A DNA stretch of 64,000 nucleotides, taken from positions 310,001-374,000 of the forward strand of contig BCGN01000006.1 of the NCBI GenBank assembly GCA_001599295.1. Direction: 5' to 3'. The translations under genes were made by a program, and so were the position numbers. Below the pieces are notes generated by a model, which did not search any database, was not told the DNA's origin, and was given only the letters and a program-made list of their open reading frames with translations. This document shows, piece after piece, positions 1-64,000 of this stretch. Each line of letters opens with the position of its first letter. The first letter of the stretch is position 1. This stretch comes from Sporopachydermia quercuum. Its lineage: Eukaryota; Ascomycota; Sporopachydermiomycetes; Sporopachydermiales; Sporopachydermiaceae.

Positions 1-1533
1 TGTATTACAAAACACGAAAGAATAAATAACGAATTAATGAGATGATTCCACACTACTAGTATCTACCATCTGTGGGTAGAGATTTTGAGTAAAATGGTGA
101 AGATATCTATTATTTTACCACTCCACCAGTTTCCATAATACTTCATCGTATTCAAATAGCTTCGGTTTCTCCTTTTTTGTCCCAGTTTCCATATGAATAG
201 TGGTAAAACATGTTTCTCATCTAATATCATTAACATTTGCCTTACTGTTTCTATCACTGTTTTTCATTCACCTTCGGAAATTTCTATACTCTCTCCACCT
301 TGCTTTAATGTGCGCCCAACCATGGCTCCATCCCGGATACTCTCGCGCCTATAATTTCCATTTCTAGTTCTCATCCCGGTTCGGGCCGGTTGAGCTCATA
401 TCTTAAGAATTGCATGTGAAGGATAATAAAATTAATATGATATCCATTTGGTGTCTGGATGCAGATAGGCCAATTTAACTTTAAGCTTTAAGGTTTCTGC
501 TGCTTGGGACAACACTAGCATTTGCATGTGAAAACTGAATTATGTTAAAACCAGAGAAAACCAGGGAAGTAATGTAATGTCAAAATTAATTAAGAATATT
601 TCGACGTTGATGTTTCAGTAGTATTAAGAAGATGAAACATATTATAATGTGAGTTGATTAGTGAGGTAATGAAAACGGGCTACGTAATAGTTCTGTTGAT
701 TTCTAATAGTGTCAGAAAATTCAAATGAAGATTGAATTACACGTAGTACCATTGATTGATAAAGAACTTTCTACTTTGGTTGCGTCTTCAATATTTATGA
801 TTCCTTTGATCCGCTTAATTAAGCGGAAAGGTATGAAGCATTGTTATCGAAAGAATTATGGCTAGTAAGTACGTATGTTGTTTTAATTCTCTGAAGAGAA
901 GTTAATTGTCAAACCATTAATCACATCCGTAAAAGGAAGTGAAAAGAGAAGATAATTGAAAGGAGCAATACCTTTTTTACTTTTCGGATGATTTTTTTTC
1001 CAGACTTCTTCCTATTCTTCTAACTTGATTATTTCCGTTCAAGATTAGCTACAAGATCTTTCTATTCGTGGATTATCTGTCTTTTCACAATTGTTGGCAA
1101 TGAATAGATGGACTTTGGTTAGTAGATCCAATAAAAATAAGAGAGATCATTTCAAGGTTGAATAGGCATCTTAGATAAGGTTTAGTTAAAGTTTGAGAGG
1201 CCAAAAAGTAAGTAGTAATTTCAAGCATGTGATTATCATTGATATTTGTTCATCAACAAGTTTGAATGATTAATTTCTTTTGGGAATATTATATAAATAG
1301 AAAGGATTCTTCAAACTGTTGTTATTTATTCTGTGTTTCTATGTCTGGTATATTGTGATAGGAATGAACGCAAGGGAGAATTAGCATTAAGTCCTTAAAA
1401 AGTTCTGAGCAAGTAGCCGTGGAATAAAGCAGACTGTATATTGGCGTTTTGAATTTTTTCCTTTAGACAACATTTTAATAGTGTAAAGAACAAAGAACCG
1501 GAAAAGCATAGATAGCTGTTGATCGTCGCTACA
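1..1533. other. intergenic / PLN1 upstream region
   Basis: I see no convincing gene here. Open frames are short and lack any family signature. The right part carries a TATA-like box before the perilipin gene. A short GC-richer patch with repeated CCGG/CCCGG words lies around 325-395, but it does not fold as a tRNA. Confidence 0.6.
1292..1299 (+). promoter_or_regulatory. TATA-like box of PLN1
   Basis: TATAAATA matches the yeast TATAWAWR consensus. It lies about 235 bases before the start codon at 1534, a normal distance for a yeast TATA element. Function is inferred from position only. Confidence 0.45.
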
Positions 1534-2358
1534 ATGGTATCACTTACATTGAAACATTTATATGAATATCCTGTGGTATCCAGGCCAATTGAATATGTAA
1601 AAACGTTTAGTCTTGCTAATAAGGTTATCAGCAAAGTAAATGAAGCATATATCTTGGTGAACTCAAAATATGTTCCTGAGCAAGTGAAAACACTTTTGGC
1701 AAAAGCTGATAATGTTGGGGACGCAGTTTTGACTAGAATTGATTATAGAATTCCACAAATTGAGTCCTATGTGAAGTATCCTCTTCAATATTCCTATAAT
1801 AAGTTTAACAGTACTTTATTGCATCCTTTCAATGACTATCTTGAAGGGTCGTTGAAAAGACTCAATTTGGTCGATGAAACCGTGAATGGTGATACTACAG
1901 TTGATGAAGTTGTTAGATTCAAGTATTTGATTGGAAACTCTTTTGAGAAAGCTAAACCAATTGTGAGCTCTTCTTCTAAAAACGCTAAAAAGCACGTTGA
2001 AACAGTCTTTGATGAAAACAAGAAGAAGGCGGAAGAAACAAACAAGAAGATTGTAATTCCATCCGAAAGTATTACCAAGAATGAAAAACTTAACGAAACC
2101 TTCAAGCAATTGGAATCAAGATCTAATTCCGCTATGAACCTTGCAGTGGCTGGTTATAAAACAACAAAACAATTGTCTTCTGAACTCGTGGAAAAATTGA
2201 CTACTTCAGCTGGCAATGGTGTTTCTAAGAAGGAACCTGCACAANTTGAAAAGATAGATCTTAATGGTACTAGAATAACATCTGATGTGGCTTCAATCTC
2301 TTCAACATCTGAACCAACTGTTGAAACAGCCAAAGTGACTGTTTCAGCAAACGCTTGA
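1534..2358 (+). CDS. PLN1: Perilipin-like lipid-droplet protein (Pln1/Pet10 type)
   Basis: The product is 274 residues when started at the first ATG, 1534; the open frame continues five codons further up, but only with a TTG. The N-terminal half resembles fungal perilipins of the MPL1/CAP20/Pet10 group: a Y-x-P-V-V motif near residue 10, then AKADNVGDAVL around residues 55-65 and a following D-x-R-I-P-Q-I-x-S-Y stretch. Fungal perilipins coat lipid droplets through amphipathic helices and stabilise them. The C-terminal third is Lys/Glu- and Ser-rich and probably disordered. Length is close to the 283 residues of S. cerevisiae Pet10. There are no membrane spans. One N falls in codon position 2245. 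Identity rests on recalled family motifs, not on an alignment. Confidence 0.72.
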   Translation: MVSLTLKHLYEYPVVSRPIEYVKTFSLANKVISKVNEAYILVNSKYVPEQVKTLLAKADNVGDAVLTRIDYRIPQIESYVKYPLQYSYNKFNSTLLHPFNDYLEGSLKRLNLVDETVNGDTTVDEVVRFKYLIGNSFEKAKPIVSSSSKNAKKHVETVFDENKKKAEETNKKIVIPSESITKNEKLNETFKQLESRSNSAMNLAVAGYKTTKQLSSELVEKLTTSAGNGVSKKEPAQXEKIDLNGTRITSDVASISSTSEPTVETAKVTVSANA

Positions 2359-4009
2359 TCTTTGTCTTCTTCCGCCTTTCTCATCCAATATGGTCGACCG
2401 ACGTTATCAATTTTAATGGAAACCTTGCATGGTTTGATTGGATGTCGATCTCTATTAATGAGGTAATTTTTTGACAAGTTTTCGCACATAATTCTGTAGA
2501 TAACAGATAAATCGGTTTAGCCGTGGTTCATACTTGTGGAAGTACTTTAGTGAAATTTTAGATAAATGTATTAACTACCATAAATATACAAACAATGATT
2601 ACTAATTATAGGCTTCGCTTTCAAGAACATGATTCTCCGTCTAGGTTGAAGTTCTTTGAGTCCAATCTATATTGACAATCTGATGAAAGCCCGTATATAC
2701 AATGAAACGTATCTTTTCGTATTCTTTCCTCATACCCACTCTAGAATTCAATAATTAACTTTGATGGTTATTCCATTTTTTTCTGGTTATATTTCTCATA
2801 ACGGAAGAATGATTTTCGTTAGTAGATTTCATCTATTAACGGAATTTTCTTGGCTAGCAAGATTAGGCAAATCGGGACTGGAATGGGCATATATCCCATT
2901 TATACATCTCCCTCTTCAATCTATAACTTCTATAGCATACTCCATCTTACCTATCTGAACATTTTCTTCCTAAACTAAACTATCAAAAACGCTGGATCTC
3001 TTTATTGTTGTTTATCTAACTGTTCAACTCTTTAGCTATTAATCATATCTTATTCAGAAAGAAAACCCTATTCTGTTGATGAATAAACGACTTTCCGCCA
3101 AATAATTTTTGTACGCTACACTAAAGTTAAAGTTGACATCACTAGAGTTCATAAAAAGTTTATTTATATGGCTGAAGTATAGTTTTCGATTACAAGATTT
3201 TCACATGAAAATGTTTACACAATAGCAGTTGTTGTACTCTGTGATTATATTTATTTAGTTTTGTTGCACTACAAGAAAAATAGTCTTTAGTTAATATAGG
3301 ATGTAAATATATGAATACAGCTTTGGAATAGAAACACCGTAGTTAATTATCTGACGTAGATATGATAAATGAAAGCTCAGATTTTTTATCTGAACTTTCA
3401 TTGTAATTAATTAATCCAAATGGAATTTGTTGGTGATAGAAGATATAACGATCCAATCCATCCCCAATCCATTAGTAGTGTTAATCAGTTGTTATTGTTG
3501 AGAAATGTATTATAATTCTGAAACCGAGCGGATAACAGCTGAAATAGGACAAACATGATCTCCTATCGTAAGAAGTTAGTTATATATTCTTTGGCTGGTT
3601 AGCCAGCAAGCCTATCAGCCGCTCGGAGAGAAACCGGAAACTGGAGAACTGAGGGATGAGAATCAGGTTGTTATATAATAAGTAGTTCATTATATTTCTT
3701 GATTATGTTCGTAGACATGCAAATCAACTTGTTTGTGGGAAATCCATTAGAACAGCATTTAATCAAAGTGCGTATTCAAGCATTGTAGTGATAGCAGCTG
3801 TATTTTATTCATGGAGGCAACCCCTATCTACAGCTCTGTTCCCTTAATATACTGATTCAAATTTAATTCATAAATACTTAACTATGGTAATTACCTTTCA
3901 AAATATAATACAACCTTCAATTTATCATAGAGAAAACACGTGATATAAAAACAATAATGATACATATTACTGAAGACATTTTCCTGACACTGATATCTCC
4001 AGATTATGT
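2359..4009. other. intergenic between PLN1 and the Gcr1-like gene
   Basis: This is 1.65 kb between the 3' ends of two convergent genes, which is long for a yeast. A 64-codon ATG frame at 2764-2958 has no recognisable features and is probably chance. Two CCG-N2-CGG words, CCGAGCGG at 3524-3531 and its reverse complement CCGCTCGG at 3619-3626, flank a small GCTGG-TTAG-CCAGC hairpin near 3592-3605. Confidence 0.5.
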
Positions 4010-5089
4010 CTATTCCATATCTTTCCTAAAACCAGAAGACTTCTTCTTAGGTCGAATGCTTTCCGGAATATGAGTGAATAACCAATAAACCGACTGTTTA
4101 GTACCATCTTCTTTAATTCTTGCTCTTTCTAATTCTTCCACAGCTTCTTGCTGACCAATTGCCCTTTCTTGCATTGATTTTGCAATTGTCCTGATAATCA
4201 ATTTTCGGCGATGATATGACTTTTTAAATTTTCTATTAGGACCTGTTCTCCATTTACAACCATATCGTCTTTCCATCTGTTCTATAGATGGTCTACCATT
4301 GATGCCATGATACCATTCATCGACGACATCTTGAACAGATTTTGAGTGTGAGAATTCAAAGTCAATTACTTCGCCATCATTTGCTCCTTCAGGTTCATCC
4401 TCATCATTACTAGTTAAACCACTAGGACCTGGACCATTGTCACCTTTGACTAATACTTGATTAACCGGTCCGCCTTCATTAGGTCGGATAACATTACCGT
4501 TTCCAACCATACCCATGAAGCCTGCTGCTGCTGCATCTACTTCATTGTTTACGGGTCCTGGGCCATTGTTAACTCGACCACTTGTTCCATCAGGATTGCT
4601 ACCACGAGAAATATATCTGCTCATTATTTGTTCAGTTCTTTGTCGTTGTTGAGTCAATGCTACGGGAACAACTCTATTACCCATGTGATTCTGTACATTA
4701 CCTGATCCCCCATTAGCATCAGTTTCACCATTGCCACCAGGAACGGGCCTTGTGGCTTCTAAATTCAAGTCAGAATAATCCAGATCTATCCCATCGGCAT
4801 CGTTCATTTGATGATCTCTTGCTGCTCTTGTATATGCTTGAGCTCTCAGACCCCGAAGATTGTAGATATATGATTCCCTTGGGTCCAACGTAACAACCCT
4901 ATTATCAACAGTTCGTGTAACTGGGTTGTGGAGTGCTAGTTCCAACTCTTGAATTACATTGGATATAATCAACGGCAATTCTTCACGATTTGGTAAACGC
5001 GTAATATACTGTTTGATGCTATTCAACTCGCTCTCGATCATATCAAGTTTTCCAAGAATGGCTTCGTTGCTCGCATAGTCACTATTCAT
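4010..5089 (-). CDS. Transcription factor with a Gcr1/Msn1/Hot1 C-terminal DNA-binding domain
   Basis: The protein has 359 residues. Residues about 247-305 match the GCR1_C (glycolytic-activator) fold: S-V-x-D-V-V-D-E-W-Y-x-G-I-N-G-R-P-S-I-E, then R-Y-G-x-K-W-R and a very basic K-F-K-K-S-Y-H-R-R-K segment ending in a hydrophobic helix. In S. cerevisiae this domain occurs in Gcr1 (glycolytic genes), Msn1 and Hot1 (osmotic and starch responses). The N-terminus (residues 8-50) is a predicted short coiled coil beginning with I-L-G-K-L-D-M-I-E-S-E-L, like the dimerisation segments of this family. The middle is Asn/Gly/Pro-rich and low complexity. The start ATG at 5089 is clear. It is divergent from the M16 peptidase gene. 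I cannot say which family member it is. Confidence 0.8.
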   Translation of the reverse strand: MNSDYASNEAILGKLDMIESELNSIKQYITRLPNREELPLIISNVIQELELALHNPVTRTVDNRVVTLDPRESYIYNLRGLRAQAYTRAARDHQMNDADGIDLDYSDLNLEATRPVPGGNGETDANGGSGNVQNHMGNRVVPVALTQQRQRTEQIMSRYISRGSNPDGTSGRVNNGPGPVNNEVDAAAAGFMGMVGNGNVIRPNEGGPVNQVLVKGDNGPGPSGLTSNDEDEPEGANDGEVIDFEFSHSKSVQDVVDEWYHGINGRPSIEQMERRYGCKWRTGPNRKFKKSYHRRKLIIRTIAKSMQERAIGQQEAVEELERARIKEDGTKQSVYWLFTHIPESIRPKKKSSGFRKDME

Positions 5090-5779
5090 TTTGCTTCTTC
5101 TCTCTAACTGTCTTTTCCCTCCCTTTATATTCTATTCTTTTTGCTGTTGATTGACTGTTTAATTCTCTTCTTCCTATTTTTGGTCCTCGTTGTTTCTAAC
5201 GCTTTTTGATAATTGCAAATTCTTATCAGATTCTATTTGAATGGTTATCAACAGTAAACACAGTAGAGGGACTCAAAGGTTCTTTGGGAGGGTCCTGAAA
5301 GAAAATGTGATCAGTGACAGTCATGACAACACCCAAAAATCGTTTGTTTTCCTGCTTTTGTTTATTATGTTACATAATCATTTCTTGAACTAAAAATATC
5401 GGAAATAATTTACTAATCTCAGGTGGTGAATTGACAATACAATTTATGATTGATTATATAATCACTTAATGCTGTCCCATTCTTTCATCAAATATTTCAT
5501 AACTGCATTGAATGTTGATAATAAAATCGTCCCTTAGTATAATGAACGATCTACTGTTGAGCTTTATAATTATAGCTGACTCCTTTGACTATTTGACTAG
5601 TATTCTCTATTGAAGTTGATACTGTAGCCAATTTTTCTCTCTTTAGATTATAGAAGGCAGTACAGGCTTCCAAGCATAACATCTCTTAAGAGCTTGTACT
5701 ATTGAGTCATACACCACCAATAGACTGTATTATCACTGCATCTATTTAGAGAATATCAGCATAGTTGATTGTTAAGATT
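5090..5779. other. divergent promoter region
   Basis: This 690-base region is shared by the Gcr1-like gene (leftward) and the M16 peptidase (rightward). It is AT-rich, with pyrimidine-rich DNA near 5100-5190, consistent with a yeast promoter. No gene is seen. Confidence 0.55.
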
Positions 5780-8700
5780 ATGGAAGGAGTATTTGAAAAG
5801 CTGGTTGATTACAAAGTGGAATATGCTCCATCAAGAATAAGTAAATTCCGATCAAAACGAACTGGCTTGCAAGTTGTTCTGATCGACCAAGAATCACCAC
5901 TTGTGAATGGGTATTTCGCTGTATCGACAGAGATTGACAATGATTCCGGCTGCCCTCATACTCTTGAACATCTCATTTTTATGGGATCAAAAAATTATCC
6001 CTATAAAGGTTTACTAGACACTTTAGGAAATAGATGTTACTCTTATACCAATGCTTGGACTGCTACAGATTCGACTGTTTATACTCTTTGCTCTGCAGGT
6101 TGGGATGGTTTCAAAATGCTTTTACCTATTTATCTTGATCATGTTTTAAACCCTTTGATTACTGACGAAGCATGTACTACTGAGGTTTACCATATCGATG
6201 GTAAAGCTAAGGAAAAAGGTGTAGTGTTTTCAGAAATGCTCAATGTTGAGAATCAATCTTACTCTTTACTTTCTTTAAATGCAATGAGGAATATGTACCC
6301 GCCAGAGTCTGGTTATAGCCATGAAACTGGTGGTTTAACTTCAAACTTGCGAAAGCTTTCTAATGACGACATCAGGAAGTTTCATAAACTACGCTATAGG
6401 CCAAATAACCTATGTTTGATTATTACAGGTCATATTAATCAGAAGGAATTCTTCCACCTGATAAATGATTTTGATACAAATCATGCTGATCCATTGAAAG
6501 ACCCTGAAACTTATCCCGCGTACTATTACAGGCCTTTTGTTGATCATAAACCACGAGAAACGGCTCCTGAGAACATTACTATTGAGTCAATTGTTTTCCC
6601 TGATGAAGATGAATCAATGGGTGAAATTCTCATCAATTGGTTTGGTCCAAGCACTTCCGATGTTGTAGGTAACCTTGCTGTAGATATGATTGGAACCTAT
6701 TTAACTGAGTCTTCGCTAGCTTTATTACAAAAGACATTGGTTGAGATAGATGAACCTTTAGCTACTGATGTTGATTACTATACTGATGATTACATTAATA
6801 CTGCTTTGAACTTATACATTTCCGGTGTCCCTACTGAACAACTGGATAAATGTCAAGAGCATATATTTGATATTTTACGTGAGCATGTTAGTACTGAACA
6901 ATTCAATCTAACAAGAATTAGAGAAATATTAGACCAATCGAAAATCAAATTCATCCTATCAACAGAAAAGTCACCAAAGGACTTAGCTANTGTTGCCATC
7001 CTAGATTTTCTTTATGGCTCACCTGATGGAACTGATCTAAGTGCTTGGTCGAGAACACTAGATGAATATGATGAATTGAAGCAATGGTCATATGATCAAT
7101 GGATTGAAGTGCTTGAGAAGTATTTTATCAATAATAAACCTGTGATTGTCAAAGGGTCTCCTTCTAATAAATTCTATAAACTGTTGAAGAAATCAGTGAA
7201 ATCAAGACGTAAAGCCTATAAAGAAAAATATGGGAAAGACGGATTAGAAAAGCTCGCAGAGAAATTACAAGCTGCTGAAGATTTCAATAATAAACCAATT
7301 CCTGATGAGATATTACTTAAATATGAGATGCCAAATCCTAAGGGTATAGATTTCATTAATACTGCTTCAGCAAAATCAGGACTAGCAAGATCTGAAAATG
7401 ATATTGATAAAAGCAGAGGTAATAATGTTAATAGTGCTACTCCAAGCTCTATACAACAATACATTGACAAAGATGAAGAAATACTACTATCTTCATTAGA
7501 AACAGACAAATCGCCTTTATATCTTCATTTTGAACACTTCGAATCAAACTTTGCTGAAATCAGAATTGGGTTCTCTACCGCTACTATCGATCGTTCTCTT
7601 CTTCCCTATGTTACACTTATATTCACTGAGTTATTCAATTTACCCATTAAATTGCCTAATGGTGAATTTATGAATCATGAACAAGTAATCTCTCAACTGA
7701 AAATTGATACTGTCAATAATTCTATCTATTGTGCTTTTCCTAACTCATCTGGAGCATCATTCTCTGAGCTGATCACCATGAAGGTTCAAATAGAGGCAAA
7801 GAACTACTCGAAAGCTATCAGCTGGTTTACTAACTGCATGAAGTATTCTGTGTTTGATAAGAAACGATTGAGAACTGTGATTGAGGTATTCCTGAACAGA
7901 ATCCCAGAAAGAAAGAGAAATGGGAATATGATGATGAAGTCTTTGTTGACTAGAAAGATTATGAATGATGACTCATTGAGCAAGAACAATGACGATTTGT
8001 TTATAAAAGACTTCTTCACTAAGGTTTTAAATAATTATGATGAAATGTACTCAAAAATGGTTGAAGACTTAGAAACTGTTCGTGAGAGGCTATTTGTCTT
8101 GAATAACATGCGTATTGTTGTTTCTGGGAATGTATTTAATATCAATAAGCCAGTGTCATCTTGGGAGTTCTTAGCAAAGGAATATGATACTTCTGCAACC
8201 AAGGATCTGACTGTTTTCCCAAGATCATTCAATAAGATGTCAGAATTAGGAGAAACGTTAAGTAGAGAGGCATTTATTGTTTCTACACCTGGCTCTGAAT
8301 CAGCTTTCATCAATATAGTGACCAAGATACCCCATCATTACAACCATGAAGATATTCCTGCTATAATTCTAACAGCTGAGTATCTTCAATGTGTTGAGGG
8401 TCCATTATGGCGTGGAATTAGAGGGAAGGGGCTTGCTTATGGTGCTAATATGTATGTTAGTATCGAACATGGAATGCTCATTTATAGTGTTTATAGAGCA
8501 GCTGATGCTACATCATCTATAATGGAGGCTAAAAAGATAGTTGATGACTTTTGTTGCGGTGAGAGTAAAGTCGAACATTTATTACTTCAAGGAGCACTCT
8601 CCAGCTATGTGAATTCACTTGCTGAAGCCGAAAGTCATGTATTTGATGCTAGTATGTGTGCTTTTGTAGGTGAAGTCATTAAAGGTGAAAGAGATCGTAA

Positions 8701-9109
8701 AGTGTTTTTGGATAAACTGGGTACTGTTACTACCGATGATGTTGTCAGAATAATGAAGAAATTTGTGCTTGGGTTGTTTAAAGAAGATACAAGTTGTGTA
8801 TTTACAGCATGCCATGGGTCAATGACGGAATCTTTGGTGAAAGGATTAGAAGATTTGAAGTATACAGTTAATATTGAAACATTGGATGGTGATGATGTTG
8901 AAGAANAGGATGAAAAAGGTGAAGAGGAAGAGGAAGAGGAAGGTGATCTTGACAGCGAAAGTGCAAGCGAAAGCGAAAGTGAAAGTGCAAGTGAAAGTGA
9001 AGACTCCAGTAGTGAGGTTTCTGACGATAGCAAAGATAGCGAAGATGATGAAATTGGAGACAGTGAGTTAGAAAACGATTATGTCATTATTAAGAAAGAT
9101 GATCTATAA
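5780..9109 (+). CDS. SDD3: Large M16-family metallopeptidase (Sdd3/YOL098C type)
   Basis: The product is about 1,109 residues when started at ATG 5780; the reading frame extends five codons up from a TTG. Residues 60-64 are H-T-L-E-H, the inverted zinc motif HxxEH of pitrilysin/insulinase proteases. It is followed by I-F-M-G-S and, about 75 residues later, the glutamate-bearing G-V-V-F-S-E-M, which supplies the third zinc ligand. The long sequence, with weakly conserved C-terminal M16 modules, matches the cytosolic YOL098C/Sdd3 family (about 1,040 residues) rather than Ste23 or Axl1. The last 75 residues are an unusual acidic, Ser/Glu-repeat tail (E-S-E-S-E-S-A-S). Single Ns fall at 6990 and 8906. 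The catalytic site looks intact, so activity is likely; substrate unknown. Confidence 0.88.
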   Translation: MEGVFEKLVDYKVEYAPSRISKFRSKRTGLQVVLIDQESPLVNGYFAVSTEIDNDSGCPHTLEHLIFMGSKNYPYKGLLDTLGNRCYSYTNAWTATDSTVYTLCSAGWDGFKMLLPIYLDHVLNPLITDEACTTEVYHIDGKAKEKGVVFSEMLNVENQSYSLLSLNAMRNMYPPESGYSHETGGLTSNLRKLSNDDIRKFHKLRYRPNNLCLIITGHINQKEFFHLINDFDTNHADPLKDPETYPAYYYRPFVDHKPRETAPENITIESIVFPDEDESMGEILINWFGPSTSDVVGNLAVDMIGTYLTESSLALLQKTLVEIDEPLATDVDYYTDDYINTALNLYISGVPTEQLDKCQEHIFDILREHVSTEQFNLTRIREILDQSKIKFILSTEKSPKDLAXVAILDFLYGSPDGTDLSAWSRTLDEYDELKQWSYDQWIEVLEKYFINNKPVIVKGSPSNKFYKLLKKSVKSRRKAYKEKYGKDGLEKLAEKLQAAEDFNNKPIPDEILLKYEMPNPKGIDFINTASAKSGLARSENDIDKSRGNNVNSATPSSIQQYIDKDEEILLSSLETDKSPLYLHFEHFESNFAEIRIGFSTATIDRSLLPYVTLIFTELFNLPIKLPNGEFMNHEQVISQLKIDTVNNSIYCAFPNSSGASFSELITMKVQIEAKNYSKAISWFTNCMKYSVFDKKRLRTVIEVFLNRIPERKRNGNMMMKSLLTRKIMNDDSLSKNNDDLFIKDFFTKVLNNYDEMYSKMVEDLETVRERLFVLNNMRIVVSGNVFNINKPVSSWEFLAKEYDTSATKDLTVFPRSFNKMSELGETLSREAFIVSTPGSESAFINIVTKIPHHYNHEDIPAIILTAEYLQCVEGPLWRGIRGKGLAYGANMYVSIEHGMLIYSVYRAADATSSIMEAKKIVDDFCCGESKVEHLLLQGALSSYVNSLAEAESHVFDASMCAFVGEVIKGERDRKVFLDKLGTVTTDDVVRIMKKFVLGLFKEDTSCVFTACHGSMTESLVKGLEDLKYTVNIETLDGDDVEEXDEKGEEEEEEEGDLDSESASESESESASESEDSSSEVSDDSKDSEDDEIGDSELENDYVIIKKDDL

Positions 9110-9589
9110 TTTTCCATGCAGCAAATCCTTTAATTTCATCTTCTTCTCAATTCAAAATGATGAATATTGATCTTGTTCTAATACTTACATTACTACCATA
9201 ATTATCATTACTCTTATCCTAGCAAATACTATCTATACGTACTAATAGTTTACTCATTTATAACCTACTCTACTCACATATCTACCAATGTACCTTGTAG
9301 AGTATATAAATTCTTGTGCGCGTCTCTTACGTATCTTTTATTTGGCAGATATCAAAGCCATTTTCACTGTTGTTATGTACCAGAGTTATTGCAAAAGATA
9401 TTATATGAGAAATAGACGACAAAGAAGAAAAAAACAGCGTTTTGATTCCCTGAAGTAGAGTAACTTAGAAAACAACAACTCACATAGCTATACTTAAATC
9501 AATCAATTATCAATAAGACCATCATCACTATTCTACTATTAATTTTATTACATCTCTTTTTCACTTATTTACTGTCACTATCCTAGTTA
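9110..9589. other. convergent intergenic region
   Basis: This 480-base stretch lies between two converging genes. It is AT-rich with polypyrimidine runs on the plus strand near 9120-9260 and no coding signature. It presumably holds both 3' UTRs. Confidence 0.5.
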
Positions 9590-10558
9590 TTACTCACTGA
9601 ATGGCTGATATCCTCCAAATAGTGTCCAGAATAAATGCATGCCAATACCAGCAGATAAAGCAGAAGCAACCAAATTAACACCATTATTAGTTAATAAATC
9701 TATATGACCAGATTCCACCTTCACTTCATTTTTCACCAAAGTATCAATTGGCACTTTCAATCTAGCACCACCTTCAGCTTCAACAACAGTTCCTTGTCGT
9801 GTAACTAATGTTTGCTGAAAAGCTGATCCCAAGAATGAGTCAATCATACTACCAAAAACCCCAACAAAACCCATAAGCAAGATGAATCCAATTTTTTCAC
9901 TGATAGAGGTTAAATAGCTTGAAAATGGGTCAAAGAAAATAGCTACTACTCCAATTATACTTCCGCCAACAACAGACATAAATGTACCAAATAATGTTAC
10001 ACCTCCATTGGTCCCTTTGGGACATGGTTTGAAAGAGCCGATTAGGTATGTTGTACCTTTACTTAGTATTCCAAGCTCACTCGCTAAAGTGTCAGCAAGT
10101 ACAGCAGCATATTGAGCAACAATTGCTGCTGGTGCTAAAATAGAATTGGTTATATTTGAAAAATTAGTTATATGGAGAAATAGCAATAGAGTAGCAACGC
10201 CTGCATTACATACAACCTGTGTCGATGTTCGTGNTGCTCTATAATCAGCATCAACTTTGAAATCTGAGTCTAATTGCAATTCAAACAGTTCTTGCACCGG
10301 TATACCAGTTGGTTTCATATCTAAAGATTTCACAACTCTACTTTTCTCTTGTAATTTGAATTTTGAAGCATAACTACCAATAACAAAAAATGTCACCAAC
10401 AATGCTAAGTATAAGCTTGAATCTGGAGCCGCATGAATAAATCCAACTATTATTGCAAAAGCAATCCCTCCAGCAGTTAGAGAATCATCTTTCTTCGCTT
10501 TCAGGGCTAGGAGACCAACTACAGTTAACCTGCAGTAGAAGGCAATTTCATCAAACAT
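9590..10558 (-). CDS. TMEM19/DUF92 integral membrane protein
   Basis: The protein has 322 residues and about six or seven hydrophobic segments. It shows DUF92 (TMEM19) family signatures: D-S-L-T-A-G-G-I near residue 25, A-D-T-L-A-S-E-L-G-I-L-S in the middle, then K-G-T-N-G-G-V-T-L-F-G and G-x-x-G-S-M-I-D-S-F-L-G-S-A-F-Q. The acidic, Gly-rich loops resemble the CTP-dependent lipid kinases of the VTE5/VTE6/dolichol-kinase relatives, so a phospholipid or prenyl-phosphate role is possible but unproven. The ATG at 10558 is preceded in frame by a stop, so the start is secure unless there is an upstream exon. Length matches human TMEM19 (336). One N is at 10234. Confidence 0.85.
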   Translation of the reverse strand: MFDEIAFYCRLTVVGLLALKAKKDDSLTAGGIAFAIIVGFIHAAPDSSLYLALLVTFFVIGSYASKFKLQEKSRVVKSLDMKPTGIPVQELFELQLDSDFKVDADYRAXRTSTQVVCNAGVATLLLFLHITNFSNITNSILAPAAIVAQYAAVLADTLASELGILSKGTTYLIGSFKPCPKGTNGGVTLFGTFMSVVGGSIIGVVAIFFDPFSSYLTSISEKIGFILLMGFVGVFGSMIDSFLGSAFQQTLVTRQGTVVEAEGGARLKVPIDTLVKNEVKVESGHIDLLTNNGVNLVASALSAGIGMHLFWTLFGGYQPFSE

Positions 10559-10631
10559 TATAAGCTGTATGGTTACAATTCACTATATGTTACAATGAGC
10601 ANAATAATGGATGATGCAGTATAACCTGTTG

Positions 10632-10748
10632 ATGAATAATATTGGGAGCAAATCTTCAGCTGTTGGTCCTATGAAGTCTTCCGATGGTATTTCCAATGAT
10701 CTAGCTGAGTGGAATAAATTGCTTGATTCTGAACTAGCCAGTTACTGA
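10632..10748 (+). CDS. possible 38-residue small protein
   Basis: A short frame begins at ATG 10632 and ends at TGA 10748. Its residues are polar and protein-like (G-S-K-S-S-A-V-G-P, then an amphipathic L-A-E-W-N-K-L-L-D-S-E-L). An AATAAAAAATATT-like A-rich signal follows at about 10778. It lies divergent from the DUF92 gene, within its promoter. I do not recognise it; it may also be a terminal exon or chance. Confidence 0.28.
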   Translation: MNNIGSKSSAVGPMKSSDGISNDLAEWNKLLDSELASY

Positions 10749-11147
10749 TTATTCGAGTAATTNATNAAGTAAGGATCAATAAAAAATATTCTGGCTGATT
10801 TCAAGTGTATTATCTCAAGTATTTCAATTATACCAGTTCAATGATCAGTTGGTTGTCAGCTTGTTCTTAATCATAGATATCTTTCTTTTGAATGTTCAGT
10901 TCATATGATGTACCTTAAACCCTATACCATTTATCGTATAGTCATTCTCTAATATATACATTCAACCTTCCAATAAAGGTAAAGACAGCAAAAATTTTAA
11001 TTGTTTGCAAATAATTACCTCTATTTATATAGCAAGCCTTTCATTACAATTCTGCCCTGGTGGCAATAAATTTGTATTAAATCCTGTTTCGTTATCCCGC
11101 CTTCAGTTGTCCTTCATAATGAAGTACTTCTTCCATAGTAAATACTT

Positions 11148-11275
11148 CCGCTAAGTGCGGAGAAGTTTCGCTTTTGTCGGAGCGATGGAGTAGTAGTGAT
11201 TACGGAGAAGATATTGCTTGTTTGAGAATTTCGGAGGTTATAGCGGGTGTCATAATGGAGGTCGGGATACTCTCA
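11148..11275. promoter_or_regulatory. CGG-rich cluster, possible Zn2Cys6 sites
   Basis: CCG-N7-CGG at 11148-11160 is followed by TCGGAG, ACGGAG, TCGGAG, GCGGG and TCGGG words within 115 bases, all in AT-rich DNA. Paired CGG triplets are the typical half-sites of fungal zinc-cluster regulators. It lies about 600-700 bases upstream of the DUF92 gene. Confidence 0.3.
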
Positions 11276-11491
11276 TATGATAAAAGGAGGAAAGATATAG
11301 GGATACAGACGTTCGAAGAGTGGAATTTTGGTTCGTAGAGAAGTAGTTAGTCATGAATAACTTAATTGATTTATTATGCATTAGCAGGTAAAGACGAAAG
11401 GCCAGATGAATAGAATACGCCTAACAGCAAATCCTTTTACGTTTTAGAGCCTGGTTCGAGTGAGCATTATTTGATGATGATGTAATCGGTA

Positions 11492-11755
11492 ATGATTGGT
11501 TATCAGATTCCAAGTACTCCATTTATTGTTATNGATCTTGGAAAATCTGTTGAAGGTGAGACGCTAATATTTTTCTTCATCTTTCACCTAATAACTCTCA
11601 TTATCATTATCATCTCTTCTTGGCTCTTCTGTACCTTTGTCGATTCATCTATTTGGCTTCTGGTTCCATTATTCATTCCAGTTAGCATGATTTCTTTTAC
11701 ATTCTTTACATTGATCACACATAGTGTATACAATCTACAGATTATGAACAATTAA
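11492..11755 (+). CDS. doubtful hydrophobic 87-residue ORF
   Basis: An ATG-started frame with three Leu/Ile/Phe-rich hydrophobic stretches after residue 25. Such composition also arises from AT-rich DNA by chance. There is no family signature, and an N lies in codon 14. I list it only because it starts with ATG and fills an otherwise empty gap. Confidence 0.18.
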   Translation: MIGYQIPSTPFIVXDLGKSVEGETLIFFFIFHLITLIIIIISSWLFCTFVDSSIWLLVPLFIPVSMISFTFFTLITHSVYNLQIMNN

Positions 11756-11808
11756 AATTTCTTGCTTATTGAAGGATTGAAAAATATGTTTAACCAAATC
11801 ACACTTGT

Positions 11809-13709
11809 TTATTGTGATGCCTCATTAGGATCAACTTGAAAAATCTTATCAGCATTAAGAATGAAATGAGGATCTAATGAGTATTTCAACTTTCTCATAG
11901 TATCAACAGCAGGATGACCGACTTCGTGAACCAGGAAATCTCTCTTACCAATTCCAACTCCATGCTCACCAGTACAAGTACCTTCAAATTTAAGCGCTCT
12001 TTCCACCATTCTATCTACTAAATCACTTGCAATCTTCCTCTCAGATGGGTCGTATAGTATAAAAGCATGGAAATTACCATCGCCGACATGACCTACTACA
12101 GAAACCTCTAAACCTGATTCTTTAAAATCCTTTGCCGACTCGTCAATTATGGCTGATAATTTGGAAATAGGAACTGCAACATCAGTTGTCCATAATTCAA
12201 CATTAGGGTTCTTACTTCTACCGTAATCTATCGTTGACCATAAAGCATGCTTTCTTGCTGACCATAACTCTTCTATTTCGTCTTCTGATTCAGCAAATTC
12301 AAAGCTGTTACATTTATGTTTCTTAGTAATGTCTTTTACATCAGTAATAGTCTCCTTTAGGAAGTTTTTTGATCCACCAAATTTAAAAAACAATGTTGGT
12401 TTAGCAACCCATTTTCTAGTGGTGATACCAGCTTCATTAACAAAATGCATCATGTTAGCATCTAAGTATTCAACAGCATTGACTAAGATACCATTCTGAA
12501 CTATCTCTGTGACGGAACTAGCTGCCTCTTGAACAGAATCAAAAGTGACAACAGCAACAGTTTGATTTTTTGGTCGAACATTTAATTTTAAAGTAGCCTC
12601 AGTAACAACACCCAAAGTACCTTCTGATCCAATAAAAAGACCAGTTAAATTATAACCGGCCGAAGACTTTCTAGGTCTTTGTTTTGTTTTCACAATAGTA
12701 CCATCAGGTAGAACAACAGTTAGGGATAAGACATTTTCTCTCATAGTACCATATCTAGCAGCATTCGTACCAGAACAAGAAGTACCAATCATACCCCCTA
12801 TTTCAGCACCAGGACCTGGATCAGGACCAAACAATAGTCCGTAGTCGGCCAAGTATTCGTCTAGATCTTCCCAGCCAACACTTGGTTGAACAACAATATC
12901 TAAATCATCTTTATGTAAAGCAATAATTTGATCCATTCTGCTCATATCTAATGAAATACCTTGTCTTGTTGGTGTGATGTGACCTTCCAGTGATGTACCA
13001 CCTGAAAAAGGTACAACAGGGATTTTGGCATTGAAGCAAAGCTTCAAAATCTCTGACACATCTTCTGTGGAGCCAGGGCGGACAATAATAACGGGTCGTT
13101 CACCAGGTGCTGCGTGATGAGTCTGGAAGTATGAATCTGAATGAGAATCTAATTCCGACTTTGATCTGCTAATGTTATCAGAGCCAAGCAATTGCTCAAT
13201 CTTCTTGAACACTTCCTCCTGTTCAGCTTCAGAAGCATACTCAAGATGAGGAGTGTTTTTCAGTTGTAAAGTCGAAGAAGATTCAGTGGAGGGTGTTTGA
13301 CTGTTTATCTGTTGAGCTGGATTCAGAGTCTTGAATACTGCTAGAGAGGTAGCAGCTCCAACTGCAAGTAAAACAAAGTCCCCTTGAAGACGAAATGGAA
13401 CGTTAGTAAAAATAGAACCCTCAATAATAGCTTACACTCTAATATATTTTATTTTATTCTCTGTTTTCTATGAGAGAGCGGTCTAGAAGTGACTTCATAC
13501 TTACTTAATGTTGATGAGTTCTTGGTGGTGGATTGGCCATTGGAGGTATAGTGCCTACTCTGAATGGTAAACCTTTTACCCGGGTAGTGAGTGAGATTTC
13601 TAGCCGTCAATCTGGGTTTGAATCTACTGTTACAATTTCTGCTTAAACTTGCTTTGATATTGTTTGTTGCAAGGAGCTTCATTCCTTGAGCTTGTAACCA
13701 TGGAGCCAT
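11809..13709 (-). CDS. DLD1: Mitochondrial D-lactate dehydrogenase (cytochrome c), two exons
   Basis: Exon 1 is 13709-13505 and exon 2 is 13361-11809, giving 585 residues (S. cerevisiae Dld1 has 587). Exon 2 alone has no ATG. The 143-base intron has donor GTAAGT at 13504, branch TACTAAC at 13408-13402 and acceptor TTGCAG ending at 13362; the frame joins exactly (A+TT = Ile69). Exon 1 encodes an Arg/Ser-rich mitochondrial presequence beginning M-A-P-W-L. Exon 2 opens with a hydrophobic inner-membrane segment (GAATSLAVF), followed by the FAD-binding PCMH domain (P-V-V-P-F-S-G-G-T-S-L-E-G-H) and the C-terminal FAD-linked oxidase cap with V-V-G-H-V-G-D-G-N-F-H and G-E-H-G-V-G. It oxidises D-lactate to pyruvate, passing electrons to cytochrome c in the intermembrane space. 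Confidence 0.93.
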
Positions 13710-14558
13710 TTTCACGAACAAGGGTTCCGGAACGGGCTCTGTAAGACCACTTCGCCAAGTTTAACTGGAGACCAGTTGTAGTTAGTTTCCAGCCTTGTAT
13801 TAGTAAAGAGAATCGAGCAGTCTGAGCAACCGACCTGTTAATCTGTTCACTTGGTAGTATTACAGAAAATAACTCAGACCTCAAGTTAGAAAAATGAAGA
13901 AGAGGTGAAGATGAAGAGATGAACAGAATATTGAAAAATCACCAGTTGAGGTCAAATGCAAGAATAAGGTTTCCTTTTATAAGAGGCATAATGTTTAGAG
14001 TTAAAAGAATTTACGTAATCGGAAAAACTCAGATTCGATGAGAAGTAAAAGAAGTGAAAAGAAAATATTTCTGCTATAGGATTAGACTATTTGCTTTTAC
14101 TCATATTATGATGAAATCCTCCCTCCTCAATTTACCGTATCTTACAATAATATTTGCAAGCTTCTTTTCCCGAATGCCCCACATAAAATCGTACTGTACC
14201 GAAAAATCTACGACTTTTCTGAATCATACATCAAGTAATGTGAGTGAACTTTAACCTTGTTTCAAACATTATTTGGTACCTCATTCTCCGGCATCGAAAA
14301 GCCTGGCACTGTTCAGACGATTAAGAAAAAAAGCATTACAAAGCAAGTAGCAAGTAGACCGTTGATAGGTATCAGGGAAGAGTATCATTTCAGCTTAGTG
14401 TCTCAACACATAGTTAGTTCATCTATATAATCTACTCTTCTTTTTCACTGGTTCCTGTAGTTCAAGACCAATTGTTATTTTACACTCGTCTTGTCAAACT
14501 GTCATACAGTTTTGGTAGTATTATTGCAGATTTATCTCTCTTTTATATTCATTCCGTT
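13710..14558. other. intergenic, DLD1 upstream region
   Basis: This 850-base stretch contains the DLD1 promoter and the DFG10 3' flank. Short frames here start with non-ATG codons or have no recognisable content. No RNA gene is evident. Confidence 0.5.
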
Positions 14559-15488
14559 CTAGTAAATAAAAGGTATAATTCGTGCAGTCTTTGAATCAAA
14601 AGTTTCAGGGAACTTTGATTTATAGTAATGCCATGTTTGGTTGCTCGATGCTCCTAGATTTACCAATATCCATACAACAACTAGTATACTGTCCTCCCCA
14701 GAAGAAGCTTCCAGTAAGCAGAAAGATAGATATATCATCACTTCATCTGTATAATGAGCAGAGTAGGAATATCTGAACAGTCCCCTCGTTGGTAATGTAT
14801 ATTTTTTCAAAGAGGCCAGATACTTGTGATTTTGATATTGATTGTATGACGCTATTATAAAAAGTGCTATGGACAAAGAATCAAAGAACGTAATACTTGA
14901 AAATGATTTTTTTTCAACTTTACCCGGTTCAAATGATCCCATTAATTTCATACTTTCATTTTGATTCATATAATGCTTAATACTGCATAGTACTAGGTGC
15001 CAGTTTTGAACTAAATAGAAAGAAATGCCAACTAAGTAATGAGATAAGTGAATCTCGGCACTGGGTATACTATGATTAATAAAGATTGATTCCCATAATC
15101 TGCGAAGGCTATGCAGAAGCATCAACCACAATGGTAATGATTCTTGGATAAACGTATGGTTAATGTGTTTTATGTTGGAATAGTAACTCATAATGAATAT
15201 ATTACCTATCGAGCATATAGTTGATAGAATGTAGAAATGAGTAAACCAACTCTTCGATACTCGTAAACTGAGAATCCATGATAACAAGTAGTTGTTACTA
15301 ACATTCTGTAGCTTATTATTGCTTAAAACTTTCCCATACCAAAGAAACGGATTCAAACTCGGTTGAACTGTAGCTGTTATAACAGATGTGATCCCAAGGG
15401 CGAAATAAGTTCTTATAACCCATTGAAGTGTCTCAATTGTCAGGTATGGTTCGATAGCTTGGAACACACGGGCAAGAGTTATTATCAT
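14559..15488 (-). CDS. DFG10: Polyprenol reductase (Dfg10/SRD5A3 family)
   Basis: The 309-residue membrane protein has about six hydrophobic helices. The signature M-L-L-H-S-L-R-R-L-W-E-S near residue 125 corresponds to the LHxxRRxxE motif of SRD5A3-type steroid 5-alpha-reductases. The C-terminus shows the reductase block: P-T-R-G-L-F-R-Y-x-Y-S-A-H-Y-x-x-E, then N-L-G-A-S-S-N-Q-T-W-H-Y-Y-K-S-K-F-P and a terminal I-I-P-F-I. This family reduces polyprenol to dolichol in the ER for N-glycosylation. It is somewhat longer than S. cerevisiae Dfg10 (253). The start at ATG 15488 is unambiguous. Confidence 0.85.
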   Translation of the reverse strand: MIITLARVFQAIEPYLTIETLQWVIRTYFALGITSVITATVQPSLNPFLWYGKVLSNNKLQNVSNNYLLSWILSLRVSKSWFTHFYILSTICSIGNIFIMSYYSNIKHINHTFIQESLPLWLMLLHSLRRLWESIFINHSIPSAEIHLSHYLVGISFYLVQNWHLVLCSIKHYMNQNESMKLMGSFEPGKVEKKSFSSITFFDSLSIALFIIASYNQYQNHKYLASLKKYTLPTRGLFRYSYSAHYTDEVMIYLSFCLLEASSGEDSILVVVWILVNLGASSNQTWHYYKSKFPETFDSKTARIIPFIY

Positions 15489-16005
15489 GATTGGAAGGTA
15501 TTCATTATCTTAATAATTCTCACAGTTTGATAGTAACCATTATAATTACAAGCGTCTGTTGTTATTGAATTTGGCGCTTTGAATTGTCAATGATTGTCTT
15601 TAACAGCGGTAATGATAATCACCATAATAAGGAATGTGAATAGCTCCCACTCAGAAGCTTATTCTGACTGTTAAAAATGAACGCTTTGGGCAAAAGGGTT
15701 TTTGTCCCAAAACTGATGTTTGTTTTAGGGATCTTTCTTGAAAAACACACTAATACAAAATAATAATGATGGTGTAAAAGTGACGTATGACCCAAATATA
15801 TAATCAACATAAGGACACTTTTTAAATGTTCTGTGAGAATGAATCCTTAGTATATCAATGGATAAATTGTTTGATAAATTGATCCATCTTGATCTTATAC
15901 CTAACACAGCAAATGTAGCAAACTCGAATGAGAAAGTAAGAATTATTATCACATATAAAACCATAACACAATTAAGCCAATCAACATCACGCTTCTCTTA
16001 TCATC
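15489..16005. other. intergenic, DFG10 upstream region
   Basis: This 515-base AT-rich region lies between DFG10 and the unrecognised two-exon gene, which may extend to 15987 in another frame. There is no independent gene. Confidence 0.5.
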
Positions 16006-16623
16006 CTAACTAGCGTACCTATAGATCCTTCTTTTTTTATATATGAAGATATTAGAGCACCTAATGCGAAGGAAGCAATCACTAAATCTGCCGAGAGGCA
16101 CATTGTACAAGCAGAAGCAATCATTAGTTTGTTCTTCTTCTAGAACTCCGCCAACACCTCTAACATCTGCTTTCAAAGCAGTGACAGTTTTGACCCAAGC
16201 TATCTTCCATCTTGGAAAGTCATTTTCCACTTGTTCTACTTCGGAAGCAGGCTCGGTAGATTTTTCTAGTGTGGTGGCTGTTGGGATAGCTGTCTCTTCA
16301 AGACCAACGGAAGTCACTCCTGATATTCGATAATGAGATACTCTGAGAAGAGTTAGCTGAAGGTATAAATATATTATTTGTTCACTTGATTAGATTGCTC
16401 ATCTCTTCGAACTTTTAACTGCAATCTCTTCAAAGAATTGTATGGCCTATTTGATTTCGAGAGTAGTGAGCCATATAAAGTTTCAACTAAAAAAAGCTTA
16501 TCGGATGAGCTCTAGAACTTACGCTTTTGGCGCAACCGTTCTATGTTTTATACTATAATTTTTGGAAACATCTGATGAGAAATAGGATTTTTCATTCGCT
16601 AAATCTATTCTTATCATCTGCAT
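16006..16623 (-). CDS. unrecognised two-exon protein, possibly frame-broken near its C-terminus
   Basis: Exon 1 is 16623-16523 (M-Q-M-I-R-I-D-L-A-N-E, stop upstream) and exon 2 runs from 16342. Donor GTAAGT at 16522 and acceptor TTCTCAG ending at 16343, with CTAAC just before it, join in frame (GC+A = Ala). Exon 2 has no ATG of its own, which supports the splice. The product as read is 145 residues: a polar Thr/Glu-rich middle and a basic F-P-R-W-K-I-A-W-V-K-T segment. After R-G-V-G-G-V-L-E the annotated frame becomes Cys/Arg-rich and unprotein-like. The neighbouring frame from about 16120 to 15987 instead reads as a clean membrane helix (A-D-L-V-I-A-S-F-A-L-G-A-L-I-S-S) and a basic end. A one-base consensus error or a missed intron would explain this. 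I do not recognise the family. Confidence 0.5.
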
Positions 16624-17251
16624 TATAGTGAAATATTGAAGTTTGAAATATGCTTCCTATAATAACAAGCAAAGTCTTTAAAATTCATCTGAGAAAGTAA
16701 TTTCACATTGAAACTGAAAACTTGATTCTGACATTGGGCGAGCTATAAACGATTATGGATAATTACTTCTCTCATTGAACCCTCTTTCATATCATGACGG
16801 TGAATCTGTTACCATCAATATCTTCAATATGATAAATCTGCAGGTAAATAAATAAAGCTCAAGAACTCATTGATTCCAACTTGTTGAACACTGAAAGCTG
16901 TAGAGCATTTTTTATTTCATCCTAAAAAATGCTCTACTGCTTATTTCATCCTAAATATATGGAATTCTGGCTACGCTTCCACTCATTCTGAAGATCACGT
17001 AATCACTTTACATAATTTCAATTCTTATTAACAGATTACATCATCAGTTAATATACACCCATCCCATCCGTCTCCTTCCATCTCAGACACGTCTAATAGT
17101 TATCACGAAACCCTGATTACCTTGTAAACAGGACCCTCCAGTATTGTTATCATGAAGAACTTCACTTTATCAGCGAGCAATTGAACAATCTATCATTGCC
17201 CCTCCAAACATCATCAATTGAAACTTTTCAGAATATCAAATACTTTTCAGA
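16624..17251. other. divergent promoter region upstream of THO1
   Basis: This 630-base region lies between the leftward two-exon gene and rightward THO1. It contains a direct repeat of a phrase around 16905-16955 (ATTTCATCCTAAA and GCTCTAC repeated). No gene is seen. Confidence 0.5.
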
Positions 17252-17938
17252 ATGTCCGAATACTCATCCAAAACTGTCGTGCAGCTGAAAGAATTGCTCA
17301 AAACACGTGGACTTTCTACTGCTGGTAAGAAAGAAGAACTGATACAAAGATTGGTCGATGCTGATACGCAAACTGGAGAGCCCGCTGGTGGTCAAAACAA
17401 GGAATCTACAGAAGCAGTAGAATCAGTAGCTGAGAAGAAGTTAGACGAAGATGTTGCTGAAAGTGATCAGCAAAAGGATGACACTGTGAAAGCGGCCTCT
17501 GATGTTGATCATAATACGGAAGCAGCGGTAAACAACCAAGAATTAAATCCTGATCAAGTGGAAGGAAATGGGAAACCAATTGAAGAACCAGAACAATCAA
17601 ATGAGGAAAGAATGAAGGCTCAAATTGAGGAGTTGGAGAAAAGAATTTCGAGAGCAAAGAAGTTTGGTGATAGTGAGATTCAAAATGAGGCTGAACAATT
17701 ATTAGTCAGAATTAAAAAGTTTGGACTGCCAGAAGCCAATTTCAAATTCGGTGTAGCAAAAAGTGGTTTAAATACTGAATTAAAGATTCACAAGAAGCAT
17801 AGAGGAAAACCAAGAAGGAGATTCAGTAGTAGCAAAGATAGTAAAGGCAATAATGGTGAGGTAAAAAGTTTCAATTTGGCTGATAGTGATAAGTCAAAGA
17901 TTGAAGCAAGAAAAGCAAAATTTGGTATTGTTCCTTGA
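17252..17938 (+). CDS. THO1: SAP-domain nuclear RNA-binding protein Tho1
   Basis: The protein has 228 residues. The N-terminal SAP domain (residues 5-40) shows the pattern V-V-Q-L-K-E-L-L-K-x-R-G-L-S-T-A-G-K-K-E-E-L-I-x-R-L. A Glu/Asp/Gln-rich linker follows, then a coiled R-M-K-A-Q-I-E-E-L-E-K-R and the Tho1/MOS11/CIP29 C-terminal domain (A-E-Q-L-L-x-R-I-K-K-F-G). The tail is basic and ends with R-K-A-K-F-G-I-V-P. Tho1 binds nascent RNA and Sub2 in mRNP assembly and export and suppresses THO mutants. Length matches the S. cerevisiae protein (218). ATG 17252 begins exactly at the SAP domain. Confidence 0.92.
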   Translation: MSEYSSKTVVQLKELLKTRGLSTAGKKEELIQRLVDADTQTGEPAGGQNKESTEAVESVAEKKLDEDVAESDQQKDDTVKAASDVDHNTEAAVNNQELNPDQVEGNGKPIEEPEQSNEERMKAQIEELEKRISRAKKFGDSEIQNEAEQLLVRIKKFGLPEANFKFGVAKSGLNTELKIHKKHRGKPRRRFSSSKDSKGNNGEVKSFNLADSDKSKIEARKAKFGIVP

Positions 17939-19443
17939 GTGTTCAGGTTTTTGATTAGTTTGTCATTGGATGACTTACTATGTGAATAAAACAGCATGAA
18001 AAGAAGTAGAAAGGATATGAAAAAAAAAGTATGAAAAGGAGTGAAAAGAATGTGATACTGGTAGGATGTTAGTATGTAGTAAAATTCACGATGCACGGTG
18101 CACGGTGCAATGTTTACCATAAATTGTGTAGACTGTGCTGTGCGTTTATACATAGAAGTAGGTTCCAAGTTGTGAATGCAAAGTATGTAGTATTAGAATC
18201 CGAATATGAAAAGCGAAGAAGATTTGATAAATAAGGAATAGGAAGAAAAAAAAAAGGAAATTATTATGAATACCGTCAATTGAGTCAACTTTCTACTATT
18301 CTTTTGGAAATCAAACTCTTTCAGGTTAAGTTGTCAAAAAATAAACTCATTAAAAGAAGATATGAATGAATGTCAAATGACCATACTGTATAGTACTGTT
18401 ATATAATTGTATAGGTATAATTACTAAGTGATTTTAGATATTATGAAGCAGAAAATAGTTGGAAAAATGAATATAAAGCAATAATAAAAGCAATAATAAA
18501 CTCAAACTAAAACTGCATAGCAAATTCAAACGAGTCATAAAGGCTTGGAGAGCAAGACCACCACCAAATCATATTTGTAGAACCTATAAATCGATTTCTT
18601 TTCAATGCTGTAGTAGAGGATGAAAGCCCTTCAAAGGCATCTAAACTCAACTATGTTGCTTTAGGAATTCAAGCTAGCTTCAACTATCAATAACTGACCC
18701 GATTTCTTATGTCTAAACAACAAAGTCATCCATTTGTCTGTTGTATGGGACCGATGATAGAGAAAAGAATACTGAATTTTCACCTGGATGATCTATTTTG
18801 AAGCAGATGTCAGCGTACTGTTAATCTTATCAGTTGTAGTGTCTTGTCTGGATTCTCTTAATCCTCCTATAGCCTTATGTCCTGATCTTTCTCTGTTTAT
18901 CCATCCATCATATTACTTCAGTCCAGTTAAACTATTAATCAAATGCACCCTGTGCTTATAATCAACTGGGATTCAAGCTTGGAAGCTACTTCCTTTCCAG
19001 CTGGGGATTTACTTAGCAGTCAAAACCACTAAACAGAGAAATAGAAAGCAACGTAAATTTCAATAAAACATATAGAAACATTCAGTAAATGAACTTGATG
19101 AACTATGGTTTCTTCTAATTATTAGACATTTTTCTCAGCTACGATAACAACTAAAAAGTAGGGTAGCTAGCTGGCTATGCTATCGGTAGCTAACTACTAG
19201 CTACTAATTGCTCAACATTATCAAGTTCTCATAAGGCAGAGAGAAAACAAATAAGGTGATATATCTATTATTCTATCTATTCTATCAAATCATATTTTAT
19301 ATAACACGCCAAAATTCTATAATCCAGTTATCCTAACATAGGCCTACTCTCCTTATCGTATATAATACAAGCTAAATATAAGAGTATTATATTTATTGCT
19401 TAAACAACAATCATATTTGATCATTAGTGCCCTTCTTCCTCTT
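17939..19443. other. long convergent intergenic region
   Basis: This 1.5 kb stretch lies between the 3' ends of THO1 and the CENP-B-like gene. It has a small tandem repeat, GCACGGT twice, around 18096-18109 and clustered TAGCTA words at 19160-19205. No frame has support, and I see no tRNA. Confidence 0.5.
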
Positions 19444-22400
19444 CTAAAATAAATACCTTATTATTTCTTCATCGACATACCTTTCAAGCAAAATATTGTC
19501 TCCTCCTTTCTCCGACACATACATCTTCAATGCATTAATTGCTTCCATTACTTTATACTCACTGATATTCAAGCCACCATTCATACCATCCAAACCATTC
19601 AAACCATTAGAACTTTCTGTCTTTCTAATTTCATACTCATCCTCACAGTATTTTCTTCTCTCCCGCTTCTTAAATGACTGATTAACATATTTCTCAGGAT
19701 GCACTTTCCTGTCAACTTGTAGAAAGATTTCCTCAGTTGTCATGAATCTTCCTTGAACATTCTCTTCTTGAGAATCAACTAAAATCTCAGCAAACTTTTT
19801 CATTGCCGGAGCTCTTAACCAACTATCATCCTTATCAGAATCTGATGAGTTGAGACTCCACTCTTTGAAGTCTTTTCTTAATAGCTGTTTGATATTGAAT
19901 CCATAGTTAGGAAACCTATATAATAGAGACTTCATATACTTGGACAATAAGCTTGACAAATCATCAAGCATTGAGCATTTGTAATAAATCGCCATTTGAG
20001 GAACAAAGAAGCCAGCAGCACCCATGGGAACATCTTTTGATTTCGATATAACACCCGCAGTGTCAGTATAGTAAATATCATCCGGAGGACTAGCATTCAT
20101 GTTGTCATTTGTATTGAAAGAGCAGCTAAATCCTGATCTATAAAAACAACCTTGAATATCAAGAATGTTATCCCAAGATTGGAATAAGAAAAGGATGAAT
20201 TCAGATAGGTCAATATCAAAAGACCAAGAGATGAGTTTATCAAGAGATTTGATAGTAGCAGTTGTGGATGAAGGAATAGTAGGAATAGAAGCGTTAGTAG
20301 CGTTAGTAGCGTTGATATTAGCATTATAAATACTATCATTACTTCTCACTGCATTCATACTAATGCTACTATTCATACTATTACCACCACTACCGTAAGA
20401 ATACTTATTGTTGATATTGGCATAAGGTAAAGTTGGTTCCAACATTCCGTTATTGATATGATTAGTAATACTACTATTAGTAGAGTTATAATCGTAGTTG
20501 ATCATAGAACTTTGAGGCATTCTTGGTAATTGAGAGTCTGGATAGACTCCCATATAATTATGAAGCATATTTTGTTGATCTGAGACTAATGTTGATGCCG
20601 AGGCTGCTGGCGTTGTTGATGTGGATGCTGCCTGTCCAAAATATTGATAGTTACCAAATGATTGGTTTTGATAGCCACTTGGAATAGTATTCTCATTTCC
20701 AGTATGGTTCATGTTTATATTTTCAATTTGAATACTGTGGTGGTTCTGCTGGTTATTGTTATAATGATTCTGCTGATTCTGCTGGTTCTGCTGACTACTG
20801 TGATCTAATTCAAAACCAAGTTCTGAGTCGTAGAATAATATTCTTCTAATACACCTCTGAAGCATCAAATAACGGATGTTTCCTTTATAATTGGCGGCCA
20901 ACCCGCAATCAAATGGTGTCGGTGCGTATGACGGGAACACTCGTACTAATGAATATTTAATTTCAAATTTATCTGGCTTTCCTTCTTTCTCAGAGAGCTG
21001 TTGACCCTGATATGACTTATTAGAAGAATTAGTGTTTAAAGTAGTATTGCTAGTATTGCTACTACTATATCCTTCGTCATAATCAGTAGTTAAATGCTGA
21101 AATGACATAATGCCACCGAAATCATCGAATGAAGTATCAATGACATTTCTAAGGGCTTCTTGGTCGACCAATTTAACTAATGAGCTATCAAGGAATAAAA
21201 CTCCTTTCTTGCCGGGTCTCAGTCCGTTGTAATTTTTCATTTTTTCATCAAACCTTCGAAATATGTCCATCAAAATATTGATGTTAATACTGAAGGGATC
21301 CTTGTTATAATAGTAATTTGAGAGAATAAAGTCCACATCAGTAGCACTAAGCATATTCCTTTTCTTCCCGTAGAAATGGCTTGGTTTGGGTAGTGATTTC
21401 TTGGAAGTACCAGTAGTGTCAGTAGCATGGTTACTATGGGCAGAACTTGAATTGTATGCTGAATCATCCAATAATACTTTTCTCAGCGTATCAGGATCAA
21501 TAGAGCCAATAACAATTGGGTCGAACTTATAAGAACCATTGGCACATGTACATAAGCCAATAGCAAATTTATAGGCCCGTAACGGAGAATTGGAGTTAGA
21601 ATCATAGAATTGATTCAAGTCAGCGAAAGGAGAAGTATCGGATTTGATTCCAATCAAATCGAAGAAAAACACTTCATTCGCTTGAAACTCATCTGATAAT
21701 GCTGCCAATGGATCAACCCAATGTGCCATTGATGGTATGCTTGATTTGGCATTTGCTGTGTTGTTGCTGTTGTTATAACAACTGGTAGTACTATCGATAT
21801 CAGCAGCACTATCATTAGAGGTATCATGTGTATTATCGTTACGATCATCGTCACAATCTGAACGTGTCTTAGCATTAATCCCATCGTCAAGATCACGGGA
21901 ACCCATATTTTTAACACTACGACGAATATTGTTTCTTCTTTTAAAAGAATCAATCATTCCCGATGATACTATAACTTTTTCATGGTTAGGCACATTAAAC
22001 AGCTCAGCATACTTTTGGTAGGTTAATTTGATCATGTCTCCAGTAACATATTTCCCTTTCTTATACAGATTATTCAATTCCTGCTCTGTTGCAATCGTTA
22101 CTTCAGGAAACTTGAAAGTGCGAATTCTTTTAGAATTTTTCAACGAGAAATCTTTTCTTACTGCTTGTCTTATTTGTTCTTCTTTATTAAGCCATTCTGA
22201 CAAAGCAGAAGTTGAGATGGAGAAGATGCCTAGTTTTTTGAAATGCTTTACAGTTTTAACTTGAGATTTCCCCGATGACTTATGATACCATTCAATGACT
22301 TGCAATTTCTGCTGATAAGTTGGTCTCCCCCTTTTTGAAGGATTAGGGAGATTTTTACCTTTCAGATGTTTCAGAGATGAATTGGTGATACTAGGGAGGT

Positions 22401-23028
22401 TAGAGGAAGAAACTGCGTTACTTTTAATTGAAGATTTGGCGGCTGTTGATGCAGGAGCTGGCGCAGAAATTGAAGCAGGTAGTGGTGCTGAAGTCCCGGT
22501 TGAAGTTGGGACAGAATTATGGTTGATACTAATAGAACCGACTAAGTTTGAATGGCTTGAATTGTTGCTTGTAGGTGTTGAAGGAGAGGTAGAATTTGAT
22601 GTTGTTGATAGTCCTGATAATCCGGATAATCCTGTTGGTAAANCATTTAAATATTGATATGAGTTATCATTAGCAACCTGTTGATTAAGAAGATTCGGAT
22701 TGGTATTAATAGTATTAATAGGATCAGCATTAATACTGCTAATACTATTCATACTGTTTATACCATTGCCCATAATATTACTATTTCTACTAATAGAAGC
22801 AATATTCATCATGGAATTCTGATTCTGTTGATGCTGTTGATGCTCAGATGTAGGAGTCGCATCTGGAAGCTCATTTGGCATCCCATTCGGCATCCCATAA
22901 TCAATATCTGGTGAAGGATTCCCATTATCAAATGAATTTAACGAAACGTTTTGATAGGATCCAGTCCCAGGATTGCCAGAGGGATTCTGGTAATTGATAT
23001 AACGAGAATATTGATCCGGGTGATTCAT
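19444..23028 (-). CDS. CENP-B/pogo-transposase-derived DNA-binding protein (Pdc2/Cbp relative)
   Basis: The protein has 1,194 residues. An Asn/Ser-rich leader is followed at about 230-290 by a psq/CENP-B helix-turn-helix (R-G-R-P-T-Y-Q-Q-K-L-Q-V-I-E-W-Y-H and S-T-S-A-L-S-E-W-L-N-K-E-E-Q-I) and then a second HTH_CENPB segment at about 300-370. A DDE_1 transposase-like core follows: F-F-F-D457, Y-K-F-A-I-G-L-C-T-C-A-N-G-S-Y-K-F-D-P-I-V-I-G-S, L-F-L-D614 and P-F-D707. All three aspartates align with the pogo triad, although the usual D-E and D-N-x-x-H context is lost. Long Asn/Gln/Ser insertions suggest a host regulator rather than a mobile element, and there are no terminal repeats. Relatives include yeast Pdc2 and S. 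pombe Abp1/Cbh1. Target genes are unknown. Confidence 0.82.
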   Translation of the reverse strand: MNHPDQYSRYINYQNPSGNPGTGSYQNVSLNSFDNGNPSPDIDYGMPNGMPNELPDATPTSEHQQHQQNQNSMMNIASISRNSNIMGNGINSMNSISSINADPINTINTNPNLLNQQVANDNSYQYLNXLPTGLSGLSGLSTTSNSTSPSTPTSNNSSHSNLVGSISINHNSVPTSTGTSAPLPASISAPAPASTAAKSSIKSNAVSSSNLPSITNSSLKHLKGKNLPNPSKRGRPTYQQKLQVIEWYHKSSGKSQVKTVKHFKKLGIFSISTSALSEWLNKEEQIRQAVRKDFSLKNSKRIRTFKFPEVTIATEQELNNLYKKGKYVTGDMIKLTYQKYAELFNVPNHEKVIVSSGMIDSFKRRNNIRRSVKNMGSRDLDDGINAKTRSDCDDDRNDNTHDTSNDSAADIDSTTSCYNNSNNTANAKSSIPSMAHWVDPLAALSDEFQANEVFFFDLIGIKSDTSPFADLNQFYDSNSNSPLRAYKFAIGLCTCANGSYKFDPIVIGSIDPDTLRKVLLDDSAYNSSSAHSNHATDTTGTSKKSLPKPSHFYGKKRNMLSATDVDFILSNYYYNKDPFSININILMDIFRRFDEKMKNYNGLRPGKKGVLFLDSSLVKLVDQEALRNVIDTSFDDFGGIMSFQHLTTDYDEGYSSSNTSNTTLNTNSSNKSYQGQQLSEKEGKPDKFEIKYSLVRVFPSYAPTPFDCGLAANYKGNIRYLMLQRCIRRILFYDSELGFELDHSSQQNQQNQQNHYNNNQQNHHSIQIENINMNHTGNENTIPSGYQNQSFGNYQYFGQAASTSTTPAASASTLVSDQQNMLHNYMGVYPDSQLPRMPQSSMINYDYNSTNSSITNHINNGMLEPTLPYANINNKYSYGSGGNSMNSSISMNAVRSNDSIYNANINATNATNASIPTIPSSTTATIKSLDKLISWSFDIDLSEFILFLFQSWDNILDIQGCFYRSGFSCSFNTNDNMNASPPDDIYYTDTAGVISKSKDVPMGAAGFFVPQMAIYYKCSMLDDLSSLLSKYMKSLLYRFPNYGFNIKQLLRKDFKEWSLNSSDSDKDDSWLRAPAMKKFAEILVDSQEENVQGRFMTTEEIFLQVDRKVHPEKYVNQSFKKRERRKYCEDEYEIRKTESSNGLNGLDGMNGGLNISEYKVMEAINALKMYVSEKGGDNILLERYVDEEIIRYLF

Positions 23029-26000
23029 TCCATCTGTATGTATTATGAATATTGGACCTGGGTTGAACTGTTATGCTGCGTTGTATTGGTTTGAAACAGG
23101 TACGGTTATTTGGTTGATTTTTTATTTTTTTTTCTGCGTACGAATTTTCTTTCTCTTTTGTCGATCACTTAAGTCTCAAATATTTAATTCTAATTTTTAT
23201 TGTCGAAGACTTCTTTTTTTCCTTATCATATATTTCTTATCCTATTGTACATCAAATCTTTCCGATCCTCATAATAAACCTTGGGAAAATATTTGCTGAT
23301 GAAGTGTGATGCTGGAAAACTAAGACTATAATGACTTTAGAAAACGATTATGACAGGAGTTTAAGCAGTCAGCTGAATAAGTTTGAAAAATGATAATACT
23401 GAGTATAAATTCTCTACGTATCAGAGAGTTCAGCTCTTCTTCGTTCAAGAAGGGAGTGAGAAACTGGGAAAAAGGAATCGAAAGTGGACGAAAACCGGAG
23501 AACATGTACCGGTAGTAGCGTATTAGTCAACTTGGAAGTTTGAACTTAAATCTTTTCAGTTTCAATTACTGTTAGCGAGAGGTTTGTACTATAGGAGAAG
23601 AAATTATGTACTTATATCGGAACCTTATTTGAGAAAGAATTTAGTAAGGGATGATGAGAGAGATTAGCTAAGATTAGTCGGGTTTGAATCCAAAGAATAA
23701 TCCGGGATTGCAGCTGCTAATTTTCTATATTCCTTCTTCTGTTAATATCTTTTGGAAAAGTAAAAAGAGGNCTAAGCAAGTAAAGCGAATCATGTTTTAG
23801 AGTTCAAGAAACAGTTGATCGGGCATTAATGATGCATAGTTGTACATTTTTCCTTTATTATGTGTACTGCGTGCGATCACTGATCACTGACTAGCTTGAA
23901 TAGGTAGCTCATCTCTCCTAGCCTAAGAAATGATGATGAGTCGTAGAAGTGAGAGTACAATAACGGTCGGCCTGACCAAAGAGAAATGCTAACCAGATAT
24001 TTTTTGATCTAGTACAATATTATTTTGATATAATAGATCTACCGATCAGAATCAAATAGCCAAATAAGTGATTAGCTAGTTGGGTGAATTAGTTACTTAC
24101 ATCACTTTTGCATAAGACTATTATAGTTCGATCATGGCATCATTTAAGCGTGGAATTCTTTTCACCTCCCCATTTCCTCGGTTGCAATTCATCTAAACAC
24201 AGGTCAACTCAACTTACGTTCACCTAACTAGACAAATCAAAGGAATATAATATTGCCTCGTTTGTTCAAATTTTAATAGGCTTTTCTTTTGATGACATTT
24301 CTGCTTTTCCCTGTCAATAATTAAAGTGGCATAAAATCGTTTAGGTATTAACTAAATGGAAACTTTATTTAAAAAATTGATATACCTAATCGGGGTTTCC
24401 ATTCATATACTTGACTAGCAAAGGACGTTCTGAAAGCCTTTCAAGCTATTGGTATTAAATAGGCTAACAAATGGCTTATTGCACGGCCTGAAAAGTGTGG
24501 CCTAGTCCGAAACAGGAAGACATTATTTGTTGTAGAAATGAAATTATTCAAACTTTAACTCAGTTTTGTTATATTTTCTACACTAACAGCAGAATACGCC
24601 AATTACAACTAAGAAGGGACCTAAGAATTAGATGAAGAAAAGTAAGAGTTGTAATTCTATGGTCTCCAATATCCGTTTATACTGGTTAATTTTAAGGTGA
24701 GGTTATACTTCTATTGTCTACTCCAGGATGGTTGTTTCAATTGGAAGACGCTATGGCATTTGGATGTAAATATTAGAATATATTGTTTCAGGCAGTGGAA
24801 TCAGAATTTGTATTTACTTCAGTTAATGGAAAACGGTATCTATAAAATGGTTATGGAAGTTGAAGCGAACTAAGGAGTGCATGAAGATGTCACTTTCCTA
24901 ATGAGTGAAATATATAACAAAATCATGATTTTTAGGTTGCTAGTTGTAGTACTCTCTACTTTGATACCATGTTGCCATGACTGATTGTACTATTGTTTGA
25001 CCATATCAGTGAAACAATTATTGATACTTGCTAACCACCTTGGAGTAGTCATCAATCGATTGGAAAAAAGCAAAGTTACCAATAGTATTACTACTGCCCC
25101 TGATTGATAGTAATATGAAACAAATGTACTATGTATTCCAGTTCTCATAAGTAGATCCTCTTCATATATCATACCTGAAACTATTTTCTATGTAAATGAT
25201 AAAGCGAGTTTAAGAAAAAGTGATTTGTAAGAGAGTTGATTATTTCACTATCCTAGATCGCTTTTTTTCCCTGTTTTGAATGGTTAGGTATTCTTTCAGA
25301 CTCAAATCCAGAGTTAGGTCAAGTAAATTTTGTGTAACTATCGTCATTGCTAGTTTCACAGTAGTGGTTGGCGAAAACTGTGTTGTCTTCATCAATAATG
25401 TGCGCACAGTAATAGATTTATAACAGCATTGTCTTCATGTTCAAATCTACTAAAATGTACTGTTGAAACATACATTCAACTGGAATCATCGAAAACCCCG
25501 ATACTCTACAGGTGTGATCAAATATTAGTTTGCTTGAATTTTCTATTATACCCTTTCGGAAGAAAAGAGGCTATTGAGACTATATTCTTTATCATTCTTG
25601 ACACAAAATTCTTCAGCTGATCTGACATATACATTTGGACTCTACTAATTAGTGGTCATAGAGTGTTCTGTAAACGAATCAATCGTACTAGACAAAAACA
25701 TGGGTTAATTCAATTACGTTCAATACTATTTATAGTATAATTCCCTAACATGCCATTGTTTAAAAAGAAATATATTTTTCCAAGACTTTTCTGTTTTTTT
25801 TTTTCTGAAAACAACTGCTATTACCAAATAAATGTAAACATGTTTGTTCCTAACTTGCCACGTTCAATCTTTGCTATCAAAGCAAACATTGGACTTTTAT
25901 TCTATCAATTCTAAATTTGGGATATCTTTCTAAATCATAAAATGAGTTAAAGAAATAAACAGTTTATTCAATCAATCTGTTTTTATTGATATGAGGATGA

Positions 26001-27821
26001 ATATGTTTCATACTTTACAAACTACTCAGAAGTAGTTAGTTCTTTTCACAAGCGGTTTCTCGTCTCACGACGATAATTATTATTCCTTCAAGCCTTTCAT
26101 GGTTTCCAATACTATCTCTGGTTTCGGTTAATTGCTTCTAAATCAAACCGGAACTGCAAATTTACTATGGTTTTTGATCTGTTTCTTCGTAATTCCGAAA
26201 ATCCTTCCACTTAATGACTATCTCTTTTTGACACATTTTTCAAAGAAAGTTAAGGTTGAACATATAAGAATAGATCCGACTTTAATCTTACTAAGTTTGA
26301 TCCCAGTGATATTGATAAGCTCTAATAAATAAATCTCAGATTATTTTCCCTTTTTACTCTCTTCTTGTGATAAAATTATGAGCAAATTTGTAATTTGAGT
26401 CTTTGAAGAAATCAAAAAGAAGAATGCCATTAAATACTTGAAAGCTCAATTTTCTTTGAGATTGAATTTAGAGTTTACAATAAAGTTGGAAAAGTAGTAT
26501 TTGCTTTCGTACAAATTGATGAAGAATTTCAACTATACTTGAGGTACCTAATTTTAATGTGTAATGAACAAGACTGAAAGGTAAATCCTTAAACTTAAAA
26601 TCCATATCGGCTTAAGTCAGCTGAGAGAAAATATATCATACTAACTTACTATAGATGAGAAAGATATTTCAAGCATAACCAAAACTACTGAAAGGTTTCA
26701 GGAATAAGAAAGAAAAGATAGGAGTAAATAGATTAGAAATATGAATCACGAAACATGAAACATGGGGCTTCAAATTTAAGATTGTTGTCGAAGTCTAAAC
26801 AGCTGAGTATTCAACTGTTGACACTGAAAAATAGATGCTGATATACTGGTAGGAAAACTGAGAAGACGGTTACATAAAAAACGTGCCATGAAGCCAGCCA
26901 GCTAGCAAAATATCTGTGATGCTGTCACTAGAAGCAAACAAAAATACCTGCCAATTTTTGAATGTAGTGTGACTTCTTACTTCTCTTTCTATTACAAGTT
27001 ACTTCGTATGCCGCACGAATCAAATGTGAAACCAAAACTGCCTAAGGAGTGTACTGAAACACAAATTTTATATTTTTATTGAGTCTATTTTATACCTAAT
27101 AAGATGCCTTGGGGCAGTGCCTGAATGAATCCCTGTGAATAGTTTAGATTTTTTGATGATAAAGAATGAACCTATAAATCAAAATTCAAACAGTGCAGTA
27201 TGAATACTGCTAAAAAATCTCTTACATAATTTTATCTCTCAGCTCTGATTAATATGGGTTTCACAACATTGCTCTACCTACGTATCAAACAATGTTCACT
27301 TCCGGTAACTATCACATCACTACCTGAATTTATAAGGTTAACGTTAAGCTTAAACCTTGGTAAACTTTAAAAACAAATTAAGATAGGGTTTTGCTAAAAG
27401 AAGAATAGAATTTACTTAGATTTCAAGTATCGAGTAAAGATTGACAAATTGAAGAGGAAGAACTGAGTGAAATAAATGTACAAACTTGATATTTCTATGC
27501 CTCATTGACTGATTTCAAAAGTATAAATCTATGAAACTTCTACTATATGTAACTGGTAAAATAATGAAGGATCTATGACGAAATATGCTCGAAAATCTCA
27601 TGTGATGCCAGTATATGATATAATAAATTACAACTTACGGCGGAAGAAATAACAGAATCAATCGATATTTTATAAGCAGTTGGCCCATTGTTGTACAACA
27701 TTGCTTTACAATTTTCACTACAATTCCAATAAAATAAAGTAGAAAAATACAATGCATGACATATTCAAATCAAATTATGAACACTTAATTGTAACCCAAC
27801 CAAATTAGATACCTATACAGT
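23029..27821. other. 4.8 kb gene desert
   Basis: This is the longest stretch without a supported gene. It runs from the promoter of the CENP-B-like gene to the 3' flank of ICL1. Frames here (for example at 25429 and 26132) lack family content and mostly begin with non-ATG codons. Short CCGGT words occur near 23495-23520. I see no repeats of length, no retroelement remnants and no tRNA. Confidence 0.5.
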
Positions 27822-29468
27822 TTAAATCTTAGCCTTGAATTGATCTTCAGTGACACCAGCACCCATAGCAGCAGTTGATGTAACACCACCAGTGATCATC
27901 TTCAGGATATTATCAATATATTCAGCACCAGACCATTTTTGATGTTTGACAACTTCGACACCCAATTCAAGTTCAGGTTTTTGAACGTATTGACCATAAT
28001 ATTTCATACCTTGTTCACTATAACCCTTGGCAAAAGAGTCAGCAGCGAGAGCTGTAGTATGTAAACCAGCCAAAGTAATGAATTGCCACACATATCCAAG
28101 CTTAGCAAGTCTTTGAATATAAGTTCTTTGTTCTTCTGGTTCCATAGCAAGGTTCCAGTTGAAAGATGGAGATAAGTTGTAAGCCAACCATTGATCAGGG
28201 AAGGCACTCTTGACGCCAACTGCAAACTCTTCAGCTTGCTTGTAATCAGGAAGCTTAGATTCCATCCAGATTAAATCAGCATAAGGAGCATAAGCTCTAG
28301 CTCTGTTCACGGCACATTGAGTACCACCTTGGTACTTGTAGTATCCTTCTCTGACTCTTGGCTTTTCCCAGTCGAAGTAGATGTCCTTACCAGTCAACTT
28401 CTTAGCAAGAGATCTGGCTTCAGCATTAGACTTGTTGCTGAGAGGACCAACTTGGGAAAGGAATTCGGCAATAAGAGCATCCTTGTTAGAATAAGAACCA
28501 GCCTTGATTTCATCAACAACAGCTTCATGGAAAAGCTTTAAACCAGCTTCCTTGTTCCAGGCATCCTCAACAGCAGCGAGAGCATTACCAGTCTTACCTT
28601 CTTGCTCAGCCTTCACCATAACGTCAACAAGAGGAGGGATGTTAGGATTGGTAGAACCAATGACGAAATAGTGATCACGATAATCGATTGTGGATGTGAG
28701 TAAAGTAGCAGCTTCAGAATCAGTTCTGGCAACAGCAACCAAATCAGAGCCAAAAATATCAGCAGAGGTTCTAATAGCAACAAGACGGTTGATATGTTCT
28801 TGAACAGGGACGAGGACCTTACCAGCCATATGACCACACTTCTTGGTACCAGGAGCTTGATCCTCAATATGAATACCAGCAGCGCCTCTTTCAATGAACA
28901 TCTTAGTCAACTTGACAATAGCAGTTAAACCACCATGACCAGTATCAGCATCAGCAACAATAGGTCTTAAGAAGTCAATGTAATTGAGTTTGGCTCTTTC
29001 AGCAGGGGGAAGGCTGAATCTTTCTTCCCTTTGTTTCCTGTCGTGAAATTGTTGAGCAAAGAATAAATGTTCTACCTTGTTTGGTACAGTGTCCATAGGG
29101 TAATCAGCCAAATCAGGAGATGGTTCATTGGAAGTAGAAGCAGTTGAAGATGACTGCCACCCGGAAACATATACAGTGTCCAAGTACTTGGCCATTTGGG
29201 TAACTTGAACAGGGTCTAAAGCACCGAAAGTGAANGAAGCTGTGTTCTTAGCATCATGTTCTTCTAAAAGTTTGTAGAGCTTACGAGCTTGAATGGATGA
29301 NGGGTACTCAGTCAATAAAGTACCTCTCTTCTTGACAATGTCTTCAGCTGTATAAACACGCTTAGTCTTTCTCCATCTTGGTTCAGCCCACCACTTTTTC
29401 ACAGCGGCAACTTCAGCATCGAAAGCTGCTTGTTCAGCCTTTAAATCAATCTTAGTATAAGCACCCAT
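27822..29468 (-). CDS. ICL1: Isocitrate lyase
   Basis: The protein has 548 residues. The active-site hexapeptide K-K-C-G-H-M lies at residues 209-214 with Cys211, close to C217 of S. cerevisiae. Other anchors are D-A-D-T-G-H-G-G in the metal-binding region, A-R-T-D-S-E-A-A-T, and N-L-S-P-S-F-N-W near the C-terminus. The family cleaves isocitrate to succinate and glyoxylate in the glyoxylate cycle for growth on acetate, ethanol or fatty acids. The C-terminus ends A-K-I, a known peroxisomal PTS1 variant (as in the Candida tropicalis multifunctional enzyme), so peroxisomal import is plausible. Upstream DNA holds a TATA box and four CTGGGG Mig1-like sites, fitting glucose repression. Ns lie at 29236 and 29302. 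Confidence 0.97.
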
Positions 29469-29613
29469 TTCTGATACGTTCTTTAATTATTATTTATTCA
29501 GCTAGTTCTACTAGAGCTTGAATATGAAATATTTTGATCTGGTTGAATAATATTTCAACTTCTTCTCATCTAAATCACAAATACTTCTTCTTCATTTACG
29601 TGTTCAAGGGGAT

Positions 29614-29619
29614 CTGGGG
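29614..29619 (+). promoter_or_regulatory. CTGGGG, Mig1-like core
   Basis: This matches the SYGGGG core of the yeast Mig1 repressor site but lacks the full AT-rich 5' flank (GGGAT). It is about 150 bases upstream of ICL1, adjacent to the TATA box. Confidence 0.35.
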
Positions 29620-29620
29620 A

Positions 29621-29630
29621 TATATTTATA
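29621..29630 (-). promoter_or_regulatory. ICL1 TATA box
   Basis: On the ICL1 strand this reads TATAAATATA, a full match to TATAWAWR, about 155 bases before the start codon at 29468. Confidence 0.5.
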
Positions 29631-29636
29631 CAATTT

Positions 29637-29647
29637 CAAATCTGGGG
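29637..29647 (+). promoter_or_regulatory. Mig1-like site
   Basis: CAAAT-CTGGGG, one mismatch from WWWWWSYGGGG, about 170 bases upstream of ICL1. The longer string AAATCTGGGGAA recurs at 30898 and 31703. Confidence 0.45.
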
Positions 29648-30895
29648 AAGACAAAACTATGTAAGGCGATGAACTTTTCGAACTCGGATGATTTGAGTAC
29701 TAATGACAAAGTAAATTTACTCCGTTTCTTCCCAAAGATTGCAATGGTTTCATTTCTTTCCGTTTCTTCGCAATAAAATGAAGCCATTCGAAAAACTGGT
29801 TGAAGACGTAAGTATAAAAAACTGGAGAAAAGACGATTTGGTTGAAAATTAGGTTAACGTTCATGACAAAGCTAGTATGTACGTAACAGAATATTCCTGA
29901 CATGACGCAAAAAGAAAGCAATGGTTTGAAGAACACTGAATGGAACTTTTCATGAAGGTTACTTTGATAGTTTAATTATGAAAGGCTGGAAGAGCGCTGT
30001 CAATTGGCCAAGTGAAAAGGGGGAAAGAATAAGTAAAATTATTTGGAATAATAGTTCGAAGGTAGCATAAAAATAACTAAGAATAAGCTGCCAGTTGCAG
30101 AAATGGTTGAAAGTGTCTTGGTAAATTTCATTCGTATGGGACGTTTATTGGGACTAGTTATTCTTGTTGCATGTAAAATCACCTGTATATATGTATATAC
30201 TATTGTGAGCAACATCATCTATCCCTAGTTGAATCATTTCTGCCATAGTTCGGTATTATAGCTATATTTTCATTTAGATTACAAGAAATTTGTATTAATG
30301 TTACATTCTGACCAAGAACCAATAACAAATAGTCTAAAAACTGTATCTAATGATTAGTAGACAATTAGCATCTTCAATGATTCGTAAATCCTCGGTAATT
30401 TATTGAAGTTTTGAACTGGTCACTTGTATTAGTAAATAGTAAGCTTTCACCGAGGTTCACATAGTATTTTCCGGTTGTGCGTCCAACTTTACATGTGTCA
30501 GATGAGTATACAGAAGGCATTATTATGAAATCCTGACCAAATAGAACTACAATCACATGTATAATATTTCTTAAAGTTCTACGCATTCTAGATATAATTT
30601 CTTTCCACAAAGCAAACATATCAGTAATTGTCTGGACTTTATTGATAGATATTAAGAATTTACAAAGTTTACTAAGATAACAAAAAGTAATCTTGATATC
30701 TATTCCCTGTTTCTGTTCTTTTTCCTACTGTTTTACTCAAAGATTGTAGTTTCGCAGGTGTGGCACCCACATTTGGCCTATTTGTTAGATCGGTTGTTTA
30801 AGGTTTGTGACCAATGGTAATGAGCAACAAAACTCTGACAAACTTTTAAAGTTAGTTAAATGTGTGTATTGTCCCTTTGCCCGAGATGGTTGCTT

Positions 30896-30906
30896 TAAAT
30901 CTGGGG
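30896..30906 (+). promoter_or_regulatory. Mig1-like site, full consensus
   Basis: TAAAT-CTGGGG fully matches WWWWWSYGGGG. It lies 1.4 kb upstream of ICL1, so direct action at that distance is uncertain. Confidence 0.4.
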
Positions 30907-31701
30907 AAATACTATGGATAAGAATTTTCATTTCAACAAACAAAGGAAGACCAGGAAGCAATCTAAATAAAGATGAGTCAGTACTAAACGGAACAGAGCT
31001 GGTGAAACTAGAATCAACTAAATATTTTTCCTAAACAGACAAACGAAGAATTGTTACCATAGCAAAATATATCTGTCTTCTTTATGTTATTCAACCAAAC
31101 CAAATAAACGCATTACTACTAAATAATCAATCATTACAAAATTAGTTAATATAGAATACAAAGAATTCCACGTCGCCGAGAATTGTAAGTTTGCATTCTT
31201 AATGAACTGTTCTTCAGTATAATTGTATTTCTGGCACTGCGAATGGGCTCATCGGGATGGAATCCTTCAGACTCCGAAGTTCGGCCTCTATGGCACCCAA
31301 AATAGAAGTCATTATGCAATTTCAGTAATTCTTTCCCTTTCTGTCCTGGACAGATTCCTATCTCATCCTTTAACCTCCAGTTTTCCCCGGACTCATCCTT
31401 TTTCTGATTATAATAACTTTATCTTCTCCTCAAGCTAAAGATTTTAAACATATGCTGCTTTCTCTTCCTTTTCAACAAGTCAGTACCTGCTAAATGTGAC
31501 AACTCCCTTATGCCTTACTCTCCGATTTCGGATTGGTTTTCCCTGTCATTTAAAAAACTGAAGTATTTTTCCCAGGATACATATATGTATTTGACGTGAC
31601 ATAGAAGTTAAATAATCATGACAAAACAGTTAAACTTCCCACAACAAAAATAGCTTCTTGGAATTACTAGCAAATGGTTGTTTCGGAGAAACCTCTTTGT
31701 T

Positions 31702-31712
31702 GAAATCTGGGG
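31702..31712 (+). promoter_or_regulatory. Mig1-like site
   Basis: GAAAT-CTGGGG, one mismatch from the Mig1 consensus, in the same orientation as the other copies. It lies close to the 3' end of GCN4. Confidence 0.3.
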
Positions 31713-32052
31713 AAATAGTATAGGTAAGTAGTTTCTTAATGAATATTTATCTATCTCTTGATTAACTTAACAATTCTATTACTATCAAATTGTTCCTTAC
31801 ATCATTTAGCGTCCCCACAAGTGTAAAATTCTAAATTGACTGAAATTCTCATTACCGCAAAAGTTTGGCAGATGAGACAATTCACGGGTTTGTCATTAAG
31901 GCTTGTGCTCTGCATCATCATGCTTTCTGATACTTGTCGTGTTTGCATTTTATAATTTAACCTAACTTCTCTACTACAAAATAAAATATAAAAATAAAAA
32001 ATTAACTTTGTTAATCAAACGAAACTACCAAATATTCTATACTATACTAACA

Positions 32053-32739
32053 TTACTGTAGGCTGTTTAGGCTTCTTAATTTTTCAATCTCGAGTTCCAA
32101 TTGCCTATTTCTTTCTAGAAGTTCTTCAACTTTCTTTTCTAATTGTGTCATCCTGACCATTTTCCTTGCTCTCGACCTTCTGGCTGCTTCAGTGTTTCTT
32201 CTTCTTTTATCAACAGCTACATTTCCAGTCTCAATCAATGGCAAAAGGGAAGTAGCAGGACTTTTCCGTTGCTTCCTCCTATAAGATACACAGCCCAAGT
32301 GATCAACTTTAGCATCACCTAGTAGAAGCTCTTCAGATTCTGTAAAAGATTCTTTCTTAATTTCAATCTTTTCGACTTTCTTCTCCTCCGGAACAATACT
32401 AGTTGTGGTCTCGAGTCCAGTGAACAACGGTGTCCATTCCTCTGAAGGGGTCAATTCCACGTCAGTAATGAGTGGTGTGTCATTTAGTAAGCTGTCGGTG
32501 TACAACAATTCCATTGGAGAAACTGTACACGAATCGGGGGAGTTATCTAATGAAGGAACATCACTCATCTCAGGAGTTGGCATGAATAATTCTCCATATC
32601 CTTGAGACAAGTGAAATCCTTCGAAGATGGACTCACCCAAAATAGTATTAGTTCCATCAGCAGCAGCGTTCATTGTAGTAGTTTGGTTCATTTCGTTTAT
32701 TTCGTAACCAGTATTTTTGAACAAAATATTAATTTTCAT
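32053..32739 (-). CDS. GCN4: bZIP transcriptional activator Gcn4
   Basis: The product is 228 residues from ATG 32739, or 212 if translation starts at the in-frame ATG at 32691, which has a better context (GAA before ATG against TAT). The C-terminal bZIP contains R-N-T-E-A-A-R-R-S-R-A-R-K and a four-leucine zipper Q-L-E-K-K-V-E-E-L-L-E-R-N-R-Q-L-E, with the buried Asn of Gcn4. Upstream, the Gcn4-specific box V-D-H-L-G-C-V-S-Y-R-R-K-Q-R and the acidic activation motif E-E-W-T-P-L-F are present. The protein activates amino-acid biosynthesis genes through TGACTC sites on starvation. The leader contains nine upstream ORFs, implying eIF2/Gcn2-dependent translational control as in S. cerevisiae. Confidence 0.96.
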   Translation of the reverse strand: MKINILFKNTGYEINEMNQTTTMNAAADGTNTILGESIFEGFHLSQGYGELFMPTPEMSDVPSLDNSPDSCTVSPMELLYTDSLLNDTPLITDVELTPSEEWTPLFTGLETTTSIVPEEKKVEKIEIKKESFTESEELLLGDAKVDHLGCVSYRRKQRKSPATSLLPLIETGNVAVDKRRRNTEAARRSRARKMVRMTQLEKKVEELLERNRQLELEIEKLRSLNSLQ

Positions 32740-32776
32740 ATATTCAGTATAATTAAATCACAGATTCAATCTTCAA

Positions 32777-33056
32777 TTAATGAATGGCGACCATATTGGC
32801 GAGGCGACTTTGAAGTCTTGTATAATATTAAACACACATTTTTAAAAAGGGGGAACGAAGACAATCATGTCCTATAATTTTGGTTATAGTAGCATGGTTA
32901 AAAATTCTTAAACTTCAATCATTTTGAAATTAATCGTAGAATTCTCACTTAGCAGTTTGCATTGTAAAAATCACAACTGTTAGAGACAAATCAAACTCGT
33001 AGAGTACTTAATTTGACATTTTTTAGAAAAAACCCATAGGGAATTTAGCAAGCCAT
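32777..33056 (-). promoter_or_regulatory. array of nine uORFs in the GCN4 leader
   Basis: On the GCN4 strand every ATG in this stretch opens a 3-8 codon frame that closes before GCN4: 33056-33045 (MAC), 33037-33023 (MGFF), 33019-33008 (MSN), 32962-32945 (MQTAK), 32922-32908 (MIEV), 32895-32884 (MLL), 32868-32842 (MIVFVPPF), 32839-32828 (MCV) and 32794-32777 (MVAIH). The last stop is 37 bases before ATG 32739. S. cerevisiae GCN4 uses four such uORFs; here nine are visible. The transcript start is not known, so the outer ones could be untranscribed. Confidence 0.8.
33045..33056 (-). promoter_or_regulatory. uORF1-like Met-Ala-Cys-stop
   Basis: ATGGCTTGCTAA is identical to what I recall as the uORF1 coding sequence of S. 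cerevisiae GCN4 (Met-Ala-Cys), the reinitiation-permissive uORF. It is the most 5' of the array, 317 bases upstream of ATG 32739, close to the position of uORF1 in S. cerevisiae. Confidence 0.7.
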
Positions 33057-34719
33057 TTTGAATATATTCTTTTAATATGTCTCTTGTATTATAATTCTAT
33101 TGTGTCTTCTGAATGGGTTTAGTTGATCAATAGTATTCTCTTCGCTTTTATTTACCTGTAATTTTAACGATATGCAGGAAGAATGCCATTAAAGGGGAAT
33201 CCCATAGTTTTATATTTACTTGTTATCTTTTTTTTTCAGCAAACAGTTACTCCCTAAACCATGAAGAAAAAAAANNATTATTACCCGGAGCTTTTATTTA
33301 TTAATTAGGCAGGAGTTTCTAATAATAGTAAGAGCATCAACAACCCTAAAATAAAAATCAAGTATGGTATTTCTTATTTAGTATTTCAAGCGACAAACCA
33401 AAATTATCAACTGAAACAAGATGAAAATATGACTCATCAATAGTATGAGATTTACTCTGGTTTTATAGTAAATAGTTCTTACATTTACTATTGAATATCA
33501 GTCTTGAGTTAATTCTTTGCTTCCTGGAAAATTTGTGAACTGAAACACTTTATGGTTGAAGACAGAAGCCTCAAAAACACATTTCTGCGTGTGCCCAAGA
33601 AAATGTGTCATCATCTATGCATGTAAGAATATATGGTATATTTCTTTGTGGCTACTTCACAAATGCCCAACATAAGGCTCCTTCAAGCTGCATTGTTTGT
33701 TCTTTTGATTGTTTATATGCTCGTTCAAACTAGTAGATATATGTGCCATCAATTCTATTTAGTCACTATTTGCTATTACATCTCGATAAACCGGTCTTTA
33801 GTTTTTTTTCGTATTATAATTAATTATAACTGATTTATATTATCAGATTTCTGGTATCTCTGCTCTAGCTTTTACAGATAATCTGTAAGAAACTACACTA
33901 AACAATAAAAAAAAATGGAAAAAAAAAATCATCTGAATTAATGATAGCATAATCTGATTTTCCTCAGGTTATAATTAGAACAAACGCGTCGCGCTGCAAA
34001 AACTAAGCATATAATACTGTTCATGAAATCTTCATTGTCTATTAAAGAACTGAACTCCTGATGCGTCTAATCCTTATAGTAAGGTCAAAATAGTGATTGT
34101 GACAATTTAAGTCTCAGTTTCAATATTGGAAGTAAGTGTGGCATTGACTTCTATGCATTAGAAATGAGCTTATCTTGCTCGATAAACAAGTGTACTGATT
34201 CACTCAGTTAGGTCCTCCATGAAATAGTGATGCGCAATACAGAATAGACATAAATTATAATTATAATAGTAAAACAATAAAACAATGATAATAACATGCT
34301 TTTTTCCCTAAGAACTGTATTTATTATCGATAATAATTATAATTTTCATCTACTCAAACGCGTTTCCCCAGTAATTCACATCCAATCTCCTCTCATTACA
34401 CTTCAAGTAGCCATTCCGTTCTTCCCACAATAAATTTACCTGAAACGAGTTGCTGGGTTTAAGTTACTTCTTAACATAGTTACTCTCAACTCAACAGATC
34501 AACGCTCTGTTCAGTTGTTTTTGGTTATAGAAGAGAAATCGTGTTTTTTTTTCCTGGATAGATCCATTACCTCTACAATTTCTATCAATTGCAAGGCTTC
34601 TTCTATATAGCTTTGAAAATCTACCATATAATTTCTCTACAGAAGACAAGGATCATTTGACCTATCTTTATCACATTTCTCTGATCTGGAAATCATTATA
34701 CAAACACTGATCAATCATA

Positions 34720-36976
34720 ATGTCTGAATTAGAATCTGATCATTCTAACGATATTGGCTATCAAACAACTAATGTTACATCGGTCGTAAGTCTTAAATTG
34801 AGTCCTTTTTTTCTTCATTCCTTTAATATGAGATAACTAACAAAGAAATCAGTTGCTGAGGCGGCGAAAATTCCTTCGCAAAGCCATACCTTTTACAATT
34901 ATGGTTTGTGGTGCAACAGGTACAGGGAAATCGACATTCATCAACACTTTATGTGAAGTCGAAGGAAGTAATAAATTAATTGATAAAACGAAGAGATACG
35001 ATAACTTCAATGCTTCTTTTGATCGTAAAGAGTGGATCGATCGTTTGGTGAAACAGGCAATAGAAGGGAAGTCAGCATTCGAGGACCAAAATCAGAAATT
35101 GGTTGATGACGACAACTTAATGGATAACATATTGGGAAAACCCACATCAGGATATGGTAGCGTTGAGCCTTTATCACCTAGTAAAGAAGGAATAGCTAGA
35201 TCACATTCGTATCAGAATTCGCTTACCAACTCGAAAGTTGAAAGTCTTATAGGTGGTGAGTTAAGGCCAGCTAAGACTCGGACAGCTAATCGTGAGAGTA
35301 ACTCGCACGTCTTAAATAACTCCCGTATTTCTTCTATTCAGAAACAACAAGAAAAAATGGAAAGATTAAGTAAAGAGAATGCAACTGATAACATTTATGA
35401 TTATGTCGATTACAAATTAAGCTATTTTGATGTTGATTTCGAACCTGAAAGAGCTCATGAAGAACCTGGATTCTCTTTGAGCCGCTATTCTATCAATTTA
35501 GAAGATGAAGATGGGTCTCATATTGCATTGTCGGTGTTGGATACACCAGGATTTGGTGATAATCTTGAAAACGAGTTCTGCTTTGAAGAAATATGCAGAT
35601 ATATCACACAACAGTTTGATTATATCATTGCTGAAGAAACCAAATTGAAAAGAAATCCTCGAGGGCCCAATTACGACAACCGTGTGCATTTATTACTTTA
35701 TTTTATCGAACCAACTGGGCATGGACTTCGTGAAATCGATGTAAAAGCAATGAAAGCTTTCTCTAAGTATGTCAATATTATTCCAGTGATAAGTAAAGCT
35801 GATTCTTTCACTACTGCTGAAATAAAGACATTCAAGAAAAATTTGATGAGAGACTTCAATCATTGGACTATTCCTATTTATGATTTCCCGTATGAAGATG
35901 AGGCAACAGAAACAGCTGAAGATTTAGAATCAATAAGAGAGAACAAACTTTTAAGATCTCTTTTACCCTTTTCAGTCATTGGTGCTGATGACATACGATC
36001 TGGACCTAGAGGAAGACACTATCAATGGGGAACAGTTGAAGTTGATAATCCAGATCACTGCGATTTTATTTACTTGAAGAATGCCATTTTAGGATCTCAT
36101 CTCAGTGAGCTGAAAGATTTAACAAATAACTTTCTATATGAAAACTATAGAACAGAAAAATTATCAGAAGTAACAGAGTCGTCCATTTTAATAGAAAACC
36201 AAGACTCTTTTGTGGAAGGAACTACAACAAAGAAATTTCCTGATCCTTCTATTACCAACATCATGGATATTGTGAGCGAGACACCTAAGCTAAATCATGT
36301 GAGAGCTTCACCATCTATATCTAGTAATAATTCAGGTAAATATAAGTCGATGTTAGACGTTGGGACGCAGAGTGAGAAACAGAGCAGTGCTAGAAATACT
36401 CCTGTTGTTGGTGCTTCTGAACATTTGAAATCACTATCTCCTGCTCCATCGCCCGCTGCGTCTCAATACGAAGATGGAGTTGAACTCAAAACTAATGAAA
36501 AGTTCAAGGATATCCAGACAATGTCAAAAACGTTACCTTTCATTATCAAGACACAACAACTGAGTGAAAAGAAACAGAAACTCCAAGAGTATTATGATCA
36601 ATTGAAGGCTGAATTAGAATCAGAACAGAAATTGTTGGAGGAGAAAGAACTGCTATTGACGGAGCAGAAGAAGAAAAGAGAGTTGATTGAAGAGCAAAGA
36701 ATACAGGCTTTGAGAGAACAAGAGATTGCGATTGAAATGGAGAAGCAGCGAGAACGAGAATTGGAGTTAGAACGAGAACATCGACGGTTGGAGTTAGAAA
36801 CACAGCAGGAATTTCAAGATGCAGAAACTAATTTAGTAACAGAGGAAAATGAAACACATGCCGCGAGCTCTGTTTATGAAGCTGATGANGAAGTAAATGA
36901 GAATGAACACAACGATAACAATGAAGTGCACGGAAATGGGGAAGAGAATCAAACAAATGGAGAAGGTAATCACTGA
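34720..36976 (+). CDS. SHS1: Septin of the Shs1/Sep7 type, two exons
   Basis: Exon 1 is 34720-34785 (22 codons, M-S-E-L-E-S-D-H) and exon 2 is 34853-36976; the 67-base intron has GTAAG at 34786, branch TAACTAAC and acceptor CAG at 34852. The protein has 729 residues. It shows the P-loop G-A-T-G-T-G-K-S-T, G3 D-T-P-G-F-G-D, and G4 S-K-A-D. The blocks A-E-E-T-K-L-K-R-N-P-R, Y-F-I-E-P-T-G-H-G-L-R-E-I-D and L-Y-E-N-Y-R-T-E-K-L-S single out Shs1/Sep7 rather than Cdc11. A 130-residue insertion separates P-loop and G3. The C-terminus is a long Gln/Glu/Lys coiled coil. Shs1 caps septin rods at the bud neck for cytokinesis. Exon 2 alone starts with no ATG, so splicing is needed. One N is at 36890. Confidence 0.94.
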
Positions 36977-37306
36977 TATCAGAAAACAACAATCATTCAT
37001 GAATATTATAGCTGTGCATAATAAAATTGGACTCTAATAGATAATATAGCTGAATATGTAGATCCTTCACTGAATAAAGTTCATAAACAATGTTTTTTCC
37101 TTCCACATGGTAGCACTCGTAAAAACAAAAAAGAAGCTGGTTTTTGTAAGTATATAGATTATAGTATATCTCTAGTAATAGTGGTAGGACTTTATATCTC
37201 TTTTCAATCTTTACTGTTACATAAAATACATGATCAGTTTCGTTCCATATAAGCATTCAATCAGCCAACAACTCTACCAGCTCTATTCGCTTTCTCCACG
37301 TGCATG
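36977..37306. other. convergent 3' region
   Basis: This 330-base stretch holds the 3' ends of SHS1 and CLPP. No gene or repeat is seen. Confidence 0.5.
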
Positions 37307-37954
37307 TCACTCTTGTGATTTATCGATTTTAGTACGGTTTTCTATCACTTTATCCACTATGCCATACTCAACAGCTTCTTCAGCACTTAAAAATCGATCT
37401 CTTTCCAGTAAATCGTGTACTTCTTCTATCGTTAAACCCTTCATCATATGACTTAAATATATGTTATTGAGCCTATGTTTCATATCAATAATATGCTTAG
37501 CATGAATTTCAATATCAGTTGCTTGTCCTTGATATCCTCCGCTCGGTTGGTGTACCATAACTGAAGCGTTTGGCAAAATCATACGTTTACCAGCTGTACC
37601 ACTAGCTAACAACAGTGATCCCATTGAACATGCTTGTCCTAAACATACCGTACTAATATCATTGGATATATATTGCATAGTATCATAAATCGCCAGCCCT
37701 GAGGATACATTGCCTCCTGGTGAATTTATGTACATGTATATGTCTTTCTGTGGGTTGACTGATTCTAAGTACAGCAATTGAGCTGTAATGGAGGTTGTTG
37801 TTACATCATCGATTGGACCTGATAGGTATATTATCCTGTCCTTCAATAATCGTGAAAAAATATCATAAGAAGTTGAAAGCCCATTATGATTTTTATTCGC
37901 AAAAGATATTTTACTGAATTGTTTTGTGAATGGTCTTATGTTTCTTATTGACAT
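37307..37954 (-). CDS. CLPP: ClpP-type serine protease, probably mitochondrial
   Basis: The protein has 215 residues. The ClpP triad is intact: Ser110 in [10 protein letters not shown], His135 in V-M-V-H-Q-P-S-G-G and Asp186 in [11 protein letters not shown]. These positions closely match E. coli ClpP precursor. Also present are [13 protein letters not shown], for the oxyanion/strand region, and the handle helix M-K-H-R-L-N-N-I-Y. The first 25 residues are Arg/Lys/Ser/Phe-rich without acids, a mitochondrial presequence. ClpP forms a tetradecameric barrel with the ClpX unfoldase. S. cerevisiae and S. pombe lack it, so its presence in this yeast is notable. Start ATG 37954. Confidence 0.93.
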
Positions 37955-38428
37955 ATTATATATGTATCAGCTTCGCTTTACACCCTGTTTCTTCATGACA
38001 TATGATTCATATAGCAGAACTCTGTTGGGGCAGCTGTGACTTTAGACTATTAAATAAAAAACTTGATTAATGCTCTGTTTTCCATTGATTATTGTTTTCT
38101 GTTCTCCTTGTGTGTTATATTCGATCACCATCACAAATAAACATATCCAGTGTTCTGTTCATTTATTTGATGAGTCACACTACAGCAAGGCTACATGCAA
38201 ACTAGCTGTATCTATTGGAGATAAACCTGATGGTAGTAAAGAAAAGAGAAATGAACATGGTATGCAAAGAAATAAATGGCTCTATAATAAAAAGAAAATT
38301 ATTAATAAATCTACAAGCGTTCAACGCTGAAAAAAAAAATAAGTAAATGATTATATTAATACATTATGAATCAACCTGTGTTTAAGGTATCGATCGATCG
38401 TTTCTTATCCTCTTTCCTCCTTCCTTCC
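37955..38428. other. intergenic, CLPP upstream
   Basis: This 470-base AT-rich stretch is upstream of CLPP. An ATG frame at 38070 runs through low-complexity Lys-rich sequence and lacks support. Confidence 0.5.
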
Positions 38429-38563
38429 CTATTTCTGACCTTGTGGAGAGGCACCTTCGGCACCTTCGGCACCTATCCGTTGAATATCCAAAATTACAAG
38501 CAATAACAATACTTTGTCGACATTCGAACCAGTTAAAGGAATGTTTTCATTACCTGTCCGCAT
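38429..38563 (-). CDS. possible 44-residue ORF with repeated AEG
   Basis: This frame starts at an internal ATG in M-R-T-G-N-E-N-I-P-L-T-G. It has a hydrophobic L-L-L-L-V-I-L-D core and a C-terminal A-E-G-A-E-G-A-S-P repeat made by three GGCACCTTC-type units. The same frame stays open up to 38641 but without ATG and through an A-run, so this could also be a 3' exon of the neighbouring small ORF. I do not recognise it. Confidence 0.28.
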   Translation of the reverse strand: MRTGNENIPLTGSNVDKVLLLLVILDIQRIGAEGAEGASPQGQK

Positions 38564-38652
38564 CCGTAAAGGTAAAGTGTTGTGTATGATTGGTGTCTGG
38601 TTGAATGCGAGCTCTTTTTTTTTTTTTTTATCTCTAAACAAACTAGACTCAT

Positions 38653-38889
38653 TCAGCTTCTGTAATGACTAGATGAGCTAGGTCCTTTCAAAATTATAGG
38701 AACAGGCTGTGGTTTATGAACTTCAACATGTTCTTCTTGTCCAGGAGCATATAGCTTAAAAGGAGTGTTTGGTCTACTGGCTGGTTGAGATTCAGGTGTG
38801 CTAGATCTTGAACGTACTGATTCTTGTTGTTCTTTGAGTCTTTGTAGTCTTTTTTGTTCGATTTCTGGTGCAACTTCAAAGAAAGCCAT
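38653..38889 (-). CDS. unrecognised 78-residue protein
   Basis: ATG 38889 opens a highly polar protein. Residues 8-25 form a charged Gln/Lys/Arg/Glu helix (E-I-E-Q-K-R-L-Q-R-L-K-E-Q-Q), then a Ser/Pro/Arg stretch (S-S-T-P-E-S-Q-P-A-S-R-P-N-T-P), then F-K-L-Y-A-P-G-Q-E. The codon pattern and non-repetitive polar sequence suggest a real gene. There are no membrane spans and no family I know. A 14-base A-run on this strand lies just after its stop, between it and the 38429 ORF. No canonical splice pair joins the two that I can see. Confidence 0.5.
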   Translation of the reverse strand: MAFFEVAPEIEQKRLQRLKEQQESVRSRSSTPESQPASRPNTPFKLYAPGQEEHVEVHKPQPVPIILKGPSSSSHYRS

Positions 38890-40312
38890 TTTGACAGAGT
38901 TATGTGATAGAGTATTAGATTATTAATATAAAACGACTAATATCTATATAGCAATTTAAGTTGATCTACTTCAATTGTTTGATAATTGGTAGGAATGTGA
39001 ATCTATAGCTGTAGTTATGTATACAATGCTACTACTTATGTGTTGTATTCAGTAATGAATAGATATTCGAACCACTTTGATCATAGCTTATTGGAAAGAA
39101 AGAAAAGGAGGAAAGAAAGGAAGAAAACAAATGTACTACATGGTTAAAAAAATAGCATTACTATTCTTCGCCTTTAGGAGTGAAATTTTTCAGTCATAAA
39201 ATTTTCCAATTCTCCGAGATGTGTGTGCTAAATAAGGTTTGCTTGTCTTACTACCTAATTTCGACTACTACTGTGAGGTATAAATGGGTATAAATGAGTC
39301 AGAAGTAAGAGAAAAAAAAGCCACCTGGAAAAGAAGCTTTGAAGCTTTGAAGATTGAATAATACCTGAAATTATTTTTCAATAACGATATGATATCCCAA
39401 GTTCAAGTTCATTTTTGTATACTTGCTCTGGAAGTAAATACCAACTATTTATCTCTTTTATTCAACTGAACTGACACATATACCTCTCTGTTTGTTCATT
39501 ATTCCGGTTCCTTTTCAAAACAAAGTTCAACTTCAGCATTTCTGATACAACTAAAGATCTCCCAGAATGCCCTATTGGGTTTATTATTACCCTTAGAAAA
39601 TTTATTCATCTCGTGAATCCCCCGAGATTACCCTCTGTTCGATGACACGCAGGAAGCTTCGGGGGTCTCTAGAGATTATTGATTTCTAGCATGGGGCTTC
39701 AAAATTTTCACATTTCTCCCTGGTTTTCTTTTCCTCGGTTTTTGTGAGCAATGAAGGCCGACTAGTTTTAGTACTGCTTTTTCTCTATTAAGCAACCGAA
39801 ATAGGCTGGCGTCACTATTTTTATTCATTAGTAATAATGGTTTGATGCTGACCCGAAAGCCGTTAGATCGGCTTAGTTTTTGTTTTGGTTAGATCGAATT
39901 GTACTCAGAGTATCTCCGTTCTTAGATCTGCGAAATGATACTAACGGTCATAATCTCAGTGACATGATGATATTAGCTTGTATGGTTTTATTATTAGATT
40001 TGTTTTTCTGTCATAAAGTATTTTGTGGTTATAGTTATGTATTTTATGTCATATATAATCATTGGTTATTGACTGAATCGTGAGATTTTGAACAAACTAA
40101 GCAATGCACCCAATATTGCGCTACGATAAAAGTGATTGTTCGTTTTTATGAGCTTGAGCTTGAGGTCTTGTAACGAGATGTATCCCATTGATATCCTTAT
40201 TACTATCTACTTTAATAATAAAATGTATGTCTTATCTTATTTTCATGACTATGTCTTCTTATACCTACATCTGCTCATCAATCATTAAGACTGATAGACT
40301 ATCTCATTTACT
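38890..40312. other. intergenic with inverted repeats
   Basis: This 1.4 kb stretch lies downstream of chitin synthase and upstream of the small ORFs. It contains an inverted repeat CCCCCGA (39619-39625) / TCGGGGG (39659-39665), followed at once by the 10-base palindrome TCTCTAGAGA (39666-39675). The ORF at 39880 starts with a non-ATG codon and is not supported. Confidence 0.5.
39619..39675. repeat. GC-rich inverted repeat plus palindrome
   Basis: Arms CCCCCGA and TCGGGGG are 33 bases apart, and the palindrome TCTCTAGAGA follows directly. This is unusual in such AT-rich DNA and could fold in RNA. Function unknown. Confidence 0.45.
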
Positions 40313-43300
40313 TCACCTTCCGAACAATTTGAAGACCATGTAAGTAGTACATCCCAAAAACCTAAAGGCAGCTACACCAGCTACTGTCCATAAAATGACA
40401 GCCATAAAAATTTCTTCTCGAGATTGCAATGTAGAGTCACAAGAGGCAGTATCTAATGCTAGTTGTCTTGGAAAGTACTTGAGATTGACTGCAGATGCAG
40501 CAGTAGTAGAACTGTCATCCTTTTTCAGATTACCAATACCTCCTGTTGTAAGTACAACTGCCACTATTATAAAATTGGAAATAATCCATGTTAACACAAC
40601 ACTTGAGCGAATCAAAGCATAGTAATCTTTCTCCTTCTCATCAGCACTAGATCTCTCCTCGGGAGGCTCGTATGGAGCCAATAGCACACCGATTTGCTCA
40701 CCATAATTAGCATCAATCTCCTCAGGCTTAGTTGGAATTTCAACTTCTAATTGACCTTTGTCATCAGCTTTGGCTACACCTAAATCAGTCTTTTGACCTG
40801 TATCACCTTTCGTTCCCCAAGAAATATCGTGAATATTGCAGAAAGCATATACATTAAGCACGTTAATAAATGAAGGGGTCAATAGAATATACTGTAAAGA
40901 AGATGTTACAATATGCCAAGGGTCCAGATATATCAATGAAGATAAAAGGTACAAAATATAAGTTGAGAGCATAGAAACCACCAGTGTTCTGAAAGTTGAA
41001 TTAGTGAATAGTAAGTTAGCATCGAACACATCATTATTACACTTAATAGCTGCTTTAGCTGCATGTACTGATGTTATTACAGCTACAACCATTAAGTATA
41101 ACATTAATATGGCAAAAAAAGTAACAACTACCAAATAAAACCATTTGGTACCTTTAGGTCTATTTCCAAAAGCTAGAACAAATGTTGATACCAAGCAAAT
41201 ACCATATAACCAAAGAAATAAGAACGATAAAGCCCTATAAACGTCATTAGTAGTACCAATACTTACCGTTAGAATTCTAAATACAAGGAAGAAAGAGCCA
41301 ATAGAAAACCATGACAAGAGAAGATTAATCAGTTGATAAACCATTTCAATCATTAGAAAAGCCAAACGGAGAGCAGAGTGACCTGATCTGAATATGCGGT
41401 AGAAATGAACAGCTGAGTAAATGGCAGCAAAAAATGAACCGTTAAGCCATCTTCTTCTTTGTAGAATAAACTCTGATAATCCACTTGGTACATCGGTTGC
41501 TGCATGGGCTGAACTAACATAACGCAGTACCCAATTGCAGTTCTGCTTAGCAACAAGTTCAAAACATAAAATTCTATCTTCAGCAAGATACATGTTAGAT
41601 GTGAACACACCAGCATTCGAAGAGTGTAACGTTTCACCCTTAAAGTATTTCTCTAAAGGACCTTCTCCGTGCTCATTATTTTGCACAGCTCTCAATCTGT
41701 AGGCTGAAAATGCACCAGGAAGAACAGAAATAAACCCAAATACAGATTCCGTTGGTTTGTCAAGAATATTTGACATTTTATATTCAAAATTTTGGCCTGC
41801 AATTAATGGATTTAAAAGTAAACTACCACTCTTACCAAGCATAGCTTTGATCTCACCACATGCACCACCGACATTAGGGTGAAGGTCGAATTCTTTCCAT
41901 AATCTATAAATTGATTTTGAACCAGGTTTGGTACCAGCATCAAGTAAAACAACAACTTCAGGCTTGAGAATAGGAGCAAATGCTTGGAAACACCAACGAT
42001 GAGAGTTGATTTTCTTTTGATTTTTTTCTTTCAAACAGAATAATAATTGTACTGGGACTGTCTTTTCTGTAGTAAGCTTAACGTTAGTATCAGTAACTTC
42101 TGATATACCAACCATAGTAGTAAATTCATATATATGACTGGAAACTGGTTTATCATTCACCATATTCTTAGCAAATCCTTCTTGGTAAACCCCTAGAGCA
42201 GCTAATAAGGCTCTTGATCGTGGATTGATCTTAGTTCTACCATCACTGACAATACACACAACTACTTTCTTCCACGCCTCTTTGCCCCAAGTAGAAGAGT
42301 TTGTTCGCGTCATTAAATACTTGATGTTCTTGAAAACACCTTGTAGTGTTCTGGCCAATAGAATGTCCTCTTCATTATACATCGTAATAACAATCATCAG
42401 TTCAGTAGTTCGCGGACGTTGATAACAGGTTTGGCGTAAGGTGAAATTGTTGGCGACAAAATCACTGGCATCACAGGTAGCTGCACTATATCTCATATAA
42501 GTAAATTCACGCTCAGTTCGAGGTTCAGGATACTTAGCTAGCAATTGATTTGATACAGGACAATCCAATACCAAATTGCCATTCATTAGCTTGATTTTCT
42601 TTGGTACAATAAGGCGTCTTTCCTGAGAACCAGGAGGAGGTGGTTGAGCAACTCCTTCTTCATCAATGAAAGGATTACTTTCAGCAGTCGTTTCATTGTT
42701 ATGATCTGGGTCATCATCATTCTCAATTAACCCTGATGTACCAAAATCAAACCCCTCTTCATTGACCAAATGACGCTCATCAGTTAGTGGAAGTTCGGTT
42801 TGAGGTTGAGGTTCTTCAATGAAAGTGTTCAAAGCGTATTGATCACCAGCAATTGGAAATGGCTTAAAGCTATCAAAATCATCTTCAGATTTGTCGTAGA
42901 CAAATGCACCTCTGAACGGACTCATTACAGAAGGTGGTTGCGGTGGCTGAGGGGGAAGGGGAGGCAAACCAGGTGGACTATGGTTCAATAGATAACCGTT
43001 GTCTTGGCTGCTTATGTAGCTGTTGTCATTTATAGTAGTAGTGGGATATAGATCAGGTCTATTAGAAAGACTAGACGTATCTTCTTGACCACTGTATGAA
43101 GGAGTGTAAGGATTAGGAGCCCTGGGGAGAGAATAATCTCTATAACCTCTAATGTGACCCATCTCATTCATTTCAAAGTCATTTTGATGGTGGAACACAC
43201 TTGGTGGATCAACTGGGTATCCTTCAGCTAATGCCTCCGGGGCGTACTCTGGATGATCCTGCTGTAGATCAATTCGAGGCCCAGACGCGTTCCTCAGTGG

Positions 43301-43468
43301 TTCGTAAGGACTTGGATTGAAATATGACACATTTTGACGAGGACGAGGATAAGAATGTGGGTCTGGCTCATGCTCTTCAGTCAGTCCATATTCAACATCA
43401 TGATCCGGAGGAGTATTGGAGTATTGTTGTCGGACATAATATCGATTATCGTTGTTATTACCGCTCAT
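40313..43468 (-). CDS. Chitin synthase, class I/II (GT2)
   Basis: The protein has 1,051 residues. A Pro/Asn-rich cytosolic leader (about 1-290) precedes the Chitin_synth_1 domain with R-T-T-E-L-M-I-V-I-T-M-Y-N-E-E. It contains L-L-D-A-G-T-K-P in the donor-binding region, E630-D631-R632 (EDR motif) and Q-R-R-R-W (670-674), which is required for catalysis. A C-terminal set of about seven membrane helices follows, with a final hydrophobic pair. These are the hallmarks of class I/II fungal chitin synthases (S. cerevisiae Chs1 1,131 residues and Chs2 963; Candida Chs2/Chs8). It makes chitin from UDP-GlcNAc at the plasma membrane. ATG 43468 is the natural start. I cannot tell whether it is the septal or the repair enzyme. 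Confidence 0.95.
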   Translation of the reverse strand: MSGNNNDNRYYVRQQYSNTPPDHDVEYGLTEEHEPDPHSYPRPRQNVSYFNPSPYEPLRNASGPRIDLQQDHPEYAPEALAEGYPVDPPSVFHHQNDFEMNEMGHIRGYRDYSLPRAPNPYTPSYSGQEDTSSLSNRPDLYPTTTINDNSYISSQDNGYLLNHSPPGLPPLPPQPPQPPSVMSPFRGAFVYDKSEDDFDSFKPFPIAGDQYALNTFIEEPQPQTELPLTDERHLVNEEGFDFGTSGLIENDDDPDHNNETTAESNPFIDEEGVAQPPPPGSQERRLIVPKKIKLMNGNLVLDCPVSNQLLAKYPEPRTEREFTYMRYSAATCDASDFVANNFTLRQTCYQRPRTTELMIVITMYNEEDILLARTLQGVFKNIKYLMTRTNSSTWGKEAWKKVVVCIVSDGRTKINPRSRALLAALGVYQEGFAKNMVNDKPVSSHIYEFTTMVGISEVTDTNVKLTTEKTVPVQLLFCLKEKNQKKINSHRWCFQAFAPILKPEVVVLLDAGTKPGSKSIYRLWKEFDLHPNVGGACGEIKAMLGKSGSLLLNPLIAGQNFEYKMSNILDKPTESVFGFISVLPGAFSAYRLRAVQNNEHGEGPLEKYFKGETLHSSNAGVFTSNMYLAEDRILCFELVAKQNCNWVLRYVSSAHAATDVPSGLSEFILQRRRWLNGSFFAAIYSAVHFYRIFRSGHSALRLAFLMIEMVYQLINLLLSWFSIGSFFLVFRILTVSIGTTNDVYRALSFLFLWLYGICLVSTFVLAFGNRPKGTKWFYLVVVTFFAILMLYLMVVAVITSVHAAKAAIKCNNDVFDANLLFTNSTFRTLVVSMLSTYILYLLSSLIYLDPWHIVTSSLQYILLTPSFINVLNVYAFCNIHDISWGTKGDTGQKTDLGVAKADDKGQLEVEIPTKPEEIDANYGEQIGVLLAPYEPPEERSSADEKEKDYYALIRSSVVLTWIISNFIIVAVVLTTGGIGNLKKDDSSTTAASAVNLKYFPRQLALDTASCDSTLQSREEIFMAVILWTVAGVAAFRFLGCTTYMVFKLFGR

Positions 43469-44629
43469 GATTATATAATATTCACTGCAATAAAAATAGA
43501 GTCTTTAATGCAATCAATAACTTATTGGTTTCAGCTAATGAAAAAGTAAAACAGTTCAGATCAAGCAATTCCTGTACATAATCAATTGTTCCTGCTATTA
43601 AAGTGCTAAGATGTGTCTCCAAAGATCAAATGCTGGAGTCAACGTGTTAAGTCTTGAATCTATGATATCTCTAGACGACCAAAATCAAAAACAATTGTTT
43701 GCGATTCCTAACAATTCAACAGCCAGAAACTCCTAATTGAAAACCAAGTAATGATTTCTGTCTAATGTTTTACTGAAATTACTGTCTATGGTTGGACAGA
43801 GCTGAGACCAATTAAATAATTTTGATCATTAATTGTTGATGGATCGTTTCTTTTATTCACATGAGTTTCGTTTTAGTAAGGGTGCTAAATAGAGTTATGG
43901 TAGTTGATTTTTCGAGGTGAATAAAGTATTTTATGTGTACATGTAATTTAAGGTTAAACCTTATTTGATAGGGAAATGTTTCTAGTGTGCCACATTTAGA
44001 TACAGACGAAAGAGCTACGGCGATCTTGTTAGATAAAGGGAATGCCAAAGACAATAAAAACACTCAATATGTAATATATAATATAATCTGAAAGCGAGCC
44101 TTAAGTCTAATGGTCTAATTTAAGGTCATCGAAGGTTGCCTTTCCAAAGTGCAGTCACAATTGGTAGCAGATCACTACTACAGTTCTCTTCTAATTGCGC
44201 TGAGCCTCATCATCATTCAAACTTCAACTAAGTTCCATTCCTCAAAACGATTTAGTTAATGCACTAAGTCTAACTGAAACTATTTTTAGACATAGAGCAG
44301 AGAACCAAAGCTCACAACTCTTTTTTTGTTTCATTTTATTTTGATATCAACTTTTGGCGTCTTCCTTGTTTCATGTACGGTTTATAAAGTTGCCATACAA
44401 ATACCCATAATAGAAGAAATAATGGGGAAGCAATTAAACCTAATTTTTCCTGCTTCTATCTTTATCATGGCTCATCTCAAAACCAATCCTGAAAGCAATT
44501 TAACGATTTTATACGAGTATTACCTCAAAAAGTTTTACCTCAAACCTTTGAAATATATTAGAAAAACGAATGTGAATATATATCTAATTAATTTAATACA
44601 AGAGAGAAAGACAGTCAATTGGGTGAAAC
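43469..44629. other. chitin synthase promoter region
   Basis: This 1.16 kb stretch lies between chitin synthase and the 3' end of AMO1. The 115-codon frame at 44326 begins with a TTG and overlaps the AMO1 end in the opposite strand, so I leave it out. No gene. Confidence 0.55.
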
Positions 44630-46618
44630 TTATAAATTGCAGCAACCGTGAGTGTTGTTATCCACTAAGGTAGACTTGTTGTAGTTTTGATTGGATCTAG
44701 GAACGTCTAATGTAGGATTCTTTTCAAAGAAACCAGATGGTTTTAATTCTAATGATAACATATCAACAGGCATAACAGGGAAATCTTCAGGTCTAGGAAT
44801 GTGAGTTAATGCGAAAGTGTGCCATAAAACACAGTCAGTGTTTTCAACATCATCTTCTCTACCGGCCCAAATACCTAAACCAGTTTCTTTGGAAGATTGA
44901 TTGGTGAATTCACCACCAGCCCACAATTCTTGATCTCTGTATTTGGTGACCCAGAAAGGATGAGTAGTGTAAATACCTCTCTTAACGTTGAATGATCTAG
45001 GCTTCATGAGAATGCCTTGAGTAGTGATGTGCCATAATCTGTAACCAATAGGTTTCTTTGTAACGGCATTGATCTTGTTAGGGTTGATAACCTTGATGTA
45101 ACGTCCATTTTGAACGTTGTAGTCCAAATAACCAGCTTTCTTGATAGGATATTGCTTAGCAATAAAACAACATCCGTAAGGATCATCAATTTCATCTTCT
45201 TCAGTACCAACGGTTTCTTCGTAGACAACTGTGTTTCTTCTGTAGTCATCAATAGCAGGATCAACACGGAGGTTGAAAACGTGTTGATGGTTAGGAGCTT
45301 GAACAACTGCACCCAATCTGGTAGCATATGGAAGCAGAACTCCATCCTTAGAAGGAACAGTAGACAAGATACCAGTAGCTCTGATATCAATTCTAATATT
45401 GGCTGCTTGATCCAAGATCAACATAACAATGTATTCGTAGTTAGCAACAGTAGCAACAGTTTGAATGATTAATTCTCTCTTTCTCACAACTTGAGATAAC
45501 TCAGGACATCTGAAGTTGGTATGCTTCCATTGGATACCATTATCAACCTCGTGCATACATATAGCATTAGGCTTGATAACGGGTTCTCCCTTTGCATCAG
45601 AAACGAATCCATCAAAATATTTGATCAAACCTAAGCAATCACAACCTAAACCAAGACCATTTGCCGCAACACCGAATCCAACGTCACCTAAATCGTAGGC
45701 TTGTTTTCTGTGATAAGGAGGTCTGGGGTCACCATATGGAACAGTCATTTCGTTCATGGCAACTCTGTAGAAAATAGGTCTTCCATCAAAGGTGACATTA
45801 TGTAATACAGCACCTTCTCTCGCATTCCAACCAATGGTAAATGCCCATTTTTGCCAGTAGACTTGGTTTTGGTTGACAACAAATGAGGCACCTTCAGGTT
45901 GAGTGTAATGTAAAGGTTTCAAATCATGTCTGAAATCTTCTGGCTTCATATCTCTAGCGCTGTATTCGTTAGATTTCCAACCAGTCATCTTAGGAATAGG
46001 ATCAGATTCCTTTACAAAATCTTTATCGAGAGGTAATTTGCTAATCCATAATAATTCGTATGATTCACCATCAAAAACAGGAGAGATTGGCAAAGGATTA
46101 GCATAGTGGTTGACTTCGGGATCGTCAGAGAAACCAATGTACATGAAACATTGGAATAAACGTCTGGTTTCATTTGCATTATCAGTTCCATATGGCCATG
46201 GATCGTTGAAAACAATTGCATTTGAAGGCAATTCTAATTCTGCAATTGCGGCCTTAACCTTAGGATGCTCTAAACAGATTTTTTCAAGTAGAGTAGATTC
46301 TTCAACTGTGATGGGTAGTTGCATACCAGCTTCTAATTCAGCGTCTGATTCAATAACAGCCCTGGTTATATTGACAACAGCCTTTCTCGATGGAGCTTTG
46401 TCAGGAGTGAAGTACACTCTGGCTCTTCTGTCTGGGAAAGTATCAACGACTTCCTTCCTGAGTTGAGCTTCCAAGATTGGAACAACTTCATTTTTTGGAG
46501 GTTCATAATAATCAATGATTCTGAATCTCAAGTTGCTTCCATACTTGGCCTTGATGATGGCAGCAGTTGCTCTAATCTCATCAGGAGTGATGGGATGGAA
46601 GATATTCAATTGGACCAT
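44630..46618 (-). CDS. AMO1: Copper amine oxidase (peroxisomal type)
   Basis: The protein has 662 residues. The topaquinone motif T-V-A-N-Y-E-Y places the modified Tyr at 394; the catalytic base is Asp309 in A-Y-D-L-G-D-V-G-F-G. Copper ligands are His444 and His446 (N-H-Q-H-V-F-N-L-R) and His606 (A-L-T-H-I-P-R-P-E-D). Spacing agrees with the yeast Hansenula enzyme (D319, Y405, H456/H458, H624), so the active site is complete. It oxidises primary amines to aldehydes, ammonia and H2O2, which lets yeast use amines as nitrogen source. No PTS2 is seen at the N-terminus; the C-terminus ends C-N-L, a possible weak PTS1. A TATA box and GATAAG sites lie upstream. Confidence 0.96.
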   Translation of the reverse strand: MVQLNIFHPITPDEIRATAAIIKAKYGSNLRFRIIDYYEPPKNEVVPILEAQLRKEVVDTFPDRRARVYFTPDKAPSRKAVVNITRAVIESDAELEAGMQLPITVEESTLLEKICLEHPKVKAAIAELELPSNAIVFNDPWPYGTDNANETRRLFQCFMYIGFSDDPEVNHYANPLPISPVFDGESYELLWISKLPLDKDFVKESDPIPKMTGWKSNEYSARDMKPEDFRHDLKPLHYTQPEGASFVVNQNQVYWQKWAFTIGWNAREGAVLHNVTFDGRPIFYRVAMNEMTVPYGDPRPPYHRKQAYDLGDVGFGVAANGLGLGCDCLGLIKYFDGFVSDAKGEPVIKPNAICMHEVDNGIQWKHTNFRCPELSQVVRKRELIIQTVATVANYEYIVMLILDQAANIRIDIRATGILSTVPSKDGVLLPYATRLGAVVQAPNHQHVFNLRVDPAIDDYRRNTVVYEETVGTEEDEIDDPYGCCFIAKQYPIKKAGYLDYNVQNGRYIKVINPNKINAVTKKPIGYRLWHITTQGILMKPRSFNVKRGIYTTHPFWVTKYRDQELWAGGEFTNQSSKETGLGIWAGREDDVENTDCVLWHTFALTHIPRPEDFPVMPVDMLSLELKPSGFFEKNPTLDVPRSNQNYNKSTLVDNNTHGCCNL

Positions 46619-46684
46619 TGTGAATGTATGTGTGATTCAAATGTATGACCGAATTGTGTTCTTTAGGTTGTTTCTAACAATGTT

Positions 46685-47201
46685 GATAAGTCCACCTTGA
46701 TCAGTGATTCGAATGATGGATAACAGCATTTATAGGACGCACTTCAGAATGTTTTCGGAAATAGCGAATGATTATAAAGAGGGATTCCTTTCTTACTTAT
46801 ATACTCTTTTCTTTTGATAGGAGTGAGATCTTGTTATCCTTGACAGTCAGAACTCCAATAAAGTTCATGAATATATTAACGTTTGGCTAGAATGAGGCCA
46901 AATTTGAACTTTAACTGGCGGTTAAATTTGTATTGTAGTCCTGGTTGTATGATTAAGGATATTATACTACGGAGAATAGTGAAAGAGCACTGTCCTTATT
47001 TGATATCTGTAGTTGAACATGGATGAATAGTGATTAGATAGATATATGGATTACAATGGTGCCAGCTTATTGAAAATTTATGAAGGTAAGAGAGGAGAAC
47101 GATGAAGAAAGATAAGCACTCAATTAGAAGGAGTGAAATGTATGGTTGAATTGAGTTGAACGAACGATGAGATTGTACCATTTCAAGTTCCCCGTCTTAT
47201 C
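46685..47201. promoter_or_regulatory. GATA-factor sites upstream of AMO1
   Basis: GATAAG occurs at 46685-46690 and 47111-47116, and CTTATC (its complement) at 47196-47201. GATA factors Gln3/Gat1 use GATAAG for nitrogen-catabolite-regulated genes, and amine oxidase is typically such a gene. The regulation is inferred. Confidence 0.4.
46796..46803 (-). promoter_or_regulatory. AMO1 TATA box
   Basis: On the AMO1 strand this reads TATATAAG, about 180 bases before ATG 46618. Confidence 0.45.
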
Positions 47202-49695
47202 AAGTTTTATCCTTCTTCAAAGGGTACTTTTCTAACATCACCATGTTGTTATGTTCAGTTTGTTATTATTTCCTGGGCTTTTATGTGTTGTATAGTGTAA
47301 GATGATCTGTATCGAATCTCTTGTTGATCAATTGTCCTGCGGTTGATTTAGATAGTGATTTTATAAGGTTCGAACTAAATGCTGAGGTTTTAAAGCCTAA
47401 TGCAATATCATGCAATATACTATTTAGAGTTCTATTCATCTTGTGCTAGCTCAATTGTTCTCAGAGGTTTTTCACTTTTGCTCCAGTTTGTTTGGACTGA
47501 AANACAACTGGCCTTTAATTTTCCATAAAATAAGTTGGATAGCGTAGTTAGCTTTAACAGTTAATCCGTGTCAGAGACCACCGTTCTTCAGTGAAAAAAT
47601 AATAATGTAAAACTTTAAATCGATAAACTTTTTGTACAAACTTTTGTGGTGTTTCCGTTTTTTCAACTTTGAACAACTCCATTGCATCAANTATTCTAAG
47701 AAGCTCGAGTAGAATAATAAGAGATTACATAAACAGCTGAATTATACTTAGTTTTCCTAGGTATTCTTTGAATTTTAGTTTCCTGCAATCCCGCTTTTCT
47801 GTTAGACTTTGATCAAATCATTATGTTCCCCATGCCCTAATCAGAAGTAAGTGAAATAACAAGGTTCAAGATACTCTTCTTGAACGAAAATACTCGACTC
47901 GGCTTGCCTATACGGGATCCTCGGTTAAGATCGTAGTTGGACTATACCTTCCTATTTAGGTAAATATAGAAAACTTCTTCATTCAATGAGTTGAAAACTT
48001 AGTGGAATAGCATTCTCATCAAGCCTATATGATGATGATAATTTTATTATATTTGAATTATTTGATTATATGTTTCATTGAGCTAAAATACCCCTTTCAT
48101 CCAATAGAGAGGAACCCGTATAGGTTCGAAGCACAGTCTGAATCTCATAACTTATCGTTTCCTGTATATCATCATATCATTACTTTCCTCTTCTGGATCT
48201 AAAGGAGTAATTCAAGACGACTAACCATTTTCTAGTTAGCTGCGTAACCCCCTAGAAATTCAGTCTTCCTCATTCATGCATTAGTTTGAAATAATTCTAT
48301 TGTTCTTTATAATATTCAACTGCCTTTAATATATACTAAATGGCGGTTTGCCTGTTGAAGCAAGAGCGCTAAAAGTGCCAGTGGTATAACCCAAAGGTTA
48401 TTATGGATTTGATTATTGATTCTTACTTCTGGGCTACGATGGAATGTTTATGTTTTCATCGGTGGAGGCAACTCGAACCATAAATAAGCAATGAATGATA
48501 AAAGTTTAAAAACGATTCAAATTTGCAACTCAATTATTTGATGTGATTTGAATATGTTCCATAGTTCGATGGGGATGAGTTGATGGGCTAGATAACCACC
48601 AAAAGATGGCTAATTCCAGATAACCNCCCTTATTCAGTCTTGAAGAATATTTGAGTTGTTGTAGCANTTTAATACCGGGCGTTTAAGTTGATATATATAG
48701 AGAAGAACCTGGAAACAAAGTATGCTCTTCTATCTCAAAAGTGTATCTAAACTCACTAGTAAACGAACTTCTTTTTAGCATATGCAATCGAAAACATTAC
48801 AGTAACCCGCCTACGAGTTATAGGAATCTCTGGTCGCTAACCTTTCAGAGCAGTAGAATGCAATTGTTTTTCATTGTTTTTCATTTTTGTTCATTTTTTT
48901 ATTTTTTTTATTTTCATCTATATAGTCGAGAAATAAAACAAGAATAAGTCCTAGCCTACCCATCTTCAAATGAATCACAGATATTTAGCAATTGCAAACC
49001 ATGTACTAGCCAACTATCACCCTCAATCTATAGCCGTCAGACAGAACCAGCAAAGTGCCATTGGTAATCAGCATAAATTCATAATACACCTCATAAACCT
49101 TCATTTCGACTATTCCTATTACGTTTTCCTAAATCATGATCTCATCGCCATTGGTTTTACCATTTATACTTTGTATCACTTATAGACAGACCGTTGGATG
49201 AGGACTATCCTTATCACTTTTATCTCCTCATCATATAGTTTCTCATTATTTAAAGATAACCTCATCATAAATTGGGTCAATCGGAATGCATACCTCATGT
49301 ATCACTACAGCCTAAAATACATACATGTACCATTTATTGATTACTGTGAATTCTGCACTTCTTTCAATCATCATCAAACGCTATGAACAAAAAAATATAC
49401 TCCCTTCTTGGAGTACTGGGTATAATTATTATTTCAGACGGGGTTGATACTGAATAGGGGACAAGGATCAAAATAAACCGGTAACAAACTCACAGAACAA
49501 TCTTGTTAGAGGTGCTACCTACACCATCGAATCAATAAGGACAAAGGAGATAATCATTATCATAGGTCAACCATTCCTTAGATCATAGTATGCTACCATC
49601 TACACAATAGAAGCTAAAACATATCTAATTGACATGTCAAGTTCAGAAGCTGATTCTATGTTATTAAGGAGAAAAAATAGTGGTATTCAGCAACA

Positions 49696-49869
49696 ATGAT
49701 CCAAACCCTTTTAAAGAAATGGCAATCATTACCATTCAGTGCTAGAATGTGGATAGCAGGCTCTACTTTAGTTGTGGCATACGTTGGTGATCAATACGTT
49801 ATCGACTGGGCAAGCGATACGTTGGGAAGTAGACCCGTGGCTGAAAACCCAAAGACTGAGAATAAATGA
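49696..49869 (+). CDS. 57-residue single-span membrane protein, perhaps mitochondrial
   Basis: ATG 49696 to TGA 49869. A basic N-terminus (L-L-K-K-W-Q-S-L-P-F-S-A-R-M-W) is followed by one hydrophobic segment (I-A-G-S-T-L-V-V-A-Y-V-G-D) and a polar tail ending E-N-P-K-T-E-N-K. Positive N-terminus, one span and acidic/polar tail are the layout of small inner-membrane subunits or assembly factors. I cannot assign a family. It is too short for routine gene calling, but its composition is unlike the surrounding AT-rich noise. Confidence 0.6.
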   Translation: MIQTLLKKWQSLPFSARMWIAGSTLVVAYVGDQYVIDWASDTLGSRPVAENPKTENK

Positions 49870-50330
49870 CGGGCANATCAGGTGGTATCTTAGATATACA
49901 CATACGTAAATACCACAGTCAATAACCCGGTTGAAATTGTTATTGAGATTTACCATCATTATCTGCTGTACATAAGTCAATGAATAAATATTACACTATA
50001 TTCAATATTCAAGCTAACACTAGATAAGAATGATTATAATCTACAAATGCTTAGTACTCGTGTATCATGTGACATTAGAGAATACCTTACCGGTCTATTG
50101 CATTCATTTCTTGCTTCGGGTGTATTCTAACGAAACCATATTCAAGCAATTATAGCACATTCCTATCTATGAGGGACATTAGAGAATGAAACAGTAAAAC
50201 AATTAAACGGGACTACTTACTACTTTGCAAATGCTCATCGAAGCAAAGAACATCAATGCCTACTTTTATCAATTTGATATTATAATCTTCCCATATGTAT
50301 ATCAACAAGCTTCTACTCAACATAAATCAC
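49870..50330. other. convergent 3' region
   Basis: This 460-base stretch lies between the small membrane protein and the striatin 3' end. One N is at 49876. Nothing is recognised. Confidence 0.5.
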
Positions 50331-53083
50331 TTACGAGCCAAACCTTTGATATATCCACAATGCAGCATTAGCACTTCCAATAGCCACCCATGACTTCTCA
50401 ATGTTCGTCTCATTCTCCTCCAATAAAATAGCAAACGAGCTATCGGTTAAATCATCAAGACCACCACTACTCCTCCTCCGAGAAGTCAGTCCTCCATTTA
50501 CNACGGTGACCTCCTGCGGCTGTCCGAACTGTCTGGGAGAGCTACTGCTNTTATTCAGAGCTTCAGCTTCATTTGAAACTATTTCTTGTATATTCAACTG
50601 ACTGTTTCTGTGTTGTAATGATAAGTCAATCAGTCGAAGATGACCACCGAATTCACCGAAAAAAATCTCCGGTTGGAATTTTGATGCAACAATGCATTCT
50701 GTTGTTGGCATTCCACTATAAGCATCACTGATACTATTAGTCTTCATATCCCATAGTATGAGCTTTCCTTCTCCCACACATACAATATTATTAAGGCTTC
50801 TCAGATAATCAATTTGTCCTGGCATTGCTTGAACCTCCCGCAAAAAATCACCTTTTTTGTCATAAAGCTTGATTACACCATTAGTAAGTAAAACTGAAAG
50901 CTTCGTCCCGTAATCAACAATCCTGCTTGCACTTGGTTCTTCGTTCTTGTCTAGCGTAATTTTAAACTCTAACATAAGAAAATTATCTTGGGTGAACGTC
51001 CATCCGCATACAGTGTTATCCAACGAAGCACTGACCAACAGCCTTTCATTAGGTATACCATTGTTTTGTGAACTAGGTAGGTTGGACTCAGTCTCATACC
51101 AGTACCGAAGATCGATGACGGCATCATTATGTTCATTGTAGCTAACGATTGGTTCAATTCTATCATTCTGCCATACTCTGATATATCCATCTTGACCTCC
51201 TGAAAACAGTAGATTGATGTCATCAGCATATGCCAAACTTTGCACTGGGCCAAAATGACCTCTATGAGTGATTAATGGTTTTAATTTATTACTAGCTTGA
51301 TCCAAAAGTAATAATATATTCCATGCTTTTATTGTTCCATCCTCTGAGCCCGAGAAAAGTGTAGTCTCACTAGATGCCAACGCTTTAATGGCATCCAAAT
51401 GTCCATGGAGCTTACCAGCAAGCTTCCAAGACTGAGCAGAATGTGTAGTGCTAATTGAATAATCGGAACGTGATTCTAAGGTCAAATCTGCTAAGGTATT
51501 AGACAGATTGTTCTGAACATGTAAAGATGAAGGGTTATGTGAAATATCGGTATCAACAGTAGAAGCAGTGTTCTTCACAATGTCATTAGTTATTTTTCCA
51601 TTGGTCGGTGACTTGTATATGGAAGTACCTTCCTCAGCAAACAAATCATCGTTCATAGTTGAGTCAATACTTCCTTCGACTGGAAGGTTCATTTTTGCTT
51701 CCTTTTTTAATCCCGATAAATCATTTACACTAAATGCTTGTCTATTGGATTTATCAGATAATTTCGATGTTGATGATGTTGCTATGATATTAGTAACATG
51801 CTCAGATGAAGGGAAACTAGCTCCATCACTAACTGGTTGCTCACGAACATGGGGTGGTACTGCAGACGCTAATTGTTCTCCAGTAGTCGTCGAAACAGAA
51901 TTAGCTGGAACTATTGGATAAAGACTGAGGTCTTTCTGTATATTCTGTAGCAAACTTGTGTCAGTGTCACTAGGTGATTGCAATATATACATGACTTCCT
52001 GAATACATCTTTCAAGATACTTTCTTGATTCAATCAGAGGGTTTAGATCAAGCTCCGATAGTTCTTGCAATTCGCTAAATTCACGATTCAAGTTCTCGGT
52101 AAAGGAAATGACTTGATTTTCAGCATCTGAGTCAATCTCTTTATCATCNAGCTTTCTTGATTGGTTGATGCTTGAGCCATTTTGTTTTGCTTTCAGTCTA
52201 AATTATGTTAATAGGTGATCAAATATGCAGAGGAGTCAGATGTGTGATGATATTATAAACAATCATTTCATAGGTAGAAAAACTACAATGAAAATAGATC
52301 GAGGAATATTGGCAACTAAATTAACATACTTTTCGGTATGAATAGACCTTTCTAGTATTTCAATCCTTTTCAAATAATCTCTATTCAATACTTGTAGTCC
52401 ACGTTTTTCGCCTTCAAGCTTTGCTATCCGAAACTGTTTAGTGTAANGTTTAGTTAGTAATGTGTTGATACATATGATCAGGTCAAAAAAAGAAAGAGAT
52501 TCTATTCGAGTTCAAGCGCATTTCGATGCTAGATATTAATAATAAAATACAATCCACAGTCAACTATCAATAATTGTGTTTTAAACTGGTCTTTTCAAGT
52601 CGAAGCAAGTACTGTGTCTGAAATCAATGTTTAAACCATCCTGATAGACTTTAACATCGGACGTTCAAGCTATTAGATTCAACAAGAGGAGATGCATTCA
52701 AATAACAAACGCACCCGTCGACGTCAACATTTTATTCTTTTCTCTTTCTTTTATTTTTATTTATTTATTTTTATTTTTATTTACAGCAACTAACAACAAG
52801 TATAGCAAAATATATTAGAATCCTGCTTGAACTTGTCATGTTACTATAACTCTAGGATTCAACATACAAAATCACATAACATACCTTCATTTCCGATCTT
52901 TCAAGCTCCCATTGAATTCTATCATGTTCATTTCTCTGCCATTCAGATTGCAGATACCTCATCACCCCTATAATTCATTCAATATATTAGTACTATAGCC
53001 TTTATTTCATTTGTTTAGTTTGACTAATACAAGACACAACACATACCTGGCAAGGAGTATTCTGGTTGAGATTGAGAAGCCAT
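50331..53083 (-). CDS. FAR8: Striatin family WD40 protein (Far8-like), four exons
   Basis: Exons are 53083-53047, 52967-52885, 52433-52330 and 52197-50331; together 696 residues. Introns are 79, 451 and 132 bases with donors GTATGT at 53046, 52884 and 52329, and acceptors ATAG, ACAG and TTAG; all three junctions keep frame. The last exon has no ATG, so a single-frame view misses the start. Residues 8-75 form the striatin coiled coil: Y-S-L-P-G-V-M-R-Y-L-Q-S-E-W-Q-R, W-E-L-E-R-S-E-M-K and F-R-I-A-K-L-E-G-E-K-R-G. A Ser/Thr linker follows, then about six WD40 repeats (L-H-G-H-L-D-A-I-K-A-L, S-G-S-E-D-G-T-I-K-A-W). Striatins scaffold PP2A and kinases in STRIPAK, for pheromone arrest and fusion. 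Ns at 50502, 50550 and 52150 do not disturb the frame. Confidence 0.93.
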
Positions 53084-54016
53084 CACATTCACATTCACTG
53101 CAATCCAACAGCTTTTATATTTCCATCGATTGATATATCAGTACGCTTTTATAAATCAAGCAAACAAATGCAGTTTTAACCTTCAGCTGTTCATACACCG
53201 TATAATTTCTTGATCTCTTATTTTCCTTCTTCTCCTTCTCACATGCAGTTCATTTCACTTGCTAAATGAAATCAGAAGACGAGTGAGAATCGCTAGTTTG
53301 AGTTATTGAATTTTCGTTGACTATGCAATTCAAAACCCAGTAAATTATTCTTCAGCATCGACTCAATTCGTCATCTTTTTGTCGATTTAACGATAACTAC
53401 TTGTGTACTACTTATAATTAATTACGCTTCATTACTTAAATTACTTCAGCTGATAATTAACGATTTGATTTTGTGTTAACAGAACCTGTTCTCAGATGTT
53501 GGTGATTGTGAGCTAGGGGATTTCTAGAGACACAAATCCCATGAAACAAGTTAAGCCTAAGGGGGGAGTTCACGAGAAGACGTTCCATGAAATGTGTCTT
53601 CGAAGTGTGTCTTATAAGAGAGGTCTACATAGAGGACTGCTGGTAGAATTGTTCAATGGCCGGAGAGAGATAACGGAGAAGAAAGACAGCTAAAAAAAAA
53701 AAAGACAAAGTACTACCGGTATTAGCGATTATTTATCATACTAAATTATAGAATAACAGATTTCATAGATCAACTATAAGCTTTAGATGTTTTTGCGTAA
53801 TATATAAGTAATTTCTTCTAGTTTGAGTGTAGAATGTAGTTGGAATGATTAGTAGGAGATGGTTGAAGATCAGGTTTCAAATCAAGAGAGATAAACTACT
53901 CGGGTCATATACCAAGGCGAGCAGATTGAACCAACACTTCTTCCAAAACCGCATAAGCCCGAATATTTTCGAATACAAAGAAATTGATTCATCTCTTTAA
54001 TAAGTAGCGAACCTGC
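53084..54016. other. striatin promoter region
   Basis: This 930-base stretch lies between striatin and the PHO88 3' end. A short polyG-containing patch (AAGGGGGGAG) is near 53560, and a 10-A run is at 53691-53700. No gene. Confidence 0.5.
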
Positions 54017-54583
54017 TTAATCCTCTTTGACACCACCGGAACCACTTCTTTCAAGTTTTTCAATGCTTTCTTTATCAGTCTTCACATCACCACCCGATTG
54101 ACCAAACATCGAAGCAGTCTTAAAAGGTCTCTTGAGATCTCCGGAAGCTGGCTTACCAAAAACATGAATTTGCACAACCTTTTGCTCAAAAGCTGATTTG
54201 ATTGGCATAATAGACTGCATCAATAAAGGATTGGTGTACTTCATATATAAATGCATGAATCCCATCATAGCAATACCAGTGAAAACACCTTTGATGGCGA
54301 CAGCAACTTGATTCAAATCATATTCCATAACAGTAGTAACAACAAGCTTAGGTTCTTCAACTCCTGATAATGGAGAAGCAGGTTCAACGTACTTCAAAGT
54401 GGTCAAATCCTTCTTCTTCTTGATCAAACTTCTGGTATAGAGGTATATACCGAGAATGATCAAATTACTTGTGATATAAGCAGCTCTCACTGAAAATAAA
54501 ATAGTTGGGTTTTCAAAATCAATCCTTTTAGAAACTTGCATCATGACAAGCATGACGACCAAATTTGTAACGGCAGCATTCAT
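54017..54583 (-). CDS. PHO88: Pho88/Snd3 ER-targeting membrane protein
   Basis: The protein has 188 residues and matches Pho88 end to end: N-terminal hydrophobic helix (N-L-V-V-M-L-V-M-M-Q-V-S-K-R), second helix near 30-50, Y-D-L-N-Q-V central motif, then G-F-M-H-L-Y-M-K-Y-T-x-P-L-x-x-Q-S. Pho88 (Snd3) is an ER membrane component of the SRP-independent SND targeting route and was first found for its effect on phosphate transport. Length agrees with S. cerevisiae (188). Start ATG 54583. Confidence 0.95.
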   Translation of the reverse strand: MNAAVTNLVVMLVMMQVSKRIDFENPTILFSVRAAYITSNLIILGIYLYTRSLIKKKKDLTTLKYVEPASPLSGVEEPKLVVTTVMEYDLNQVAVAIKGVFTGIAMMGFMHLYMKYTNPLLMQSIMPIKSAFEQKVVQIHVFGKPASGDLKRPFKTASMFGQSGGDVKTDKESIEKLERSGSGGVKED

Positions 54584-56170
54584 CTTGTCTATATGTTGTT
54601 TGACTTCTACACAGATTCTTCGCTAATGAGTTAAAAAAAAAGAAGTCGAATAAACCAAAGAAAGAGTACTAAAACAAAAACCTTTGGTATTTTATTGAAG
54701 TCTACTCAAATTACAGCCGTTGAATATATATTCCAAACTTCATAACACAATATTCAGAGATCAGTATTGCTATAAATAATGGTCGTTCGATACCTTGAAT
54801 GAACTCTGTGTGGGAAGGAACAATAATCCATTCAGTGCCAACGAAAACGCAGTAGCTGTGAAAATTTTAAGATTGGAAAGTGGAAAACTCCCAATCGCCT
54901 ACTACCAGAAAATGTCAATAGAGATACAAGTTATTACGTAATTAAGAATGAATTATAGCTATTGCTACTTTCAAATAATGATCGTTTTATATGTTACTAC
55001 ATAAATGAGTATAAATATTCGGAATTAGTACGTTGTAAGGGGTTTCATGATTTATTTTTGTATCCAGATTATCTTCTATTGAGAACCAGCTCTGAGGGAA
55101 AACTTGCGCTTTCCGGGGCTCGGTTGACCAAGGGTTGACTTTGAGAAAAACAAAAGCGGCGAGGCAGAGACGTATAAACCAGTTAAAATAAACTGAAAGA
55201 ATAAGCTGAAGAAACCTCATGTAACAAGCATCAGTTATTATTTCCTATCGTATTTTCGATATAATGATAGTAAGTAATATCACTGATCCCACAGCGTCTA
55301 CAGAATGAAGTCTTGCATACAACTTCAGGACAGGTGGCAGAAATGAATATTTCAAGCCCGCCGCCATCTACCATCTAGGAAAATGATAGACACATCGCCC
55401 ACAGTATNNTTAAGCTGGTCCGCGTTCTGGGATAGATGAGTTTTCCTGCGACAGTCAAGCGAGCATTTCTTGACTGTGATATGAACAATGACAATATGTA
55501 AAAGTATAATATGAAAAAGAATCTTACTAGCTTTCTAGACTTTAAAACTTTCGTATATTTAATGACAGTGATTCATGCTCAACATGCCCATTTACTTCTT
55601 TCTGGTCAGTAAATAAGAATTCTAAAACCAAATTGTGCACTAGCTTTTCCATTAGTTCTTATAATTACTTGCTCATGTAAATATCAGTCTGAAGTAACAA
55701 CATTTATGATTATCTCATACAATATTGGTTATATGCAGGTTTGCTTGTCCTGTCCGCTCCGCATAAAACACATGTAGTGTTCTTGTCCATTCAGTCACTG
55801 AGGTCGATTTATGCTATCATTACCAGTTTTTCCGATAAATAAAAGGAGTTGGTTATCAACGTATAAAACTAATATCTCTCAATTGAGTAAAATAATCAGT
55901 CAATTGATAATAAAATTTGTATTATAAGTACTGACAGGTACGTTTAGAGCTCACGGAAAACATACAACAGTACAGTTTTGCTGTTGTATTGTCATCGCAC
56001 CAAGTACAATTTGTGCTAAAGACCGATACACCAGTAAAACTTGTGCAATTGATTATCCCATGAACTCATACAAGATTTTAAATTGAAAAAGTCCCAGTTA
56101 CAGCTATAGTGTTGTAGATTTGTTCTTTCTATGAAACACGGATATTACACTCAATGCTTCAGTTTCGCCA
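54584..56170. other. divergent intergenic region
   Basis: This 1.6 kb stretch lies between PHO88 (leftward) and the ankyrin-DIL gene (rightward). A frame at 54987 is short and unsupported. Two Ns at 55408-55409. No RNA gene is seen. Confidence 0.5.
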
Positions 56171-58996
56171 ATGATAGATCTAACCAACACTAATTATCCT
56201 TCAACGGATAAACTGATCAAAGCACGAAGTGCTCTTAATTCAAATTATCTATCAGTCACAGGACCTGAAGGTGCTAACTCAGATTCTGAGAACAGTTATA
56301 GTACTGACTCTCTTTCATTCATAAATGAAGATACTGTTGATGCTATCGCCAATAACAGTGATATCTCTGACGAGGACAAGAGCGATAAGCTTCAACAGTT
56401 ATATTTTTTGGCTTGTGCCAATGACAATGCAGGAGTTTTGAGCAAATTACTAGACGAACCTGTAATCGATCAGGAGAAACTTGTTGATTGGAACAAATTA
56501 GATGATTCAGGCTTCACGGGTCTTATTTATGCTAGTTGCTTTGGCCACGAAAGAATAGTCGAATTACTATTGAGAGCCGACAACATAAAGGTAAACCAAA
56601 CAGATAAGTTCTCATGGACAGCATTAATGTGGGCCGTTAGTAATGCCCATCTGGAGATAACTAAAGATTTGCTTGCAGCTGGTGCGTCCGTTTCCTTTAC
56701 ATCTGTGAACGGTTCTTCAGCTGCTAGTATTGTTGCTTCAAAACCTGGTTCAGAATTATATGTATACTTTAAAACCCTGGGACTTCTAACAGCTGCTGGC
56801 TCTGCTCTCCTGGCAGGAACATCTACTAGTGCTATTTCTAGTCGCTTAGTTTCCTCGTCTGCTGGCACAGCCATCGGAAATGTAACTGGGAATGCTGCTT
56901 TGGGTGCTGCTGCCGCGAGTACTATGGACCATATGGGCTCTTCAATCGCATCAGGAGGTTTGAATCTGAGTTCTGTGGCGTCAGCAATTCCTTTTGATAT
57001 GGAAAGCAAGTTCACCGGCTCTATTCCAGGGATTCCAGAAGAAGATGATAATGCATTTAAACTGAAGATGCAACAAGCATCTGTAATGGGCTCTTATTTC
57101 GGTAATAATGATGCCTCTTTCAGTTCTCAGAATGATGATTTTGAAAACTTCGAGAAAAGTTCAACTGAGTTATTTCCTGAAGATGATTTCAACTGGACAC
57201 GTTGTTTATCTTCACAATGCTATCATTTCCAAGAAAGAGATATTCCTTTAGTACTTGAAGCGGCTATCAGTAAATTTGATCATGAGCTTTGTCGAAAATA
57301 CAACTATTCCCCGTTGTCAGCCAATCTTTTATTTTTGGCTTGTAGGTATGCTTTCTACATGGGATCTGAAGAGTTTTTGGAAGGTTTTGTAGATCCTATT
57401 ATTGTGAGACTTAAGAATAAAATAAAAGAGAATGAAAAGGATCTGACATATTTGATTTACTGGTTAAGCAACTCTTTCTTTCTGTTGTATTACTTACAAA
57501 AGGATGCTGGCGGATTGAAGGAACATACCNAATCATTTCGAAGAGAACTTTCTATCTTGATTAAATCAGAACTGATCCCAATGGTGATTAATGATACAAC
57601 TAGGCGTATTGATGTTATTCTAGATGGCTCTATACTCGATTATGAAAGTATACCTGATGTCAGTGAAGTCAGGTATCAGAATGAATGGAGTATTTTCCAT
57701 CATCATAAGGGAAATAGTAATAAGGCAGCTGAATCCTTACGAGATTTGATTCAAGTTCCCACTCTTGAAAGCCTCACAATGACTACTCCTTTTAACCTTA
57801 CTTCTGTCTTATCATCTTTATTGTATCTGCTAGAACTTCATTCAATTCATCCTTTAATTAAACAGGAAATTCTGAGTCAAGTGCTATACTGGATATCCTC
57901 TGTTTTGTTCAACAGAATACTGATGGAAAAGAAGTACTGTGCTAGGACCAAGTCTATGCAAATAAGGCTCAATATATCTATCATTGAAGACTGGGTCAGA
58001 ATTCACAACTTGGATCCCTTTGAAAATCATCCAGAAGGAAAAGAAGAAATGGAACGTTCAGGGGAAATGTCACAGGCTTTATCATTTGTGTATTCTAATT
58101 TATCCACTATTTCGCGGTATCATTTTGCCCCTGTTATTCAACTTTTGCAATGGCTCCAGACTTTTTCATCTTTTGGTACCGATGCGAAAAGTGTTGAAGC
58201 AACACTGAGAGAACTTCCCGACGTGACGCCTTTGCAATTGAGAGAATCTGTTGTAATGTATAGGTATGAAAAGGGAGAGAAGAATATAAATAAACAGCTT
58301 TTGAAAACATTAAAGTCGTTGGAGATTGAGTATGCCAAGTTGAAAGGACAGTCTGCACCTTTTGCTCCATATGCTAAAGAAATTGCCGTTGATCAAGGTG
58401 CAACAGAAGAAGATCAAGATAATGAGAAACTTGAGAGCACTGATAAGAGTACTGATGAAAGTACTGACAAGAAAGGCGATAAAAAGATTGGTGATAAAGA
58501 GAAGAAAGACGAGATACCAAAAGAGGAAAAACAATATTCTATAAGACACACGAGACCAACTATGCATATAACTTCTAGCAATGATTTAGAGAAGGATATT
58601 TATCTGGATGCTTCACTGCTCTTGCCAATTTCATTTCCTACACAATATCAAATGGTTCTTGAATGGGGTGCAGGATTGGGTGGAACTAATAGGGAAAACG
58701 TGAAAAAGTTTACTCCGTTTGTTGCTGATGAGTTGCGAGATCAAATAGATAACGACAACAACAAACTTGGAAGGATATCAGCTACTACTGGTGATAAGTA
58801 TAATGATTCTAATGATGAAGACCAGCAAGGGGATCTGGCTGATGGATATAAAGAGCATGACGGGATGGATAGAGGGGCAATTGATAGTGTGTTTAAGTCA
58901 GTAGCTTTTCCAGGTATGGCAGCTCATAGAACTTGGGGAGAGGATGATGTTGAGAATGATATTGATGATTTGAGCAGAACGTTGAATCCGTGGTAA
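56171..58996 (+). CDS. Ankyrin-repeat and DIL (dilute) domain protein
   Basis: The protein has 941 residues. After an acidic Ser/Asp leader, residues about 75-200 hold two or three ankyrin repeats (D-S-G-F-T-G-L-I-Y-A-S-C-F-G-H-E-R-I-V-E-L-L and F-S-W-T-A-L-M-W-A-V-S-N-A-H-L-E). A small-residue linker with Ala/Gly/Ser helices follows at 205-275. From about 370 a DIL domain appears (L-F-L-A-C-R-Y-A-F-Y-M-G, Y-L-I-Y-W-L-S-N-S-F-F-L-L-Y-Y-L), resembling myosin-V cargo domains. Proteins of this ankyrin-DIL layout occur across fungi, with poorly defined, probably membrane-trafficking, roles. The C-terminus is acidic and Lys-rich. One N is at 57530. ATG 56171 is the natural start. Confidence 0.88.
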   Translation: MIDLTNTNYPSTDKLIKARSALNSNYLSVTGPEGANSDSENSYSTDSLSFINEDTVDAIANNSDISDEDKSDKLQQLYFLACANDNAGVLSKLLDEPVIDQEKLVDWNKLDDSGFTGLIYASCFGHERIVELLLRADNIKVNQTDKFSWTALMWAVSNAHLEITKDLLAAGASVSFTSVNGSSAASIVASKPGSELYVYFKTLGLLTAAGSALLAGTSTSAISSRLVSSSAGTAIGNVTGNAALGAAAASTMDHMGSSIASGGLNLSSVASAIPFDMESKFTGSIPGIPEEDDNAFKLKMQQASVMGSYFGNNDASFSSQNDDFENFEKSSTELFPEDDFNWTRCLSSQCYHFQERDIPLVLEAAISKFDHELCRKYNYSPLSANLLFLACRYAFYMGSEEFLEGFVDPIIVRLKNKIKENEKDLTYLIYWLSNSFFLLYYLQKDAGGLKEHTXSFRRELSILIKSELIPMVINDTTRRIDVILDGSILDYESIPDVSEVRYQNEWSIFHHHKGNSNKAAESLRDLIQVPTLESLTMTTPFNLTSVLSSLLYLLELHSIHPLIKQEILSQVLYWISSVLFNRILMEKKYCARTKSMQIRLNISIIEDWVRIHNLDPFENHPEGKEEMERSGEMSQALSFVYSNLSTISRYHFAPVIQLLQWLQTFSSFGTDAKSVEATLRELPDVTPLQLRESVVMYRYEKGEKNINKQLLKTLKSLEIEYAKLKGQSAPFAPYAKEIAVDQGATEEDQDNEKLESTDKSTDESTDKKGDKKIGDKEKKDEIPKEEKQYSIRHTRPTMHITSSNDLEKDIYLDASLLLPISFPTQYQMVLEWGAGLGGTNRENVKKFTPFVADELRDQIDNDNNKLGRISATTGDKYNDSNDEDQQGDLADGYKEHDGMDRGAIDSVFKSVAFPGMAAHRTWGEDDVENDIDDLSRTLNPW

Positions 58997-59381
58997 TGAA
59001 TAAGGGTNTGTTTTTTTGTTTTACCTCTTGTCTGGACCGAGACGGTTAAAAGTGAGTGTTTATGAAAACATACGATGATGTAGTGTGAAATGGTGAAGAA
59101 CGAATGATGTGATCTTATCGAAGAAGTTTGTTAGCCGATATGGATATAATCTATATCAATTAGTTAGAGGCATTTGACTAATACCAGTTGATATTCGTGG
59201 ATATGCTGGTGAATCCATCTTAGTACCGTCAATATGATCAAATAGGGTAATCTGTTGGTACTGATCGGCTATGTAGCAAATAATAATTATCAAAGGGAAT
59301 GCCAGTTATTTTGTTGTAGAGCAATAATTGTACTATATTATTGGTCAATGTATCCTGATTAGCTATGTTGATAAGCCTAAC
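58997..59381. other. convergent intergenic region
   Basis: This 385-base stretch holds the 3' ends of the ankyrin-DIL gene and the unrecognised spliced gene. It has one N at 59008. No gene. Confidence 0.5.
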
Positions 59382-60936
59382 TTACTGATTCCTCTTAAAC
59401 TTAAACCTCTTCAGAGAAGTCCAGCTTTTCCTTGATAACAATCGGGAACGTGATCTATTATCGATATTATCGTTTAATTGACTATCATTCATATCAACAT
59501 TATTCTCAAAATCCTTGCGACGAATGGAAGAGCTCATCGACTGAGAGGNTTCTGACATGTATTCTTTTTCTTTTTCTTTTTCTTTCTCTTTCGCTTTCTT
59601 GTTTTTGATATTGTTGTTCCTATTTTCTGTAATTCCGCTTGCTGTCTGAAAACTAGGAAATTCACTACTATCAAGGGTATCATCTTTGTTCTCAAATCCG
59701 TAAGATACAATTCCAACAGGTAAGTCCGTTGGTCTGTTAGAAATTAGAGGTGAAACTTCGTCAAGATCAAGAAAGTTACTGTTTTGGCCTCCATTTGTAC
59801 TTATTGAATTCAGAGTGGCACTATTTGTTTCTGGTCTGCTATACATTGCTCTGTATTCATAGATAGTGGAAGGTGGGAATAACGAATGGGGTCTATCTTT
59901 GAAGAAGAATTCAATGAGCTTCTCTTTGAATCTTGATCGGTCCTTCTCTTTCTTTCTTTTTGTTGTTTTGTCCTTTTTCGGCTCATTTGCATCCTCCCGT
60001 CCTTCTTTTTCATCTTTTCCACCCTTGTCTTCTTTTTCTAGTTCAGAGGATGCGGTATTTGGTGGTGTGTCAAACAAGAGGTCATCGCGTTCTCTTGACA
60101 AATCTCCACCTTGCTTTGAACAAACTATCTCATTCATGAAACAGATCATCGTTAGGTGCTCAAATGCTAGTTTATTTTTCATTGATATGCTACAGTTGAT
60201 TGTCTCAAGTTCTCTTGAAAGAATTGCCTCACAGTTGTCTGTTTCTAAACAGATTTCAATGGCCTGCAGTAAATGTGCCTTCACGTTAGGAGCAAATGGT
60301 GATCTCAGAGTTCTAGTGTATGTAGTTCCATCGGGCCTAAAATTATGAGGTAGGTAATCCGCATAAGATATTTGTTCTGTTTGAGCTGATTAGATAATTT
60401 GATTGAGACATAAGGGGATTATAATTGAATATAAATAGGTAAACTTACTGCTAATAAGTGGATGGTATTCTTTCAAATCACCCTTGTTTGACTCTTGATT
60501 TTCTGATAGCGTCAGTGAAAAAGAAATAAAAATAACGTTAGAAAAAGCCAACCTCACTTACGAAGCCTAGTAGCACTCTTATTAGATAGGGTCTATTATT
60601 ACCTGAACTCTGAGGATCTTTCATTTCAGAATCCTCAGACTGTTCCTCTCTTGATTGCGATTTTTCTGGTTGTTGCTGATCATCTACAATCTTCACTTGC
60701 CCATTTGAAAGTTTCACTTTTAGGACTGATCTTGGATATTTTTCCATGATCTCCTTATGAAAAATCTTAACATTAACATCTTCTTCTGAATCGCTTTGTT
60801 TTGTGTCTTTTTCCTTGTGTTTTAAGTCTTTCCTAGACTCNTCATCATGTAAAGTCTTCTCAGTGCTGCCAGTAGTATTTGTTGCTATTGCAATTTCAGC
60901 GTCACCAATAGGGATTAGTTTTGCTCTTTTGACCAT
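59382..60936 (-). CDS. unrecognised spliced gene, junction frame unresolved
   Basis: The first exon opens at ATG 60936 (M-V-K-R-A-K-L-I-P-I-G-D) and stays open to the donor GTAAGT at 60561, or a weaker GTAATA at 60602. A short middle exon 60504-60449 (acceptor ATCAG at 60505, donor GTAAGT at 60448) joins cleanly to a last exon from about 60385 (acceptor AACAG). That exon has no ATG and encodes I-S-Y-A-D-Y-L-P-H-N-F-R-P-D-G-T-T-Y, a helical block and a Lys/Glu repeat tail. The frame of the middle exon does not match either donor of exon 1. So either an indel lies in the consensus or the first intron is spliced elsewhere. Function unknown; the N-terminus is charged and Gln-rich, the C-terminus very basic (W-T-S-L-K-R-F-K-F-K). 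Confidence 0.55.
59563..59600. repeat. (CTTTTT)n-like coding microsatellite
   Basis: Six-base TTTTTC units repeat here within the unrecognised gene, coding K-E-K-E-K-E-K-E on its strand. Length variation between alleles or strains is likely. Confidence 0.7.
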
Positions 60937-61692
60937 TTTGATATTGGTTTAAAAGCTATAAATTCTTTTTTCGAAAGCCAGTAGTACTTGAGCTAAGGTG
61001 AATAGTAGCAATCCAACCAGTTCTTTATTTCAGGAAGTACAGTGAACCAATGTGTCAACATAGACAATTCACCTGTTTTTGATAGAGAAGGAAAGAAGTG
61101 TCTTCCACACTCTGGACTCTTCTTGACTTTGTTCTATAGCCAAGAAATTATATATTTGTTCTTCTGTGGTTCTAGAGCTGTTTGTTGTTTATTCAATTTG
61201 CTGTTATTGTGATGAAATTCTATGTCCAGTCAATTCATAGTTTGCTACCCCACAAAACCATAAATAATCTGACAGTTATTGTACCTATCTAACATAGAAA
61301 AGGAGTAATAAATCTTATCAGTAAATGATTACCTCATCAAATAAAATTTGTTCGGACTCTGGACATCAATCTAAGTATGTATTATTAGGGGGGAGGGGGT
61401 AGATATTTTTAACTTATCAAGCTTACATGATGTGCAAGAACCTCATTATCCATGCATATGTATGCTAGTGAGTGAAATGAGTGCTTAATTCTTTAATGCT
61501 GTGAGAACATATGATAGACTCACAAGACGAAAAGAGACGATCTAGGATAAATAGTCGAGAGCTAGTAAGTCTTGAAGTCAAGTGAATACAAGCAATAGAG
61601 AGCGTACTACAAGTCTGCAANAATAGCCATCACGTCAGTCATATAAAGGAGAGGCAGATATCTTGATCACAAAGAAATAGTATTCGTATGCA
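60937..61692. other. divergent promoter region with G-run
   Basis: This 755-base stretch lies between the unrecognised gene (leftward) and MRL1 (rightward). A run GGGGGGAGGGGG at 61388-61399 is exceptional in this AT-rich DNA and includes AGGGG, the stress-response element core. One N is at 61621. No gene. Confidence 0.5.
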
Positions 61693-62802
61693 ATGAGACT
61701 GAGAATAAAAGGTATACTAAGAGGGGCGATCANTCTTTCTGTGTTATCAACAGTGGCATACGGAGAAAGTAGGCATGGAAAGAAAGAGCTCGATAAGATA
61801 GAGACTACTACAGATGACAATGGAGATGATGGGAATACCGAAAAGCCACTTGACCCATGCACTGCAGTGAACCCTTTGACAGGAGGATTCTATGATTTGA
61901 GAGCGATTGGTAGTTTCAGTGGTGATGAGGTAATGTAAGCAATAAAATCGAGGATTGAATAGGTTACGCAGGAGGGATTGAAGTAGAGCTTATTCTAACA
62001 TTTTGTTTTAGAAATTCTTGGGGCGCCAAAGGATATGACTATGGGAGAAACTTCAGTCTAGGTATATGCTCTTCTCCCGTGAAACCAGGATCAGTTATTG
62101 AAGATGCGAAGAATGAAACAGAAGTTGCCGCCTATTATACTGAATACGACGGTACCAAAATTTCAATTGGGTAAGTTAAGAAGGAAAACCATGCTGGAAC
62201 TTAAACAAACGCGTACTAACAAAAAATTTCACAGTTCTATCAACACACAACCGAAATTCAGAGGTAGAAAATTAGTACTAGAATATTACAATGGGTCATA
62301 CTGTTCTGCCGATCATAAAACTCGAAAATCAACACTTTTAACATTCACATGCGATAGAGATATAATGCAAGTAGCATCAGTATCATTCCTGGGAGTACTA
62401 AACGAATGTGATTACTTTTTTGAGGTAAGAACAGTACACGCATGTCCTACAGCTCCAAATAATAATTCAGGACCTTTAATATGGATCTTCTTGTTGATTC
62501 TATTTGCGGCCTTAGCTGTTTTCTTCGCAGGCGGTATGCTATATAAAAGGGTCATACAGCGAAAACGAGGTTGGAGACCAATACCTACCAATAACAAAAA
62601 GTTCAGTGGATTACGATCTGCAGGCAAGGTCCTTGGTTCATGTTTTCCGTTCAACTTAATTGCATCAAGATTTATATCCGTAAATCTGGACAATGAAGCT
62701 GCTAGCGATGATAGACTAGATGATAATTTTTCAAGCTATGAGCAACAAAACGATTTACTAGATGCTCTGGATATTGACAGCGATGCTGCTTCAATTCAGT
62801 AA
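61693..62802 (+). CDS. MRL1: Mannose-6-phosphate-receptor-like protein Mrl1, three exons
   Basis: Exons are 61693-61934, 62012-62170 and 62235-62802, giving 322 residues. Intron 1 has donor GTAAGC with branch TTCTAAC and acceptor TTTTAG; intron 2 has GTAAGT, branch TACTAAC and TTCACAG. Both junctions keep frame. The product has a signal peptide (about 1-24), then an MRH/CIMR lumenal domain: P-C-T-A-V-N-P-L-T-G-G-F-Y-D-L-R, S-W-G-A-K-G-Y-D-Y-G-R-N-F, L-V-L-E-Y-Y-N-G-S-Y-C and F-T-C-D-R-D, ending E-C-D-Y-F-F-E-V-R-T with paired cysteines. One membrane helix follows near 225-245 and an acidic tail with R-G-W-R-P-I-P. Mrl1 sorts vacuolar hydrolases from the Golgi. It is shorter than S. cerevisiae Mrl1 (381). 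Atg27 is the main alternative. Confidence 0.85.
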
Positions 62803-64000
62803 ATAACGCGCTATACATGCTTTCAAATACCTAGTTGTTAGAATATAGTGGGAACGCGCTAGTAGCCTCTCAAAAAAGTTCAATGTATAAACTACCCAGT
62901 TCAATAGACAATCATCAGCACACTCAAAATATATTTCGTATCTCATATTATAATTATAAGGACTTTTTTCATGATCATGTACAACCTGCATACAGAGACA
63001 TAAACTCTAATATTTCATATCTTCAAATAGTTATGGCAGAGGAAGAACAACAGCAAACTGAAATAGTAAAAGGTGAACAATTTCATTATGTACAAATAAA
63101 AATATATATGCCCTTGAACCAAATAGAAAATTTCAGAATCCTGAAATAGCAGATGACTCATTCTTTGAAAAAACCAAGTCAATGTAACATACGGTTACTC
63201 ATTGCACCCTTTCACTCCAACGGAAATCACCCTCAACAGACAGACTGAGTGATGTTCTACAAGCACAACTGAATAAGAGTCCGAAAAGCTGTGAATTATC
63301 GCTTACAATAGTAGAAAAGCGAATATGTTATTATCGCATGTTCAGGTACATAATGAATCTTTCAAGTCAGTTGCTCATGTTGATTAGATCTGATTTTCCT
63401 TCCGAACGTTTCATCATACATCTCTTCTCATTAACTCTCTTATCTTTCTGGATAACTGCAATTGACGAAAACACTGAAACCTTACATATCCTCCTTCTGG
63501 TACGCCAGCCAAAACCAAAGTATTCCTTGACCTTCAATTGTTGCGATATGCATGAAAACATATACATGCTCCATAGTTGTCTCAAAATTTTATTCTAAAT
63601 CTCGTTGAACCTTCAAAACTATTCAAGTATATTCTCTTTTTGAATTTATTATTATCTTCTCATCATGTTTGGCTACTCTAAATCCATAATTACTGCCGTA
63701 GAGGCTCATGTACTATCCAGTACCGACAGCGAACGGCCTCCATAAACTCATCCTATTCCCAATCTTACGCTACCTGTAATTATCATACCGATAATACCAT
63801 GACCTCCAAACCAGACTAATAAAAGACACCTGGCTGATAACCCGAACAACTTCAGAGTAAAAATTTTTCCAGGGATTTTTCAATTCCCCTCACATTGAAA
63901 AATTCAATTCCTTATAGTCACAGCTTTTTCATTTCCTTTTTCTTCTTCCTCTTTTCTTCACATTTGTTTGATTTTCTTTTCTTTTGGTTTTCTTCTTTTC
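62803..64000. other. MRL1 3' flank and right edge
   Basis: Short frames here (62835, 63338) are weak; the first starts with TTG. A 39-codon ATG frame at 63033 (M-A-E-E-E-Q-Q-Q-T-E) is too short to assess. The last 110 bases are a TC-rich tract, typical of a promoter for a rightward gene beyond the window. Confidence 0.45.

Follow-up and report, generated by a model that had tools for sequence, protein, structure and literature searches.

The 64,000-nt stretch of yeast DNA analysed here (the window) carries a GCN4-type gene on its minus strand, preceded by an array of nine short upstream open reading frames (uORFs; Table 1). The main ORF gives bZIP Pfam matches (bZIP_2, E = 1.7e-9), its top match among PDB sequences is Gcn4 (E = 1e-12), and its 103 relatives include GCN4-named proteins. 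Judged by sequence, it is the GCN4/CPC1 bZIP orthologue, and the identity proposed in the first-pass annotation is borne out by the Pfam and PDB matches. An LGES-type motif found by pattern search lies at residue 34 here and between residues 3 and 56 in 10 of the 103 relatives. One other match was reported from the genome; it is a weak one with a different basic region, which we take to be MetR/Cys3-like. A search of viral contigs with the Gcn4 protein returned no relative; protein searches of this kind are blind to three-codon uORFs.

Table 1. Features of the GCN4 locus in window coordinates, with ATG positions and distances in nt relative to the first GCN4 ATG (32739).
Feature	Coordinates	Strand	Position	Length	Remarks
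GCN4 ORF, C-terminal bZIP	32053..32739	minus		228 aa	first ATG with T at -3
Met17, possible alternative start	32689..32691	minus			in frame; G at -3
Met23, possible alternative start	32671..32673	minus			in frame; A at -3
uORF9 (MVAIH)	32777..32794	minus	-55	5 codons	last uORF; A at -3
uORF8 (MCV)	32828..32839	minus	-100	3 codons	A at -3
uORF7 (MIVFVPPF)	32842..32868	minus	-129	8 codons	G at -3; sole proline-bearing uORF, not last
uORF6 (MLL)	32884..32895	minus	-156	3 codons	A at -3
uORF5 (MIEV)	32908..32922	minus	-183	4 codons	A at -3; TTCAAAATG common to uORF1
uORF4 (MQTAK)	32945..32962	minus	-223	5 codons	A at -3
uORF3 (MSN)	33008..33019	minus	-280	3 codons	A at -3; 25 nt past uORF1 stop
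uORF2 (MGFF)	33023..33037	minus	-298	4 codons	C at -3; ATG 7 nt past uORF1 stop
uORF1 (Met-Ala-Cys), ATGGCTTGCTAA	33045..33056	minus	-317	3 codons	AAA context
Two further ATG frames	33148..33205	minus	-450 and -466	13 codons each	
TGAGTCA, Gcn4-type box	33430..33436		about -697		

The GCN4 frame extends only six codons upstream of its first ATG (234 vs. 228 residues). T stands at -3 in 8 of 51 sampled genes, GCN4 counted; the first GCN4 ATG is weak, and the two in-frame ATGs downstream, at Met17 and Met23, have better context. The first-pass annotation had stressed the 37-nt gap between the uORF9 stop and the GCN4 ATG. A gap of that length is present up to 32739 and holds only if translation starts there; because the two better-context ATGs follow, it may not be the functional gap, which weakens the role given to it.

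On the minus strand, each of the nine ATGs located up to 317 nt ahead of the GCN4 start opens a closed frame of three to eight codons, as the first-pass annotation had stated. Every frame ends ahead of the main ATG, without overlapping another uORF or the main ORF. A purine stands at -3 of eight of the nine (7 A, 1 G), and Pro is the last codon in none of uORFs 2–9 (0/8). Since more ATGs lie at -450 and -466, the number of uORFs in the mRNA depends on the transcript start. Within 1 kb upstream of GCN4, none of six 5′ splice hexamers tested for a leader intron was found, and the one TATA pattern tested was absent, so that the sequence speaks neither for nor against a promoter. Farther upstream lies TGAGTCA, which we take to be the consensus Gcn4 box, and GCN4 could possibly regulate itself through it; the window holds 14 TGASTCA sites, vs. 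7.7 expected from base composition. Two N bases at 33275-33276, intergenic and upstream of the array, adjoin a plus-strand A-run.

Transcript start choice is the substance of one alternative reading, in which a long, LUTI-like isoform bearing the nine uORFs would make little or no Gcn4 and a shorter isoform, beginning within the array or beyond it, would make the protein. A precedent exists in the long NDC80 isoform of S. cerevisiae, which also has nine uORFs but acts by isoform choice in meiosis, not in starvation (PMC9604717, in excerpt), and the presence of two better-context in-frame ATGs after a weak first one would suit such an arrangement. It predicts, however, neither a Met-Ala-Cys uORF1 at -317 nor nine strictly short, non-overlapping frames, and we consider it unlikely.

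The number of ATGs is ordinary for such AT-rich DNA. When the leader was dinucleotide-shuffled 20,000 times, 31.6% of the shuffles had at least nine ATGs (mean 7.6 ATGs); so did 17% of 18,756 noncoding 317-nt windows, which overlap one another and exclude the GCN4 leader, and the upstream DNA of 6 genes in a sample of 50 that contained GCN4. The sampled genes all had free upstream DNA and came from ORFs of at least 200 residues, taken from the window and from 20 loci of 10 kb; of the 59 ORFs kept, 8 were then dropped for edges or Ns and 1 for an overlapping neighbour. The shortness and closure of all nine frames, in contrast, are far beyond chance: among stretches with at least nine ATGs, about 0.1% show both. 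At least nine ATGs with every frame closed and no longer than eight codons arose in 0.025% of shuffles, or 0.08% of those having at least nine ATGs. The same combination occurred in 3 of 3,236 noncoding windows with at least nine ATGs (3 among the 18,756 overlapping windows, GCN4 leader left out), all three at one place, and in 1 of the 50 sampled genes, namely GCN4 itself. In addition, A occupies -3 of seven of the nine upstream ATGs, compared with 31.8% of 1,275 intergenic ATGs in the window (P = 0.006).

These figures bear on the proposal that the ATGs are chance products of AT-rich upstream sequence, no more than uORF1 and one further uORF being functional. The ATG number agrees with it, and a near miss is offered by the condensin subunit 2 gene (L014:2343-5072, minus strand), whose 317 nt of upstream DNA contain eight ATG frames that are short and closed. 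The shortness and closure of the frames, the A enrichment at -3 and the uORF1 match speak against this proposal and make it improbable.

The outermost uORF appears, by sequence, to be the same as uORF1 of baker's yeast, as the first-pass annotation had held. The three-codon form, the Cys-TGC last codon and the TAA stop of that claim agree with published descriptions; the middle codon of S. cerevisiae uORF1 would be the same Ala codon as here. As excerpted, the literature gives S. cerevisiae uORF1 three codons ending in UGC-Cys (PMC11375166) and a UAA stop (PMC4027193), with Cys and Pro last codons conserved among S. cerevisiae-related species (PMC5972666). The similar distance to GCN4 that had been noted also holds, at 317 nt here against a published S. 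cerevisiae value of about 350 nt (PMC3201031, in excerpt). The 12-mer ATGGCTTGCTAA has 3 copies in the 16.4-Mb genome, vs. 1 for a reversed control pattern, and the other two copies sit inside ORFs; from a frequency of 3 per 2 × 16.4 Mb, its chance of falling in a 450-nt leader is about 4e-5. Our literature search found no publication that joins Met-Ala-Cys with GCN4 or that gives the Ala codon, and the 12-mer as a string only in one Silene paper.

In S. cerevisiae, an AU-rich motif reported as critical lies within the 12 nt that follow the uORF1 stop (PMC5972666, in excerpt); here, A/T makes up 6 of those 12 positions and 18 of the first 25. Folds computed for 84-nt and 129-nt stretches upstream of uORF1 did not exceed shuffles and contained no detectable RPE-like enhancer fold, and z was no lower than -1.3 across six stretches of the leader.

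Components of the known upstream pathway are encoded in the genome. A single 1876-aa open frame holds RWD and HGTP_anticodon2 matches, the portion of it that was read contains a kinase domain, and eIF2alpha retains SELSRRR, whose second Ser is residue 52 counting Met, i.e., Ser51. Judged from these domains and this motif, GCN2 and eIF2alpha Ser51 are present, and therefore so are the sensor and the target of the pathway.

Among the 120 relatives listed for eIF2alpha, the top two are longer proteins with 55–60% identity, one of them labelled turtle; next among the matches listed come Dipodascopsis, Tortispora and Lipomyces (73–75%) and Saccharomyces mikatae (73%), and because S. mikatae is equally near 73%, eIF2alpha places the species weakly. 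In a midpoint-rooted isocitrate lyase tree with 120 listed relatives, all of these lie at least 0.33 substitutions per site away. The species likely stands on a deep branch. At one CTG codon of isocitrate lyase, all 120 relatives among the matches listed have Leu, which argues against a reassigned CUG. A ClpP-type protease gene is present at 37307-37954 of this budding-yeast genome; S. cerevisiae is not known to have such a protease.

The leader shares with S. cerevisiae GCN4 its bZIP orthologue, a three-codon outer uORF ending in Cys-UGC and UAA, a comparable uORF1 distance, and Gcn2 with eIF2alpha Ser51. It differs in having nine uORFs instead of four and two extra in-frame GCN4 ATGs. Excerpts of the literature describe further differences: S. 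cerevisiae uORFs 3 and 4 end in a Pro codon, unlike any uORF here, such a Pro-ending inhibitory uORF being reported for S. cerevisiae relatives and not fungal-wide (PMC5972666), and the last uORF lies about 150 nt from GCN4 (PMC3201031), whereas the last uORF AUG is at -55 here. All hemiascomycetes are credited with at least three uORFs before GCN4, four being conserved after the genome duplication (PMC4027193, in excerpt).

Outside this group, N. crassa cpc-1 also has a three-codon uORF1 (PMC5972666, in excerpt), but it has two uORFs, the second spanning 35–70 codons across 100 Pezizomycotina, vs. nine of at most eight codons here, and the CPC1 frame is open far upstream, compared with six codons for GCN4. 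With an open frame of 234 vs. 228 residues and a longest uORF of eight codons, the leader is not of the Pezizomycotina cpc-1 type. No match to the arginine attenuator peptide uORF (PF08252) was obtained here, nor in the control genomes, and the absence is therefore uninformative. Dictyostelium bzpR has seven uORFs before an eIF2alpha-controlled bZIP gene, which the excerpt of PMC3293825 does not describe as a GCN4 orthologue. We found no published description of a nine-uORF GCN4 leader in a search that most subscription papers lay outside.

The C. albicans GCN4 orthologue is likewise preceded by several uORFs, but these number three, and one of them, uORF3, is by itself sufficient for regulation, which is proposed to work by leaky scanning (PMC5972666, in excerpt). 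By analogy, leaky scanning without reinitiation could operate here, with one inhibitory uORF, perhaps uORF9, being skipped more often upon eIF2alpha phosphorylation. The purine at -3 of eight of the nine upstream ATGs disfavours this scheme, as does the expectation that, with nine terminal uORFs recognised at 70–90% each, only 2e-5 to 1e-9 of ribosomes would pass; we regard it as quite improbable.

We instead favour, as the reading that probably applies, the leader of a GCN4 orthologue under Gcn2/eIF2alpha-dependent delayed reinitiation, in which uORF1 would be permissive and the remaining uORFs would form a redundant barrier. The leader probably represents a nine-uORF variant of this well-known switch in translation. 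What the sequence shows is the anatomy of the leader, its statistics and the presence of the pathway genes; that the array is transcribed, that its uORFs are translated, and that reinitiation and regulation take place are inferences. Scanning ribosomes would translate uORF1, and a share of the 40S subunits would remain on the mRNA. With plentiful ternary complex, these would rearm within tens of bases and be captured by a later uORF, most being lost. In starvation, some subunits would pass the later uORFs while still unarmed, rearm only beyond -55 and initiate at Met1, Met17 or Met23. uORFs 2 and 3 would catch early rearmers as well as ribosomes that skipped uORF1. The idea that these two uORFs are too near the uORF1 stop for rearming was dropped, being contradicted by the 32-nt data of PMC3201031 (in excerpt): after 32 nt, about 80% of ribosomes translate uORF4 under repressing conditions and about 20% under derepressing conditions. 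The many uORFs would amount to a redundant barrier that allows repression without perfect recognition of any one. Several features fit this reading less well, namely the 12 nt after the uORF1 stop, half of them G/C, the lack of an upstream fold exceeding shuffles, a last gap that is short unless a later ATG is used, and the ATGs at -450 and -466, which may or may not be in the mRNA, and because of them we hold delayed reinitiation as probable and no more firmly. The lack of a Pro-ending uORF, the chance-level ATG number and the low modelled output from Met1 alone likewise count against it.

The published probabilistic kinetic model (PMC3201031, in excerpt) was rebuilt with S. cerevisiae rates, whose use for the present leader is an assumption. 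The rebuilt model gave derepressed values of 48.0, 67.7, 13.9, and 18.4% for four constructs, in agreement with the excerpted predictions for all four (48.4, 68.3, 13.9, and 18.5%). For the natural S. cerevisiae spacing, the excerpt reports measured values of 27.9% derepressed and 2.81% repressed and predicted values of 18.5% and 0.012%. Because basal expression is so badly underrated (2.81% vs. 0.012%), the model's values for the fed state are much too low and are not trusted, and only comparisons between layouts were used.

With the present layout, the model predicts that 6–12% of post-uORF1 subunits would reach GCN4 in starvation and 0.001% in the fed state, the latter figure being unreliable. 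As a share of subunits finishing uORF1, starved output would be 6.5% with Met1 alone, compared with 18% for the S. cerevisiae layout, and 11.9% if Met1 were half recognised and Met17 and Met23 were used. At full AUG recognition, uORF9 alone would also give 11.9% in starvation, the output of the whole array, and the number of uORFs would then be redundant. At 50% recognition of the following upstream AUGs, the array would give 0.9% fed vs. 18.9% starved, and uORF9 alone 46.5% vs. 49.9%, i.e., no repression. In the model, the position of the last uORF would dominate, and the extra uORFs would compensate for imperfect AUG recognition. The first-pass annotation had read the excess of nine uORFs over four as a hint of a differently built switch. 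The count does exceed four; since the ATG number is at chance level and uORF9 alone suffices in the model at full recognition, it is not in itself evidence of a different switch.

A more far-reaching proposal, which we put forward as doubtful, is that uORF1 has been kept letter for letter in a deeply diverged budding yeast, while the few strong Pro-ending inhibitory uORFs of S. cerevisiae were replaced by a distributed barrier of many moderately recognised uORFs and the long final rearming stretch by three in-frame starts. If true, such a distributed-barrier GCN4 switch would be a different design, in which start choice is graded and N-terminal isoforms arise. Reinitiation control has its textbook case in GCN4, and this nine-uORF leader, whose uORF1 appears unchanged, would show which part of the switch evolution holds fixed (a permissive uORF1) and which parts are free (how many barrier uORFs there are, and their sequences). 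The leader would also offer a natural way to test whether, as the model claims, the switch is set by where the last uORF lies and not by how many uORFs there are.
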